Below are positions 1-64,000 of a stretch of 64,000 bases of DNA, piece by piece. The position numbers and the translations under genes were made by a program. Source of the DNA: a virus; the IMG/VR virus record IMGVR_UViG_3300025030_000060, positions 32,555-96,554 of that record; one strand, given 5' to 3'. The notes beneath the pieces were generated by a model that did not search any database, had not been told where the DNA came from, and worked only from the letters and a program-made list of their open reading frames with translations. Within the stretch, counting starts at the first letter, position 1, and every line of letters starts with the position of its first letter.

Positions 1-34
1 TTGATACGCTCATGTGGTTCCATGCCGCCCGCCC

Positions 35-298
35 CTATTTGGCTTCCGATCCTGGCCCTTTCACGGATTCATAGACTTTGCCGAGTGAAGCGACACCCGC
101 AGCCCAAACCGCCCCCAGCGGCCCCCGGTTGTCAACCTTGACCTTGATGTCGCCCTGCGTGAAATCAACCACGCCGTCGCTCTGGCAGCGCACCCTGATT
201 ATCCGGCCATCGGGGAGGGTGACAGATGATTCCCTGGAGCCAAGGCCGACGCAGCCGGGGAGCATTAGAACCACAAGAATGAGGCTAAAATGCTTCAT
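35..298 (-). CDS. small phage lipoprotein
   Basis: 87 aa. A hydrophobic N-terminus is followed by the lipobox LPGC at residues 13-16, so Cys16 is the likely lipidated residue after signal peptidase II cleavage. The mature part is short and not proline-rich, unlike a classical Rz1 o-spanin. It overlaps the preceding secreted-protein gene by 14 bases and is the last gene seen in the lysis-side group. Envelope location is well supported. A spanin-like or superinfection-exclusion role is only a guess from the neighbours. Confidence 0.75.
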   Translation of the reverse strand: MKHFSLILVVLMLPGCVGLGSRESSVTLPDGRIIRVRCQSDGVVDFTQGDIKVKVDNRGPLGAVWAAGVASLGKVYESVKGPGSEAK

Positions 299-599
299 CT
301 ATCAACTCGTTCTGCAACTCTTCGCAGCGATCCGACCAATACCTATGGTTTTTCTTGGCAACATCATACATAAAGTCATCCAAGGTCATGCCATCTTTTA
401 TATTTGATAGAACATTGCGATGAGCACACGCCACTTTTGCACTGTTTTCAAGTATCTTGATCCGCAGTTCCCGCTTAAACTCCGGCTTGCTTTGATGGCT
501 GAGCCCCCACATCCCACCCGTGCAGTCGCAGCAGTCGTGAGCAAGGGCCGGTGTGACGATAAGGGTCGCTATGATGGCTAGTATGGCGGGGTATTTCAT
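285..599 (-). CDS. secreted Cys-rich small protein, unknown function
   Basis: 104 aa from the ATG at 599, which overlaps the endolysin stop (ATGA); a longer upstream start would run through the endolysin gene. A Sec signal peptide ends near ALA-HD (about residue 21). The mature start is Cys-rich (HDCCDC), followed by a charged helical region. It is translationally coupled to the endolysin, so a periplasmic role in lysis (for example a spanin component or endolysin partner) is plausible but not shown. No family recognised. Confidence 0.7.
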   Translation of the reverse strand: MKYPAILAIIATLIVTPALAHDCCDCTGGMWGLSHQSKPEFKRELRIKILENSAKVACAHRNVLSNIKDGMTLDDFMYDVAKKNHRYWSDRCEELQNELIDEAF

Positions 600-1285
600 C
601 GTTTCGACCTCGCCGCGTCGTGCCCGTGAACGGTCATAATCCCGTTTTCTGCCCACCTGAAGGCCCATGTCCGCATGTATTTTGCTTTTACTGGGTTGGC
701 CCGCACTACCTTCTCGTAAAGCCCATAGCCCACCCCGAAAAAATGGACTATGGAAAGCTTTTGGTTTACCTCGTTGATCCGCTGCACTGTCGCCGGACCA
801 ACCTTGCCATCTACGACGATAGGGGGCTTGGGCCATGCCGCACGGTTTGCCGCCTCCTGTACTACCTTGGCAGCGGCGAAAGGTCCCGCGTTGACGGCCA
901 GTTCAAAGAATAGGTTTGCGGCGAGTTGGTTCTTCCATTCGCTGCACCGGCCAGCATCCCAGTACCACTGGTAGACCGGCACCGTGTCTTCGACGGTGAT
1001 GTCCTTCATCTGCTTCCCGCGCTTGGCGAAGTAGTCAGCATGCTCTTTCCCGGCAAGCCCGTACTTAGTCCCAACGTTGACACCGTTGTACCAGTTGCCC
1101 GAATCGTCAGGGTCACTCTGGAACCCCCCCTCGTGCCCGAATGTGTTGGTGAGCGCGGGGGCGATAGCTGCCGCATGGCTTTGCGTGAATGCCACAGGAA
1201 CCGGCACAGACATAGAGGGCATTCGCGGCGACAATGGAATCGCCAAGCCTAAAAGCACCCACAGTGCGACAAGAAATCTTTTCAT
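596..1285 (-). CDS. endolysin, GH108-like muramidase with N-terminal signal or anchor
   Basis: 229 aa. After a hydrophobic N-terminus (residues 1-20, signal peptide or SAR-type anchor) comes the glycoside hydrolase 108 signature around HEGGFQSDPDDSGNW (residues 51-65), with Glu52 of the EGG motif as the expected catalytic acid. A 'GKVGPATVQRIN' segment follows that fits the C-terminal peptidoglycan-binding half of the family. It should cleave the glycan backbone of peptidoglycan at the end of infection. The exported form would not need a holin pore for passage. The start lies just behind AGGAGAATCAAA. Confidence 0.85.
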   Translation of the reverse strand: MKRFLVALWVLLGLAIPLSPRMPSMSVPVPVAFTQSHAAAIAPALTNTFGHEGGFQSDPDDSGNWYNGVNVGTKYGLAGKEHADYFAKRGKQMKDITVEDTVPVYQWYWDAGRCSEWKNQLAANLFFELAVNAGPFAAAKVVQEAANRAAWPKPPIVVDGKVGPATVQRINEVNQKLSIVHFFGVGYGLYEKVVRANPVKAKYMRTWAFRWAENGIMTVHGHDAARSKR

Positions 1286-1425
1286 TTTGATTCTCCTGTT
1301 CTGTTGGAGAGAACTGTTGCCCTCTCCAACTCTTGGTCTATGATATGGTATCCCGTGACGGCAACAGTCGCCGCCAAGGCCCTTGTTTTGGCCTGCACGT
1401 CAGGACTCAGACTTTCATTCTTCAA
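1282..1425 (-). CDS. possible 47-aa ORF with TTG start
   Basis: Between the membrane protein (1484-1852) and the endolysin there is an open frame starting at a TTG (1425). It runs to a TGA that overlaps the endolysin ATG. The product is a plausible soluble helical peptide (contains DVQAKTRALAAT). The perfect stop/start overlap argues for coding. The ribosome binding site (AGGTAGCAGGG) is mediocre and no family is recognised. An in-frame GTG lies 11 codons downstream. Confidence 0.35.
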   Translation of the reverse strand: MKNESLSPDVQAKTRALAATVAVTGYHIIDQELERATVLSNRTGESK

Positions 1426-1483
1426 GCCCTGCTACCTGCACAAAAGCATGTTTGCAAACCGTGCAGCTCATGGTCTCTCCCCG

Positions 1484-1852
1484 CTACGGCTTCCCCGTCA
1501 GGACGTGCCAGAGATACACCCAGTTGATCTTCTCGAATATCCACTTGCCGAACCATCCCAGTATTGCCAGAGTCATCAAGCCGAGAGCGTTCAGCGCCCA
1601 TCTGCGTTCTTTCACCATGTCCTTCATGTCCCGGAAGGTCCCAGGCGGGATGTCCCGGATCGCCGACATCTGGCGTTCTGTCAGGCCAATGGAGCAGCCT
1701 TGGTTTGTCACCGCAACCTTTATCATGTTGGAGATGATTACCACATCGCTTCTGGTAAGCGCGTGTTTCCGCTTGGTCTGGCCGTCAGTCTCGGGCGGCA
1801 GGGAATCAAGGATAATTTGCAGGCTGGCGTCGAGTTCAGGTGTAGTTGTCAT
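1484..1852 (-). CDS. membrane protein with one C-terminal transmembrane segment (holin candidate)
   Basis: 122 aa. Residues 1-80 are polar and look cytoplasmic. One strong hydrophobic helix follows (WALNALGLMTLAILGWFGKW, about residues 85-104), then a short tail. Its place directly upstream of the endolysin fits a holin or lysis regulator, but the long soluble N-terminus is unusual for holins. No family is recognised, so the lysis role rests on position. Confidence 0.6.
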   Translation of the reverse strand: MTTTPELDASLQIILDSLPPETDGQTKRKHALTRSDVVIISNMIKVAVTNQGCSIGLTERQMSAIRDIPPGTFRDMKDMVKERRWALNALGLMTLAILGWFGKWIFEKINWVYLWHVLTGKP

Positions 1853-1876
1853 GGCATCTCCGGTGGACGTAGTTTT

Positions 1877-2893
1877 TTAGATGTAAGACTGACCCTCAAA
1901 TTCAGGGGCAGCGGCGGCGTCGCCGTATCCCGGTTCCGCCCTGAAAGAGGGCTTGTTGGCTATCACGGTTTTTTGGTGAATTCCCAAGGGGAGCATGCTT
2001 ATGTTCACACCCTTTGCTTTCTCGAAAAAGGCCACCACATTTTGGAACTGCTCGCCGGTACTCATGTTGAGCATGTCGTGGATGACAGCATCCGGGATAG
2101 CAATAATGGACTTCCCCGCTGCTTCGAGAATCGCCGTTCTTGCCATCGCCCTTTCTGCCTCTTCGCGCTCGATTCGCGCCGTGGCCGATTCGAGCAAGGC
2201 AGTTTTGCCCTCCAGTTCCTCACGGAGGGAATCGCCGAAGATGGCCGCTTCGATGATCTGCTCCTGAAGCTCGGCATTTTCGAGGATGGCCGAAGCGGTC
2301 CAGTGCTTCATCCACTTTTCTACGTCTTTGTCGTCCATGCCAGTTGCCCTGGCGACGCTTTCGAGGATCATGTCGCTGTTGCCTGCCGACTCAAGGATGT
2401 AGCCCCGGTTCGAGGCGAAGCCGGGGTTCATCACGTAGTCCATCCCGTGGAAGTCGGCGATTTTGGTCGCACCCATCGGGCCGCCGTTCACCCCGCCGCA
2501 GGCCCACGAGAAGCCACCGACGCCGGAAGCGTTGAGGGCGGAAACGATCTTTCCCGGCGCGGTCTCCAGGATCTGCTGGGAATGGTTCACCTCGCCGTCC
2601 TTGCCGACCTCGAACGCCACCGTGATGTTGCTGGGGATGTTCTCAACGATCATGCTGGAACCGTCCGGGAGTTTTATGGTGCCGACTTCCGGGATAGCGA
2701 GCTTGCCGTGCAGTTCGCGCCGTCCGTGGCCGAAATAGCCCAAGGCTTCGCGGAGCTTCATGCGCTCGCGGGTCGCGGGGCTGTAGCAGGTTGCGATGGC
2801 CGACTCCAGAATGTAGTTCCGGTGATGGCCGGAGTATTTGCGCCCCTCGTTGAACAGGTTAAAACTGCATTGAACTATTTCGGGTGTTGCCAT
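1877..2893 (-). CDS. prohead core protease, probably fused to a scaffold region
   Basis: 338 aa, directly downstream of the portal, where T4-like phages keep the gp21-type maturation protease and core genes. The N-terminal half has the shape of this family: FNEGRKY near residue 15, a His-containing HGRREL segment (about 56) and a Gly/Ser motif NASGVGGFSWACGG (121-134) where the catalytic Ser is expected. Residues 200-260 form a Glu/Ala-rich coiled coil like a scaffold. ILE-S, ILE-N, LLE-S and ILE-A motifs occur after E30, E168, E178, E205, E235 and E257 and resemble its own putative cleavage sites. Assignment rests on context, motifs and the processed look of its partners; the catalytic triad is not proven. 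Confidence 0.65.
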   Translation of the reverse strand: MATPEIVQCSFNLFNEGRKYSGHHRNYILESAIATCYSPATRERMKLREALGYFGHGRRELHGKLAIPEVGTIKLPDGSSMIVENIPSNITVAFEVGKDGEVNHSQQILETAPGKIVSALNASGVGGFSWACGGVNGGPMGATKIADFHGMDYVMNPGFASNRGYILESAGNSDMILESVARATGMDDKDVEKWMKHWTASAILENAELQEQIIEAAIFGDSLREELEGKTALLESATARIEREEAERAMARTAILEAAGKSIIAIPDAVIHDMLNMSTGEQFQNVVAFFEKAKGVNISMLPLGIHQKTVIANKPSFRAEPGYGDAAAAPEFEGQSYI

Positions 2894-2907
2894 GGCTGGC
2901 TCTCCTT

Positions 2908-4602
2908 TTAACTGTAAAAGCTGTCGATGTAGCCCTGAATTGATCGCGCCGACTCCATCAAGGCTTCACCGCCACCACTTTTCTCCTTCTCCTTGGCGGC
3001 GGCTTCCTCGGTAGCCTTCTTGGCGGCGGCTTCGGCAAGCTTCTTTGGGAACATGATCTTGAACTTCGCTTCATCCACTTTCATGATGTCGGTGAACAGG
3101 AAGTTCTCGAAGGCGTTTTTGTCGACTCCCAGCCATTCCTGATCCATCAGGCCCACGAGCTGCGCCATGCCGGTTGCGAGTTGGACGCGTCCCTCGCGGT
3201 TCTCCATCTCTTCGCGCTCCATGGCGGTCGAGACGCTGTTGAACACGATGCGGTAGGGCTTCTCGCCGGGGAGGAATGCCTTCTTGAATTTGTAGGCGAT
3301 ATGGATGTCGCAAAGCTGTTCGACGCCCGTCTGTATGGCATGCCGCAGCATCTGCGCCTTCATGGCAGCCATGACAGAAACACGGAAGAACCCGCCATCG
3401 CCAAGCCCCCCGGAAAGGTTCTCGCCAAAACCCAGCAGGGAAGGGTCGACGCCCAAGGCCCCGCATAGACGGTTGATGTGAAAGGTGATGTCGTTGATCG
3501 CTTCGATGTTCGGCGTGCCCTCGATAGTCGAGATGTCCAGCCGCGCCCGTCCGTCGCCGAAAATGGGGATCAGGTGGTTGATGACGGTCTGGATGAACCC
3601 CTTCTTGAGGCTTCTTTTTGCGTTGGCGGTATCCACCCGCTGCATCTGGCCTGCGACGATGTTCAGATACTGTGCCGCCTTCTGGGGGGAGAGCTTGCCG
3701 GTGTTGATGCCGATCATGCGCTCCATCCGGGATGCGTTTTTCCTGGACATGTTCAGGGAGAGGATCGCGTTGTTCAGGTCCATCCATGGCCCGTAGGATG
3801 TCTCCAACAGGCTCGTCCCGTAATTCTGGGATTCCGTGATGGAGTCGTCCTCGTAGTTGTCCACGGATAGGTCGAAGATCGAAGCGTCAACGCGGATAGG
3901 CTCCAGCAGGGACGGTTTCCACATGGGAATGCGGAACGGCACCATCTTCCACGGCTCCATAAGCTGAATGCCGCCCGTTTCCGGCTGTTGGTGCGCCGAG
4001 ACGTAGCCCGCCACGCCCCCGGCCTGCTCGTACATATTGACGAATTGGGGGTGAGTGTAGTAGTCGGAACGGACCTGCTTGATTCCTACGCCGTCCTCAC
4101 CGTAGACGCGGGCGAACCAGATGCCGTTGATCCCGGCGTTGTAGGCCCAGAACTGGCACTGGTCGTTGACTATTTTCTGAATGTTGTTGCGAAGGTCCAG
4201 GGTTATCGGGTCGGTTTCATCCCCGATACTCTCGATGGAGATGATCTCTCCGGTATCGGCCTTGGGGGAAAGCGCATGCGAGATATGCATCTTAATGGCT
4301 GAATCAATCGTCGGGTCCGTCGCCATGGTTCGGTAGACGTTGTAGCGGGCGAGGCGGGCCAAGGGAAGGTCTGTGATCTCCAGTTCGCCATCTTCGCCGG
4401 ACTCGGAGACCCCGCCAAGTTGAGACCCATCTTCGGCGAAATTCTCATAGATTGCGGAACCGGGAGGAAGTGCCAGCCCCCCCAAGTTCCTCGAATCAAC
4501 CTGTTGGGAACTGGGGAAGAGCTGCTTCCAAAATGGCTTCTTCGAGTTTTTATCTTCGGATGCGGCCATATACACGGGCTCCATGGTATAGTTTCGCGCC
4601 AC
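2908..4602 (-). CDS. portal protein (T4 gp20-like)
   Basis: 564 aa. The segment TDPTIDSAIKMHISHAL near residue 95, the long conserved middle and the following LGVDPSLLGFGENLSGG region are typical of portal proteins, which form the dodecameric DNA channel and nucleate the prohead. The first codon used is GTG at 4602; an in-frame ATG lies six codons in. The C-terminus ends EALME-SARS, so the last 14 residues could be trimmed by the maturation protease. A 30-bp element shared with the capsid gene lies just upstream. Confidence 0.85.
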   Translation of the reverse strand: MARNYTMEPVYMAASEDKNSKKPFWKQLFPSSQQVDSRNLGGLALPPGSAIYENFAEDGSQLGGVSESGEDGELEITDLPLARLARYNVYRTMATDPTIDSAIKMHISHALSPKADTGEIISIESIGDETDPITLDLRNNIQKIVNDQCQFWAYNAGINGIWFARVYGEDGVGIKQVRSDYYTHPQFVNMYEQAGGVAGYVSAHQQPETGGIQLMEPWKMVPFRIPMWKPSLLEPIRVDASIFDLSVDNYEDDSITESQNYGTSLLETSYGPWMDLNNAILSLNMSRKNASRMERMIGINTGKLSPQKAAQYLNIVAGQMQRVDTANAKRSLKKGFIQTVINHLIPIFGDGRARLDISTIEGTPNIEAINDITFHINRLCGALGVDPSLLGFGENLSGGLGDGGFFRVSVMAAMKAQMLRHAIQTGVEQLCDIHIAYKFKKAFLPGEKPYRIVFNSVSTAMEREEMENREGRVQLATGMAQLVGLMDQEWLGVDKNAFENFLFTDIMKVDEAKFKIMFPKKLAEAAAKKATEEAAAKEKEKSGGGEALMESARSIQGYIDSFYS

Positions 4603-4622
4603 AGCCTACTTGTACTAGCAGA

Positions 4623-4652
4623 GTTTAGAAAGGGTACTTTTAGGTATTATTG
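4623..4652 (-). promoter_or_regulatory. candidate late-promoter element upstream of portal
   Basis: On the minus strand a 30-bp block holds CAATAATACC, a 6-bp variable spacer, then TACCCTTTCTAA. 24 of 30 positions match the block at 47251-47280 upstream of the major capsid gene. It ends about 20 bases before the portal start. It resembles neither a sigma-70 pair nor the T4 TATAAATA box, so a phage-specific late element is the simplest reading. Confidence 0.5.
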
Positions 4653-4684
4653 GGTAATGCTGAGGAGTTGCGATGTGTAAAAAT

Positions 4685-4716
4685 AAAAGCGCCCCTTCTT
4701 GAGAAAGGACGCTTTT
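4685..4716 (-). terminator. rho-independent terminator
   Basis: Minus strand: AAAAGCG pairs with CGCTTTT across an additional partly paired stem, followed by TTTTATTTTT. The plus strand also carries a run of A before and T after the stem, so it could work in both directions. It ends transcripts from the cassette region or the small RNA candidate before the portal gene. Confidence 0.75.
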
Positions 4717-4834
4717 GTTGTGATCTCGCCGCGCACCCCTTCGTTTGCAGGCTATTGCGCTAATCACTCTCGCCATTCGGCATTATCCAGTACGGCCCTG
4801 ACGGCACTATTGCCGCTGCGGCTCCGGGGTATTT
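4717..4834 (-). ncRNA. candidate small RNA between promoter and terminator
   Basis: This 118-bp stretch has no convincing ORF (the best ATG gives 7 codons). It lies between a good sigma-70-like promoter (4841-4870) and the terminator at 4685-4716, predicting a transcript of about 150 nt including the terminator stem. It contains GTGAT...ATCAC complementarity near its 3' end. It does not fold as a tRNA by eye: there is no T-loop box or acceptor stem. Confidence 0.35.
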
Positions 4835-4840
4835 GGAGGG

Positions 4841-4870
4841 TATATACACCTAAAGTGACATAACTGTCAA
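4841..4870 (-). promoter_or_regulatory. sigma-70-like promoter
   Basis: Minus strand: TTGACA (4865-4870) followed after 16-18 bases by TGTATATA (about 4841-4848). The match is strong and points toward the candidate small RNA. The right half (ACAGTTAT) resembles one half of the palindromic operator seen at other promoters in the window. Confidence 0.55.
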
Positions 4871-4939
4871 GTGCGGCAGCATTTGCGTTTTCATTATCCC
4901 AACCAAACAGCTACAATCACTGAGCAATCCCGTTGATCG

Positions 4940-4986
4940 CCCTCGCGTGTTATGCCGCCGGTTGGCGAGATAATAACTAGTTAAAC
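4940..4986 (-). repeat. degenerate or truncated attC-like site (end of cassette array)
   Basis: Downstream of the 4993-5178 gene the minus strand has the inverse-core box GTTTAAC (4980-4986) and then a CGCC-AACC-GGCG hairpin. No matching GTTRRRY core follows, so only half of the site is recognisable. It marks the low-coordinate edge of the cassette-like array; the rest may have been lost by deletion. Confidence 0.35.
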
Positions 4987-4992
4987 CGACCT

Positions 4993-5178
4993 TTATTCGT
5001 CTACCTTCGTCGGCTTCAGGGTTTCAGCTATATCCCGGAACCGCTGTAGTTCGCGCTGTACCGCCACCTTCGCCCTGTGCCCTAATTGGTTGCGTGGGTC
5101 GCTCAAGAGGTACGCAAGCTCGTTTGCCTCGTCCTTGAGCAAGACTACTGCCTGATCAATTGCTTCCTTTCTGGTCAT
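4993..5178 (-). CDS. small hypothetical protein (cassette gene)
   Basis: 61 aa, charged and helical, no family recognised. Its ATG overlaps the stop of the upstream gene (5175-5178) inside the conserved junction GAGGCGGTGCGGCYATGA. It is the second gene of a two-gene cassette-like unit that ends in a half attC-like box. Confidence 0.6.
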   Translation of the reverse strand: MTRKEAIDQAVVLLKDEANELAYLLSDPRNQLGHRAKVAVQRELQRFRDIAETLKPTKVDE

Positions 5179-5426
5179 GGCCGCACCGCCTCTGCCGCCT
5201 TATAGCCGTCGTTTCGACCCTGCCAGTAGTCGCTGTTTTCGTATTCTGCGACGAGCAACCGCAGTTCCTCATTTTCAGCCGTCAGCCGCTCCACCTCGTG
5301 GCTAAGATATGCAGTCCCGCCAGAGGGAGCATCCAGGTACGACCGCAGCCGCTCCACCTCGGTAATGATCGCCATGACTGTTGGAAAATCTCTGAATATA
5401 ATCTTCTGTCTTTGCAAGTCCATCAT
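5175..5426 (-). CDS. small coiled-coil protein (cassette gene)
   Basis: 83 aa with a heptad-like segment (VERLTAENEELRLLVAEY) and the C-terminal tag AAEAVRP, which also ends two other cassette proteins in nearly the same form. It starts behind GGGAGG, 11 bases past the GTTAAAC core box of the attC-like element at 5437-5487. Function unknown. Confidence 0.6.
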   Translation of the reverse strand: MMDLQRQKIIFRDFPTVMAIITEVERLRSYLDAPSGGTAYLSHEVERLTAENEELRLLVAEYENSDYWQGRNDGYKAAEAVRP

Positions 5427-5436
5427 CCCTCCCAGG

Positions 5437-5487
5437 GTTTAACCCCTCGCTCGTCCGCTGGCGCGGCCAGCTCGCAAACCGTTATCC
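5437..5487 (-). repeat. attC-like recombination site b
   Basis: 51 bp. On the minus strand the left box GGATAAC contains the stop codon of the 5482-6003 gene, and the right box is a perfect GTTAAAC (GTTRRRY). Between them is an imperfect palindrome with a GCTGGC-CGC-GCCAGC stem. Much of the inner arm (CCGCGC, AGCGGAC, AGCG) is shared with the site at 6030-6078. Confidence 0.65.
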
Positions 5488-6003
5488 CTCGAACTCCGGG
5501 TTAAAATTCGGACAGGAAAAATCGCCGTGGGTCTGAACCGATCCTTTGCCACTACCAAACGTGATGTTTAGCCGGAACATTGGCACGGTGTCTTTCCCAA
5601 ACTCACCGAAAAGGTCGATCATGCAAGTCCGATACTCGCCTGTCAGCTCTTTAACGTAGTGCATCCCCTGTGAACCCCAGGCTTTGCACTGCCGGCACTT
5701 GCCGGTTGCCTCTTCGAGGCCCTCACCGTTGAGGCAACGGGGGATCTCCGCGCCGATGGTATCCGGTACCCGCCCGCCGCCCTGATCCTCCTGGAAGCAC
5801 ATCACCCTCTCAACCAGCAGTTCGATACTCTTGATATGCTCCGGGTTAGCACCCAACTCAATGCATTTGTACTTATACGTTTGAAGGGCGGCAGGGACAG
5901 CAGCGTCCTTTGCGCAGAGCAGGAGCGAGTCGACCTCTGTGTACTTCTTGCCGTTCACCGGGTTAAAGGCATGAATCTGGAATTTGCGGTCAATTACGCT
6001 CAT
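5482..6003 (-). CDS. hypothetical protein with Cys pairs (single-gene cassette)
   Basis: 173 aa, soluble. A CRQC pair (about 103-106) and further Cys residues suggest a small metal-binding region. No family recognised. It starts behind CGGAG, 27 bases past the GTTATCC core box of site c, and its stop lies inside the inverse-core box of site b. It is therefore the only single-gene unit in the middle of the array. Confidence 0.65.
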   Translation of the reverse strand: MSVIDRKFQIHAFNPVNGKKYTEVDSLLLCAKDAAVPAALQTYKYKCIELGANPEHIKSIELLVERVMCFQEDQGGGRVPDTIGAEIPRCLNGEGLEEATGKCRQCKAWGSQGMHYVKELTGEYRTCMIDLFGEFGKDTVPMFRLNITFGSGKGSVQTHGDFSCPNFNPEFEG

Positions 6004-6029
6004 GAATTTTCTCCGTTTTATAGTGCCAG

Positions 6030-6078
6030 GGATAACCCGGCGCTGGTCCGCTGCGCGGGCAGCTTGGTTGCGTTAAAC
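6030..6078 (-). repeat. attC-like recombination site c
   Basis: 49 bp. Minus strand: GTTTAAC (perfect RYYYAAC, holding the TAA stop of the 6073-6345 gene), a GCTGC-CCGC-GCAGC stem, then GTTATCC. The right box fits relaxed core sites (GTTAT-type) better than the strict consensus. The inner arm is homologous to site b. Confidence 0.65.
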
Positions 6079-6345
6079 CAGAATGATTTCTCTTGCGTTA
6101 ATGGAACAGTTATCGGATATCGGAGAAGTCCCATACCAGCGCAGGTACCACTTACCGTTGACGCCCTTGGCTTTCCACATCTTCCCCTCGTAAACTCCCG
6201 ATGGTATAGACGACGAATACTCGGCCAGAAAATTAAATGTCTTTTCGGACATCAGCGCGTGAGTGCCGTCAATCTCGATTGCAGACCGATGCGGTTGATT
6301 CCAGTACGCGCCCAGAGGGTCTGTCATTGCAGGTATCTCGCTCAT
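6073..6345 (-). CDS. small hypothetical protein (cassette gene)
   Basis: 90 aa. The C-terminal half (GVYEGKMWKAKGVNGKWYLRW) looks like a small beta-rich fold. Its start overlaps the stop of the 6342-6623 gene through the conserved junction sequence, and its TAA lies in the attC-like box. Function unknown. Confidence 0.6.
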   Translation of the reverse strand: MSEIPAMTDPLGAYWNQPHRSAIEIDGTHALMSEKTFNFLAEYSSSIPSGVYEGKMWKAKGVNGKWYLRWYGTSPISDNCSINAREIILV

Positions 6346-6623
6346 AGCCGCACCGCCTCTGCTTTAGCCATGTCCAGAAGTTCAATGAGCTTTTCGTCAG
6401 AGACATCGGCCTTTGCTGCCAAAACTGCAACTACGGCGTGCAGCGCATCCCTCTGGACAGTGACCCGCTCCACCTCACCAGAGAGTGAGTTGACCATAGA
6501 CCGTAACTCCCCGATCTCGCCTTTGAGATCATCACACGCGCCGTGAGGGCATACCTTCGGAAGCGCTGCCTCAGCCGTTGACCTACCTCTACCTTGATAC
6601 ATGTACCCTTTAGCGTCACCCAT
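6342..6623 (-). CDS. small coiled-coil protein ending in AEAVRL (cassette gene)
   Basis: 93 aa. It has a CPHGAC segment, then a coiled coil (LKGEIGELRSMVNSLSGEVE) and the C-terminal tag KAEAVRL. It starts behind GGAGG close to the GTTAAAC core of site d. It is similar in build to the 5175-5426 product, which suggests a shared cassette origin. Function unknown. Confidence 0.6.
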   Translation of the reverse strand: MGDAKGYMYQGRGRSTAEAALPKVCPHGACDDLKGEIGELRSMVNSLSGEVERVTVQRDALHAVVAVLAAKADVSDEKLIELLDMAKAEAVRL

Positions 6624-6640
6624 CTCTTCATCCCTCCAAA

Positions 6641-6728
6641 GTTTAACCAGCAGGTCGAGGCGACCGAGCCGGTGGTAGTGAGCAGGAGTTGGCGAGAGTT
6701 CCCGCGCCTCACCTGCGGTCCGTTAAAC
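6641..6728 (-). repeat. attC-like recombination site d (best match)
   Basis: 88 bp. Minus strand: perfect GTTTAAC at the stop of the 6723-6884 gene and perfect GTTAAAC at the other end. The arms GCAGGT-GAGGCG and the complement of CGCCTC-G-ACCTGC pair over 12 bases with a single extra base on one side. An unpaired base in an otherwise paired arm is the hallmark that orients integron attC hairpins. The loop region is about 40 bases. Confidence 0.75.
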
Positions 6729-6884
6729 CGGCTCCTGGAACCTTGCTTTTTTTGCAGTCTCTTTGACTACTTCAACGTCCCAAGAGGCACCATCTTCCCC
6801 AATTTTACGGATTGCATCCTCTTTCGATTCAGCCTCTATGCAGGCGGTCTCTTTTATCGTCCTGGTGACTTGATACCAGTTCAT
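6723..6884 (-). CDS. small hypothetical protein (cassette gene)
   Basis: 53 aa from the ATG at 6884, which overlaps the preceding stop (ATGA). An upstream in-frame start would extend into the 6881-7237 gene. The sequence (MNWYQVTRTIKETACIEAES, then KEDAIRKI) resembles short phage proteins with a beta-alpha repeat, but no name can be given. Confidence 0.55.
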   Translation of the reverse strand: MNWYQVTRTIKETACIEAESKEDAIRKIGEDGASWDVEVVKETAKKARFQEPV

Positions 6885-7237
6885 AGCCGCACCGCCTCTG
6901 CCTTGCGAGCGTTTTGCATGGTGCTCGCGAAGCAACTGGCTGTCGCAGCCGTGTTTTCGTAGTGGGTTTGCATGGAGCGCAATGCCCTAGCCAGGGTGCC
7001 GTCTTCCGATGTCGAGTGCCACGGCGTTTTCTTGCCGTAGCCGGAGATTTTCACTTCGTACTTGGCTTTGCCGTCCTTCTCCCTCCTCTCCACCTGGAGG
7101 GTCGAAAGCCTGTTGAATCCACTGCTCTGTATCCCGGTGGCGCGTAGGTACCCTTCGGGGTTGGACGACTTGTGCACCGTCCAATCGTAGCCGGGCATGA
7201 TCTTGACCAGTTCTTTTCTGAAATCTGCTGGACTCAT
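6881..7237 (-). CDS. hypothetical protein ending in AEAVRL (cassette gene)
   Basis: 118 aa, basic, with a likely small alpha/beta domain (ELVKIMPGYDWTVHKSS). It ends RKAEAVRL, encoded by the same junction repeat found at 5178 and 6345. It starts behind GGGAGG just past the GTTAAAC core of site e. Function unknown. Confidence 0.6.
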   Translation of the reverse strand: MSPADFRKELVKIMPGYDWTVHKSSNPEGYLRATGIQSSGFNRLSTLQVERREKDGKAKYEVKISGYGKKTPWHSTSEDGTLARALRSMQTHYENTAATASCFASTMQNARKAEAVRL

Positions 7238-7252
7238 TGTTTACCTCCCAGG

Positions 7253-7300
7253 GTTTAACCAATCGCCGCAGCCATCCGGCTGGGCTCAAAAGCGTTAGGC
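7253..7300 (-). repeat. attC-like recombination site e
   Basis: 48 bp. Minus strand: GCCTAAC (perfect RYYYAAC, with the stop of the 7295-7477 gene), inner arms GCC-C-AGCC and GGCT-GC-GGC around a GGAT loop, then a perfect GTTAAAC. Both boxes match the integron consensus exactly. Confidence 0.75.
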
Positions 7301-7477
7301 CTTTATGTCCTTCACTGTCCCGATAATCTTAATTTTTGAGTGCTCGCCCCAGCGTGACGTAGCAGTTCCGGTTTCCAACATTTGAGTTCTGATACGAAAC
7401 GCCTCCCATCGTCTACCAAGACTGAATACGATAAGCAGCACGCCAATTACCGCTAAAACAAGTATTGTTGTAATCAA
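7295..7477 (-). CDS. single-pass membrane protein (cassette gene)
   Basis: 60 aa. An N-terminal transmembrane helix (about residues 2-20) is followed by a basic cytoplasmic tail. It starts with TTG at 7477 behind GGAGGGAAAG; no ATG is available nearby. The stop is within the inverse-core box of site e. Function unknown. Confidence 0.55.
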   Translation of the reverse strand: MITTILVLAVIGVLLIVFSLGRRWEAFRIRTQMLETGTATSRWGEHSKIKIIGTVKDIKA

Positions 7478-7505
7478 CTTTCCCTCCTCCTAGCCCACTG
7501 AAGGG

Positions 7506-7572
7506 CAATAACCAGTGCTCGGACGCCGACCGGCAAACAACGTCGGACGGGTCAAGCACATGGCCGTTAACC
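7506..7572 (-). repeat. attC-like recombination site f
   Basis: 67 bp. Minus strand: GGTTAAC at the stop of the 7567-7812 gene, arms GTGCT...CCGAC pairing with GTCGG...AGCAC, then GTTATTG. Both outer boxes are one base off the strict consensus. The long imperfect stem supports the call. Confidence 0.55.
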
Positions 7573-7812
7573 CGATTTTGCCGCCCTCTTCAGCGTCTTC
7601 GCCACCTTCGAGGTGATCGCTTCGCGCATGAATTCGGTTTCACCCTCTCCGGTGATCTCTCGCGCCTTGCTAATTCCCTCATACTCGCCGCAGGTAAAGC
7701 GTATCCCTTTGCTGACCTTCAGCGGGTTCTCTTTCCTGTAGTCCTTCTTTCGGCCCGCTCCCGGTTTTGCACCTCCAAGAGGTTTCCCGTTGGCATTAAA
7801 TCCTTTTGGCAT
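7567..7812 (-). CDS. small basic protein, possible DNA-binding (first cassette gene)
   Basis: 81 aa, Lys/Arg-rich. The N-terminus GGAKPGAGRKKDYRKENP resembles the flexible basic lead of phage DNA-binding proteins. A helical C-terminal part (EFMREAITSKVAKTLKRAA) could be ribbon-helix-helix-like. It is the first unit of the cassette-like array. DNA binding is inferred from composition only. Confidence 0.6.
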   Translation of the reverse strand: MPKGFNANGKPLGGAKPGAGRKKDYRKENPLKVSKGIRFTCGEYEGISKAREITGEGETEFMREAITSKVAKTLKRAAKSG

Positions 7813-7864
7813 CGCTGTCTCTCCTATGTATTGGGCTCATGGCCTTCGAAGATATCTGTCAACA

Positions 7865-8005
7865 TTAAGCATTCCCAGCTCCGCATGTCGCGCAAGAAAA
7901 ACCCGCGCTGCCGTGAGCCTGCGCCCACTCGCCGACATGAATAACCCTTTTGCACTGATTGCACGTCTTAGGGTCGGTGATCTTAACCACCACGACACGG
8001 CTCAT
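7865..8005 (-). CDS. 46-aa zinc-ribbon protein
   Basis: Open frame from the ATG at 8005, overlapping the TGA of the upstream gene, to TAA at 7865. It contains CNQC and CATC pairs 23 residues apart, a typical zinc ribbon. Good packing and the motif make it a likely real gene despite its size. TTGACA follows the stop on the minus strand and may be the -35 of a promoter for the cassette array, but no good -10 is seen. Confidence 0.6.
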   Translation of the reverse strand: MSRVVVVKITDPKTCNQCKRVIHVGEWAQAHGSAGFSCATCGAGNA

Positions 8006-9156
8006 TTTAACTCCTTCAGTTCCACAAGTACGCCATATGCTTCGTCATGGTGCAACGTCCCGTAGGCGCTTTCGCTTACCTTTTCGATAAACCCGCACAT
8101 GAGGGCGAAGGCTTTTTCAATCCGCTCCGCGTTCTGGAGTGCAGCCATGAACAGTACCGCCAGGGCCTCGCTCTCGGCGTCCCCTTGCGGGCCAAAAGGG
8201 GCTACGAGCGCATGCGGGGTGAAGACTGCGACATGGGGTCCGGGATAGGTCGAGCCAGAGAGCTTGCCGTGAATCTCCCCCTCCCATATGCCTACCCCCA
8301 GCAAACCACCCCCGAACTTTTCAGCCAGCATCTTCATGGCGTGGACTGTCTGGATGACGTTCATGTCCTTAAGCGCGACGCAGTTCTCCGGGGGTGTATC
8401 CTCTTCAGCCATCAGTTTCACTGGGGGGGCAATGCGATCCCCCCTTCGGTTAAATGTGGCTCCAGGTTCCGCATCAAAATCGTGCTCTTCTTCGGCGCGA
8501 CAACGGGCACACGTCGGGTTTTTGTCCCCGTTCGGGTCCTCATCCATCACACTCAACTCATCTCCGCAACCAAGGCAAGGTGCAAGAGCCTCATAGACCT
8601 CCCGCGAGATATAGGAGTCTTCATCGACCAGGACCAACTTCTTCGTGTGGTGCCCGCCATGTTTAGGGTCTATCACGATGTTGTCGGCAGATGGCGCGTA
8701 TTCAGGCGCGTGAAGTCCGTCGCAGCGATCCCCAGTAATGCAGCAGTCGGGGCCGCACTCGCTATGGTTCCCCGGTACAGGGGTCCCGGAGATATCAAGG
8801 GAGTGATGCACCCCAGCATGGCCGTAGCAGTCGCGCACGTAATCCGCGCCCTCCTTGGCGGTGATGTTCCCGTTACATCGCGAACAAAGCCCGTAGCCGG
8901 TATCCTGATTGAACCATTGCTTGAAGGCCGGGGCATCTTCCCCGCAGCAGGCGCAGTGCAGATGGAAGACGCGGCACTTGAGCGAAGACTCAAGGTACTT
9001 TGCCAGTTTCGCGCCCTGCTCGGTCCACTCCATGCCGAAGCCTACGATACGGACCCACCCTATGGTGCAAGCGGCCACGAGAATTGCGGTATCCGTGGGG
9101 TTGTTGGGGAGGGTTCCAGTAGCCACCAGTTTTCTGACATCCACGATGGTAATCAT
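8002..9156 (-). CDS. hypothetical Cys/His-rich protein
   Basis: 384 aa from the ATG at 9156 (ATGA overlap with the upstream stop). It has several zinc-binding-like Cys pairs: CACC near residue 65, CSRC, CGPDCC, CLGC and CARC. The C-terminal half resembles a phage accessory domain rich in Gly and acidic residues. No enzyme motif is recognised. A role in host takeover or DNA binding is possible but unsupported. Confidence 0.6.
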   Translation of the reverse strand: MITIVDVRKLVATGTLPNNPTDTAILVAACTIGWVRIVGFGMEWTEQGAKLAKYLESSLKCRVFHLHCACCGEDAPAFKQWFNQDTGYGLCSRCNGNITAKEGADYVRDCYGHAGVHHSLDISGTPVPGNHSECGPDCCITGDRCDGLHAPEYAPSADNIVIDPKHGGHHTKKLVLVDEDSYISREVYEALAPCLGCGDELSVMDEDPNGDKNPTCARCRAEEEHDFDAEPGATFNRRGDRIAPPVKLMAEEDTPPENCVALKDMNVIQTVHAMKMLAEKFGGGLLGVGIWEGEIHGKLSGSTYPGPHVAVFTPHALVAPFGPQGDAESEALAVLFMAALQNAERIEKAFALMCGFIEKVSESAYGTLHHDEAYGVLVELKELK

Positions 9157-10079
9157 GCCCTGTTCTCCTGCATCCTTTTGATGACTTCGGCAGCCCTGCC
9201 GTTCTGTTCCACGAGGTAGTCGTAGCATCCCATGTCAAAACTGCCGCCGTCGTCATCTTGGAACTCTCCATCTCCGACGTACTGGCAGATTAACCCGTCG
9301 CGGTCATCGTCATCGAAGCCGCAGTACCACTTGCCCACGGTCGGCTCCTTCAACTCAGGCTTATTGGTAGCGGGGTTGAGTATCGGGAACATGTGCGCCC
9401 CTTCCAGAACGGCCTTGTGAATGGCGGTGCCGATCTCCAAAGCGGTCTTGCTGGCCAGTTTGCGGCCTTCGCCAAGTGGCGAATAGCGGCACATGCCGAT
9501 CTGCTCCGGCATTTCTCCGATGATCTCGATATCCCACCCGTCAGAGTTGCCGCGATTCCTCCTGTGTTGCAGTTCGAAGCCTCGGCGCTGCATGATGGCG
9601 TCCACGGCTGCCTCTATAGCCGCTTTCGCATCGGACTCGCTACCGTTGCCCAAAGCAAGGGTGACATTCTTCCATTCGTGCCGGTTCGGCTCGCTGTTCA
9701 GCCAACGGGTGTGAAACATATCGGCCACGGCTTCCATCGTCAGCGGCGATAAAACCCCTTTGGCATAGGCGCGGGCCTCTTCTACGTCCTGCTGCATCCC
9801 GGCGCTCATCCGGTGTCCGCCCTGCATCCTCATCAGTATCTCTCCGAGGTTGTAGTGGCAGTGTTCCGCAAGATACAGGTATACCAGTTGCTGACGAGCC
9901 TCGGCCCGAATCTCTTCCGGGGTGATGACGGCCATCTCCGCTTCCAGCAGACCCGCTTCGGAGCGGTTGCCCAAAATCACCATCGCTTGGCTCAGAATCA
10001 GGGCTCGGCTGTTGTCGAACCTAGCCGAAATCTCATTTGATACTGTGACTCGGATTCTTGAGTTCTCATATACTGGCAT
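9153..10079 (-). CDS. hypothetical phage protein
   Basis: 308 aa from the ATG at 10079, preceded by GGGAGGTAACAG, a clear ribosome binding site. Residues 60-150 are helical; the C-terminal 60 residues are strongly acidic (FDDDDRDG, FQDDDGG). It is first in a two- to three-gene operon with its own promoter and operator at 10147-10183. No family recognised. Confidence 0.6.
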   Translation of the reverse strand: MPVYENSRIRVTVSNEISARFDNSRALILSQAMVILGNRSEAGLLEAEMAVITPEEIRAEARQQLVYLYLAEHCHYNLGEILMRMQGGHRMSAGMQQDVEEARAYAKGVLSPLTMEAVADMFHTRWLNSEPNRHEWKNVTLALGNGSESDAKAAIEAAVDAIMQRRGFELQHRRNRGNSDGWDIEIIGEMPEQIGMCRYSPLGEGRKLASKTALEIGTAIHKAVLEGAHMFPILNPATNKPELKEPTVGKWYCGFDDDDRDGLICQYVGDGEFQDDDGGSFDMGCYDYLVEQNGRAAEVIKRMQENRA

Positions 10080-10146
10080 GTCTGTTACCTCCCTGGCGCT
10101 GGCCGCCACCCGCGTTGCGCCATCCAGGCGCTATGTCATGGCCCTA

Positions 10147-10183
10147 AATATACACTCTTTGGATTATGTGTCAAACAAATAAT
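10147..10183 (-). promoter_or_regulatory. sigma-70 promoter with palindromic operator
   Basis: Minus strand: TTGACA (10169-10174), 16-bp spacer, TATATT (10147-10152). A 21-bp imperfect palindrome (10163-10183; halves ATTATTTGT and ACACATAAT around TTG) covers the -35 box. The same layout occurs at 10686-10706 and 28397-28417, so one regulator probably controls all three. Confidence 0.65.
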
Positions 10184-10189
10184 GCACGC

Positions 10190-10221
10190 AAAAAAGGGGG
10201 CACGCTTTCACGCTCCCCCTT
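10190..10221 (-). terminator. rho-independent terminator
   Basis: Minus strand: AAGGGGG pairs with CCCCCTT, followed by a run of six T. It lies after the 10244-10648 gene and just before the next promoter, so each flanking unit is a separate transcript. Confidence 0.8.
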
Positions 10222-10243
10222 CACTCCAGCTATTACCGCTCTT

Positions 10244-10648
10244 TTATGGCTTCTTGACTGCCGCCCTCTGCTCCATGTCCTCGTCGTTGGAGAAGAACTT
10301 GATCGGGTCTTCGTCCGTATCAAGGACGTGCTGCGCCTCGTGCATGATCCCCCGCCCTACCTGCGCGTCCTGATAGGCGAAGGCCGCCAGCAGGTCAAGG
10401 GTCTCGTCGCCATAGGTCATGGTCTCGGTCCACTCGTCTTCAATGGTCTGTCCAAAGGCAGCCTCATCACGTTTCAGGAATGCCGCCTTCACCAGCCACC
10501 ACCACGGGCCAAAACTACGATAGCGCAGCGGGTCCTTGAGAAGAACACGCTTGACCACTGCGAGGAATCCTTCAGCCCACATGTCTCGGGCTTGGCCCGA
10601 TTCGGCCAGCATGGCGTTCAATTCTTCGGCTTTCGGTTTATAGATCAT
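10244..10648 (-). CDS. hypothetical protein, monocistronic
   Basis: 134 aa, helical, with an unusual FGPWWWLVKAAF segment (about 47-58). It is framed by its own promoter/operator (10670-10706) and a strong terminator (10190-10221), so it is expressed alone. Such isolation is common for regulatory or host-takeover genes. No family recognised. Confidence 0.6.
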   Translation of the reverse strand: MIYKPKAEELNAMLAESGQARDMWAEGFLAVVKRVLLKDPLRYRSFGPWWWLVKAAFLKRDEAAFGQTIEDEWTETMTYGDETLDLLAAFAYQDAQVGRGIMHEAQHVLDTDEDPIKFFSNDEDMEQRAAVKKP

Positions 10649-10669
10649 ATCTGCATCCCCCTTGTCGCA

Positions 10670-10706
10670 AATTTATCATTTTTTGTTTATCTGTCAAACA
10701 GATTAT
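10670..10706 (-). promoter_or_regulatory. sigma-70 promoter with palindromic operator
   Basis: Minus strand: TTGACA (10692-10697), 16-bp spacer, TAAATT (10670-10675). The operator-like palindrome (10686-10706, core ATCTGT-TTG-ACAGAT) overlaps the -35 box and abuts the stop codon of the next gene upstream. It drives 10244-10648. Confidence 0.65.
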
Positions 10707-13700
10707 TACGCCATCAGTTTGTAGACCTCGGCAAGGTCGGTGGAAATCGGAACATACCACCACGCCCCGTTGAAGTCGCCGCCCGTCTCGGAGAAGAACT
10801 GCGCGGTCCATCGGGTTTTCATCATTGGGCTCACTCTTCTCAGTACCCCGTTGAATCCGTTCTTGTCCTGGAAGAACCAGCTCGTGAAGGGGGCATGGCT
10901 CTTTGCCGGACGCCCCTTATAGCCGGGGATGACCACGTTGGTGTTGTTGGTCTTGACGGTGATCCCCAAGGCGAGGAAAGCGGCTTTCACCTGTTCAGGG
11001 ACTTCTTTGAAGTTGGGGTCGTTCCTGATGGCCTCCAGTGCTGCACGTTCAGCCTCAGCCTTGGCCTGCGCCTCCTTGGCCCGTATATCCTCCTTGAGCC
11101 GGTTCAGGTACTGGTCGGCGATACGGGTAATCTCGCTCGTGTTATCGCCAAGGGCCTGTGCTGCCGTCTTAATCTCCCCGGCTGCCAAGTCCACGCTTCG
11201 CCCAACGACTACCCCGCCAAGGCTTACCTGCTTTTCCATAGCAGCCTTCCATGCCGTGGCGCATGCCGTCAATATCTCTACTTCAGTCGCCTTCCTGCCG
11301 TACTCGCTGGCTATAGCGTCGTAGCCGCTCCCGAATACCAGCCGCATGACACTGTTGGCATCGTAAGCGCGGCCCGCCCGCTTCAGGCTTAGGTATGCCT
11401 CGCATACTTCTTTTTTCCACGTCTCGTTGTCCACATCGGGGTAATTCACAGTCAAGCCCGTCTGGGGCTTGCCGAACATCACCCCCTGCGCCCCTCTCAG
11501 CACGAAACCGTCGTAGCTGTAAAAACGGATTTTGTCGTAATGCTCGGTGAAGGTTTCCCTGTCGAGGTCGCCCCGGAGCAGGTCGGCATAGCGCCACTCC
11601 TGGCTGAGAAGTTTCTGGAGAGCCATTTCCTTTTCGGAGTAGGAGACCTTGACCGGAGAGCGGTCGGCAATGAAGTCCTGCACGTCGTACCACTCATTGT
11701 CCGACTGTTTGGGTATAGAATTCCAGTTGAGCTGGCCCATCAAGGCGTCGGCCTTGAACCCCCTCGAAGCGGAGTTCACTTCGATGACCTTGATGACAAT
11801 CGTACCGGAGTAGCTGTCCTTAAACTCATACATGTCGCCCACGGTGAGCACCACACCCTTGGGAGTCACCACACAGTTGCCGGGGTTGTCGATCAGCTTC
11901 TCATCAAAGGGAAGTTCCCCTTTCTGTGCCCTTACCCTCAGTTCAAGGGTGATCTTGTTGATGCGGGCCTGCACTTCGGCCTTTTTGTTGTTGTAGCGCG
12001 TGTCGAGGCTGTCCAGCTTCCATTGGGTCCTCTCCAGCGCGTCCTGTTTCTTCTGAATGGACTTGGAGATGTTTTTGCGCTCTTCGCTCCCCTCTTCCGT
12101 CCTCAAGCCCCGGTAGCGCAGATTCTCGATCTGCCTGTTCATGTCGGAGATGTCTTCGGCAAGATTGGTGCGCTCGGCCTCTTTTTCCTGCTCCAGTCTC
12201 GGCAGCACGGAAGCATTGGACGCCAGCACCTGGAGCTGGTTCACGAGTCGGGCCTTGGCCTGCGCCTTGGCCTTTTCCGCCTTCTTGGCTTCGGCTTCCA
12301 TGTACTTCCGCTTGGCCTCTTCCGGGTTATCCTCGAACATGAACCGGATTTCGTCGGCGCTTGCAGCATTGGCGTTGGCTGCGGTCGCTGAGTCGGAGCG
12401 GAAGATGTCACCGATCCATCCCGCCTTCTTGCTTATCAGGTGCAGGCGGTAGGCGTCGAAGGAACCCTTGCCTTGATAGTAGTAAATCTTGATATTGTCG
12501 GCCTCGTTGCCTTGCCGGACTCCGCGCCCGTTGCGCTGCTGGATGCTGGAAGGGGTCCACGGGAAGGTCAGGTGATGGATTGCGCGGGTCCCCTTCTGTA
12601 GGTTGACGCCCACTTCGGCCTTCTGGTTGCAGATGACCATCGAGTATTCCCCGGAGTTGTAGCGGTCGCTGATCCGCTGAAGCTCGGAACCCTTCGCCTC
12701 GTCGGCGTTGATGATGCCGATCTTGCCCCGGAGCATCGGCAGGTAGTGGGTAAGGATGCGCGCCACCTTTTGATGTTGGGCCTTTTCATCGCTGAAAATG
12801 ATCTGCTTGCCGCCCAGTTCGTGGATCTTCTGCACCCTGTCCACCATCAGTGCGTACTTCGGAGTCAGCGGGTGCCCCACGGTGCCCACGTCGAGTTTCA
12901 CGTCCCGGAGCTTCTTGGCGTCCATCAGGAACGGCTCGAAGGCGTCGGCAAGGCGCACGATGAAGGCATCCCCCTTCATGCTGGTCTCCAGCGAATCCAA
13001 GAGGCGGTAAGTACGGTTTACCGGTTTCTGCGGTTCGCCCATTTCGGCCCGTTCAAGGTCATACTCCGGGTCGCCAACGCGGGGAGTAACCCGGACGGTG
13101 ACTTCAGGCGGTATGATCTTCAAAAGCTGCGTTACCTTCCCCTGGTCCCCCTTTGCAAAGTGAAATGTCATTCTCCCGTGGAAGATGTCCGGGTCCATGG
13201 AAACCTGCTCCATGTCGCGGATGATGGAAAAGACGGGGCGGGGCTTGCCGCTGAATGTCGAACTGTCATCCTTGGTCGCGGCCTTGGCCTCTTCCCTCAG
13301 TTCGTCGTAGATATCCTGCTGCTCGTCGGTAAGGATGGCTTCCTCATGGAATTCCTCACTGGGAGGAAGGTCGAGATTCACGTCCTTTGCCGTGCGAAGC
13401 AGGCAGTATTTGTGGAAGATGTTGCGGAGCCCGTCGAGGTTCTGGAAGCCAACAAGCCCTTCCGTCGCCTTGGTCTCGTTGGCGATGGTCATCTTGTCCA
13501 CGATGTCCTTCTGTCCGAAAACCCGGATGAAGTCGTCGGGGGTGAAGACGCCGAACCGCTCGAATTCCTCCAGCGGCATGACGTAGGCCAGCATGTTGAA
13601 GATTTCCACCGGGGAGTTGGTGACGGGCGTCGCCGTGAGCCCGTAAGAGCCCCGGTCGTTGTTGTTTGCCCGGATGTGCCCCATTTTCATCTGCATGTCG

Positions 13701-16700
13701 AGCCCGCGCTGTGACGCCGGGGCGGTAGAGACGTAGGCAAGGCGGCTGGCCTCTTCGCCCGCCTCGAAGCTGTTCTTGTAGGAGTGGAATTCGTCTGTGA
13801 TTACGTCGGTGAAACCCATGTCCTCAAAGTACGGCAGTTCCCCTTTTTTGGCCCCGGTGTCGGCAAATTTCCCCTCGGCGCGCTCTACCTGCTTGACCTC
13901 GTTGTAGTTCAGGGACTTCTCGTCGCCTACCTCGTCGTCCTTCCCCTCGGAGTTGGCTTTGATGGCCTGCTTAGAGAGCAGGCCGCGCTGGCTCCATTTG
14001 TCGATGAACCCCTGCTTCGTGTCAGGCCGGAGCGGGATGCTCTTGAACTTCTCGTAGGTCATCACCACGAGTTTCACGTTGCTCTGCGGAATCTGCCACA
14101 TGTCATCGTATACTTCCGTGGCGTCAAACTCCCCGGATGCAATCTTGTCCTGCCACATGGCCTCTTTGGTGTACTTGTTGATTTTCTGGTTCCCCTCCTC
14201 GTCAAGAACCGGCTCCTGAAGAATTGCCCCTTCCTTGGCGCGGTCAAAGCGCATCCCCACGAACAGGGCGTCGTCCATGCCCTCGTAGTAGTTCCGTGCC
14301 TCGTGGTACCAGTTGGAAAAGACCGCCTTGGGGACCACGATACAGGTCTTCTTGCTGCGCCCCATCTGGAGGTTGTACTTCACCAAAGCGAGCGTTTGCA
14401 AGGTTTTACCAAGCCCTACGTCGTCGGCGAGGATGCCGCGCCCTTCCTCGGAAAAACGCCGGATGGCCGCGTTCTGGTAGCCGTGCAGCACGATTTTCTT
14501 ACTGACCCCCTGAAGCCCCAAGTCGGTCATCTCGTACTCCGGGGGAAGGAAAGCGTTGAACTTCATGTTGTACTGTTCCGCCAGTTCGTCAATGTTGGGC
14601 TGCTGCTGCATCCACATATTGAAGGTTTCGCGGAAGTTTTTGATGTTGTCGTAATACTGTTTTTTTAGGTCGCCGTCGTCGTCGCCCTTACCACCCCGGA
14701 TGGCATTGCCGTTCATGTAGTTCTCGAACTGGAGGTCGAAGCCTGCGGGTTTCTTGCCCCCCAGAATGCGGAAGGAGCCGAAGGGATTCTCCGGGTCCTC
14801 CGTCCACTCCTTCGCGGTACGCATCTTGCCGGAGTAGGGATCTTCTTTTTGAACTTCCTGGTCGGAACCATAGGTGACGTTGGGGTAGCCGTTCTCCTTC
14901 AGGAAGTCCAGCACGTACTGCTTCGAGTACCACTTGTGGTTGAAGTCGAACATGATATCGGCAGGGTTCGTTCGCTTGCGCTTCCCGTCGATGATCCCGA
15001 TCATCTGCATGTACTTCTGCTTGATCCGCTCGTCGGTCTCGTCGGCCATGGCGGCGTAGAGGGCCTGAAGTTTGGGGTAGATGTCGCCGGAGCAGTAGCG
15101 GGACATCGGGTAGATGATGCCGTCCGGGGAGATGGCTACGTTATCAAAGGCGGCGAGGTCGCCCAGTGTCGCCACCGGCATGCCCCCGGTGTAAAGCTTC
15201 TGCACGTCGTCAAGTTCGATGGTCTGAATGCCTTCCCGGATGAACAGGTGTTCCACGAGTGCCTGCACGTTGGTGGAATCGTATTGAAGATGCCGCCCCG
15301 ATTCTTCCAGCGTCCCGTTCAGGAGGTCGGAGAAGTTCCCCTTTGCGTCGAGCGCATTGGAGAAAAGCCCGAACATCTTGGAAGACTCCCCGGTGAGCAT
15401 GATGCCCCGGTTGTTCTTCGGGTGCCCGAAGCGGTCAATCTCGTTTGCCACAAGGTCCTGGAGTGCAAGCCGTTCGCTGTCATCCGCGTTGCCGTCGTTG
15501 AACCGATCCTGGTAGCGGGCAATCATGCCACCGATGATGGAGCCCCTGTAGAGCTGTTCCGCTAGTTCTTCCTTGGGCTGGCTCATGGCGAACTCAATAG
15601 CCGCACTGGCAAGGGCCGGTAGAAGGTCGGGATAGGTCTTGAAAATGGCGAAAAGCTGGTAGACGGTGAAGGAAAGGCACCCCTTGGGAGAGCCAAGGCG
15701 GGCCTTCAGCTCTTCGATGCTGGATGCGCCGTACTTGGCTGGGTCAATCGCTTCTTTGGCATCCACGGAGGCGACACGGACCCATGCGCCATGCTGCATC
15801 TCACACTCGATGCCGTTTATCATCTTGCGGTCGCCGTCCACGTAATTGCGCGTAACAGGTTCCGCCACGGAGAGCGCGGCCCAGTCGATCCGGGAGACGA
15901 ACTTTGAGGCCAGCTTCGCCTTCAGGCCCGCGTCGTCAACGTCGCCGTCCACGGCTTCCCGGCTGAACCTGTCGCCTGCAATCTTCGGGACCCACTTGCC
16001 CATGATGAAGGGCCGCCCCTCGCCCAGCCAGTAGCGCCCCGCTATGAACTCGTCAAAGATGACGTTGGTGCTTATCAGGGTCTCGAAGGTGAGGTCGTTC
16101 ACGACGTCCAGAAGGCTTTGCGGGTGCTTGCGAAAGACAACCACGTCAACGACGGTATCGGTGCCCTGCGCTGCGAAGGTTTTGGAGGGGAGCTTGTGAG
16201 CGCCAAGGAACTCGGCCTTGCGGGAAACGGAGTTGCGCCACTTGGCCCAGTCGGTCGAGCCCTTGGCCCCCACGATGTCGGTCGGCACGATCAGGACGGC
16301 GAGCCCCCCAGGCTTGATCTTGTCCAGAATCCGGGAGATGAAGTACCGCTGAATCTTCCCCTCGTTCTTGTAGGGCGGGTCGTCGAACTTGTAGGCCCCA
16401 CGGGCGTCGCCGAAGGGCACGTTGGTGCAGCAGCCGTCGAAGGAGTTGTCCGGGGTGTCGGAGCAGAACTTCTCGAAGCTCTTGTTGGTGATGGAGTCGC
16501 CCGCGTTGAGAAGCTGCGCCACCTTCGAGGCGGTCGGGTCGAGGTCGCAGCCGGTGATGACGATGCCCCCCGGTTTTGTCGCCGAAAACATGCCGTGGCC
16601 GGTGCTGGGGTCCAGGATGTTGCCATTGGCTAGGCCGTTGGCAACAAGGCCACTCCAGACGCCTTCAGCGACGTGCTGAGGGGTGTAGTATTCGTACTGG

Positions 16701-17023
16701 GAGTTGTCGGAGAGCCCCCCCTTGCCGGAATACTGCTTCAGGGTCGCCCTTTCCTCTTCGGTGAGGTCTCCGGGGTTGTTGACGCGGGAAAGGATCTCCT
16801 TGGCCGCTTTGTTCAGCTTCTCACGGGCCTTCTTGCCGCGAACCAGTAGCCCGTAGTCGCTGTTCTCGTTCTTGTAGTCGTTGGGGTCCTTCGGCGGGTC
16901 CTGTCCGGGGATGCTGATCTTGAAGAGGGTTGCGAAGACCTTGGCAAAATCAAGGAATGATGTGGCTTGCGAAATACTGAGTTTCGCAAAACCAAGGGCG
17001 GTAGTACCGGGGTTGACTCGCAT
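10706..17023 (-). CDS. DarB-like polyvalent protein: N6-adenine methylase fused to SNF2 helicase
   Basis: 2105 aa from the ATG at 17023 (AAGGAG five bases upstream). A start 17 codons earlier would lie inside a terminator hairpin. Order of parts: YSGKGGL...YYTP lead; class I methylase with DPSTGHG (about 138-144) and NVPFG (201-205, the NPPF/Y-type motif); SNF2-type helicase with Walker A DDVGLGKT (about 867-874), DEFH (1077-1080), LTATP (1129-1133) and QRNGRGVRQGN near 1490; then a coiled coil. The build matches phage P1 DarB and related polyvalent proteins that are packaged, injected and protect incoming DNA from type I restriction. The first P of NPPF is a V, so methylase activity is uncertain. 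It lacks clear ILE-S/A sites. Confidence 0.85.
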   Translation of the reverse strand: MRVNPGTTALGFAKLSISQATSFLDFAKVFATLFKISIPGQDPPKDPNDYKNENSDYGLLVRGKKAREKLNKAAKEILSRVNNPGDLTEEERATLKQYSGKGGLSDNSQYEYYTPQHVAEGVWSGLVANGLANGNILDPSTGHGMFSATKPGGIVITGCDLDPTASKVAQLLNAGDSITNKSFEKFCSDTPDNSFDGCCTNVPFGDARGAYKFDDPPYKNEGKIQRYFISRILDKIKPGGLAVLIVPTDIVGAKGSTDWAKWRNSVSRKAEFLGAHKLPSKTFAAQGTDTVVDVVVFRKHPQSLLDVVNDLTFETLISTNVIFDEFIAGRYWLGEGRPFIMGKWVPKIAGDRFSREAVDGDVDDAGLKAKLASKFVSRIDWAALSVAEPVTRNYVDGDRKMINGIECEMQHGAWVRVASVDAKEAIDPAKYGASSIEELKARLGSPKGCLSFTVYQLFAIFKTYPDLLPALASAAIEFAMSQPKEELAEQLYRGSIIGGMIARYQDRFNDGNADDSERLALQDLVANEIDRFGHPKNNRGIMLTGESSKMFGLFSNALDAKGNFSDLLNGTLEESGRHLQYDSTNVQALVEHLFIREGIQTIELDDVQKLYTGGMPVATLGDLAAFDNVAISPDGIIYPMSRYCSGDIYPKLQALYAAMADETDERIKQKYMQMIGIIDGKRKRTNPADIMFDFNHKWYSKQYVLDFLKENGYPNVTYGSDQEVQKEDPYSGKMRTAKEWTEDPENPFGSFRILGGKKPAGFDLQFENYMNGNAIRGGKGDDDGDLKKQYYDNIKNFRETFNMWMQQQPNIDELAEQYNMKFNAFLPPEYEMTDLGLQGVSKKIVLHGYQNAAIRRFSEEGRGILADDVGLGKTLQTLALVKYNLQMGRSKKTCIVVPKAVFSNWYHEARNYYEGMDDALFVGMRFDRAKEGAILQEPVLDEEGNQKINKYTKEAMWQDKIASGEFDATEVYDDMWQIPQSNVKLVVMTYEKFKSIPLRPDTKQGFIDKWSQRGLLSKQAIKANSEGKDDEVGDEKSLNYNEVKQVERAEGKFADTGAKKGELPYFEDMGFTDVITDEFHSYKNSFEAGEEASRLAYVSTAPASQRGLDMQMKMGHIRANNNDRGSYGLTATPVTNSPVEIFNMLAYVMPLEEFERFGVFTPDDFIRVFGQKDIVDKMTIANETKATEGLVGFQNLDGLRNIFHKYCLLRTAKDVNLDLPPSEEFHEEAILTDEQQDIYDELREEAKAATKDDSSTFSGKPRPVFSIIRDMEQVSMDPDIFHGRMTFHFAKGDQGKVTQLLKIIPPEVTVRVTPRVGDPEYDLERAEMGEPQKPVNRTYRLLDSLETSMKGDAFIVRLADAFEPFLMDAKKLRDVKLDVGTVGHPLTPKYALMVDRVQKIHELGGKQIIFSDEKAQHQKVARILTHYLPMLRGKIGIINADEAKGSELQRISDRYNSGEYSMVICNQKAEVGVNLQKGTRAIHHLTFPWTPSSIQQRNGRGVRQGNEADNIKIYYYQGKGSFDAYRLHLISKKAGWIGDIFRSDSATAANANAASADEIRFMFEDNPEEAKRKYMEAEAKKAEKAKAQAKARLVNQLQVLASNASVLPRLEQEKEAERTNLAEDISDMNRQIENLRYRGLRTEEGSEERKNISKSIQKKQDALERTQWKLDSLDTRYNNKKAEVQARINKITLELRVRAQKGELPFDEKLIDNPGNCVVTPKGVVLTVGDMYEFKDSYSGTIVIKVIEVNSASRGFKADALMGQLNWNSIPKQSDNEWYDVQDFIADRSPVKVSYSEKEMALQKLLSQEWRYADLLRGDLDRETFTEHYDKIRFYSYDGFVLRGAQGVMFGKPQTGLTVNYPDVDNETWKKEVCEAYLSLKRAGRAYDANSVMRLVFGSGYDAIASEYGRKATEVEILTACATAWKAAMEKQVSLGGVVVGRSVDLAAGEIKTAAQALGDNTSEITRIADQYLNRLKEDIRAKEAQAKAEAERAALEAIRNDPNFKEVPEQVKAAFLALGITVKTNNTNVVIPGYKGRPAKSHAPFTSWFFQDKNGFNGVLRRVSPMMKTRWTAQFFSETGGDFNGAWWYVPISTDLAEVYKLMA

Positions 17024-17044
17024 GGATGCTCCTTGAAGGGGAGT

Positions 17045-17090
17045 TAAAAAAACATTCGCGGCGGCATTTGACATATAATGCCGCCGCGAA
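17045..17090 (-). terminator. strong rho-independent terminator
   Basis: A perfect 13-bp stem (TTCGCGGCGGCAT paired with ATGCCGCCGCGAA) around a 10-base loop is followed on the minus strand by TGTTTTTT. It ends transcription after the 1195-aa gene and separates it from the DarB-like gene. Confidence 0.9.
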
Positions 17091-17117
17091 GTCCATGCTT
17101 ATTACTGTTTGCTCAGG

Positions 17118-20100
17118 CTATTCCCCTGATTTATCCTCTGTGATGCCGAATTCCTTCTGCATCTTGGCTGCGGAGGGCACCGGCATTCTCTCTCCGCTGG
17201 CAAGAACGACATCATGGAAGGTAGTCGGGTAGCGGGCAAATACCTTGCCGTTGACACTGGTAGAGATGACCTGCTGGGTGCGAACCTGAAAGCCTGACTT
17301 GTCCGGGAAGGTCATGCGTATGGCGTGATCCCGGACGTTGCCGAAGAGGGCCACGTCGCCGCCGCCCTTGCGCTCCAGCACGTCGCCCAGCTTCCATGCC
17401 ATCTTGTTCTCGAACTGCTCGATGTAGAAGTCGGCGGAATCACTCGCCAGCTTCGCCATGACATTCTGCCAGTTCGGGTTGAGCTTGCGGGTCGGGACCA
17501 TGAGAGGGGCCAACTCTTCGCTTACCCTCGCATAGGTCTGGTTCTCCCACTGGTTCCCACTGCGTCCGGGACGTAGCAGGTTGAAGTCGCCATCGGTGAA
17601 ATAACGCTCAACCATGACGGTGAATCTCGTGGTGATCGACTGTACGATCTCGGTGCGGAAGTCGGCGGAAATGAGGTCGAGGACCTTTTTCAGCTCCGGG
17701 CGCTCCTTGTGGCGCTTCAGGGTCGCGTCCTCCTGCTCCTTCTTTACGGTCTTCTCCTGCTCCTTCTCCAACTTGGCGGTCTGCGCCTCTTCCTTCAGAC
17801 GCTTGTTGATTTCCCGCTCCTTCTGGTCGCGCAGGTCGGCGACGGTCCAATAGAGGTCAAGGTCCCCTATCTGCTCCTTGGAACCGCGTAGGCTGGGTAT
17901 CAACTCGAACTTGTCATTATCCAGATTCTCCATCTCGCGTTTGGTAGTAACTGCATCCATCCGGGCCAGATAGTCCTGCATGCCGGGGATACCAGCGGCT
18001 ATGGAGCGCAGCACGGCTACACGCTGGGGTCCCGTTTTGGGGTTCTTGGGAATGGCAGGGGCGGGCTGCATCGACTGGATTGATTTAGCCAGCGCCCGCG
18101 CCTCTTCCATCTGGTCCGGGGCGAAGGTGGTAGTGCCCCCCGACTCACGGGCGTCGAACTTCACCACGTCGTAAACGGTAAGGGTCCCGGCCTCGCCCGC
18201 CCAATCAAGGTGCGCTTCGGCGCTGTGCCACTCCTTGCCTGCGGCTACCATCGCGGTCATACTGTCGCGCCCCTGCGGGACGTACCAGAACACGTTGAGC
18301 CCGTTTCTTAGCAGTGCTTCGGTATGCTCGGCAACCGTGGCGCTCATGGTGCCCTTAACGATAGCGTCTCCGAAGGAACCGTCTTTACCGCGCTCCGTAC
18401 TGACCTTGAACTCGTCCCGCTTGATCCCGGAACGGAGCATGGCGTCAATGAGGCGGGACGCCTGCATGGTCGGTGCGCCCTTGCGGTTCAGGGACTGTTC
18501 CCACTCCTTGTACGTGGCGTCGGGGTCAGTAGTAGCCGGGGTAGGCTCCGTCTCTTTCACGTCTGCATCCCTGCTCACCTGATAGTAATACCCGTGGCCG
18601 CGCTTCTCATCGTCAAAACTGAACTCGCAAATTTCGTTGAACACGCTTCCGTCGAGGTTATGGATGTAACACTGGTAGTCGTAGGGCTGGATACGGACGG
18701 TTTCAGCCTTTGCAGGGGCATCGGAGCCATCAGACTCGCGGGTAGGCTCCCCTTTGCCATATCGGGCATGTTTGACTCCATTCGTGACGGAGTAGGTATC
18801 GTCGCTCGGACGGGACGGGTTTTCAAAGGTTTCCCGGTCGAGGTCAAAGGCCAGCCCCTTCTTCTCGCAAGCAGCCTTTATGGCTCTGAAGAACTCAGCC
18901 ACGGTCACATTTTGCCGGGATACTTCTACTTCGGATTTCATGGCACCCTCCTTATCGGTAGATGCCACAACCTTAAACCCGTCTTGATTATTTGTCAAAC
19001 GGTTAATCACTCCGGCAGCTTCTTTTGCCTTCATGATAGCCGTTTCTAGGTCCGGATAGATGTTGGCAACCGGCACGACCTCCCCGGAGTCGAGGTCTTT
19101 GAGGGTGACGGAGTAGCCCTTTTCCACCTTGGCAACCCGTGCCTCGGTTCCGTCCTCTTCGTTGCGGAAGGTCTCGATGATCTTGGAGGTAGAGGGCGGG
19201 TCGATGAACCCCGGCCACTTCTGCGCGAAAGCCGCTTGTATGTCGTCAAAGGATACTGCGTCAAGGATTCGGGCTTTCCATGCGAGCGGGGAGCGTTGCG
19301 CCCATTCTCGTAAATCGGACTCTGTGAAAGCCGCTTCCAGTATTACATCAGAGAGCGGCTTTGTGGTGTCACCGGCTGAAAGCCATTCCTTGAAGTCGGG
19401 CATGTGCATGGCGGTCATGGCCCCCAGGCGCTTCGCCCCCTTGCCGTCAGAGAAACCGGCTATGTATAGGTCGCGGGCCTCCTTCTGCGACAACGTGCCA
19501 AGGTAGACTTTTGCTTCGTCGTAGCGGCCCGTTTTGGCGTCCACTTGGTCCACGATGAAAACAAGTTCGCTCTCGGGGTGATCGCCTATGTAGCAGTCAA
19601 CATGATCCCCGTCTTTTGCAAGAGTGCCCTTGAAAAATCCGTAAGTGGCGGCCATGGTCACTTCCCACGGTGTACCATCCGGGTCAATGCCGCTTCTCTT
19701 GCTCCCCTTCGGGTTCTCTATGGAGATACGGAGACCGTGCATGGTGATGTGACCGTGGCGGTAATTACCGGCTTCAAGCTGCGCCTGCGTCGGGTGCGGC
19801 AGGTCGTTCAGGTGAGAGGTGGCGGCCTCATGCGCGGCTGCGTGGACCTCTTCGGCGGTGGCGGATTCGAGGATGGGCTTGACAGGCTTGTCGTCTTTTG
19901 ATACGGTTGGACCTGAACCCGCTTCTTGCTTGCGACTTTCGGAAAGGCCCTCCGATTTGCCACCACTTTCATCCGTGGGAGGAACATGAGGGATATTTAC
20001 GGTCGCCCCTCCGTGAGCAAGGATGCGGGCTTTTTCTTGCCTAAATTTTGACAGATACTTGTTCGCCTTGGGTCCTGACAACTTCCAGAAGTTCCATACT

Positions 20101-20705
20101 ATGTTGGTGCCGTCTTTCGGACCTATCTCTACTATCGTCAGATAGTCTTTCGCAGCATCCCGATATATAAAAAGAACGCTTTTCTCTCTATGCTGTGTAA
20201 GAAAACTCGTGCCTACGTTGGGAAGAATCTCAGTCGGGTGCGTTACGGCCAGTCTCAGGTATTTTTCGTCGTCCTTAGTGAGCTGATTGCCATGTCGATT
20301 GCGGATATAAACGATGGTACTGCCATCTATCGCTATCACGCTCTCTTCAGTGTCAAACCCTAGCGCCCTGACTTCCTGCAAGGCTTTACCTTGCAAGCGT
20401 CCCAATACGCTCGGCTTGAGACGCCACTCAGCATCAGCCGATTCCGTAATAAACCCATCTTCGGCCATGGCTGCGTAAAGCTCATCGCGCCATACACCGC
20501 CGTGTTGTACCGCACTTTCCATAACCGCCCCGATCCCCATGGATTTTTTGAAGACGCCCGTGACGTACTTCCAGAAGCCTTCCCCATCCGACTCTTTGAG
20601 GCCGTTCTCCCCGGCTATCACCTTCGCCTGTTTCCAGCGTTTATCCGCTTCGGCAAGGTCGATGCCAGAATCATCCGCTATGGATTTTACAAGAGCTGCG
20701 GGCAT
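17118..20705 (-). CDS. large polyvalent internal protein with nuclease-like and InPase-like domains
   Basis: 1195 aa. Residues about 300-450 match the phage inorganic-pyrophosphatase-like domain of polyvalent proteins (NYRHGHITMHGLRISIENP, then DPDGTPW and HVDCYIGDHPESE). Residues about 95-235 resemble the PBECR-type (barnase/EndoU/RelE-like) nuclease domain of the same protein class; this is a weaker call. Motifs VME-SA (after E63), ILE-SA (after E280) and ILE-AA (after E457) sit exactly between these units and look like maturation-protease sites. The C-terminal third is charged and coiled. It is probably packaged in the head and injected. The start follows GAGGGGAAACC. Confidence 0.7.
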   Translation of the reverse strand: MPAALVKSIADDSGIDLAEADKRWKQAKVIAGENGLKESDGEGFWKYVTGVFKKSMGIGAVMESAVQHGGVWRDELYAAMAEDGFITESADAEWRLKPSVLGRLQGKALQEVRALGFDTEESVIAIDGSTIVYIRNRHGNQLTKDDEKYLRLAVTHPTEILPNVGTSFLTQHREKSVLFIYRDAAKDYLTIVEIGPKDGTNIVWNFWKLSGPKANKYLSKFRQEKARILAHGGATVNIPHVPPTDESGGKSEGLSESRKQEAGSGPTVSKDDKPVKPILESATAEEVHAAAHEAATSHLNDLPHPTQAQLEAGNYRHGHITMHGLRISIENPKGSKRSGIDPDGTPWEVTMAATYGFFKGTLAKDGDHVDCYIGDHPESELVFIVDQVDAKTGRYDEAKVYLGTLSQKEARDLYIAGFSDGKGAKRLGAMTAMHMPDFKEWLSAGDTTKPLSDVILEAAFTESDLREWAQRSPLAWKARILDAVSFDDIQAAFAQKWPGFIDPPSTSKIIETFRNEEDGTEARVAKVEKGYSVTLKDLDSGEVVPVANIYPDLETAIMKAKEAAGVINRLTNNQDGFKVVASTDKEGAMKSEVEVSRQNVTVAEFFRAIKAACEKKGLAFDLDRETFENPSRPSDDTYSVTNGVKHARYGKGEPTRESDGSDAPAKAETVRIQPYDYQCYIHNLDGSVFNEICEFSFDDEKRGHGYYYQVSRDADVKETEPTPATTDPDATYKEWEQSLNRKGAPTMQASRLIDAMLRSGIKRDEFKVSTERGKDGSFGDAIVKGTMSATVAEHTEALLRNGLNVFWYVPQGRDSMTAMVAAGKEWHSAEAHLDWAGEAGTLTVYDVVKFDARESGGTTTFAPDQMEEARALAKSIQSMQPAPAIPKNPKTGPQRVAVLRSIAAGIPGMQDYLARMDAVTTKREMENLDNDKFELIPSLRGSKEQIGDLDLYWTVADLRDQKEREINKRLKEEAQTAKLEKEQEKTVKKEQEDATLKRHKERPELKKVLDLISADFRTEIVQSITTRFTVMVERYFTDGDFNLLRPGRSGNQWENQTYARVSEELAPLMVPTRKLNPNWQNVMAKLASDSADFYIEQFENKMAWKLGDVLERKGGGDVALFGNVRDHAIRMTFPDKSGFQVRTQQVISTSVNGKVFARYPTTFHDVVLASGERMPVPSAAKMQKEFGITEDKSGE
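18987..19007. promoter_or_regulatory. intragenic operator-like sequence
   Basis: Inside the 1195-aa gene: TTGACA in an ATTATTTGT/ACGGTTAAT-like half-palindrome, close to the operators at 10163, 10686 and 28397. No good -10 follows on the minus strand (TTTAAG at 16 bp is weak). It may be a regulator site or a chance match. Confidence 0.3.
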
Positions 20706-20872
20706 GGTTTCCCCTCTTTAATTAAATTGGTGTGCTCACCGAGACACTTCGGGCAGTAGAAATGGTCGTGAGGGAGGTCAAGGCGGATGGAGTTTACCAG
20801 CCCACAGTCCCCGGCCTCATGATAGTAACCTCTGACATCGTTGCCGCAACAAATGTGCTCAGTCGTCGCCAT
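20687..20872 (-). CDS. 61-aa zinc-binding protein
   Basis: Start chosen at the ATG at 20872, which overlaps the upstream stop; earlier in-frame starts lie inside the upstream gene. It contains CC near the N-terminus and CPKC/CPQ at the C-terminus (HDHFYCPKCLGEH), a likely single zinc ribbon. It overlaps the start of the 1195-aa gene by 19 bases. Function unknown. Confidence 0.55.
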   Translation of the reverse strand: MATTEHICCGNDVRGYYHEAGDCGLVNSIRLDLPHDHFYCPKCLGEHTNLIKEGKPCPQLL

Positions 20873-21215
20873 CATCGTCATCGTCGGCCCACCGGCTGTC
20901 ATCCTCGGCGTCCGGGTTCTGCTCCGGCACAAAGCCGATGATGTCGTAGGAACTGATACGGCGGTCGTGGTGCGTCGTCTGGTTCATCAGAAGGGCATGG
21001 TCAAGGTCCATAGGGGAGACGGCCTCCAGGGTGAAAAGCTGGCCCCTGAAGCCTATGCCGTGATCCCGGAGGTAGTCCGTCAAGGGTGCCGCGCCGGGGC
21101 CTGTCACTTCCGGGACCGCTGCGACATCCCATTGGGTATCCGGGAAGCTGATCTTCACGGAGCCTGTCAGGGTCATAACCGCAAAGAGGTAGGGGAGTGG
21201 GAGGAAGTATGTCAT
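20859..21215 (-). CDS. hypothetical protein with acidic tail
   Basis: 118 aa. The N-terminus is hydrophobic (YFLPLPYLFAVMTLTG), the middle is mixed and the tail is strongly acidic (ADDDDDGDD). A FTLEAV segment resembles a weak maturation-protease motif. It overlaps its upstream neighbour by 4 bases. Function unknown; probably another internal or accessory protein. Confidence 0.5.
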   Translation of the reverse strand: MTYFLPLPYLFAVMTLTGSVKISFPDTQWDVAAVPEVTGPGAAPLTDYLRDHGIGFRGQLFTLEAVSPMDLDHALLMNQTTHHDRRISSYDIIGFVPEQNPDAEDDSRWADDDDDGDD

Positions 21216-22294
21216 AGCGCCCCCTTGATGGTCGGGTCCTGCGCGAATTCTTTGGAAATGGTGATCTTCTTTTGGTTGAAAACGTCCCCGGTGAGCCTGT
21301 TGATAGAGTACGCCCCGCTTTCAGGCTTACCCGCCGCGAGGAAGAGCCAGAGCGCCCGCTTCGCGTTCTTCTCGCCCTTCACGTTCCAGGATGACCTAAG
21401 CCTCCCGGAACCGTCCTCGTGAGGCCATACCACGGACCACTTATTTCGGTAGGAGTTGTACAGCGAGTACCCAGTGCCCTCCCAGAAGTCCCCTGCCTTG
21501 GCAATCTTCTTGTCCAGCGCCTTCAGGAAGTCCTCGGAGGTCTGCACGGCGTCTTTCTGGTCCGTCATGGCCGATTGCTGCGCGGCCACTCTTGTTTTGT
21601 CGATCCTCGCCGGGGTCGCCATGTACCCCACCATGAAGTTGAAATGGTCCGGGTCCTTTTCAAGGAGCGTTGCCATGGCTTCCGGGGAGTTGAAATATTG
21701 CATGCCCATGGAAAAGACTTCGGTGATGCCGTTACGGTAATATTTCCCCACATAGGGGTCTATGAAGGAGTCAGCATAAGCTACCTCATCACGCCCGTAC
21801 CGCGTGTTTCCGGTGAGCTGGGAAAGCCTCGTGACTTGCTTATTTTCCACCCTGCCTGTGCGCTGGTCAAGAAAGCGGTTGGAGATGGCCTTCGTTCTCT
21901 CGTCGTCTTCCAGGATGTGGGCGAGTTCGTGGAAAAAGGTAGTCTTGCCAAATGCACCCGCCACATAGACCACGCCAGTCAACGGCTGTGCCGCAGCCCT
22001 CCCACCCCCTTTGGTCTCGAAGCTGATCCGGGAAAGCCTGCCGCCCGTGAGCCGGTGGAACTCAGTCATGTCTTGCTTCAACGTAGTCATGTCGTAGCCG
22101 CGCTTCTTCAGGTTGGTCTGCATGTTCTTGGTGACAAGAACCATTTCGTCAAACCACGCATCGGCGGCCTCTTTGGAAATGGGGGAAGCGGCTATGACGT
22201 GATCCTTGATCTTGCCGATCTCTGTGCGGGCGGTGGCAATCGCGGCCTTCTGCGCTTCGGTGATCGCCTTATACTCTACCGTTATCTGCTCCAT
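21212..22294 (-). CDS. zincin-like metallopeptidase domain protein (polyvalent type)
   Basis: 360 aa. HELAH (residues 122-126) followed by a later Glu in ITEVFSMGMQYF is the pattern of zincin metallopeptidases common in polyvalent proteins. Residues 1-60 are coiled. The ATG has no good ribosome binding site. The same frame runs upstream into the coiled-coil end of the 22269-23405 gene, and a one-base shift at an A5 run joins both into a continuous coil. It may therefore be the C-terminal half of a split gene. The peptidase could act on host defence or envelope proteins after injection. Confidence 0.65.
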   Translation of the reverse strand: MEQITVEYKAITEAQKAAIATARTEIGKIKDHVIAASPISKEAADAWFDEMVLVTKNMQTNLKKRGYDMTTLKQDMTEFHRLTGGRLSRISFETKGGGRAAAQPLTGVVYVAGAFGKTTFFHELAHILEDDERTKAISNRFLDQRTGRVENKQVTRLSQLTGNTRYGRDEVAYADSFIDPYVGKYYRNGITEVFSMGMQYFNSPEAMATLLEKDPDHFNFMVGYMATPARIDKTRVAAQQSAMTDQKDAVQTSEDFLKALDKKIAKAGDFWEGTGYSLYNSYRNKWSVVWPHEDGSGRLRSSWNVKGEKNAKRALWLFLAAGKPESGAYSINRLTGDVFNQKKITISKEFAQDPTIKGAL

Positions 22295-23405
22295 CTCGGC
22301 GTTGAGGTCCCCGGCTTCCTTTTTCGGCTTGCTCGTAAAGGGTCTGCATCTCCTGCCGCACGGCCTTCACGGCGTCGTTCTGCTCATCCCAAAGGCCCTG
22401 CATCTTTGCTGACCATGCCTCATACTTTTGGATGTATTCCGCTTGGGTTTGGAAATTATCTCTGGCGTAGGAGTAATCGGCAGGTTTTTCTATTGCCAAA
22501 TTATCCCGGAGCATCTGGTATCCCTTGCCAAGGTTGACGATCTCCAGTTTCTTCCCCTCGTAGCCGTTCTTTTCCAGGGCTGCGGTTCGCCGCTGGTCGT
22601 AAGCGAAGATGATCGGACTGGCCTTGGTGTTCAGCTCTTCCATGGCACGGGTGATCTCGTCGTTGGCCGCTTTGATTCGCCTGATGGCCGCCATGGGGGC
22701 CACGCCTGCGCGGGCGCACACGTTCTGTGCCTCGTCCCGGTATGCTGCGAGCTTCATGTCGGTGTAGGCCGTCGCCTCTATCGGGTTCTTGAGCTGCGCC
22801 GTAGGGACCCCCGTCACTCTCGTGATGGTATCCTTGTAGATAAATACCCCGTTGTCGAGCTGAATGTTGTAGTTGCTCACGATGTTATTGAAATCCCGCG
22901 TCGCCTCCAGGCGGTCGTCAACGTTGGCGTTCTCGTCGTAGGACACCGCCATGAGGGCCTTTAACTTTATGCCCAAAGCCATAATGGCGTCCATGTTCTG
23001 TGCCGCATCCGAAAGGCCGGGGTAGTTGCCAGCAGGCCCGTTGTAGTCGAAGGCATGGGCGAACCATGAAGCCAGCGAAGCGAAGTCGGGAGACGCCTGA
23101 ATTCCTTTGATGGCAGAGACGCGGGCCGTTCCCGCTGCGCTGCCTTCCAATTCGGCAACCTGGATTCCTTCAAACTTGGCGTCATGCTCGGCGATGTCGT
23201 TGCGGAGATGGTCGGCATCCCAGTTGCCGCTAAGGATGTATCCCCTTATCTCGTCCTTCGTGTACCCCTCGTCCTCGTACTGGGGCCAGATTTTGCCCCA
23301 CCACTCGTTAAGCAGGTCGTCGTCCGGGGTGATGGCACCCTCAAAGATGTGCTTCAGTGCCTGCCAGTCGCCGGAACTCGCGGCTTCAAGGATATGCTGC
23401 ATCAC
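22269..23405 (-). CDS. internal protein with N-terminal cleavage motif (possible 5' part of a split gene)
   Basis: 378 aa. It begins MMQHILE-AASSG, so protease cleavage after E7 would remove a short leader, similar to small capsid-targeting leaders in other packaged proteins. The rest is mostly helical. The last 16 residues (SRGPQRRDGADNGRV) look out of frame. Shifting one base at GAAAAAGG restores EKEAGDLNAEMEQITVEY and continues into the next gene. No domain recognised with confidence. Confidence 0.6.
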   Translation of the reverse strand: MMQHILEAASSGDWQALKHIFEGAITPDDDLLNEWWGKIWPQYEDEGYTKDEIRGYILSGNWDADHLRNDIAEHDAKFEGIQVAELEGSAAGTARVSAIKGIQASPDFASLASWFAHAFDYNGPAGNYPGLSDAAQNMDAIMALGIKLKALMAVSYDENANVDDRLEATRDFNNIVSNYNIQLDNGVFIYKDTITRVTGVPTAQLKNPIEATAYTDMKLAAYRDEAQNVCARAGVAPMAAIRRIKAANDEITRAMEELNTKASPIIFAYDQRRTAALEKNGYEGKKLEIVNLGKGYQMLRDNLAIEKPADYSYARDNFQTQAEYIQKYEAWSAKMQGLWDEQNDAVKAVRQEMQTLYEQAEKGSRGPQRRDGADNGRV

Positions 23406-24364
23406 CCCTCCAGAAGTTTAGCGAGTTTCGGGTTTTCCATAAACCGCTTTCTCAGCATGGGGTTCTTGGTCTCGATGATGGTTTTCATGTCGAAATCGCC
23501 CAACTGCTCGGCATACTTTGCCGCCTTTTCGGGATCGTCATACTTCTGGCTTTTGAAGTGGGTATCCCCGAATTCGTCAACCTTGCCAGCCTCGTACTGC
23601 TTGCGAAAAAGCTCCACCTGATACTGGTAGCCAGTTTGGGGATGCTCGCCGCGCCAGGCATTCCGGTTGCCCTGTTTCTTCCAGTGCCAAGCAGGGGAGC
23701 CGATGGTAGCTGGTGCCTTGGCCGCTTCGAGAATTGTTGATCCGTTCCAGAGCTTCCCAAATGCCTCCTGCATGGCGCTTTCCATGATGGAAGTCACCTT
23801 GTCGGAGTTCTTCTCGATGTAGGCGATGGCCGGACCCTTCAGGGACTCGATATCCTTGATCTCGTCGGCAATCTCTTTCAGTTTGCCAAGGAAGGCCAGC
23901 GGGTCGAGGCTGTCGAACTTGCCTGCTATCAGGTCGGCGAGGTTCTGGTTAGCCGGTGCAACCTCTTCACCCTTGGATGGGGTGTATTTAAGCGCCATCG
24001 CTAAAACAGCATCAAGCGGGATGTCTCCGGTCCTTTCTCCAACATACCCATTGTAAACCCCTTCCCCGTTCACGCGAATGCGGTAGGCCCCAGCGTCTGT
24101 CTCCCCCGGCTGTCTGACGTAAACCTGCGTGATGCCGTTGGCGTGGCTGTAAACGTCGTCTCCTGTACCTACGCGCTTTGTCCATCCAGCAGGCATAACT
24201 TCGGCGGGGATGTCCACCTTGGCGTTCAGCTTCGCCATGGCGTCCGTCAACTCTCTTTGCAGTCGCCGCTTGTCGGTGAATGAGATACCCCCCGCCGCGA
24301 GGGCGGCGAGGTTCGTCTTTACTATTTTCTGGAGTGCTCTCTTCTCGGCAAATGAAAGGGCCAT
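23402..24364 (-). CDS. internal/core protein with two cleavage motifs
   Basis: 320 aa. The N-terminal coil carries ALSFAEKRALQKIVKTNLAA and a small beta domain (RIRVNGEGVYNGYVG, about 95-110). IME-SA after E195 and ILE-AA after E213 flank an 18-residue piece. The C-terminal part (SPAWHWKKQGNRNAWRGEHP) is basic. It lies between other motif-bearing proteins and overlaps both neighbours or abuts them closely, so it is likely co-packaged. Function unknown. Confidence 0.6.
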   Translation of the reverse strand: MALSFAEKRALQKIVKTNLAALAAGGISFTDKRRLQRELTDAMAKLNAKVDIPAEVMPAGWTKRVGTGDDVYSHANGITQVYVRQPGETDAGAYRIRVNGEGVYNGYVGERTGDIPLDAVLAMALKYTPSKGEEVAPANQNLADLIAGKFDSLDPLAFLGKLKEIADEIKDIESLKGPAIAYIEKNSDKVTSIMESAMQEAFGKLWNGSTILEAAKAPATIGSPAWHWKKQGNRNAWRGEHPQTGYQYQVELFRKQYEAGKVDEFGDTHFKSQKYDDPEKAAKYAEQLGDFDMKTIIETKNPMLRKRFMENPKLAKLLEG

Positions 24365-24366
24365 GA

Positions 24367-26466
24367 CTACACCCCCGCCGCTTCGTCAGCCAATTTCTGA
24401 CTGAGCGCGTCCGCAGCGGTGTTGAGCCTTTCGTCGTACAGCTCAAGCATGTTCATGCCCTCCAGCATGGAGGCGGCTTCGTCAAGGGCCGCGTCCATTT
24501 CGGCAGACGTGGCATACTCCCCGGCGATGATCGAGTTGAGGATGGTAACAGCCGCGTTCTCTTCGGCACGGTCGGGGTTGGTGTCGCCGGGGTCTGCGGT
24601 CGTAGTCGTTTCAGGCGAAGCGACAGAAGGGATAGCCCCATTGATCTTAGCTGCAAACTCTTCAGGGGTGCCCGTCAGGTCATCAGGGATGAGCATTTCG
24701 TCACCTACCTTCGACTCTTCGCCCGAAATAGTTATTGACTGTATTCTTGCGGTGACACCTACGACATTTGCCCCAGCCCCAACCTGAACGTAGTCGTTGT
24801 CCACAATGAAAGTTGTCTCGCCCACGGTCTTTTGAAACGCATAGGCGAGCTTGGGGTTTTTATCCTTGGAAAGCCAGTCGAGCCCCCTAAGCGCATTGCG
24901 CACTGCGACAATGCGGTCCTGAAAGAAGGCATCCAGCACATCCTGATACTTGAGCTGTAGTTCAGGGTCGGCTATGATGAGCGCGTACCCGCTGGGGGAT
25001 GTCGCGTCAATGGCCGGGGCCGTCATTGGCACAATCCCCCCGTCGCTGAGATAGCCTTGCAGTTTGTCATAACGCACGTTCATAGTAGTGCTATCGGTCC
25101 TGAACTCAATAGCCGGGAGGTTGGACCCGCCAAATTCGCTGGACTCAAGGCTGGAGACTGCGTAGCCGTCCATGTAACTGTCTTTCTCGAAACTCTTGGA
25201 GACGAAATCCTGTCTGCTCATGCGGTAGGTGTCCCCGACGTGGAACTGCGACACTACGGCGGCGTATTTGGCCGCCCACTGCGCCACCGTCTCCCTTCCG
25301 CTGATCTGGTCCTGAAGAACGGCTACGGCCTTATCGAAGGCATTGACGGCGGTAGCCCTGCTCTTCGCTTTGAATTTCTGTTTGTCGGCATTTACGACGA
25401 TGCTCCCACTCTCCCCGTCCTCATAGAAGTTGGTCGACACTTCCTCAAGTCGGGGCTTTGCATCGGTGCCGCCTATGAGTAAGAGTTTGAAGGAACCTTC
25501 CTCTTTAGCATCAAAACCCATGCCGACAAGCACATTGGTGAACTCTGCCACGGCTGCGGCGTAGCCATCCCCGCCCCCAGTGCCCCCCTTCCCCTTGTTC
25601 CCGGCGATGGTCGCCGCCAAGGAATCGACCTGCGACTGAAGCTCTGCGTTGAACTCCTGAACCTTGGTGAGCTGCGCGGTGGCCGCCTGGATGTCAGAAT
25701 CGAGTTTTTCCGCCTGCGCCTGCGTTTCGGTGAGCGTGGCGAGCAAGGTCTGGTTGTTGACCTGCTCGGCTTCTACTTGCCCCCTCACGGTCTCCAGGGA
25801 TGCTTTCTGCTCGGCGATATCCTTCGACTTGGTGGCAAACGCCTTGGCGTTCTTTCCCACCAGCATGGCGACGCGCTTGCCTACCTCTTCCAGGGAGACA
25901 TCGGCCTCCCCCTCGGGCGAGACGGCCACGGTGATGTCCCGCTTGTTGAGAAGCCAGCGAAAGGCCAGGATCTCGTCGGCTGCGGTGATCTTCATCTTGT
26001 TGTTGTCCGGGGAGTGGAAGACGATGGTGATCGTCTGTCCGTCCGAAACAGGGAACTGCACCGTCACCGTGGCGAACATGCCGGACTGCCGGGGCTTGCC
26101 GATGTTGGCCTCCCCTACCGTCAGCCCCTTGTCGGCCATGTACCGGTTCAGGGACTTGGCGAGGGCCATCATGGTCTGCGCCGTCCGGGAGAAGGAACGA
26201 ACCCGCACCGCCTCTAGAACCATCCCGTCGTCCCGCGTGTTACCGCAGCCTGCGCAGTTGCCAGAGCATCCGTCGCAGGTCTGCTCTTCGCCGCCGTACT
26301 CCGCGTCCATGTCGGCCATGTCGGCGCACTCCAGAATCAGCAGCGCCTGTTTCGGGTCACAGGTGAGGCGGTAGTGGGCATCGGTCAGTTGCTCCGGGGT
26401 AAACCCTTTGGCAAACGGGTCAAAGGTAAGTCTGATCTTCCTTGCGTCCTGCATGCGGTATAACAT
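24367..26466 (-). CDS. DarA_N-like internal protein
   Basis: 699 aa from the ATG at 26466 (GGAGGGAGGGACACC upstream). Residues about 90-290 match the N-terminal domain of P1 DarA-type antirestriction proteins: TITIVFHSPDNNKMKITAAD, then AFRWLLNKRDITVAVSPEGE and VGKRVAMLVGKNAKAF, followed by a coiled coil. A short Cys cluster (CDGCSGNCAGC, 64-74) precedes MVLE-AV (after E85). LILE-CA occurs after E46. P1 DarA is a processed head protein needed for DarB protection, so this gene and the DarB-like gene probably work together. The C-terminal 400 residues are unassigned. Confidence 0.7.
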   Translation of the reverse strand: MLYRMQDARKIRLTFDPFAKGFTPEQLTDAHYRLTCDPKQALLILECADMADMDAEYGGEEQTCDGCSGNCAGCGNTRDDGMVLEAVRVRSFSRTAQTMMALAKSLNRYMADKGLTVGEANIGKPRQSGMFATVTVQFPVSDGQTITIVFHSPDNNKMKITAADEILAFRWLLNKRDITVAVSPEGEADVSLEEVGKRVAMLVGKNAKAFATKSKDIAEQKASLETVRGQVEAEQVNNQTLLATLTETQAQAEKLDSDIQAATAQLTKVQEFNAELQSQVDSLAATIAGNKGKGGTGGGDGYAAAVAEFTNVLVGMGFDAKEEGSFKLLLIGGTDAKPRLEEVSTNFYEDGESGSIVVNADKQKFKAKSRATAVNAFDKAVAVLQDQISGRETVAQWAAKYAAVVSQFHVGDTYRMSRQDFVSKSFEKDSYMDGYAVSSLESSEFGGSNLPAIEFRTDSTTMNVRYDKLQGYLSDGGIVPMTAPAIDATSPSGYALIIADPELQLKYQDVLDAFFQDRIVAVRNALRGLDWLSKDKNPKLAYAFQKTVGETTFIVDNDYVQVGAGANVVGVTARIQSITISGEESKVGDEMLIPDDLTGTPEEFAAKINGAIPSVASPETTTTADPGDTNPDRAEENAAVTILNSIIAGEYATSAEMDAALDEAASMLEGMNMLELYDERLNTAADALSQKLADEAAGV

Positions 26467-26495
26467 TGGTGTCCCTCCCTCCGGGAAATTGATGG

Positions 26496-28313
26496 CTATT
26501 CGTATTGCTCGGGGAAATCGTTGGCCGGAAGCGGCTTGTTGGCGGCCTCCCAGGTCTTCCTGTCCTGAGCGGCCATCGGGTACTGCCGGTGGCAGTTGAT
26601 GCAGACTTCTTCCTGCACGTCTGCTCCGCACCACGGGCAAGGCTTGTGGGTCGTCGCGCCCTGATCGTGCTCGGGGTCGTCAATATGCAGCGGGTCGTCA
26701 ATGTCGTGTTCCCCGCTCCTGTCGATCTCCAGCCCGATGCCTTCGAGGATCATCGCGGGCGCTATGCCCCGGTAGATCATCCCTTCGTGCTGGACCTTGT
26801 AGAACGGGCCTTGCGCGGTAGGCACAGACTCAAGAATCATGACCTTCTTTCCTGCGAGCGCATCGCCTTCAGCACGGTGCCCCTTGAGGGTCACTTCGGT
26901 GCCTGCCCCGAAAGGCTCGGCGCTCTCCATGACCATTCCTTCCCCGTCAATCTTGCAGCCCTGCGAGGGGCACTCATAGCCCCCCTCGCAGGGCTCCGTG
27001 CTGGCACCGCACTTTGGGCAGTCGCCACAGGAACCGCTGGTTGCAACGACAGGAGCCGGATAGGTGAAGGGGGAAAGGATCGTGGTGTCCTGGAAAACCG
27101 CCCAGCCGGTAGACTCGGAGCGTTCGGCATAGGTAGCGCGCCCATCGGGAACGCCGACAATCTCGGCAGGGGAACCTGTTTCAACACCATTATCCGGGTT
27201 GCCGTTGTTGTCGCTGCCCCACTCCAGAATCATCGCCCGCCCCGGCATGTCCTGCTCTTCCTGATGCGCGTTGAACAGGTCGATGGCTTCAAGGATTGCG
27301 GTCTCTTCCGGGGCCTTGATCCAGTTCAGGAAATACGCCTTGGAGAGATTGGCAATCTTCCCCTCGGCCTTGAGCTGCACAGACTCGAAGATGTTCTCTT
27401 CCTCCTTCAGGAACCCCATCAACTCGTCGTCGGTGAAACTTTCGATGAAGGCAATGGCGTCATTGATCTCGCAGGAGTTGTTGAACCCCTCGACAAAGGC
27501 GGCGGTGAGCTTCGGGTGTCTTGCTCTGCCGTGCAGCAGATCCTGCGCGATGCGGGTACGGTCGATCTGCACCGGGGCGGTGCCTGCGGCTTCGAGGATG
27601 GCTCCCGTGCCGTCGATTTGACAACCGCATGCGGGGCATTTTTTGCCGCCTTCGCAATCGTCCATCACTGCTCCACACTTGGGGCACTGCGTTTCCATGA
27701 GTTGCCCATCGTTGGCGCTCTCCATGATGCCGCTCTTCAGGTTTTCGAGCTGTTTTTGAAGATCGGTAGACTTGTTGTTTTCCTCTTCGATCTGTGCCTG
27801 GAGTCTCAGCAGGTTCCTGTCCTTTTCTACCACAACGGGCTGGAGTGCCGCAATCTGCTCCTGCACGGCCCCGTTCTGCCCTCTGAATTCCTCCAGAGAT
27901 GCGGTGTAGGTGTGGATCTGCTCGGCAGTGCTGGTATTGACCGCCTTGACCTTGGGGGCGACGACCTTCACCCGCGAAAGCTGCTTTTCCTTCTGCTTCG
28001 CGTAGGCGGGCTCATTCTCCTTGACGTAGGCCAGGACCTCATCGGTGAAGGTGTCCGGCTTGATGTAGTTCTTGATCGCCAGGACCTTGCCGTTCAGCTT
28101 CGCCTGATAGAGACTCCCCCCGGCCTTGATCTTCAGCACGAGGGTCTGACCGCTCTCGAAGGTGAGCGTTGCCGTCTTGATGGCATAGCCGTTCTCGCGC
28201 TTACTCTTGTTGTCGGCCACGGTCTCCTTTACCGGGAACCCCGCCTTATCGAACTTCTGGAGGAGCGACTTGAGCCCCTTTTTGGTGTAGTCCTCAAACT
28301 CTATCGTTACCAT
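26496..28313 (-). CDS. modular zinc-ribbon internal protein with repeated cleavage motifs
   Basis: 605 aa from the ATG at 28313 (AGGAGG six bases upstream). Order: N-terminal alpha/beta and coiled-coil region related in build to the 699-aa neighbour; IME-SA (after about E198); zinc ribbon CPKC...CPAC; ILE-AA (E241); helical domain; ILE-AI, ILE-W; second zinc ribbon CPKC...CPSQGC; VME-SA (E463); SH3-like segment with ILE-SV and ILE-GI; third ribbon CPWC...CINC. Two ribbons share the same frame ending IDG-G before the cleavage motif, so a ribbon-plus-site unit was duplicated. Probably packaged and cut into several peptides. Biochemical role unknown. Confidence 0.65.
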   Translation of the reverse strand: MVTIEFEDYTKKGLKSLLQKFDKAGFPVKETVADNKSKRENGYAIKTATLTFESGQTLVLKIKAGGSLYQAKLNGKVLAIKNYIKPDTFTDEVLAYVKENEPAYAKQKEKQLSRVKVVAPKVKAVNTSTAEQIHTYTASLEEFRGQNGAVQEQIAALQPVVVEKDRNLLRLQAQIEEENNKSTDLQKQLENLKSGIMESANDGQLMETQCPKCGAVMDDCEGGKKCPACGCQIDGTGAILEAAGTAPVQIDRTRIAQDLLHGRARHPKLTAAFVEGFNNSCEINDAIAFIESFTDDELMGFLKEEENIFESVQLKAEGKIANLSKAYFLNWIKAPEETAILEAIDLFNAHQEEQDMPGRAMILEWGSDNNGNPDNGVETGSPAEIVGVPDGRATYAERSESTGWAVFQDTTILSPFTYPAPVVATSGSCGDCPKCGASTEPCEGGYECPSQGCKIDGEGMVMESAEPFGAGTEVTLKGHRAEGDALAGKKVMILESVPTAQGPFYKVQHEGMIYRGIAPAMILEGIGLEIDRSGEHDIDDPLHIDDPEHDQGATTHKPCPWCGADVQEEVCINCHRQYPMAAQDRKTWEAANKPLPANDFPEQYE

Positions 28314-28396
28314 GCCGCTCCTCCTGTTTTTTGCCCCACAAGATACTTGATTAATTGACAATTCACAATATTTTTATTGGAAGCCCTTTTTGTTGC

Positions 28397-28433
28397 ATTA
28401 TTTGTTTGACAGATAATCTAAAAAGAGTATAAA
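28397..28433 (+). promoter_or_regulatory. sigma-70 promoter with palindromic operator (plus strand)
   Basis: TTGACA (28406-28411), 16-bp spacer, TATAAA (28428-28433). A 21-bp palindrome (28397-28417; ATTATTTGT-TTG-ACAGATAAT) covers the -35. The block from GCATTATTTG to GAGT is nearly identical to the minus-strand promoter at 10147-10183. It drives the plus-strand gene at 28469. A weaker minus-strand promoter (TTGTGA, 17 bp, TATCTT) for the 28313 gene may overlap this region. Confidence 0.7.
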
Positions 28434-28468
28434 TGGAGCAACCATACCTTTCTAAAAAGGAGCCACAA

Positions 28469-28942
28469 ATGACAAATTTAAAGCTGATCCTGATCGCTGT
28501 TATCCTCTCCGTATCGGCTACCCCGGCGATTGCGGGTGACATATTCACCAAGGGGGATACTGTCTGGACGACCACTGACACTGTTTTGCAGGTTGCGATG
28601 CTTGTGCTGCTTGAAGTAGACCGCGAGCAAACCATCTATATCTCTAAACACTCTAAAGGGGACATATATGGCGATGCTGAGACATACCCTGTAGGCACGG
28701 TTCCAATCCCAACATACTATGAACGAAACCAGGGGATCGGCCAAGAGGCGTCCACTGCCAAAATAACCTCCTACTTTATCGCTTACGCGGCAGGCCATAC
28801 GTTGATCTCTTATGGCCTGCGGAAGTCTGGATGGACCATAATGGGCACCCCCGTAGTAACTTTATGGCAAGCTGGCTACATTGTTTACGAGGCGGATGTT
28901 GTACTAAAAAACTATAAGCTAGGCATAAAAATGCAGTTCTAG
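28469..28942 (+). CDS. secreted or membrane protein, lone plus-strand gene (moron candidate)
   Basis: 157 aa from the ATG at 28469, seven bases after AAGGAG. A Sec signal peptide (about residues 1-22, ending AIA-GD) is followed by TTDTVLQVAMLVLLEVDREQT and two further hydrophobic stretches (YFIAYAAGHTLI; GTPVVTLWQAGYIVY). The only plus-strand gene in the window, with its own promoter and operator. This is the build of a moron expressed independently of the lytic program, for example for envelope modification or exclusion. Function unknown. Confidence 0.75.
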   Translation: MTNLKLILIAVILSVSATPAIAGDIFTKGDTVWTTTDTVLQVAMLVLLEVDREQTIYISKHSKGDIYGDAETYPVGTVPIPTYYERNQGIGQEASTAKITSYFIAYAAGHTLISYGLRKSGWTIMGTPVVTLWQAGYIVYEADVVLKNYKLGIKMQF

Positions 28943-28962
28943 GCCCCCTAACCCCAATATGG

Positions 28963-31900
28963 TTATTCCCACGAGTTGTTACCGTAATAGAAGGTATCGC
29001 CACCGGCTGCCCCTGTGCAAACGTAGAGAAAACTATTCCCTGTTGAACTGGTCCCGTCCGTAACACCCGTTACGGTATACCAACCGTTATCGGTATCCCC
29101 ACCGACAGGTCGGTAATTTCGCGTGGACCTATTGACCGCACGCACCGAATACGTGCGGTACGCATTGACCGCACCCCCCGATATTTCCAGGGCGACCACG
29201 CATGTGCTGGCTGTTCCTACGGCTATGCTGCCGGTGGTTGCACCCGAGGGAGTAAGGTTCTTGATATACAGGTTGCTACCATCCCACCTTAGACTATTAA
29301 ACGAGGTGCTTCCAATGTTGAACTTCCCTACCCCGCTTGAATTGCCGAGCCAATAGCCCGCTGTACTGTAATCCGTGTAACCAGTTTTGCCTGAGCTGAT
29401 ATTAACCGCCCCCGCTGCGAAATTAATCAGACTCCCCAGCGTACTATCCGAGAAAAGCCCGATCCCTGCTACCTTCCCGTTTGCGTCTACCTTGAGGGTG
29501 TACTGAGCGGAATACTGGTTCGCCGCCGTATCGGCTTCGCTGGCGCTGGTCGCCGCACTTGTCGCGTACCCGGAAGCGTTGCTTGCGTGAGTCCCTGCCG
29601 TGGTAGCTGCACTCGAAGCTGTACTGGATGACGACGCTGCGCTATTCGAGTAGGAAAGGGCATTTCCTTCTGACGTACTTGCAGCCGTGGCGCTGTTACT
29701 TGCAGCCGTGGCGCTGGCAGAGGCATTACCCGCCGAAGTAGATGCACTGCTTGCCTGCGATGACGCAGTGCTGGCAGAGGCGCTGGCATTGCTTGCACTG
29801 GTTCCCGCTGCGGTCTCACTGGTCGCCGCATTGCCCGCTGACGTAGAAGCCTGAGAAGCGTAGGTACTGGCACTGCCCGCCGACGTGTTGGCAGCCGTTG
29901 CACTCGCCGCCGCCGCTGTCGCCGACGTGCCAGCCGCCCCCGCCGAGGTTGATGCACTACTGGCCGAGGTTGATGCCGCACTCGCCGACGTGCTTGCGCC
30001 TGCGGCCTCTGATGCTGCGGTAACGGCGCTTGCAGCCGCTGCCGTTGCAGAGTTCCCGGCGTTGGTCGCTTGCGTCGATGCCGTGGTGGCGCTGGAAGCT
30101 GCCGCCGTGGCGCTGCCTCCCGCTGCCGTCTCGCTAGCTGCCGCTGCCGTTGCGCTAGCTGCCGCTGCCGTTGCTGATCCTGAAGCATTGGACGCCTGAG
30201 TAGACGCCGTGCCCGCCGATCCTGCTGCGTTCGTGGCATTGGTTCCGGCAGTCGTGGCGCTGGACGCCGCATTGTCTGCTGAAGTGCTGGCTTGGCTAGC
30301 GTAGGTGCTGGCACTACCTGCTGAAGTGGACGCTGCCGTCGCACTGGCCGCCGCTGCGCTTGCGCTTGTCCCTGCGTTGCCTTCGCTCGTTGAGGCGCTG
30401 CTCGCTGATGTTGCCGCAGCACTCGCTGCCGTAGTCGCATCAGCGGCTTTTGATGTAGCCGTTACCGCGCTTGCCGCCGCTGATGTTGCTGACGTTCCCG
30501 CATTGGTCGCACTGGTTCCAGCAGAACTGGCGCTGGTCGCTGCCGCTGTTGCCGATCCTCCCGCCGAGACAGACTCAGTTATATCCTCACAACTCAACTG
30601 TGCTATTTCATAAGTCGAGGTGGTCCCTGAAGGATAGTTCAATATTGCCATTGGTCGCACGGCCACGATGCCAGTACCAGTACCGACAATTGAGCTGCCC
30701 GGTAATGTAAGAGTATAGGTCTGCCACCCTTGGGCTACTTGTAGATCAGTAGGCCCAGTTAAAACGTACTGATATGCGGCAGAGGGGTACGTTACGTTGG
30801 CGTAACTAGCATCCAACGCTGCATATCCAGCGTACAGGTCTCCTCCCGCCTGGTCAACAGTCCTCCTCGCTACTATGGTAAATCTGTATGTCCTTAATGG
30901 AGATACTGGATACAATTTTCTCGTGAAAATATTCACTAAACCCGTGCGAGATAGTGCAAGGGGTCCACCATTGCCCGAGGTATTAGCCACATTGTAGGCA
31001 TTTGCGTCAGCGGTGATCGGAGGGTTGCTGAGGGTATAGGCATAGGACAGTTCGTTTAGAGGGTCGCTGAAAAGTACACTGGAACTTGCTGCAACAGTCT
31101 CACCGTAACTAGACGCAGCAGATACCGAGGAAGCCGCCGCCGCCGTGGCAGAGTTACCCGCGTTCGTCGCACTCGTTGATGCGCTACTGGCACTGGTCGC
31201 CGCCGCGCTGGCGCTTCCCCCTGCCGTCGTGGCGCTATTCGCCGCGTTGGTTGCACTGGTAGCCGCTGCCGACTCTGCCGACTCCGCTGAGTTCTTCGCT
31301 GTGACCGCTGCCGTCTGTGCCGATTGAGCTGCTGACTGCGCCGTTTCGGCGGCGAGCTTCGATGTGTTCGCGGCACTGGCACTCGTAGATGCGGCACCGG
31401 CAGAAGAACTTGCGTTGCTCGCACTCGTTGCCGCTGCTGAAGCAGACGTACCCGCCGCTGTGTTGGCCGCTTCCGCCGCTACCTTGGCACTCGTCGCCGC
31501 CGTGCTGGCTGTTTCTGCGGCGGTTTTGTAGGTGTCGGCGGAACTTGCAGATGTCGCCGCAGCCGTGGCTGAAGTGCTGGCGTCCGCCGCCTTGGTTGTC
31601 GCTGTGGTGGCGCTGGTGGCCGCAGCACTGGCGCTGGTCCCAGCCTGACCCGCCGAAGTGCTGGCTTGCGAAGCGGAGGTGTTGGCGGCATCTGCAAACC
31701 CTGAAGCTGAAGTGCTCGAAGTAGCGGCATCCGTGGCTGACGTTTCCGCCGCCGTCGCATCTCCATCGGCTTCATTTGCGGCGAAAACTGCATTAGCTTC
31801 CGAAATGGCTGCCGCCGCTGCTGCCGCTGCCGCCCCCTCGACATCCATTACTATGCTGCCTGCGGTCTCCACCATAGCTGATGCCGTCGCCGCTGCGTTG

Positions 31901-32358
31901 ACTGCATTTGACTGCGCCAGTACAGCATTCGCCTGCGCCTGTATGGCTGCCGCTCTTGCTGACGAGGCGTCCGTTGCAGATTGAGCCGCTGCGGCTGCGG
32001 CAGTGTTGGCCAAAGTGGACTTATTGAAGGCCGCTATCGCATCATTCATCGCCGATGTGGCAGAGGCATTTGAGGCATTTGCTGCCGCTGTTGCCTGATT
32101 TACCAAGTTCGTGAGGTCCGTACCGCCCGATGTCCCGATAGTCAGACTTTTCCCCGTTCGATCCGTGGTGAGAGTAATACCCCCCGCGCCGATCAGTTTC
32201 AGCGTGTTGCCGATCTGCGTTGACCGCAATGTTTCCTGGCCCGCAGTGGATAGGTTCATGTAACTGGGGCCGATAATTGTTGCGGCCTGCGCGGAACTGC
32301 TGATAATGACCGCGCTTGCAAATATGACCGCCAGTAACAGTTTAATTCTCGATATCAT
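28963..32358 (-). CDS. large Ala/Ser/Thr-repeat tail fibre with Sec signal peptide
   Basis: 1131 aa. Most of residues 75-420 and 590-930 are short AATSASSASTSA-type repeats, as in side tail fibres that form long trimeric stalks. A non-repeat domain (about 425-590, SSVLFSDPLNELSYAYTLSN onward) looks like a beta-sandwich. The C-terminus starts YTLKVDANGKVAGIGL, similar to the segment near the end of lambda J-type tip proteins, and ends in a receptor-binding-like domain. The first 26 residues are a good Sec signal peptide (SSAQA-AT), unexpected for a virion protein assembled in the cytoplasm. Confidence 0.8.
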   Translation of the reverse strand: MISRIKLLLAVIFASAVIISSSAQAATIIGPSYMNLSTAGQETLRSTQIGNTLKLIGAGGITLTTDRTGKSLTIGTSGGTDLTNLVNQATAAANASNASATSAMNDAIAAFNKSTLANTAAAAAAQSATDASSARAAAIQAQANAVLAQSNAVNAAATASAMVETAGSIVMDVEGAAAAAAAAAISEANAVFAANEADGDATAAETSATDAATSSTSASGFADAANTSASQASTSAGQAGTSASAAATSATTATTKAADASTSATAAATSASSADTYKTAAETASTAATSAKVAAEAANTAAGTSASAAATSASNASSSAGAASTSASAANTSKLAAETAQSAAQSAQTAAVTAKNSAESAESAAATSATNAANSATTAGGSASAAATSASSASTSATNAGNSATAAAASSVSAASSYGETVAASSSVLFSDPLNELSYAYTLSNPPITADANAYNVANTSGNGGPLALSRTGLVNIFTRKLYPVSPLRTYRFTIVARRTVDQAGGDLYAGYAALDASYANVTYPSAAYQYVLTGPTDLQVAQGWQTYTLTLPGSSIVGTGTGIVAVRPMAILNYPSGTTSTYEIAQLSCEDITESVSAGGSATAAATSASSAGTSATNAGTSATSAAASAVTATSKAADATTAASAAATSASSASTSEGNAGTSASAAAASATAASTSAGSASTYASQASTSADNAASSATTAGTNATNAAGSAGTASTQASNASGSATAAAASATAAAASETAAGGSATAAASSATTASTQATNAGNSATAAAASAVTAASEAAGASTSASAASTSASSASTSAGAAGTSATAAAASATAANTSAGSASTYASQASTSAGNAATSETAAGTSASNASASASTASSQASSASTSAGNASASATAASNSATAASTSEGNALSYSNSAASSSSTASSAATTAGTHASNASGYATSAATSASEADTAANQYSAQYTLKVDANGKVAGIGLFSDSTLGSLINFAAGAVNISSGKTGYTDYSTAGYWLGNSSGVGKFNIGSTSFNSLRWDGSNLYIKNLTPSGATTGSIAVGTASTCVVALEISGGAVNAYRTYSVRAVNRSTRNYRPVGGDTDNGWYTVTGVTDGTSSTGNSFLYVCTGAAGGDTFYYGNNSWE

Positions 32359-32382
32359 ATGGATGTCTCCGTTTGCCAGGGT

Positions 32383-33138
32383 TTAAGGTTTGATGCAGTA
32401 CGGAAGTGCTATGTTGCGCGGTCGGGTCTCTGTGCCCCCGGTACTGCTTGTCAAAGCCCCGCTTTCTCCAGCAGCCACGCCCGCATTGACTCGATAGGAC
32501 ATGCTTGATGTCCCGGCATAATCTGCAACTGCGTGGTTATGGCTCTTAAACGCATCAGCCTGATAGCTGCCCAATGCACGCCCCGTATCGATCCCTCTGC
32601 CGCCATCCAAACCCCTGATGAACTCACCCCGTAAGTCGGGCAGGTTGTAGGTTGTCGTCCCATCCCCTGTACCGTAGGTAGTCCCTATTATCCCGTAAAG
32701 AACGGCATACGTTGCCCTGCTTACCGCCGTCCCGTTTGCCGCCAGCCACCCTGTCGGGCAACTGGAACCCGCAAATGCGATTACGGTCCCGGAAGGTGCG
32801 GCCCTGTCGGCAGTCAGACCTTGAGCTGCCGTGGCAAAGTCGGCGGCATGGAGTCCGTCTACCGTGTCGGCATCCCCGGTAATGCTCCCAGGCACCTTGC
32901 CGCTCCCGTTACGCACCGGAATGGTATTCGCTACCGTCCCGGCATTTGCGGCGTAGCCTACCCCGCCTAATGCGATCTGCCCTACGGTGGCTTTCCTCGA
33001 TGCACTCCCCTGAACCACGTTCACGAGGTCTGATGCTGCGACGCTGCTCGCCGCTGGCATCTGCGTGATTTTCAGGTCTGCTGCAAAAACGATGCTCGGT
33101 AACAACATCAAAGCCAGTAAATATCTAAGCGTTTTCAT
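32383..33138 (-). CDS. tail collar domain protein with Sec signal peptide
   Basis: 251 aa. Residues about 115-180 match the phage tail collar domain (SCPTGWLAANGTAVSRATYA, then YNLPDLRGEFIRG), and SHNHAV follows as in short tail fibre tips. The N-terminus MKTLRYLLALMLLPSIVFA-AD is a clear signal peptide. The first mature part (MPAASSVAASDLVNVVQGSA) is the usual fibre lead sequence. It lies next to the large fibre and the baseplate genes, so a receptor-binding role is likely. Confidence 0.8.
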   Translation of the reverse strand: MKTLRYLLALMLLPSIVFAADLKITQMPAASSVAASDLVNVVQGSASRKATVGQIALGGVGYAANAGTVANTIPVRNGSGKVPGSITGDADTVDGLHAADFATAAQGLTADRAAPSGTVIAFAGSSCPTGWLAANGTAVSRATYAVLYGIIGTTYGTGDGTTTYNLPDLRGEFIRGLDGGRGIDTGRALGSYQADAFKSHNHAVADYAGTSSMSYRVNAGVAAGESGALTSSTGGTETRPRNIALPYCIKP

Positions 33139-33152
33139 TGAAGCCCCTCCTG

Positions 33153-42066: not shown

Positions 42067-42747
42067 CTACATCCCTCTCTGCTTTCTGATCTTCATCGAC
42101 TTGGCGCGGTGGACCTTCGCCGCCCCGGTGAAGGCCCTCATGCGGGCTTTCTTCAAGCCCGCCCGCTGGATCGCGGTGATCTTCTTCGGCCTGCCGATGC
42201 GCTTGCGCTTCAGCACGACTTTGCCGGATCGGACGACCTTGACGATGGACTCCAGAACCATGTCGCCGCCGACCGCGTAGTTGGCGATGATCTCGTCGTC
42301 GTCCATGGTCGTGCCACTCATCTTCTCGGAGAGGAACGCCCCGAGGGTCGCCCCTGCGGCGTCGTCTTCGTCGTCAACGAAGGATGCGACGTTGCCGGAG
42401 TCGGCACCCAGGGAGATGAAAGCGTCGGCCACGCCCTGGAGCAGTTCGTTCAGGAAGTCCTGCTCGTCGTCGGAGATGTCCTGATCCTCATCGGCATCGG
42501 CCATCAGGAAAGCGCCCGCTTCGAGAGCGGCATAACTGAAGTCGCCTCCCTCGACAAACGCCAGAGCAAGAGCCATTGCCGCGCTACGGGTCTGACTCCC
42601 CGAAAAGTCCCCCATCAGGGAGTTGTCGGGCGCGGCGGCTTCAAGAATGGTCGTTCCCGGTCTCAGTGCCATCGACCCTACCCCCAGGAAGGATTCCTCT
42701 TCGTGCGGCTGGTGTGCGTAATAGTTGAATTCTGCGCGTTCGCTCAT
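42067..42747 (-). CDS. prohead core / internal protein with cleavage motifs
   Basis: 226 aa. An early TILE-AA motif (after E36) would release an acidic middle (DADEDQDISDDEQDF; FVDDEDDAAG). MVLE-SI (about residue 163) would release a strongly basic C-terminus (KRKRIGRPKKITAIQRAGL, then KKARMRAF). An acidic core joined to a basic tail by cleavage sites is the build of T4-like core and internal proteins. Its place inside the tail gene block is unusual. Partner of the protease at 1877-2893. Confidence 0.6.
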   Translation of the reverse strand: MSERAEFNYYAHQPHEEESFLGVGSMALRPGTTILEAAAPDNSLMGDFSGSQTRSAAMALALAFVEGGDFSYAALEAGAFLMADADEDQDISDDEQDFLNELLQGVADAFISLGADSGNVASFVDDEDDAAGATLGAFLSEKMSGTTMDDDEIIANYAVGGDMVLESIVKVVRSGKVVLKRKRIGRPKKITAIQRAGLKKARMRAFTGAAKVHRAKSMKIRKQRGM

Positions 42748-42783
42748 CTTATCTATCCTCCTGCGGGAAGGTCATGGGTTGGC

Positions 42784-43257
42784 TTAGACTGCTGCGGGCA
42801 GCACGATGGTGGAAACCGATATGGCCCCGGTACCTGCGCCCACGGCAGCGGTCAGGGTGACAAGCAGCGCCTTGGCTGCCGTTAAGGTCCCGGCGAGGAC
42901 GAAGACCGAACCGGCTGCCGCATCCACGAGCAGGGTATTCGCCGCGAACTTGTTGGCAGTGTCCGTCTCTCCGACGATGACTACCGGTTGATTGCCGCCA
43001 GCGTCCGCGAACGCTTCGGTGACGGTGATGATGATGAGCGCCACGCGGGCGTCGTCGGCGTCGGCGGCGAGCAGGGTTTTGGCTCCGTTGTCGGTCTTGA
43101 TGTAGGCGGCGGAAGCCCCCAGGCCAGCAGTCAGCAGCAGGGCAACTCCGGCACTGTTCATATCCATGATCCCCTGCATCTCCACGACCGCCGAATTCAG
43201 TTCTGCGACGTCAAGAGGGTAGGGAAGTGCGTTGCCTCCGGTAATCAGTTTTTCCAT
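42784..43257 (-). CDS. head decoration or structural protein candidate
   Basis: 157 aa, Ala/Val/Thr-rich and hydrophobic beta-like (VIVGETDTANKF; VFVLAGTLTAAKALLV). Low charge and regular strands fit a small capsid decoration or head-fibre protein. No motif supports this further. Confidence 0.4.
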   Translation of the reverse strand: MEKLITGGNALPYPLDVAELNSAVVEMQGIMDMNSAGVALLLTAGLGASAAYIKTDNGAKTLLAADADDARVALIIITVTEAFADAGGNQPVVIVGETDTANKFAANTLLVDAAAGSVFVLAGTLTAAKALLVTLTAAVGAGTGAISVSTIVLPAAV

Positions 43258-43296
43258 TGTCCTTCTCCTTTAAAGTTGAATTCGTGTTTTACACGG

Positions 43297-45006
43297 TTAT
43301 TTGATGTAGCGCGGCTGACCGGCGATTCTGCGGGCGCTGCCGGTGGGGCAGATGTACCACGTTACCAGCCAAAGGTCTATCTCGATCTGCTCCACGGTGA
43401 GGACGTACTCCTTGTCGCCGTCTTCGGGGTCGCGGGGTTTCACGAGCGCCCCGGAAGTGACCATCTCGTCAAGAATCTCCTTGGTCATGGATGTCAGGCC
43501 GGAGAAGGTAAGTCCGTCCGGTTCAAACTTCAGTGCTGCGGCTCCCTGGTAGAACCTGTGGGCGATGTAGTTGTCGATGTCCACAACCCAGGCAAACCGG
43601 CTGTAGTCCTCTTTGAAGTACAGGGAAAGGTCGTCGTCTATGACCGCCCCTCCAGATCCCCCCGCGACTACCGGATTGATCCTCGCGCTGTAAAGCGCAT
43701 CCCGGTCGGGCGCGTCTTCCTCGTGCAGGGGCTTCACACCCGTGCGGGTGAGCATGGCGCGATTCGCACCTGCCGCTGCGAAGTGGACACCCGGAGTCGA
43801 CCCGGAGAAGATCGCTTCCCCCCGGCACTTGGCCGCTACCTTGTCGCCGGAAACACCCCATACCATCGGCCCGCCATAGGTCGGGTCGTTGGCTTCGAAC
43901 GGCGAGTAGGTGACGCGGGCATTGCGGCTGGCAAGCCCTGTGCCTTTCAACCACTCGATTGCTTGAGCGGAGGTGAGTGCCGGGGATACGTCGAAGTAGC
44001 AGGCGGACCGCCTTTTGTCGGCAACGTCGATCATGTTGGCGAGTGCATCGGCGTCGTAGAGCCCCGCAGCAAACATGTGGTTCGCTGCGAAGGTCTCGTT
44101 CCTGAACAGGTCCCAGGCTGCATTCCAGTCGGCGGTGACGGGCTCGCCGCCGTTGGTGCCACCGGTGAACGTGGTCTTGGTGATCCCTTTCAGACCGGTG
44201 AGAACCGTAGCCCATGTCTCGTCCTCATCGAAGTTCGCCCTGAAGCGCGTGGACTGCTGCTCAAGAACGGTTTCGATATAGGCCGGGAGCCCCATGTCAT
44301 CCCTGTCGAAGGGGTCCACGCCGACAAGGTAGGTTTCAAGCAGGTACTCGGTGCCGTCCTTGTCCTCGTCGTAGAAGTTGATGGTGAATCGCTCATCGTA
44401 CTGGCCGTCGTAGACTTTCCAGCGGACGGTCGGGATTGCCAAGGTCGGGTCGGCATCGGTGGCAATGTGCGCGGCGATGCAGATCAGGCGTCCCCCAGCG
44501 ACTGTGACGATATCGTTGACCGCGTAGACCACTGCGGTATCGTATGCGCCCTTGTCCGTCACCACATTGGCAACCTCGAAGGAACGGTTGACGGAGGGGT
44601 CGCCGTCCACCGGCCAAACCTGGAGAAAATTGCCCGCCCCGATGGACAATACGGTGTTGTGGGTATTGGCCGCCGTGGTGTCCGCCCCGTCAACCGTAGC
44701 GAAAGCCAGCGACGGGAACCGGTAATCCTCGTTGACGACCCGGACCACGTTGCAGTAAAGCAGTTCTTTTAGCGCGTCGTTGACGTGCCGGAGCCCTTCG
44801 GCCCCTGCCGCTTTCTTGGGGAGCGCCTTGCCGAACAATTTTTCCAGGGTAGATGCCAGCGTGCGAATGACCGTGAAGGGCTTCCCCTTGCTCGCCATTA
44901 CAGCCGATGCTCCGTTGGAGATAGGCCCGCCCCCTGTTTTCGTGGTCGCGCTGGCATCGGTACGCAGAATGGTGATGTCTGCGGCATTGGTTATGACTTG
45001 CTTCAT
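43297..45006 (-). CDS. tail sheath protein
   Basis: 569 aa. The C-terminal part (about 340-560) has the sheath core: LARYSP-like ARVTYSPFEANDPTYGGPMVWG, then RINPVVAGGSGG, VVDIDNYIAHRFYQG and the C-terminal handshake region. The size is right for a myovirus sheath. It sits between the 162-aa protein and the head decoration candidate. It contracts around the tube on infection. Confidence 0.8.
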   Translation of the reverse strand: MKQVITNAADITILRTDASATTKTGGGPISNGASAVMASKGKPFTVIRTLASTLEKLFGKALPKKAAGAEGLRHVNDALKELLYCNVVRVVNEDYRFPSLAFATVDGADTTAANTHNTVLSIGAGNFLQVWPVDGDPSVNRSFEVANVVTDKGAYDTAVVYAVNDIVTVAGGRLICIAAHIATDADPTLAIPTVRWKVYDGQYDERFTINFYDEDKDGTEYLLETYLVGVDPFDRDDMGLPAYIETVLEQQSTRFRANFDEDETWATVLTGLKGITKTTFTGGTNGGEPVTADWNAAWDLFRNETFAANHMFAAGLYDADALANMIDVADKRRSACYFDVSPALTSAQAIEWLKGTGLASRNARVTYSPFEANDPTYGGPMVWGVSGDKVAAKCRGEAIFSGSTPGVHFAAAGANRAMLTRTGVKPLHEEDAPDRDALYSARINPVVAGGSGGAVIDDDLSLYFKEDYSRFAWVVDIDNYIAHRFYQGAAALKFEPDGLTFSGLTSMTKEILDEMVTSGALVKPRDPEDGDKEYVLTVEQIEIDLWLVTWYICPTGSARRIAGQPRYIK

Positions 45007-45491
45007 TTCTTGCCTCCGGGAGTTTTGGCAGGCTTATCAGCTTTCTTCGCCGGGATCAGGTTGCCGCCGCCCTTTTTGGCCGGTTTGGGTGTTTCCGGTG
45101 CCGCCTGCTGTGCCGGTACTTCGGCAACTTCGGCAACGATGGGGGCCTCTTCGACGGCGGGGGCATCCGAGAGCAGCCCGATGGAGCGCAGATGCTGTTC
45201 GATGGTGATGCTCGGCGCTTCGGTCTCCTGATCGTCCACGTTGATATCCAGAACCGTCTTGTCCGTGATGGTCGCCGCGACGCTTGAGGCTGCCGGGGCT
45301 GGCCCCGCATCAGCCGCATCTTTCACCATCACTACGGCGGGATGGTGCGTGCGGAGATAGCGTTCCACGTTGTCCACAAGCGAATCCGGGACCAGCAGCG
45401 TGGTTTCTTTATTGCCGGGGAGGTCCAGTTCGAACCGCGAGTAAAGCCGACGTAGCCTGCTGCAACTGTTGTTGGTGAAAGCGACCTTCAT
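45003..45491 (-). CDS. structural protein with Pro/Ala-rich tail, upstream of sheath
   Basis: 162 aa. A short folded N-terminus (FELDLPGNKETTLLVPDSLV) is followed by a flexible Ala/Pro/Glu and then Lys-rich tail (PAKKADKPAKTPGGKK). It overlaps the sheath start by 4 bases, like the small gene that precedes sheath in Mu-type phages. Role unknown. Confidence 0.5.
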   Translation of the reverse strand: MKVAFTNNSCSRLRRLYSRFELDLPGNKETTLLVPDSLVDNVERYLRTHHPAVVMVKDAADAGPAPAASSVAATITDKTVLDINVDDQETEAPSITIEQHLRSIGLLSDAPAVEEAPIVAEVAEVPAQQAAPETPKPAKKGGGNLIPAKKADKPAKTPGGKK

Positions 45492-45510
45492 GGAAGCTCC
45501 TTTAAAGAGA

Positions 45511-45533
45511 GGGCGGCCCTTTCAGACCGCCCC
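45511..45533 (-). terminator. hairpin after major capsid gene (terminator or attenuator)
   Basis: Minus strand: GGGCGG pairs with CCGCCC around a short loop, followed by TCTCTTT. It lies between the capsid stop and the next gene's ribosome binding site (AAAGGAG), so it may lower downstream expression relative to capsid rather than stop it. Confidence 0.55.
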
Positions 45534-45559
45534 TTCATTGTCCCGTTCCCGTGCCACGC

Positions 45560-47170
45560 TTACGCGGCAGGGATGAGTTTCAGTTCCATGATGTAATCGC
45601 GTCCGTTGAACTGCTGGAGGTCGCGGTAGGACAACTCCCAGAGGGTGTTGTTGTACTTCAGATCACCCAGGACGCCGTGCTTGAAGGCAATGGCCGGGAT
45701 CGCATCGCCGCCGATGTAGGCCGCTTCGCAGATGTTGCGCCCCTTGGCGAAGCAGAGGCTGGAGTAGTCGGCCCGCTGCGGATCTTCATAGAGGTCCCAC
45801 ATGCCGAACAGTCGCCCGACGTAGTGCGGCTGCGGGATCTGCGCGTAGCCGGGGGCCGGATCGAAGTGCGGGGAACGCATCGACTTCATGATGGCGCAGG
45901 TCTTCAGGTCGGCCACGATGCCGACAAGGCCGGAGACGCCGTTCGCGTTCAGCAGGGTCGAGGAGATGGTGAGAAGCGTGGTTCTCAGGGTCTCGTAGTA
46001 GTCCTGCATGTTGACGCCGGTTTCCGGGATGGTGTAGGTCCAGCTTTCGGACCCCTTCATGTAGAAGTACAGGTCGTGCAGATGCTTGCGGTCCTTGTCG
46101 GCGGCGAGCAGGTTCTTCATGGCAAGGGTCGCCATGTTGTCCACGTTCACATTGAACTCCCGGCGCATGCCCCAGAGTGCCTGGAGGGTCGTGCTCGCGG
46201 TGATCGCCGACTCGTGCGGGTAGACGGTGTAGCTGTCCATCTCGTGGTTGATCGACGGGATGAGCTGCGGGGCCTTCTCGATGTCCACGTCGAAGGCGAC
46301 ATGCACGGGGATCAGGTTGGCCGGTGCGACGCTGAAGACCGGATGGATGACGCCGTTGACATAATCCACGGTGCCGGACACGACTACGGCGGTCTCGCCG
46401 ACCTTGAAGTTGCCGGTCAGGTAGCCGTTGCCGTCGTCCTGGCCCACGGGGTTCCCGTCGTGCAGGATGCGAACCCGCTTTTTCTTCATCGGGTAGGCAC
46501 CGCCGAACTTGTCGGTGGAAACGAAATCGAATTCGTCGGCGAGGCCCCTCTTGGCACCGTCGCCCGCGATGGTCAGGTGGCGCTGGTCCATGGAACTGTA
46601 CTGGCCTGTGTAGTCCCACTGGATGCGGTCGCCCTTGGTGAGGTCGCCGAAGGTGGACCCTGCCGTCTTCCAAACGCGGAAGATTTCGGACTGGTTGAAC
46701 TGGCCGGGGATGTAGCCGATCATGTTGGAGGTGATCGACTGGAGCATGGTCGGCAGCACCAGGGCAATCATGCGGTTACGCATGAGCGACTGGTTGGAAT
46801 CCTGCGTGTTCATGGTCGCCGCGCTTTCGAGGATCAGGCCAGAACGGGACGTGTGCGCGGGCGCTCCCAAGACGTTCTGGATGGCGGTGTAGGCCGATGC
46901 CAGCAGATCATCCCCCGGCATGCGGTTGCGCTGCCTGCAAAATGCGCGGACTGCGTTGGAGGCGGTCGCCAGCACCATGCCTGCATCCGGGCCGCACCCT
47001 TCAAAAATGGTGTGCGGAACCGCTGCGTTGAGAGCGTCCGTCCTTGCGGCCTTCTCCAGGATGAATTTGCCGGTGCTTTCGTCAATCACCGGTTTGATGA
47101 GCGCATCCTTCATGTGCTGCGCTTTCTCGGTGACATCCGTCACCAGAGCTTGGTACGCTTCGGTACTCAT
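45560..47170 (-). CDS. major capsid protein (gp23-like), with N-terminal propeptide
   Basis: 536 aa. Conserved capsid features: ALVLPTMLQSITSNMIGYIP and FGDLTKGDRIQWDYTGQYSSMDQ. GLILE-SAATMNTQ places a maturation-protease cut after E115, which would leave 421 aa, close to the mature size of T4-like capsid proteins. Earlier ILE-K and IFE-G motifs (E39, E57) could be extra cuts in the propeptide. An 80-base leader carries the late element at 47251-47280; the ribosome binding site is AAAGGAGAGCCCC. Confidence 0.85.
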   Translation of the reverse strand: MSTEAYQALVTDVTEKAQHMKDALIKPVIDESTGKFILEKAARTDALNAAVPHTIFEGCGPDAGMVLATASNAVRAFCRQRNRMPGDDLLASAYTAIQNVLGAPAHTSRSGLILESAATMNTQDSNQSLMRNRMIALVLPTMLQSITSNMIGYIPGQFNQSEIFRVWKTAGSTFGDLTKGDRIQWDYTGQYSSMDQRHLTIAGDGAKRGLADEFDFVSTDKFGGAYPMKKKRVRILHDGNPVGQDDGNGYLTGNFKVGETAVVVSGTVDYVNGVIHPVFSVAPANLIPVHVAFDVDIEKAPQLIPSINHEMDSYTVYPHESAITASTTLQALWGMRREFNVNVDNMATLAMKNLLAADKDRKHLHDLYFYMKGSESWTYTIPETGVNMQDYYETLRTTLLTISSTLLNANGVSGLVGIVADLKTCAIMKSMRSPHFDPAPGYAQIPQPHYVGRLFGMWDLYEDPQRADYSSLCFAKGRNICEAAYIGGDAIPAIAFKHGVLGDLKYNNTLWELSYRDLQQFNGRDYIMELKLIPAA

Positions 47171-47250
47171 GGGGCTCTCCTTTTTCCTTGTATTAGTGTT
47201 GTCGCATCAAAGCAGTAGATATTGGCGACAACAATACGGAGAAAGGAAAA

Positions 47251-47280
47251 GCTTAGAAAGGGTATATAAGGGTATTATTG
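47251..47280 (-). promoter_or_regulatory. candidate late-promoter element upstream of major capsid gene
   Basis: Minus strand: CAATAATACC, 6-bp spacer, TACCCTTTCTAA, 24 of 30 positions identical to the portal element at 4623-4652. It overlaps the stop codon of the 47275-47463 gene and leaves an 80-base leader before the capsid start. Found only before the two head genes in the window. Confidence 0.5.
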
Positions 47281-47463
47281 AGGATTTGGGGATTGATCTA
47301 GGAGGGATGTGGCTTTCTTGCTGACTTCGATGTCATAGAGGCGTGCCAGTTCTTCGCGCTTTGCTGCGCTCATAGGTTTTGATTTCCTGCCATGAACGGG
47401 GTTTCCTGTGTTCTGCTCCAGGCTTCTTCTGTAGGCATCGCGCCCTATGCCTTTATCTTGCAT
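47275..47463 (-). CDS. small basic hypothetical protein
   Basis: 62 aa, Arg/Lys-rich helical protein between spike-side genes and the capsid gene. Its 3' end lies on the late-promoter element, so it belongs to the upstream transcript. Function unknown. Confidence 0.5.
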   Translation of the reverse strand: MQDKGIGRDAYRRSLEQNTGNPVHGRKSKPMSAAKREELARLYDIEVSKKATSLLDQSPNPQ

Positions 47464-47471
47464 GGCACCCC

Positions 47472-47699
47472 CTATTTCACCTTGCCCGTGATTATGCCCG
47501 CTCCAGCTCCACCGGTGTCATGCGTTAGAGATACCAGTTCGGAATGCCCGACGATCTCGGCAACGATGGCGATGGAGTCGGCGAGAAGCAGGGCCTCCCG
47601 GTAGGCGATGGTGTTGGCGGGGTCACTGCTTTGCGGGGAGGGTACCGCATCCATAGCGGCCTGCCTCAGTTGTGCCAGTCGGTTTGCGTCGAGGGCCAT
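47472..47699 (-). CDS. small hypothetical protein
   Basis: 75 aa, mostly helical with a Gly-rich end (DTGGAGAGIITGKVK). Closely packed behind the spike gene. No family recognised; may be a small baseplate or head accessory protein. Confidence 0.5.
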   Translation of the reverse strand: MALDANRLAQLRQAAMDAVPSPQSSDPANTIAYREALLLADSIAIVAEIVGHSELVSLTHDTGGAGAGIITGKVK

Positions 47700-47708
47700 G
47701 CCTTGCTC

Positions 47709-48446
47709 CTACAGGGTTGATTTGACGTTGCTCGATACCATGGGGTGTGGTTGCCCGCTCCAGCAGCAAAGGCAGTACCCGTTGACGTTGCCTTTGGGGT
47801 CGCCCGTGCCGCCATCGTGGTCTATCCCTTCCATGGCCGTGGTCGTCTGCGCCCCTGTGATCCTCACGTCTTCCAGCCCGCTTGCTGATCGGTACACGTC
47901 GCCCTCAACATGGAAAATCATGTCACCGTCCTTGGTGATGGTGAATTCCGTGCCAGTAGCCTTCTGAACGACGTTATAGGAGCCGTCCTTATTGACCGCT
48001 ATCATGACCCCATGAAGGGTCGTAACGGCGTCTTCGCCGTAGACATGCGCGGGCTGCGCGGGCTCATCGCCGGTCCTGGCATGAACGTATGCATCCGGCC
48101 CTGCAAACGTCTCGTGGGGCAAGCTCGGCACATTCTCCGGGGCATAGTGGACGCTGCCGGTTATCCGGGGGCGGCGTGAATCGCCCATGTAAGGGAAGTC
48201 GACCCAAACAAGGTCGCCTTTCTTCACCGGGACGAATGAGCCGTCATTGGGTCGTGCGCCGATAGGCAGCTTATATTCCGCCCAAGGGAGGTCTTTGACG
48301 GGGGTGTTGTCGAAGATACCGTAGACCCGAACTTGGACCAAAAGCAGCTTTTTCGGGTCGTCCTTCCCTTCGGTTTCCACGATGCCGACGCACTCCCGGT
48401 ATATTCGATCGTTACGCTTCCCGTGGTCTCTCATGTCCCCGCTCAT
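47709..48446 (-). CDS. baseplate central spike, gp5/gpV-like OB-fold protein
   Basis: 245 aa. The N-terminal region (KLLLVQVRVYGIFDNTP, then YKLPIGARPNDGSFVPVKKG and VDFPYMGDSRRPRITG) matches the OB-fold domain of tail spike/gp5 proteins. Regular short beta repeats follow (GSYNVVQKATGTEFTITKDG) and a Cys/His-containing end (CLCCWSGQPHP) may cap the tip like PAAR. No lysozyme domain is present; the SLT protein may supply it. It pierces the outer membrane. Confidence 0.75.
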   Translation of the reverse strand: MSGDMRDHGKRNDRIYRECVGIVETEGKDDPKKLLLVQVRVYGIFDNTPVKDLPWAEYKLPIGARPNDGSFVPVKKGDLVWVDFPYMGDSRRPRITGSVHYAPENVPSLPHETFAGPDAYVHARTGDEPAQPAHVYGEDAVTTLHGVMIAVNKDGSYNVVQKATGTEFTITKDGDMIFHVEGDVYRSASGLEDVRITGAQTTTAMEGIDHDGGTGDPKGNVNGYCLCCWSGQPHPMVSSNVKSTL

Positions 48447-48449
48447 AGT

Positions 48450-49442
48450 TTAATTCCTTATGCCGGAGACTTGGCAGAAGTATGACTGCGGACTCCATGA
48501 GTGCGCTACCATCCCTATGACGACCTTGGCCGGAAGGCTTTCGTCAATTGGCATGTCGGCGCGTTCGGTGTTCCACTCCAGCCCGAGAGTAAGGCCGGGG
48601 AGTAGCGCCCCGTTGCCAGCCGTACTGAAGTCGATGACGGGTTTTGAGATCTCAGTGAGGTTGTCGATGCTCGCCTTGGATGCCGACGTAAACTCGGTCG
48701 GGGCCTTCGGGAAACGGCTGGACTTCTGGAACCCCTCAACCATGTCCCATCCAACGTAGTTACGCTCGGTCAAATCCTGTATGATGCCTTCGGTGTTCGG
48801 CCTGGAGTATACGATGACCTTGTTCTCCTTGCGCGAATCGTTGTGGCTGTATACCATCTCTGGCGCTGCGCTGTAAAGCTCTTTCAGTTTCCTGAACACG
48901 ATCTGGCCCCTTTGCCAGAAGCAGACCGCACCATGTTCCTGCGCCATCTGCCGGAGCATCTTTGAAGGGCGCATGGCAGGCAAAAGGTGATAATCGTTCG
49001 TGGCAGGGAATGATCCCACGTCGTATTTAAGTCCAGGGGCGAGTTTTTGAAGGACTGCCGACACTGATTTATGGCTGAAAACAATCGCTTCGCGGGCCGG
49101 GAGCTTCAGTTTGTAAACGCTTGCCTCTATGCAGTTGAAGGTGATCCACCGGTCGTTGATCGGCATGGTCAGGATGACAAAGCGGATTATCTTGTCCAGG
49201 CCATCACGCTGGAATCGGTCTGAAAGCACAACCTCAAGGACGTCTTTTGGTTTTACTCCCAGCTCGTCCCGGATGATTCGGTAATAATCATCTATGACAA
49301 ACATCAAGCGAGGCCCGGAAAGATCCGACGTTTCCACATAGGTGAGTTCCTTTAGGAACGATCTATCAAGGGGTTCAAACGGCTTATTGTCCCGGATAAT
49401 GGTAATTTTTTGGACCAATATGTCTTCTTGGTTTGCTGACAT
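48450..49442 (-). CDS. baseplate hub protein, gp27/gpD-like
   Basis: 330 aa. It lies directly upstream of the spike gene, as in P2 (D-V) and T4 (27-5). The segments DYYRIIRDELGVKPKDVLEV, then MRQMAQEHGAVCFW, are typical of the hub tube-like barrels on which the spike sits. Position makes the call. Confidence 0.7.
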   Translation of the reverse strand: MSANQEDILVQKITIIRDNKPFEPLDRSFLKELTYVETSDLSGPRLMFVIDDYYRIIRDELGVKPKDVLEVVLSDRFQRDGLDKIIRFVILTMPINDRWITFNCIEASVYKLKLPAREAIVFSHKSVSAVLQKLAPGLKYDVGSFPATNDYHLLPAMRPSKMLRQMAQEHGAVCFWQRGQIVFRKLKELYSAAPEMVYSHNDSRKENKVIVYSRPNTEGIIQDLTERNYVGWDMVEGFQKSSRFPKAPTEFTSASKASIDNLTEISKPVIDFSTAGNGALLPGLTLGLEWNTERADMPIDESLPAKVVIGMVAHSWSPQSYFCQVSGIRN

Positions 49443-49443
49443 G

Positions 49444-51024
49444 TCACCCCCTGACTAGTCGTTTACCTTTGACTTGCTTGCCAGTGATCTTCTTGCGCGA
49501 TTTTGCAACCACACTCAGGGTCACCGCCTCACTCACTACAGGGGTAGTGTCGCCAGATAGAGGGGTGATCCTGAGTTTGACCTGATATGTACCACTGGAT
49601 AACGCTGAGAGGTCAAGCGTGTGACTACCGGGGGATTCCGTGCCAACCGTTGTGTAGTTGGCTCCGTTGTCCGTTGAGTATGCTAGAGTGTAGTCGCGGT
49701 CTAACGTATCAACTGTGGTATATTCCACTATACCATTAACTGCAAAAGGGGTGGAGGTAAAACCAGTAAACGTCACAGGGGTGAGTGCTAAGGCCACAAT
49801 TGATGTCTTCCACTCATAGTACTGAAAGGGTTCATCATGATTCGCGTCGTTGTAGCTACCGTAATCCCACAGTGTCCAAGAACTCAGCGAATGCACTTCA
49901 GTTGGTCTTGATGACCCTGAAAAAGGCCAGAATGATACCGCCTCAACCGACGATTGCCCCGCGACTTCAGACATCATTGTAGATATACAAGCAGCATCAG
50001 CAGCGCTGGGAGCCTCAGACCATAATTCCCTGTAAAGCCCAAATTCGTCAATTCGTATTTTGGTTCCCGTACGTCCGGCGTTTGCAAGTGACGCGTTTAT
50101 TGTGGCGACGCCGGATACCACACTGTAAGTGCCTCCCGAAAGGTATGAGTGGGGCAAAATGTGCCCATCATAAATATTGTCCTTACCTTGTGTATGTAGG
50201 TAATCAATGAGGGCAGCAGCATTAGTGTAGGAGTGCGCGGATGTTAGGTCAACTTTGATATTATTCTGCCTTTCAGCAGGTAATGCGCCTTTGACTGCAT
50301 TGTAAACGAGTTCCTGCAACCGAGCAGTTTCAGCAATATAAGTAGTGTTCCCAAAAGCATCACCTTCATTCATCGGATCAATATGAATGTGCGAATAGTT
50401 CTGATAACGGTCAGCCAAAAATGCGGCTAATGGGGCGTTGAAGTAGTCCCAAACTGTCCCGCCGTAGCAAACCTCGGCCTGCAATAGTAAAGCATTTGCC
50501 GCCCATAAGTGGTTGAGGCTCATACTACCATAATCTATGTTGTAACTACCCCAATACCATGAAATGTACGGGATAGTCAGTACCAACTTTTGCCCGTAAT
50601 GCGCCGTGCGCTCAACAACTCGGTCCAGCACACTCCAATCGTAACTTTCGTCGGGTACAATCGGCCCTGTGTATGCTGTGCCATTACTAGGGGCGGACGT
50701 TATGAGCCGCATGAATTGGCCGGGAACCGCCCACTCACGAATCCATTTAATACCTAGTTCCGCGAATTTGCCATATGCCCAGTCAGTGTATCCGTTACCT
50801 AGTAACCACGGATACTGACGGCCCCATGTTGTCGCTAAAAGCCCTGCGTAACTATCGGGCTCATCGTCGTCATTGGTATAAGGAACTCCAGTTGCATATG
50901 ATTGCCCATACTGGTTTAAAAGAAATGTACCGTAACTGGTTGCATCCTCCATGCTTTCAGCATCGTTCTGACACATTTCCCCATAAGCGCGCGATCGTAA
51001 AAAATTTATTCCGAAATCCGCCAT
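49444..51024 (-). CDS. tail-associated glycoside hydrolase (clan GH-A-like)
   Basis: 526 aa. A TIM-barrel-like domain has IDPMNEGD (Glu220, acid/base after Asn) and KIRIDEFGLYR (Glu327, nucleophile), the pair typical of clan GH-A (GH5/GH39 and relatives). An Ig/FnIII-like C-terminal domain (about 415-505, VDTLDRDYTLAYSTDNGAN) ends in a basic tail. It sits between hub and fibre genes and has no signal peptide, so it is likely a virion depolymerase that cuts capsule, LPS or exopolysaccharide. Substrate cannot be told from the sequence. Confidence 0.7.
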   Translation of the reverse strand: MADFGINFLRSRAYGEMCQNDAESMEDATSYGTFLLNQYGQSYATGVPYTNDDDEPDSYAGLLATTWGRQYPWLLGNGYTDWAYGKFAELGIKWIREWAVPGQFMRLITSAPSNGTAYTGPIVPDESYDWSVLDRVVERTAHYGQKLVLTIPYISWYWGSYNIDYGSMSLNHLWAANALLLQAEVCYGGTVWDYFNAPLAAFLADRYQNYSHIHIDPMNEGDAFGNTTYIAETARLQELVYNAVKGALPAERQNNIKVDLTSAHSYTNAAALIDYLHTQGKDNIYDGHILPHSYLSGGTYSVVSGVATINASLANAGRTGTKIRIDEFGLYRELWSEAPSAADAACISTMMSEVAGQSSVEAVSFWPFSGSSRPTEVHSLSSWTLWDYGSYNDANHDEPFQYYEWKTSIVALALTPVTFTGFTSTPFAVNGIVEYTTVDTLDRDYTLAYSTDNGANYTTVGTESPGSHTLDLSALSSGTYQVKLRITPLSGDTTPVVSEAVTLSVVAKSRKKITGKQVKGKRLVRG

Positions 51025-51956
51025 TACAGGTCACCCGCAGAAAAGTTATCAATACTGCCTGTATTCTCCAGTATAATCCCAGGCGAACCTGAGGTAATTG
51101 TTGAATCAGTTATTGATATAACGGAGTTAGCCCAACTGGTGCCATCATAGGTGTCGATAGTGATAGACGAACCAACAATATTTGCGCGGATTTGCGTGAT
51201 ACCTAAGAAGTACCCCCCCTCACCATCATCACCGGTAACATCAGTGGTAGCCAGAGTGCTGGCTGTACCCGCGACTATTTTGTTCAATAGCAGCATCCAT
51301 GTATCATTACCTGCAAAATATGCGTAGCATTGGTACCTTGTGAATAACGTGTCGCTGCCCCGAAGAATTACGCCCGAGGGTAGAGATACTAAATCTACCT
51401 GAACAGACTGGTTTGGTGCAAATGTTTCGTTATAAACAGCAGCGTAAACCCCCGTGCCTTGACCAGCGGCTACATTGGTGGATATCAGTGGTGCAGCCGA
51501 AGGCGAAGCAGTCAGCCAATTACTACCAAGAGCGCCATCCGCTCGGTTAAAGCTGTCTGTTACGGAAACAGGTACACTAGGAACCGCGTTAGCACTTGCA
51601 CTCAAGGCACTCTCTCCAATTGCGTTAACAGCCGTAACACAAAAGTAGTATGTCGTACCATCTGTCAGCCCTGTTATGGCCGTACCTGATGTTGTACCTG
51701 TGATTTTGGTCGCGCCGTCCGACCCGTCTTTGGCTGTCGGAGCAGACCCCGCCATCCAATACACGTTATACGAGGTAGCCCCTGATACCGCACTCCATGA
51801 CGGCGTTATGCTGCCGGATGCGGTTGCAAGGGTCGGCGCAGAGGGGGCGGCGGGAACGGAAGCAACAGCCTTCATGGCCGCCATGAACAGCAACTGAGGC
51901 GACGCCCACGCAGGGGAAACTATAAGCAGGGATAGAACCAGTAATCGCCATATCAT
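51024..51956 (-). CDS. fibre-like protein with signal peptide, FnIII and lectin-like domains
   Basis: 310 aa from the ATG at 51956 (AGGAG upstream; ATGA overlap). Signal peptide ends AWA-SP. FnIII domain about 33-120 (APTLATASGSITPSWSAVSG ... TYYFCVTAVNAIGES). The rest is a beta-sandwich with DSFNRADGALGSNW, then YNETFAPNQSVQVD, like concanavalin/LamG-type carbohydrate-binding domains. Probably host-surface binding; acts with the GH-A enzyme next door. Confidence 0.65.
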   Translation of the reverse strand: MIWRLLVLSLLIVSPAWASPQLLFMAAMKAVASVPAAPSAPTLATASGSITPSWSAVSGATSYNVYWMAGSAPTAKDGSDGATKITGTTSGTAITGLTDGTTYYFCVTAVNAIGESALSASANAVPSVPVSVTDSFNRADGALGSNWLTASPSAAPLISTNVAAGQGTGVYAAVYNETFAPNQSVQVDLVSLPSGVILRGSDTLFTRYQCYAYFAGNDTWMLLLNKIVAGTASTLATTDVTGDDGEGGYFLGITQIRANIVGSSITIDTYDGTSWANSVISITDSTITSGSPGIILENTGSIDNFSAGDL

Positions 51957-54900
51957 CAGTAATTCTCCTTGATCGCCGCACAATCAGCGGTGTTGGCCCC
52001 AGTCCCCTTGCATGCGAACCACGACTTAGTTGTAAGCGTAGCGGGCGTTCCCGTCACCCATGTTGGAGTCAGCGTGGTGATCGTCACGGTTCCAGTCCCA
52101 GTCAAGCTGAAATCGAAATACCTCCCGGCCACTACGTTGGTGATGGTGATGGAGTTGGAAGCGACAGAAGCACCTGCATAAGCGGTAGTATCAAATGTGG
52201 CCGATGTCGTTTGAGGGAAAACCCCGCCGCTGATCGTGGGATTAGTGCCAAAGACTGCGGCACCCGTGCCCGTCTCATCAGTCAACGCAGCGGCGAGATT
52301 GGCACTGGAAGGCGTTGCAAGCGCAGTCGCCACTCCTGTGCCCATCCCGCTGATGCCTGTCGCTACGGGAAGCCCTGTGGCATTGGTGAGCGTGGCACTG
52401 GTGGGCGTGCCAAGAACCGGTGTTGTCAGGGTGATTCCTGCGAGCGTAAGCCCTGCCGATGCTCGTGTCATGTCTACAGCGGTAGTTCCGATGTAGACAG
52501 AGGGGAGACGCGCAGCAGCTATGGTACCGGTCGCTATGTTGGTGGCACTGGTTGTGTCTGTGGTCGCCGACGTGGCCAACCCCGACACTCTCACCGCAGG
52601 AACCGTGCCTGTCGCTATGGTTCCCAGAGTGGTGATTGCCGTCGAGCCCGCCCATGTGGAAAGCGCGGTGTTCTCGACGCTGTTAAGCCCAAGGCTGCTT
52701 TTAAATGCGGCATAGTCCGTTGCCCCGAGCAGAGCTTGGACGTTCACACTTGGGGTGATCCCAGCAAACGTGGTCAAGTCGGCGTCGTAGGCTTGGACCG
52801 TAGACCCGAGAGTAAGCCCGTCCAATTTGGTTTTATCGGCTGCGCTCATACTGCCATCCGCGATGGTTGTCGCAGCGGATATGCTGATAGCTGGAGCTGT
52901 GCCGCCTGATGACACAATGGGCGCGGTGCCCGTTACAGCGGTAACAGTCCCCCCTCCTGCCCCTGGCGCGGAGATGATACCATTGCTGATGGTGACACTG
53001 GTTCCGTCGACCTTCACGCCGCCGAGTACCGTAGTCGATGCCGTGGGGAGCGTGTATTCAGTCCCTGCTGGAGTCCAACAGCCCTCTACCGCCCCGTACT
53101 GGTCCACCCCTAATGGTGATTGCCCTGCGGGACAGTTGGACCCGTTCGCGTAAAGGGCGGTCGCCGTGGGTGCATTGTCGGTTGTGACCGCCAGTGTCCC
53201 GGAGGAGGGAAAGACTACGCTGGACATGTCGGCACCGGCCCCGCCTCGGCTTTTCGCCAAGGTGCCTGTCCACCCAATGGTATGCGTACTCGTGTCGGAT
53301 GATACCGTCACATTGGTATCATTGGCGAAGGTTTGGGTAGTAGCTATCAAGCCCCCGAGAGAGGTAATCCCGCTGCCGCCTGCGCCGGTTTGGTCTCCGG
53401 TACAGGTAAACGCCCCCGTGGTTTCGTTGTAGGAGCTGATCTTGTCGGTCCCCGAACAGGTGATGGACGCGGCAAGCGCAGCCCCCGCCGTGGCATCGTT
53501 TTCCAGGTAAAATTGGTTCGGAGTTGTACCGCTGGTAGGCTTTACGTTGGTGGCAATCCACTCTGGCATGTCGATTTTGTTCTTGAATACCACTTCCCCG
53601 CCCGACGTGGACATGTTGTAAAATGTTGGTTTGCCCGTCGTATAGTTTCTGAAGGTGGTGTCAGATACCCCGCCCGACTGAGCTACCCACGAGCGAGATC
53701 CGGCGCTGGTCGATGACAGAACATACCCATCCGCGCCGGGGTTCCCAAGGGCGGCTTCCCGCGCCGTTGCGTCTACAGCGTTGATGGTTATGTTGGCGGA
53801 ACCGTTAAACCCGACGCCGTTGATGGTGCGGGAAGTGGTGAGCGTAGCCGCACTACCGGTAGTGTTCTGGTTCAACGTCGGCACGTCTGCCGTTACCAGT
53901 GAGCGGAAAAGCGGAGCCCCCGCCGATCCGTTCGGCGCGGCAAGGAAGTAGTTCGCCACCTGTGAACCATACGGGGCAATGTAATCCGTACCGGCAGCCG
54001 CAGCGGATACCGTGCCGCTCCCGTTGGCCTTCATGACCCCCGAGACAGTGCCCGCTCCCCCACGGGCCGCCGCGAGAGTGCCTGTGGTCAAGTTAGTCGC
54101 ATTGGTTGTGTCCGTCGTCGCCGAAGTAGCGAGCCCCAGCGACGAGCGGAACGCGGCATAGTCCGTCGCCCCGAGCAACGCCTGGACGTTCGCGCTTGGT
54201 GTGATCCCCGCGTAGGTCGTCAAGTCGGCATCGTAGGCTTGAACCGTGGTGCCTATGGTGAGCCCCAGCAACGATTTGAATGTGGCATAGTCGGCGGCCC
54301 CCAGCAACGATGTCACATTGACCGATGGCGACAGTGCCGCCGCTGTTCCAAGGCTTGACGTGCTGGCCTTGAGGTTTAGAGCTGCCTGAGTCGCAGTGGA
54401 TACCGGCTTGTTGGCGTCGCTGGTATTATCCACGCTCCCAAGGCCGAGGGATGTCTTTGTGACCGCCGCCGCCGCGCCCGCAACGTCATAGGCCGTTGAT
54501 GCGGTGAATGCCGCCGTACCTAGGCCGGAGGTCGCAGCCTTAGCGTCAAGGGCGGCCTGTAGCCCCGTAACCGTAGATATGGCCTGCGCCCCGGTATGGT
54601 TGGTTCGACTGAAGGCGTCTGCCGCAATGCTTTGAGGGTCGTATGTAACCGCAACCATGTCGCCGCTGCCCGCCCCTGACAGCCCCGTGTTACCTCTCGG
54701 AATGGTGAAATCCAGAACCGCATCGCTGGATGTCCCGGAGTTCGTCACGATTACATCCGTCCCAGCCGCCCCCGTTGTTACAGTCCCCACAGCCACGGTC
54801 GCTGCTGTCGCAGATGACATCTGACCCTGGACATACTGCCTGATCTGGTCCATGCTGGCAGTGTACGCCACGCCCTTCCCGTCGGCCAGACCGCTCGAAG

Positions 54901-55027
54901 GCCGCCCCAAGGGCACCTTATCGGTGGACAACACAGTTCCCGGCACGAGCGGAGTGTGCGAGATGTCGGCAGCAATCAGCGCCGTGGGTATCAGCAACAG
55001 CGCAAGCCAAAAATATACCTTGTTCAT
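51956..55027 (-). CDS. tail fibre with signal peptide and internal repeats
   Basis: 1023 aa from the ATG at 55027 (GGGGG eight bases upstream). Signal peptide MNKVYFWLALLLIPTALIA-AD. The body has fibre repeats: VQAYDADLTTYAGITPS with VQALLGATDYAAF recurs at least twice more, plus LAKSRGGAGAD-type turns. The C-terminal part (TTSATFDTTAYAGASVASNS) may be the tip. A second receptor-binding system beside the 1131-aa fibre; signal peptide again unexpected. Confidence 0.75.
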   Translation of the reverse strand: MNKVYFWLALLLIPTALIAADISHTPLVPGTVLSTDKVPLGRPSSGLADGKGVAYTASMDQIRQYVQGQMSSATAATVAVGTVTTGAAGTDVIVTNSGTSSDAVLDFTIPRGNTGLSGAGSGDMVAVTYDPQSIAADAFSRTNHTGAQAISTVTGLQAALDAKAATSGLGTAAFTASTAYDVAGAAAAVTKTSLGLGSVDNTSDANKPVSTATQAALNLKASTSSLGTAAALSPSVNVTSLLGAADYATFKSLLGLTIGTTVQAYDADLTTYAGITPSANVQALLGATDYAAFRSSLGLATSATTDTTNATNLTTGTLAAARGGAGTVSGVMKANGSGTVSAAAAGTDYIAPYGSQVANYFLAAPNGSAGAPLFRSLVTADVPTLNQNTTGSAATLTTSRTINGVGFNGSANITINAVDATAREAALGNPGADGYVLSSTSAGSRSWVAQSGGVSDTTFRNYTTGKPTFYNMSTSGGEVVFKNKIDMPEWIATNVKPTSGTTPNQFYLENDATAGAALAASITCSGTDKISSYNETTGAFTCTGDQTGAGGSGITSLGGLIATTQTFANDTNVTVSSDTSTHTIGWTGTLAKSRGGAGADMSSVVFPSSGTLAVTTDNAPTATALYANGSNCPAGQSPLGVDQYGAVEGCWTPAGTEYTLPTASTTVLGGVKVDGTSVTISNGIISAPGAGGGTVTAVTGTAPIVSSGGTAPAISISAATTIADGSMSAADKTKLDGLTLGSTVQAYDADLTTFAGITPSVNVQALLGATDYAAFKSSLGLNSVENTALSTWAGSTAITTLGTIATGTVPAVRVSGLATSATTDTTSATNIATGTIAAARLPSVYIGTTAVDMTRASAGLTLAGITLTTPVLGTPTSATLTNATGLPVATGISGMGTGVATALATPSSANLAAALTDETGTGAAVFGTNPTISGGVFPQTTSATFDTTAYAGASVASNSITITNVVAGRYFDFSLTGTGTVTITTLTPTWVTGTPATLTTKSWFACKGTGANTADCAAIKENY

Positions 55028-55032
55028 CCGTT

Positions 55033-56121
55033 TTACCCCCAAATCATAGATTGACCATTGTCATAGTCGATAATCCCGCCGTCATCGTAAAAACCATCCC
55101 CTTCAAATTCCCAATCCACCTCAATCCTGCCGTCGAGCGGCTGGAACGCCACGCTGACTACTCCCGCTGGATCGCTTCCAAAGTTCCCGGAGATGGTGCC
55201 GCTGTAGTAGTCCACGGTGCCGACAATAGGGATGACAACATCATTAAGCTCATAGCTGCCACTGACCGCACCTTTGCCGTCGTCGGTCGCTACGACCCTT
55301 GCCCCTACCATGAGCCTGACCGTACCCGGATTGATCGGTCTAGGGCCATCCTCCTTCGTTGCAGAGTCAAAATTAAACAGACCATCGACCAAAGCAAGAA
55401 CGTAACGCCGCTCTGCCTGTGGAACACTGCCGAAAATGACGCGAGAAGGGCCTGGAAGATCAATCTCCTTACCAAAAAGGATGTTGGTCATGATGGAGAC
55501 CGGAGTGGTTGCGGCATAGAGCCTTTTGCCGTCCACAACGTCTGAGGCGTTTTGCATGGCGATGTTCTTGTTGTCCATCAGAGAGACCCGGACGTCAAAA
55601 CTTTCGCCGCCGATCTCGAAAGGGGCCAAGAAGGCATCATGCGAAGAGACGTAGGCATACCATGCGAGGGAAATCTTGTCGAGGGCCAGTTTGTCCCATG
55701 CCAGCAACACCAGATTGTAGTCTAGCGCGACGGGAAGTTGCTGAAGGTTGAAAATCTTGTTGCCGTTCCATACACGCCCGCGTGAGCCCTTCTGGTCCTG
55801 CGTGTTAACCAGCCCCGGCTTGCGGAAGTAGTAGACAACAGGGAAAAGCGGTGCATTGATGAAGGTCTGCGATGTCACGACCCCCTCTACCAGTGTCGTG
55901 CTGACCGTCTCCTTCGCCTTCTGACTGGAAAGGAAGTCTCGCATGAACTGTTCCGGGGTATCGGCGTCATGCCGGAAAATCTGTTTATTCACCGGTCGCT
56001 TGATGAAGTCACGCCAGCCTTGCGGCCCCTTGTCGGCGTACCCCGCGAAAGCCCCAGCGAGAAACGCTCCAAAGGCAAAGTCGACGCTTTGCAGTTCCGA
56101 TAGTTCGTTCAGTTCTGTCAC
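55033..56121 (-). CDS. tail or baseplate structural protein
   Basis: 362 aa. A mixed alpha/beta N-terminus (GWRDFIKRPVNKQIFRHDAD) and a beta-rich C-terminus (VGTVDYYSGTISGNFGSDPA) are typical of structural proteins that assemble on the tail or neck. It overlaps the next gene by 4 bases. No named family. Confidence 0.55.
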   Translation of the reverse strand: MTELNELSELQSVDFAFGAFLAGAFAGYADKGPQGWRDFIKRPVNKQIFRHDADTPEQFMRDFLSSQKAKETVSTTLVEGVVTSQTFINAPLFPVVYYFRKPGLVNTQDQKGSRGRVWNGNKIFNLQQLPVALDYNLVLLAWDKLALDKISLAWYAYVSSHDAFLAPFEIGGESFDVRVSLMDNKNIAMQNASDVVDGKRLYAATTPVSIMTNILFGKEIDLPGPSRVIFGSVPQAERRYVLALVDGLFNFDSATKEDGPRPINPGTVRLMVGARVVATDDGKGAVSGSYELNDVVIPIVGTVDYYSGTISGNFGSDPAGVVSVAFQPLDGRIEVDWEFEGDGFYDDGGIIDYDNGQSMIWG

Positions 56122-56597
56122 GGGGTCTCCCCTTCGATGCTTTTGAACGGGATGCAGTAGTGGCGCTCTTTGCCGCCTGGAATAGAGCCTATCAGGTCAC
56201 TCTTCACGACATAGACGCTCACCATTCTCCGGTCATCCTCGCCAATCATCTCTTCGTACTGGATGATGGACTGCTCCGGCACCGGCTCCAGATTTAGTAC
56301 CAGAACCAGCGGCTGATCGAGGTTGCCGTCAGGGCCGTCGCCCGCATTGGTGGCCGACTGGAAGAACGGGCCTTCCACGATCCGCATCGCCCGTGCTCCC
56401 ACGGGGTCCAGATAGGTGACGGCACGCTCCGAGGTCTCCATGGAGCCGACAACATCGGCGTTGCTGGCTACCGTTTCCGGGGCTGAGAAATCGGCCATGT
56501 AAAGCAGGCACTCAAAGCTATCCGGGTGATAGGTGATGGTGGCGTTTATGTCGGCGGTGAGGGCGTTGCCGGTAGCTCGATAGTCGCGGGGTATCAT
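56118..56597 (-). CDS. structural protein, unknown
   Basis: 159 aa, beta-rich and acidic. In a compact operon with the 362-aa and 397-aa genes (4-base overlaps on both sides), which suggests they act in one assembly step. No family recognised. Confidence 0.5.
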   Translation of the reverse strand: MIPRDYRATGNALTADINATITYHPDSFECLLYMADFSAPETVASNADVVGSMETSERAVTYLDPVGARAMRIVEGPFFQSATNAGDGPDGNLDQPLVLVLNLEPVPEQSIIQYEEMIGEDDRRMVSVYVVKSDLIGSIPGGKERHYCIPFKSIEGETP

Positions 56598-57787
56598 TTC
56601 AGCAAGCCCTCCTCCTTGGCAATTCGCATCAGCATGTCCTTATTCGCTCCGGTGTTCTTCGCCAGGGCTTCTATGGTTCCCTCCAGCGGGGTCCCGGTCA
56701 TAGCTAGCGTCTTCAGGGTCCCTGACCACTGCTTTTTCATGTCGGATTCCAGTTGACGACGAGCCGATATTTCCTTCTTCGCTATGGCCTCGGCGGCCTG
56801 CTTCTCTTGGATGATCTGTCTCATCGCGGCATCGTTCCTTTCCCGTAGCCCCGCTATAGCCTTCTTGGCCGCCGCGCTGTTCTGCTTCTCCTCGAAAGCA
56901 GCTTGTGCCTTCTTGAAAGCCTTGAACGCGGAGGTCATCTTCATCTTTTCCGACTGTGCCCGGAGCTTTTCGGCCTCATCGGCCTTAACGAACTTGCCCC
57001 GACCCTCTTCGAAGTTGGTCTTCTGTGCCTGTTTCTCCATCTCTGCGGCGATTCGTGTAAGCATCACCGGTCCCTGCATCGTCATGATCGTCTTCAGGGT
57101 ATGCTTGCAGCAGGCCCCCTTGAGCTTTGGGTTGCGGATTTTCGGGAATACCAGCTCTTCAGGCATCAGGTTAAAGCCGCCGATAGTGGCGAGGTAGCGG
57201 TACCAGTATTGATGCCGCCCACACGAGCAGTCGAAAGAGATGTTCCCCATGGCGGCCTTGATCGCCGCAGGGTAGTAGTTCTTGCCCTCCCCGCGCCTGA
57301 TCGCTGTGCCCCAGTCTTCGAGGCGAATCCTGACAACGTAATGCGAGGGTGCCCCTGGCGTTTCACCGCTTGATGCCGTCTGAAAGAACAGGGTGTTGCC
57401 TGCCACCTTGTAAAGGGCTGCGCTCCTGATCTTCTTTGACCGCGCCTTGTCTATCGCCAGAGAAGACCTTAACAAGTCGCCGACTTTCACCCCCCGGACG
57501 TTGGTGCCGAACTTGTCCTCGGCGGCGAAGAGCTTTTTCGCCATGGCATTCAACTCAGCGAGGGTGTACTCCACTTGGCCGGAAGAGCCGTACTGAAGCA
57601 CGAGGTTCTGCCTGCCGTTCTTAGTGAGGGATTTGCGGTCCCGGAGAAGCTCTTCGGTGAGGAACTTCTGAACGGGTTCCGTTTCGCGGGATTTGACAGT
57701 GCGGCTGTTCGCAGCCCGCCAGCGACGCTCGAATAAACGCAACTGACGGTCTTCTTCTGCCATTCGGGTAATCTGCTTTACGGGCAT
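56594..57787 (-). CDS. phage protein with SWIM-like zinc motif and coiled coil
   Basis: 397 aa. FDCSCGRHQYWYRYLATIGG (about 185-205) and later KLKGACCKH (about 225-235) give a CxC...CxH pattern, like a SWIM zinc finger. From about 250 on a long Lys/Glu/Ala coiled coil follows. This combination recurs in phage structural operons, but the exact role is unknown. DNA or neck binding is possible. Confidence 0.55.
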   Translation of the reverse strand: MPVKQITRMAEEDRQLRLFERRWRAANSRTVKSRETEPVQKFLTEELLRDRKSLTKNGRQNLVLQYGSSGQVEYTLAELNAMAKKLFAAEDKFGTNVRGVKVGDLLRSSLAIDKARSKKIRSAALYKVAGNTLFFQTASSGETPGAPSHYVVRIRLEDWGTAIRRGEGKNYYPAAIKAAMGNISFDCSCGRHQYWYRYLATIGGFNLMPEELVFPKIRNPKLKGACCKHTLKTIMTMQGPVMLTRIAAEMEKQAQKTNFEEGRGKFVKADEAEKLRAQSEKMKMTSAFKAFKKAQAAFEEKQNSAAAKKAIAGLRERNDAAMRQIIQEKQAAEAIAKKEISARRQLESDMKKQWSGTLKTLAMTGTPLEGTIEALAKNTGANKDMLMRIAKEEGLLK

Positions 57788-57788
57788 C

Positions 57789-58091
57789 CTATACTGTCCT
57801 CAGAAAGCAGCGGAGCAATGCACTTTGCTCACATGGGATGTGCGTCCGATAACGACCTTTAGAGTCAATAGTGTATGTGACTTTTGCCAAAGCCTCCGCA
57901 ATTTCACTGGGGAATTGTACTGTGCGCTCAAAGGCTTTTATCCTGAGTGTGACAAGAAGCATATCCTGAACGGAGTAGTATCTTTTTGCATCCACCTCAT
58001 TTTCGGGAGGGAGCCGAAGCCACCTGTAATAGTCAGGGTCAGTCACTGACTCAAGAAAGGAATCGGGTACCAGACGGGTGCCAGTATTCAT
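57789..58091 (-). CDS. neck or wedge protein candidate
   Basis: 100 aa from the ATG at 58091 (ATGA overlap with the upstream stop); longer starts run through the next gene. It contains YYRWLRLPPENEVDAKRYYS, a short mixed fold. In the same tight operon as the 104-aa gp53-like protein. Function by context only. Confidence 0.5.
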   Translation of the reverse strand: MNTGTRLVPDSFLESVTDPDYYRWLRLPPENEVDAKRYYSVQDMLLVTLRIKAFERTVQFPSEIAEALAKVTYTIDSKGRYRTHIPCEQSALLRCFLRTV

Positions 58092-58402
58092 GCGATATCT
58101 CCGGTGTAGTACTTGATCCTCTCCCTGATCCAGACGACAGGGGGGAGCTTTATCGTGCTGCCAGACTCCAATGCCTCGCGCATGTCGTCCAGCCCAGCGG
58201 CCACGAGGATGATCCACTTCGTCTCTACCGTCTGGTAGCGGCGGTATGCTATCAGTTCCGGCATCAGGATTTCATCGGGTTGTATCTCGTGAGGGAACCA
58301 GTCGTTATCCGCCGTCTGGCCGATGCGGATTTCCCGGTACAGGTCGGAACGAACAAGGTCATCGGGGATGTTATAGGGGGAGAGGCGGGAGATCGCGCTC
58401 AC
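58088..58402 (-). CDS. baseplate wedge candidate, gp53/LysM-like
   Basis: 104 aa from GTG at 58402 (GTGA overlap, AAGGAG upstream). The part LIAYRRYQTVETKWIILVAA, then GSTIKLPPVVWI, resembles gp53-type wedge proteins (YR-Y, W, hydrophobic, L-I-P). It supports the baseplate assembly set. The family match is loose. Confidence 0.5.
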   Translation of the reverse strand: MSAISRLSPYNIPDDLVRSDLYREIRIGQTADNDWFPHEIQPDEILMPELIAYRRYQTVETKWIILVAAGLDDMREALESGSTIKLPPVVWIRERIKYYTGDIA

Positions 58403-58896
58403 TTGGTCATCTCCTTGGGCTGGACGTCGTAGCCAATATACAGCGGGTGCCCTGGCTGCCCCCCTTTGGTGATTGTGAGGCAATGGAGCTTGAACCCGCG
58501 TTGATGAAGCATGCGGGCGACAAGCAGCCCCCGGTTCAGGTGCCCGCCGTGAGTGCCCCATCCACAGACAATCATGCCAGCCTGCTGTGCGGCCATCACA
58601 AGATAGGTGTCATTGTCCGGGCCGACAGGGTCATCCTGCGCCTTCATGACGCGGGGATCGGTAGCGCGGTAGGCGAAGATGTTGACCACTTCAAGCCCAC
58701 CGTACCCCATGGCACGGGCGCGACGTTCGCAGCGTTCCACGGTTGGATCGTTCACTGCCTCGTCGGCAGTAGACGGGTTGAGCATGCAGAAAAGCAGGCG
58801 GGGCTTGTCGTGGTCCCAGACTCTCCAGAGACGGTAGCGGTATTGCTTGCAGGGCGAGAACGTTGCGCCGGTAGTCTCGAAAAGCGGAATAGTCAT
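58399..58896 (-). CDS. DUF1643 family protein
   Basis: 165 aa, family length. MLNPSTADEAVNDPTVERCE and VVNIFAYRATDP are diagnostic for DUF1643, followed by the GWGTHGG turn. Found in many phages and islands; its biochemical role is not established, though the fold suggests nucleotide or sugar-nucleotide binding. It starts a transcript: TTGTCA and TTAAAG-like boxes lie upstream near 58920-58945. Confidence 0.8.
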   Translation of the reverse strand: MTIPLFETTGATFSPCKQYRYRLWRVWDHDKPRLLFCMLNPSTADEAVNDPTVERCERRARAMGYGGLEVVNIFAYRATDPRVMKAQDDPVGPDNDTYLVMAAQQAGMIVCGWGTHGGHLNRGLLVARMLHQRGFKLHCLTITKGGQPGHPLYIGYDVQPKEMTK

Positions 58897-58953
58897 AGGC
58901 CCCTCATGTTTGCGGGCACTTTAACGCTTTTATTTTTGCTTGACAAGACAATT

Positions 58954-59127
58954 TTAAGCTCTGCCAACGAGTCTTACTGTCACATCCCTATGACAGCCAG
59001 GGCACTCTAGCAGCTTTGAGCCGTGAACGAAGACTGCTACCCATACTGACGCGCAGAACGGGCACCACACTGTTCCGGTTTTCCATGGCATTGCCACGGC
59101 CACGCTTTCGGGTGCTCCGTAACTCAA
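58954..59127 (-). CDS. 57-aa zinc-ribbon protein with TTG start
   Basis: Open frame from TTG at 59127 (GGGAGG five bases upstream) to TAA at 58954. Two Cys pairs, WCPFC and ECPGC, 20 residues apart form a zinc ribbon. The ribosome binding site and packing support a real gene. It fills most of the space between the DUF1643 gene and the next gene. Confidence 0.6.
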   Translation of the reverse strand: MSYGAPESVAVAMPWKTGTVWCPFCASVWVAVFVHGSKLLECPGCHRDVTVRLVGRA

Positions 59128-59137
59128 TCTTGCCTCC

Positions 59138-59311
59138 CTATCCGGCCTTGGTCGCCGTTCGCTTGTCCCAAAGGGCCTTCAACCGCTTGTTCTCGTTGTC
59201 TACTCGGTCCAAACGGCGCTGCAACCTCACCAGAGGGTTGCGCTCTCCAAAGTAACAGCACCGGTCGAGGCATACGATGTTGATGGGGTGATCCTTCGAG
59301 CAAGTCGGCAT
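59138..59311 (-). CDS. small Cys-rich hypothetical protein
   Basis: 57 aa from the ATG at 59311. CSKDH near the N-terminus and CLDRCCYF give a possible zinc site; a basic coiled coil follows. Short accessory gene of unknown function. Confidence 0.5.
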   Translation of the reverse strand: MPTCSKDHPINIVCLDRCCYFGERNPLVRLQRRLDRVDNENKRLKALWDKRTATKAG

Positions 59312-59312
59312 A

Positions 59313-59627
59313 CTACCCCCTGTCGTCTTCTCCAAGATCGGGCGCGGGGGTCGGCTCGAATGCTATCTGTTCCAACTCCCAGTAAGCAGAACATCCCTCG
59401 TCGGCAGGCTCGTGAACCGCCTTGAAAAGATATGTGCCCTCTCCTTTCTCGAAAGCGGTGTATTCTGCGGGATCGGCTTCTTCCACCAGCATGGTTTCGA
59501 TCTCTTCGAGCACATTCGTAGTCGCGTGGCCGTCTACCCCGCAAATAAACGGGGGAGTGCCTACGCCTATATAGAATACCTCTACCAGCAGGTCTTTTCT
59601 GCGGCTCGGGAATTGGGTGTCCGTCAT
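59313..59627 (-). CDS. small hypothetical protein
   Basis: 104 aa, acidic, with a compact alpha/beta look (EEADPAEYTAFEKGEGTYLF). It overlaps its upstream neighbour by 4 bases. No family recognised. Confidence 0.5.
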   Translation of the reverse strand: MTDTQFPSRRKDLLVEVFYIGVGTPPFICGVDGHATTNVLEEIETMLVEEADPAEYTAFEKGEGTYLFKAVHEPADEGCSAYWELEQIAFEPTPAPDLGEDDRG

Positions 59628-60283
59628 GGCATTTCCTCCCTGATCTTCTCCAGTTCCTTCCCTTTCGACACGTTCATATCATGGATCAGCGCCCGCATCT
59701 TCAGCGCTGGGTTCGCTATGACGTGCGCCCGCTCGTCGGCCTGGAACATCACGTCAAGGAACCGCTCGGAAAGGGGTTCGTAGAGGGCTGCCACGACGCA
59801 CAGCAGGACGGCGCGAAAGCCCCCGTTGAACCGTTTCCAATCCACCTTGTAGACGCTCCGGCCCTTGTCGTCATTCTGCCGGTCGACCATGCCGCCCTCG
59901 CTGACGGCGTTAATGTTGAATTGAGCGCAGTCGGAATGGAACACTATGTTGCCGGTGTCGGCAAGCGCAAAGAACCAGTCGAGCGCGTCGAAATAGTTGG
60001 ACCGCCTGGAGCCCTCGTGATCGTCGTTCAGATCCTCAAGGAGGTACTGTGTTGCGTACTGAGATATGTAGTCCGTCTTTTCCTCGACAAGGACGATGTA
60101 CCCGTCTGCTTTTCTCTCTTCGATCTCCTTAATCAGGGGGGCCTTCCATTTGCCAAAGATCCCGGTCGCTTCGATCTGCTGGACCATCCCGATTACCAGT
60201 GTCTCTCCGTTATAGACAGCATGCGCCCGGAACTTCTTGAGGGAGGCGAGGCAGACCACGAAAATCTTGACGTTCTTGCTCAT
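59624..60283 (-). CDS. hypothetical accessory protein
   Basis: 219 aa. N-terminal strand-rich part (KIFVVCLASLKKFRAHAVYN) followed by helices; ERKADGYIVLVEEKTDYISQ and later VDWKRFNGGFRAVLLCVVAA. The YIVLVEEKTD stretch could be a nucleotide-binding strand, but no motif is complete. Function unknown. Confidence 0.5.
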   Translation of the reverse strand: MSKNVKIFVVCLASLKKFRAHAVYNGETLVIGMVQQIEATGIFGKWKAPLIKEIEERKADGYIVLVEEKTDYISQYATQYLLEDLNDDHEGSRRSNYFDALDWFFALADTGNIVFHSDCAQFNINAVSEGGMVDRQNDDKGRSVYKVDWKRFNGGFRAVLLCVVAALYEPLSERFLDVMFQADERAHVIANPALKMRALIHDMNVSKGKELEKIREEMP

Positions 60284-60606
60284 TGGCTACCTCCGTTCCA
60301 GCTTCTTTCCGGGCGGGCATCCCAGCGGCAAAAGTCGAGGAAGGTGCCGAACATGTCGCCATACTCCAGCCATCTCCGGCCACGCGCCATGGAACGGGAG
60401 GGCTTGCGTACCTTCCCCATTTCGCCGTACTCTATGCCATCGGTCGGGTGATAGTTGTTGACCTCTCCCGGCTTGTCAGTATCCAGATTGACGCCGATGT
60501 AGTTCCCCCGGTCCTCGGCGATAATCCCCGGCTTGCCGTAGGCGATGACGCGCCTGCCGATGCAGGCAGGGACCCCGTAATAGTTTTGCACGTACTCACA
60601 GTCCAT
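60280..60606 (-). CDS. small phage protein with SH3-like region
   Basis: 108 aa from the ATG at 60606 just after the upstream stop. YGVPACIGRRVIAYGKPGII, then NYIGVNLDTDKPGEVNNYHP, is a small beta barrel seen in many phage accessory proteins. Function unknown. Confidence 0.55.
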   Translation of the reverse strand: MDCEYVQNYYGVPACIGRRVIAYGKPGIIAEDRGNYIGVNLDTDKPGEVNNYHPTDGIEYGEMGKVRKPSRSMARGRRWLEYGDMFGTFLDFCRWDARPERSWNGGSQ

Positions 60607-60608
60607 GT

Positions 60609-61388
60609 CTATTCGCTCCAGATGTGTCTGCACGGCAGGCAGAGATAGGTTGTGACGCCAACTTCTTGGCCGTCGCCCTGGACCCCGCTGGCGGTCTCGG
60701 TTGTGATGGTGCTGTCGGATCTGCATTCAGGGCAAATGCCGCCATCTTCCACCCCAAACTCTTCCTTGATCGCGGCTGCTATCCGCCACTGAATGCCAAG
60801 GGGATAGTAATCGTCGCTGAAGGTTGCCGCAAGCTCGGCGCACCTGACGGCGGTCTTCTCCTGCACGGCATGGCAGTCCTCGTGGAAGTTAATCTGCTGG
60901 CAGTCCTTACACTCCAGTTCCCTTGCTTTCGGGGAATGAAGGGCACTGTCGGTTTGCAGCGTCCCGATAGCCGCCAAGATGCCGCCTATATAGCCGAGGC
61001 TGTCATCGAATTGCAGCCTCAACTTGTGTTGGAGCATGCAGCGGTTGGTGTTGAGTTCGCCCTCCAGTTCCCCTATCCTTTGCTTCAGTTTCTCGATCTC
61101 CGCGTCGCGGTCGGCGCAGCCGGAGCAATCATCTTGCCCGTAGCGATGGAGCTTATAGTTGAGCAGTTCTTCCGCAAAGTTCCTCGCCATAGACATCAGG
61201 ACCCCGTTGCCTTTCGCATGATCGCTGGGGGCTATCCCGTCATCCCCTTTCACCTGTGCCATCAGGTGGCTTTCACCTCTGCGATAAGACGAAGAGCGGA
61301 AAACTGTAGCCACTTTCTGCTCGTTCCATTCACCTGGAGTTGTTCTTGCCAGTAAATTCTTCAATTCTTCAACATTGTGTCGCTTCAC
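60609..61388 (-). CDS. accessory protein with coiled coil and Cys pairs
   Basis: 259 aa from GTG at 61388 (AGGAGG seven bases upstream); the longer ATG start lacks a ribosome site. A short coil (DAEIEKLKQRIGELEGELNT) follows CSGC. CKDC, CPEC and CLPC at later positions give a C-terminal zinc ribbon. Found often in accessory regions; role unknown. Confidence 0.55.
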   Translation of the reverse strand: MKRHNVEELKNLLARTTPGEWNEQKVATVFRSSSYRRGESHLMAQVKGDDGIAPSDHAKGNGVLMSMARNFAEELLNYKLHRYGQDDCSGCADRDAEIEKLKQRIGELEGELNTNRCMLQHKLRLQFDDSLGYIGGILAAIGTLQTDSALHSPKARELECKDCQQINFHEDCHAVQEKTAVRCAELAATFSDDYYPLGIQWRIAAAIKEEFGVEDGGICPECRSDSTITTETASGVQGDGQEVGVTTYLCLPCRHIWSE

Positions 61389-61983
61389 TATGCACCCTCC
61401 TATTCTTCTCAATTTTCAATTGATCATACTCCGCGTTGAACTGCAAAATCTTCTTCTCCGAGTCGATGCCGTAGTGCTTCAGGAATGCGCGGCCCGTGAG
61501 CTTCACCAGCCCGTGGTAACTGCCGGGGAGTGCCGTGGTGCCCCCGCCCGTGTGATGGCAGATACAAAGCGGCAGGGCTCGCCGGTCGCTGCACTTGCCC
61601 CCCATGGCGCTGTCGCCTTCCGGGTTCTCGTGGTGCGACTCGGCCTTGTTCCGGCAACCGGGGATCATGCACGGCTGGGTACGAATCCACTTCAGATACC
61701 TCGGGTCATCCACCGGGATGACCTTGAAGAAACTCCCGGAGAACTGCCGGGGGGCCGCTTCGAGGAAGTTGCGCCTGAACCCCTCGCTGATCCGGGGGAC
61801 TGCCTTGTCTGTGGGGACCTCTATTCCGAAGCCACGCTTGGCCGGAGGATAGGTGTGATGCTTCCGCTTGCACTTGCTGCGGCAATAGCCACTTATCAGC
61901 CGCCTCTCGAACCTCCGCAGGGTTTCCCCTGGCTCGTGAACAATCGGACGCCCGCAAGGGCACACCTTGGCCGCCCCGCCCAC
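61369..61983 (-). CDS. HNH-type endonuclease or DUF968-like protein
   Basis: 204 aa from GTG at 61983 (GGAGG seven bases upstream; TAG of the small upstream gene overlaps GTG). CPCG...CRSKCKRKHH forms an N-terminal zinc site. PCMIPGCRNKAESHHENPEG, then CSDRRALPLCICHHTGGG, is an HNH pattern (SHH, then LPLC and CHH). This is like YbcO/DUF968 and Ref-type nucleases in phage recombination regions. Exact substrate unknown. Confidence 0.7.
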   Translation of the reverse strand: MGGAAKVCPCGRPIVHEPGETLRRFERRLISGYCRSKCKRKHHTYPPAKRGFGIEVPTDKAVPRISEGFRRNFLEAAPRQFSGSFFKVIPVDDPRYLKWIRTQPCMIPGCRNKAESHHENPEGDSAMGGKCSDRRALPLCICHHTGGGTTALPGSYHGLVKLTGRAFLKHYGIDSEKKILQFNAEYDQLKIEKNRRVHSEATQC

Positions 61984-62126
61984 TACGCGGCCTCCGCTGC
62001 CATGCTCTCCCGCGTCGGGCAAGACTTACCCTTCAGCTTGTGCTTGCAAGGGACATCCTTCACGCTGAACAGCGGGCACTGGCTACAGTGGACTTCGCCC
62101 CTCTCGTTAAACTGGTAAGGTTCAAT
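61983..62126 (-). CDS. 47-aa Cys-rich protein with probable ATT start
   Basis: The open frame fills exactly the space between TGA of the 62127-62393 gene and the GTG of the HNH gene. It holds CSQC, CKH and KSCPT, a likely zinc-binding fold. No ATG, GTG or TTG exists in frame; ATT at 62124-62126 lies five bases after GGGAGG and would give MEPYQFNERGEVH. ATT starts are rare but known (infC). Strong packing and motif support coding. Confidence 0.5.
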   Translation of the reverse strand: MEPYQFNERGEVHCSQCPLFSVKDVPCKHKLKGKSCPTRESMAAEAA

Positions 62127-62393
62127 TCAAGCCTCCCTTTCTGCGGCCCGCCGTGCCGCATCCGTTTTCATTTTGTCGAGGGCCGTCGCGGTGGAATCGC
62201 CATACCCGAAGGCGATAGATTCCATCTTTTCAGCATCGGAGCTGATCGGTGATCGGTATGCGTGGGCTGTCCAACCGGAAAGCGGTTTGCCATCCACATC
62301 GTCGGTCTGCATGTGCTCACTCACCGCGACGGCGGCAGCCTCGGGGAACAGTTCTTTAACTTGATTATAGAAAGTCTCCAGTGCTTTGCTCAT
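62127..62393 (-). CDS. small hypothetical protein
   Basis: 88 aa, helical and charged, no family recognised. Tight 3-base spacing to the upstream gene. Function unknown. Confidence 0.5.
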   Translation of the reverse strand: MSKALETFYNQVKELFPEAAAVAVSEHMQTDDVDGKPLSGWTAHAYRSPISSDAEKMESIAFGYGDSTATALDKMKTDAARRAAEREA

Positions 62394-62396
62394 GGC

Positions 62397-62648
62397 CTAA
62401 CCTCCTTTATGGCTGGCAGTTGCCAACCGTGTAACTATCGACTCGATTAATTCCGGGAGAACCGCAGCTACGGCCTCAACTATGCGCTCGCGGGGGATGG
62501 TACCGTCAAGGGTGAGCAATTCCGCTTCAAACAGTTCCCAGGTGGTGAACCTGTGCCCGTTCCCGCACTCATGCCGCCGATACCGGCGCGTGGCGTGCTG
62601 TCGCGTGTTGATGACCTTGGTTGTTGTGCCGCAGTCCGGGCAGTTCAT
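62397..62648 (-). CDS. NrdR-like zinc-ribbon protein without ATP-cone
   Basis: 83 aa. MNCPDCGTTTKVINTRQHAT, then RRYRRHECGNGHRFTTWELF, reproduces the N-terminal zinc ribbon of NrdR (CPxC, RRRxEC-CG-RFTT). The ATP-cone of NrdR is absent, so it may bind NrdR-box DNA without nucleotide control, or serve another zinc role. A phage could use it to shape host ribonucleotide reductase expression. Confidence 0.6.
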   Translation of the reverse strand: MNCPDCGTTTKVINTRQHATRRYRRHECGNGHRFTTWELFEAELLTLDGTIPRERIVEAVAAVLPELIESIVTRLATASHKGG

Positions 62649-63019
62649 TGGGGTTTCACGGTGAAGACGCCCATCTGATCGTCATGCCTGATCGCAACTG
62701 CGGCACGGTCGCCCTTCATCGGAGGGTCAAACCCGACAGTAAACACGGGGGGATCTATGCCCGCCGTGACGCCGCCCGCCGCTACCGATGCCATCATCTT
62801 GTAGATGTCCTTCATGGTGTCCCAAGGGATTGCTACCTGCTGGGTCCACGTTCCCGTGCCCCCGCACTGCTCGCAAGCATCGTCATGGTCGCAGTCGCAC
62901 GAGTGCTCAACGGGGATGTTAAATTCACCGATGCAAACTGCTTTCATGGCCGAAGTGACAAGAGGCTTCCCGTTGCGCGGGTCGGCGGGGATCATCGTTA
63001 CGGTTTTGACGGTTTCCAT
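62645..63019 (-). CDS. hypothetical protein with DnaJ-like Cys turn
   Basis: 124 aa. CDCDHDDACEQCGGTGTW has one CxxCGGTG-type turn as in DnaJ zinc repeats. The start at 63019 lies behind CAAGGAGTCCGAC. It overlaps the 3' part of the 62925-63290 gene by 95 bases, which is unusual, yet both reading frames look coding. Confidence 0.5.
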   Translation of the reverse strand: METVKTVTMIPADPRNGKPLVTSAMKAVCIGEFNIPVEHSCDCDHDDACEQCGGTGTWTQQVAIPWDTMKDIYKMMASVAAGGVTAGIDPPVFTVGFDPPMKGDRAAVAIRHDDQMGVFTVKPQ

Positions 63020-63290
63020 GTCGGACTCCTTGCTGCATGTATTTTCGGTTGTCGTTACCTGTCAGCCAGTTCTGGAAGGCGTGGAACAGTATGTGACGCT
63101 CCGCTCCAGGGTGCGCGAAGTTGCCCTTGCCCCCATAGCGCGGGTCCGGGATGACGACCTCATAGGTGACGTGCTTCTTGCCCCTGCGGGTGTAGACCGA
63201 AAGCAGCTTGCGCTTTGCTCCAGTCTCCGGCTGCTCATAAACGGTGCCGACCTCGAAGTTGGTCCGCTGAATTTCCTCGAAAAGTCGCAT
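62925..63290 (-). CDS. hypothetical protein with long 3' overlap
   Basis: 121 aa. The first 90 residues look folded (FEVGTVYEQPETGAKRKLLS; HVTYEVVIPDPRYGGKGN). The last 30 are low complexity and lie within the next gene's frame; the real end may be shorter after a lost stop. Function unknown. Confidence 0.45.
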   Translation of the reverse strand: MRLFEEIQRTNFEVGTVYEQPETGAKRKLLSVYTRRGKKHVTYEVVIPDPRYGGKGNFAHPGAERHILFHAFQNWLTGNDNRKYMQQGVRHGNRQNRNDDPRRPAQREASCHFGHESSLHR

Positions 63291-63505
63291 TATTCCTCAT
63301 CCCCCTTGAATATCAGCCTGCCACCGCCGAACACATGAAGATGTTTAGCCTTCGAATAGGGAAGCCAGTACGTTTTCAGCCCACCAGGGAAGATGACTCG
63401 CCATTTGCCCCGCTCATCGGAGAATACTGACAAGAAGGCCCGTAGGTCGCGGAGTATGCGGCAGGCAAAACATCTCCTCATCAGCAATCCCTCTGGTATT
63501 CTCAT
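63290..63505 (-). CDS. small hypothetical protein
   Basis: 71 aa, basic, with hydrophobic strands (GKWRVIFPGGLKTYWLPYSK). Start and stop are shared or tightly spaced with both neighbours. Unknown function. Confidence 0.45.
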   Translation of the reverse strand: MRIPEGLLMRRCFACRILRDLRAFLSVFSDERGKWRVIFPGGLKTYWLPYSKAKHLHVFGGGRLIFKGDEE

Positions 63506-63726
63506 TCGTCATCCTTACCATACTGGCCGACTCCGCGCCCACCGTCTATCGGGTCAAGGGCCTGTTTCGGGGCCTTGCGGTCGAGCCATGCGTCAAGGGT
63601 CTCGTACTCGTTACCTGCATCGTCATAGCCTTCGCACTGCAAAAAGGCCATGTTTTCGGCTCTGAGCTGCTCTACCGTGATACCTTTAGACGCTGCATAC
63701 TCTGAGTTCGTCATCTTCTTGCTCAT
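63502..63726 (-). CDS. small hypothetical protein
   Basis: 74 aa with SEYAASKGITVEQLRAENMA, a short helix-turn-helix-like region, and an acidic Gly-rich tail. 4-base overlap with the next gene. Unknown function. Confidence 0.45.
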   Translation of the reverse strand: MSKKMTNSEYAASKGITVEQLRAENMAFLQCEGYDDAGNEYETLDAWLDRKAPKQALDPIDGGRGVGQYGKDDE

Positions 63727-63728
63727 GG

Positions 63729-63992
63729 CTACTTCCTCCAGTCTGCCAGCAGGCAGGATGCAATCGGGTTGCTCTTGGCGTCGGCCCCTATTCCGATGGT
63801 GAGCGTGTGACCGTTAGAGAACCATGCAAGGAACCCGTGCCGCCCGCTGGTCTCGCGCATGAAGTCGGCATGTCTTGATCCTTCGCAGGAAGCAACGATG
63901 CCTTTATGATTGAGCAGGGCGAGGGCTTCTTGCGGGGTGCATTCCACCTTTACGCACTTGTCCACGTACTCGCCGGAAAAGCCTACCTGCAT
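63729..63992 (-). CDS. small hypothetical protein
   Basis: 87 aa, mixed fold (VECTPQEALALLNHKGIVAS), no family recognised. It is the last gene in the window and its upstream region is not visible. Confidence 0.45.
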   Translation of the reverse strand: MQVGFSGEYVDKCVKVECTPQEALALLNHKGIVASCEGSRHADFMRETSGRHGFLAWFSNGHTLTIGIGADAKSNPIASCLLADWRK

Positions 63993-64000
63993 GATGCAGG

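Follow-up and report, generated by a model that had tools for sequence, protein, structure and literature searches.

What is an array of attC-type sites doing in a phage genome? The integron is seen as a bacterial device for capturing genes, with cassettes read from a promoter at attI, and attC-type sites are used by bacteria to trade antibiotic-resistance genes. In the window, which is the whole stretch of 64,000 nucleotides of viral DNA that was analysed, such a cassette array is found at 4980-7572, coding on the minus strand, upstream of a P1-like portal gene. The original prediction had described it as an integron-like cassette array in a phage genome, and this was right as judged from the attC anatomy of the sites and the replacement of units in a relative, but the inversion of the genes relative to attC had been overlooked. 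We consider it very likely that the window holds an integron platform, composed of an attI and four to five gene cassettes, belonging to a phage-borne lineage whose ORFs lie opposite to the classical orientation.

All the features of the locus are on the minus strand. The portal gene (P1 Prt-like, 2908..4602) lies downstream of the array and matches phrog_1497 (E 4e-135); its protein displays 33.8% identity to P1-group phages and 43.1% to a Vibrio plasmid, the portal family being common to the window, P1-like phages and Vibrio phage-plasmids. An attI-like element (4875..4989) occupies the 3' end of the array and contains an R'' box (4980-4986, GTTTAAC) terminating the last cassette. This box had been noticed as a half site and is indeed present, but its being the attI junction had been missed. 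Cassette a (4993..5426) holds two overlapping small genes of 83 aa (ending AEAVRP) and 61 aa, neither of which has a Pfam family at Pfam's cut-off, and its ends are TTAAAC / GTTTAAC. It is bordered by an attC site at 5437..5487 (GGATAAC ... GTTAAAC, with a bulged G on the 3' arm of the coding strand), next to which cassette b (5482..6003, ends TTATCC / GGATAAC) encodes a 173-aa protein, MSVIDRKF..., with a homolog of 53% identity and identical end boxes in the phage contig L006. A second attC site (6030..6078, GTTTAAC ... GTTATCC, bulged C on the 3' arm) leads to cassette c (6073..6623), with one gene of 93 aa ending AEAVRL and another of 90 aa (phrog_24427), and then to an attC site of an 88-nt type (6641..6728, GTTTAAC ... 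GTTAAAC, 12 pairs and a bulged G) also present in L003, L008, L088 and L098. Cassette d (6723..7237) encodes a 118-aa protein ending AEAVRL and a 58-aa protein, has a 64% identical homolog that is a cassette in contig L007, and is followed by the attC site at 7253..7300 (GCCTAAC ... GTTAAAC, bulged C). Finally, unit e-d (7295..7477) encodes a 60-aa protein between end boxes that mismatch each other (TTATTG / GCCTAAC), and the degenerate site at 7506..7572 (GGTTAAC ... GTTATTG) may be a former distal end of the array. Within two-gene cassettes, a 21-nt junction (GCAGAGGCGGTGCGGCCATGA) is found repeatedly.

The five elements and the half site were thus found where they had been predicted. The attC plan they were said to share stands for four of the five, which have R''/R' boxes and a bulged L stem, and does not stand for 7506-7572, whose boxes reach 6/7 and 4/7 (counted by hand) and which has no bulged stem under the grammar used here. 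Sites 6641-6728 and 7253-7300, which are the sites d and e of the prediction if the half site is its 'a', match RYYYAAC and GTTRRRY exactly, and the one extra base in a 12-pair arm was found in the former; sites 5437-5487 and 6030-6078 each combine one exact box and one 5/7 box with a bulged stem. When the 96,554-base record was searched with a grammar of attC boxes plus bulged hairpin, the coding strand gave exactly four matches (5437, 6030, 6641 and 7253) and the other strand one, compared to a mean of 0.13 and a maximum of 1 in 30 shuffled versions of the coding strand (first-order Markov); since the grammar was composed after the window's and other sites had been seen, this chance figure describes and does not predict. 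A looser scan (7 pairs, boxes 10/14) ranks 6641-6728 and 7253-7300 at the top, and its total of 51 matches in the record is not above the 44 to 86 obtained in six shuffles, so that loose matches by themselves are uninformative. An Rfam scan of 4500-8500 gave no family at gathering score and two sub-threshold matches that were taken as chance; given that we know of no attC family in Rfam, this null result says little. The attC sites span 44 to 129 nt in length, and the short ones were aligned poorly by MAFFT. Among other contigs, the pattern GCGAGGGGTTAAACCC found 8 stretches, with arrays in L006 and L007 and no array seen in L011-L016. The pattern CGCCTCGANNNGCTGGTTA found 69 stretches, with an attC-like fold of any kind in 11 matches, from which L003, L008, L048, L088, L090, L092 and L098 were used while L034, L042, L064 and L095 were left out.

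The genes of the array are inverted relative to attC, unlike those of classical cassettes. Indeed, the extra base lies on the coding-strand 3' arm in 30 of 33 phage sites (none opposite, three without structure), a count that is inflated because part of the non-window sites, and none of the window's, came from scans retaining 3' bulges only; one L114 site (GTATAAC/GTTAACT, 3' bulge) is omitted from this set. Classical controls (n=28) carry it on the 5' arm in 24 cases and on the 3' arm in one, with three ties; they are the part kept from 36 scan matches, the eight dropped (one a 3' bulge) being located within genes or outside the array. When the region upstream of intI was scanned later, 18 sites had the extra base on their 3' arm and 4 on their 5' arm, and for the ten sites whose box recurs downstream the split is nine to one, the 5' case being L153 719-781. 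Furthermore, the window's genes run toward the attI-like end and not away from attI as in an integron by definition. Some ORFs in the array region of L118 are on the other strand.

The boundaries of the units were examined through their boxes. The boxes at a unit's own two ends match in 31 of 35 units from 12 arrays, compared to a shuffle mean of 4.27 and a maximum of 12 in 100,000, the count omitting the degraded L004 array and units cut by a contig end (31/36 with the L004 unit as a miss). When units starting with the commonest box are omitted, 21 of 25 still match (shuffle mean 1.56, maximum 9), whereas the boxes belonging to one site match each other in only 4 of 34. Mismatched units are e-d, the first two of L007 and the first of L114. 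The window's own units match in four of five cases, a result that is modest alone, being reached by 956 of 20,000 shuffles. The one close relative found is 94% identical beside the array and has no unit in common by blastn in its 1.6 kb of array; the unchanged gene order in relatives, which the original prediction had named as evidence against itself, is hence not what this phage displays. By blastn, what the window's record has in common with contig G004 is limited to the attI-like element and one cassette, and with contig G003 to cassette b. In addition, G005 and G009, phages otherwise unrelated by blastn, have a common block of 99.2% over 239 nt, which begins at the R'' box before a hairpin and spans the hairpin and a gene, being truncated by the G005 contig end. 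From these comparisons, the cassettes appear to move as units, as integron cassettes would.

The array also appears to have an attI site at its end. The attI-like element at 4875-4989 matches contig G004 at 79% over 115 bp and L088 at 75.7% over 115 bp, and a motif built from 13 attI-like elements (matching 9 of them) has its single occurrence in the record at 4875-4989. A related motif, defined after the sequences had been inspected, lies 55-111 nt before intI in 20 of the 30 viral IntI loci tested, the ten loci where it is absent (L115-L117, L123-L125, L150, L161, L163 and L164) being kept in the denominator; in 18 of the 20 motif-bearing loci, an open frame of at least 49 codons, on the same strand as intI, has its stop codon inside the box or at most 4 nt away. 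The 30 loci come from 60 rows after partial, repeated and weak ones were dropped, and L166 and L167 are near-identical. Position 7146 of L006 was rejected as an attI, its similarity not being clear.

That no integrase is in view holds for the whole 96.5 kb record, in which no PF00589 or TIGR02249 match was found. The record hence has attI and cassettes without intI in cis and, as it may be incomplete, the gene could be located beyond its ends. An intI is encoded by other phages of the group. Protein P0002 of the phage contig G009 belongs to the integron integrase family, with 362.5 bits to TIGR02249 (cut-off 265) and E 1.2e-67 to PDB 2a3v in an alignment spanning residues 28-340; the IntI-specific insert and the catalytic residues appear to be present, as judged by eye against their motifs. 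IntI genes of one clade adjoin phage genes in four loci, namely terminase in L110 and L112, portal in L110 and primase in L109 and L114. Among the 10 proteins of this neighbour-gene test, no family was matched by the two from L113 or by one of the two from L118, the remaining L118 protein giving only a weak tail match; these two contigs are hence taken as phage from their label in the collection. The PF00589 proteins of G003 and G004 (L009, L010) were rejected as IntI, since their N-terminal domains are those of ordinary phage integrases and they score below the TIGR02249 cut-off.

Integrons in phages are already known. Qi et al. 2023 (PMC9892861) report CALINs or integrons in TJE1, PH101, P12002L, MW202573 and Vibrio and Shewanella prophages, mostly attC arrays without intI as in the window's record, and IntI1 recombined five of six phage attC sites in their assay. 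By the CALIN definition (at least two attC, no intI) the present array is one, with an attI-like site besides, which the name does not imply. The sites of TJE1 and of the Vibrio and Shewanella phages are oriented in the classical way, unlike the window's, while MW202573, a CALIN from that paper, looks inverted from one scored site and boxes read by eye. No statement on an inversion of genes relative to attC was found in the consulted parts of that paper, and our literature searches brought up no description of an inverted, phage-borne integron lineage. The published active attC sites of PH101 gave no convincing match by attC scan in any of three pieces, hence the scanner misses some real sites. 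In P1, PMC9892861 describes a class 1 integron mosaic that was acquired, unlike an attI platform at the portal. Classical integrons (VchIntIA, IntI1) have in common with the phage lineage the intI family, attI, attC R/L boxes with the extra base, per-cassette box pairing and the attC strand relative to intI; however, their ORFs point away from attI/intI and those of the phage lineage toward it, and the array here is in a phage whose record lacks intI. Treponema integrons (PMC3607928) likewise have intI and cassette genes on one strand, but there intI is transcribed toward attI, whereas here the cassettes run toward it and intI away, as in classical integrons.

Two origins had been proposed, capture of cassettes from a host integron or a private cassette system, and the latter fits better because units and the attI-like element recur in blastn-unrelated phage contigs and several phages carry intI. 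That the phage captured a piece of a host chromosomal integron, i.e. an ordinary CALIN, and has no cassette system of its own is unlikely: the absence of intI from the record agrees with it and the Vibrio and Shewanella phages of PMC9892861 offer a precedent, but this recurrence across unrelated phages, the one-clade IntI genes beside terminase, portal or primase, and the departure from the classical plan through gene inversion all argue against it. Moreover, the lone bacterial contig with the leader pattern (a single pattern), from Fulvivirga, shows no attC-like boxes by eye in 300 bases upstream and 200 downstream, and its match was taken as chance. It is very improbable that gene modules are swapped by homologous recombination at short common boundary sequences without an integrase; the 21-nt junction of the two-gene cassettes does behave like a boundary sequence, but attC stems vary in sequence with their structure kept, boxes match by unit and not by site, and intI is located at the array end. 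Least credible of all is that the hairpins separating the small phage genes serve as intrinsic terminators or as regulatory RNA structures, with coincidental box matches, for although they sit between stop codons and ribosome binding sites and attC sites are thought to hold weak terminators (PMC9892861), per-unit box matching, a common unit beginning at a box, a one-sided extra base and differing units at one locus would be unexpected.

If the window holds a phage-borne integron platform, IntI would recombine the folded 'bottom' attC strand, here the coding strand, with a cut at RYYYA^AC, and a cassette would consequently be composed of the attC hairpin first, then GTTRRRY, the ribosome binding site, the gene(s) and RYYYA. 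New cassettes would be inserted at attI beside the portal gene, that is at the promoter-distal end, and would be expressed via transcription from the upstream phage operon instead of an attI promoter. Given the lack of intI in the record, the integrase would be supplied in trans, most likely by an intI-encoding phage of the group that infects or resides in the same cell, otherwise by a host integron; with these steps the array would be active.

We lean, somewhat, towards a wider picture of a phage-run cassette economy with its own IntI lineage and attI, inverted cassettes and intI last in the cassette operon, in which accessory (perhaps counter-defence) genes would be shuffled among co-infecting phages that are unrelated, some of which, like the window's, would have attI and cassettes but borrow an integrase. 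If a phage lineage does combine a conventional recombination geometry with a reversed cargo, the classical cassette layout would be shown to be dispensable, and homology-free trade of small accessory genes among phages would be accounted for. The marked unit boundaries would tell exactly which phage genes are mobile, and site-specific cassette shuffling between phages could be put to a direct test with a single integrase and short attC oligonucleotides.

The window covers bases 32,555-96,554 of a virus record that is 96,554 bases long. Its array is on the minus strand, bounded by small genes around position 7,812 on one side and by the portal gene (4,602-2,908, minus; P1 Prt-like, phrog_1497, E 4e-135) on the other. 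The portal protein shows 33.8% identity to P1-group phages and 43.1% to a Vibrio plasmid, and the window also encodes a giant protein with DNA methyltransferase, DarB-like and helicase family matches. In the array, small open reading frames alternate with imperfect hairpins, each between RYYYAAC-like and GTTRRRY-like boxes; in the units read, the upstream gene has its stop codon within or close to the first box, and the second box precedes the next ribosome binding site. Between the attI-like element (4875-4989, minus) and the portal gene, inspection by eye shows a hairpin and T run resembling a terminator (4680-4730, minus).

A grammar that requires both boxes, the L and inner helices and a single extra base on the 3' arm matches the record's coding strand, over its full length, at exactly sites a to d (5437-5487, 6030-6078, 6641-6728 and 7253-7300), against a mean of 0.13 matches and a maximum of 1 in 30 Markov shuffles; on the other strand there is one match. 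Site e (7506-7572), the fifth element of the original prediction, does not fit the grammar. Since the grammar was written after the sites had been seen, and a looser scan was no better than chance (51 matches in the record vs 44 to 86 in shuffles), it is the comparative tests that carry weight. A stretch of the record outside the window (L002, 22,136-22,689), rich in AACGACCGTT / GTTNAAC repeats, is a source of false attC-like matches, and a sub-threshold Rfam CRISPR-DR53 match within a coding region (window 7587-7623) is probably due to chance.

Among viral contigs the only close portal relative found is L003 (98% protein identity), whose DNA, starting immediately upstream of the portal gene and going inward, is 94% identical to the window's record over 4.1 kb. 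Similarity picks up again at the array-end element (84% over 58 bp), and in the 1.6 kb of array on this contig blastn (E 1e-5) finds nothing that matches the window's array. AttC-like sites are present again in that stretch, in a scan filtered for 3' bulges. Besides L003, an exact 17-base leader, GGTTAAACCCTGGGAGG, is found in four more contigs (L004, whose array is degraded, L006, L007 and L008). In blastn comparisons at E 1e-8, contig G004 has only the array-end element (115 bp, 79%) and a single cassette in common with the window's record, G003 has one cassette only, and G005 has the 88-nt attC plus a further stretch of 108 bp at another place. The relative G001 carries about 1.1 kb extra (32,243-33,361 vs 23,634-23,678 in the window's record) in which inspection by eye shows a nuclease-like gene as well as a homolog of the MSVIDRKF protein of cassette b; as no attC match was found in this stretch, the MSVIDRKF gene may also exist outside cassettes.

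An integron cassette, having once been circular, has a 5' TTRRRY and a 3' RYYYAA that pair with one another regardless of its neighbour in the array. Exact self-matching end boxes were found in 31 of 35 units from 12 arrays (shuffles: mean 4.27, maximum 12 in 100,000), in a list that was not blind, some ends having been placed while reading for the match, and that omits L004. When units starting with the commonest box are removed, 21/25 self-match (mean 1.56, maximum 9), and the seven arrays of the window's group give 17/20 (mean 6.1, maximum 14). The two boxes of one site match in just 4 of 34 sites. In the window alone four of five units self-match, a value reached in 956 of 20,000 shuffles.

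The pattern of the 88-nt site led to L098/G009, where the array continues into the gene for a protein of 388 aa, P0002. This protein scores 362.5 bits against the integron integrase profile TIGR02249 (cut-off 265, exceeded only in G009 among the 11 records searched), and has PF13495 and PF00589 domains; its match to the IntI of V. cholerae (2a3v) has an E of 1.2e-67. Residues 341-388 form a C-terminal extension past the 2a3v-aligned part, present in most of the closest phage IntI; that of L114 is shorter (348 aa). Other genes of G009 code for a primase and, by a weak match (E 9.3e-7), a terminase. Two more tyrosine recombinases of this record, in frames of 368 and 304 aa at 7,819-8,586 and 19,778-20,257, fall below the TIGR02249 cut-off.

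Relatives of P0002 occur in further viral contigs: intI is followed by a terminase in L110 and L112, with a portal also in L110 and a primase in L114, and the proteins of L113 and L118 matched no clear phage family. The IntI of L109, L110, L112, L113 and L114 form one clade (100/99) apart from Vibrio and Shewanella IntI, in a tree built without a broad bacterial sample, and the best matches among known phage records are at about 38-41% identity. Of the 30 IntI loci tested, 20 have an attI-like motif at a distance of 55-111 nt ahead of intI. In 18 of these, all but L149 and L165, an open frame on the intI strand, 49 codons or longer, has its stop inside the box or no more than 4 nt from it.

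The extrahelical base determines the strand recombined by IntI (PMC2727003). Of 28 control sites, taken from the intI-bearing arrays of Vibrio MK672802 and Shewanella MZ568829 and from TJE1, 24 have the extra base on the 5' arm as read on the coding strand, one has it opposite and three are ties. In the phage arrays, where the window sites were unfiltered and some others pre-filtered for 3' bulges, it is on the 3' arm at 30 of 33, none being opposite and three lacking structure (window site e, L006_2 and L007_2). A later unfiltered scan upstream of intI gave 18 sites with the 3' arm vs 4 with the 5' arm, and a box-perfect site in L153 (719-781) has its extra base on the 5' arm. Evidence independent of structure comes from a unit common to G005 and G009 (99.2% over 239 nt), which runs from the R'' box ahead of the hairpin via the hairpin, GTTAGGC and the gene to the G005 contig end; as it begins at that box, the hairpin belongs to the following gene. 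Furthermore, the conserved array-end element is found downstream of the last stop codon and next to differing last cassettes, which is the attI position expected if the genes face backwards. The attC strand relative to intI is classical, hence only the cargo is flipped. In L118 some open reading frames between sites are on the other strand.

Other samples also contain viral contigs whose arrays have similar units (L048, L090, L092, L118/L121, L153, L154 and L159). MW202573, already catalogued as a carrier of a CALIN, an attC array without intI (PMC9892861), has a single scored site together with boxes that, judged by eye, match and follow the same plan. None of the window's cassette proteins reaches a Pfam cut-off, and one matches phrog_24427, of unknown function. 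Among ten cassette proteins tested from elsewhere, NADAR (L109, L113), GNAT (L118) and a UVR motif (L006) exceeded the cut-off, matches of the radical SAM/DUF5131-like, DHH-like and DUF551-like types fell below it, and three proteins matched no family; a counter-defence role of the cargo is a guess. Within two-gene cassettes a near-identical junction of 18-21 nt, GCAGAGGCGGTGCGGCCATGA, links a first gene, whose product often ends in AEAVRP/AEAVRL, with a second gene that differs between cassettes. It is found in the window (5175-5195, 6342-6362 and 6881-6901, minus), L004 (9774-9794), L007 (348-365, 1248-1268 and 1927-1947), L008 (13391-13411), L088 (361-381) and L098 (4023-4043, minus), and may serve in translational coupling or mark a second boundary for recombination.

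The literature drawn on is PMC9892861, PMC3607928, PMC2727003 and PMC8618304; in a search by title or abstract start of published, mostly open-access papers, no report was found of phage arrays with genes inverted relative to attC. The integron-like cassette array of the original prediction is genuine, its site anatomy and unit movement being well supported by sequence comparison. The most likely reading is that it represents attI and the cassettes of an integron lineage that is carried by phages and has its cargo inverted, in which the IntI of sister phages would catalyse cassette recombination, the integrase would be supplied in trans and the cassettes would be expressed from the phage operon.
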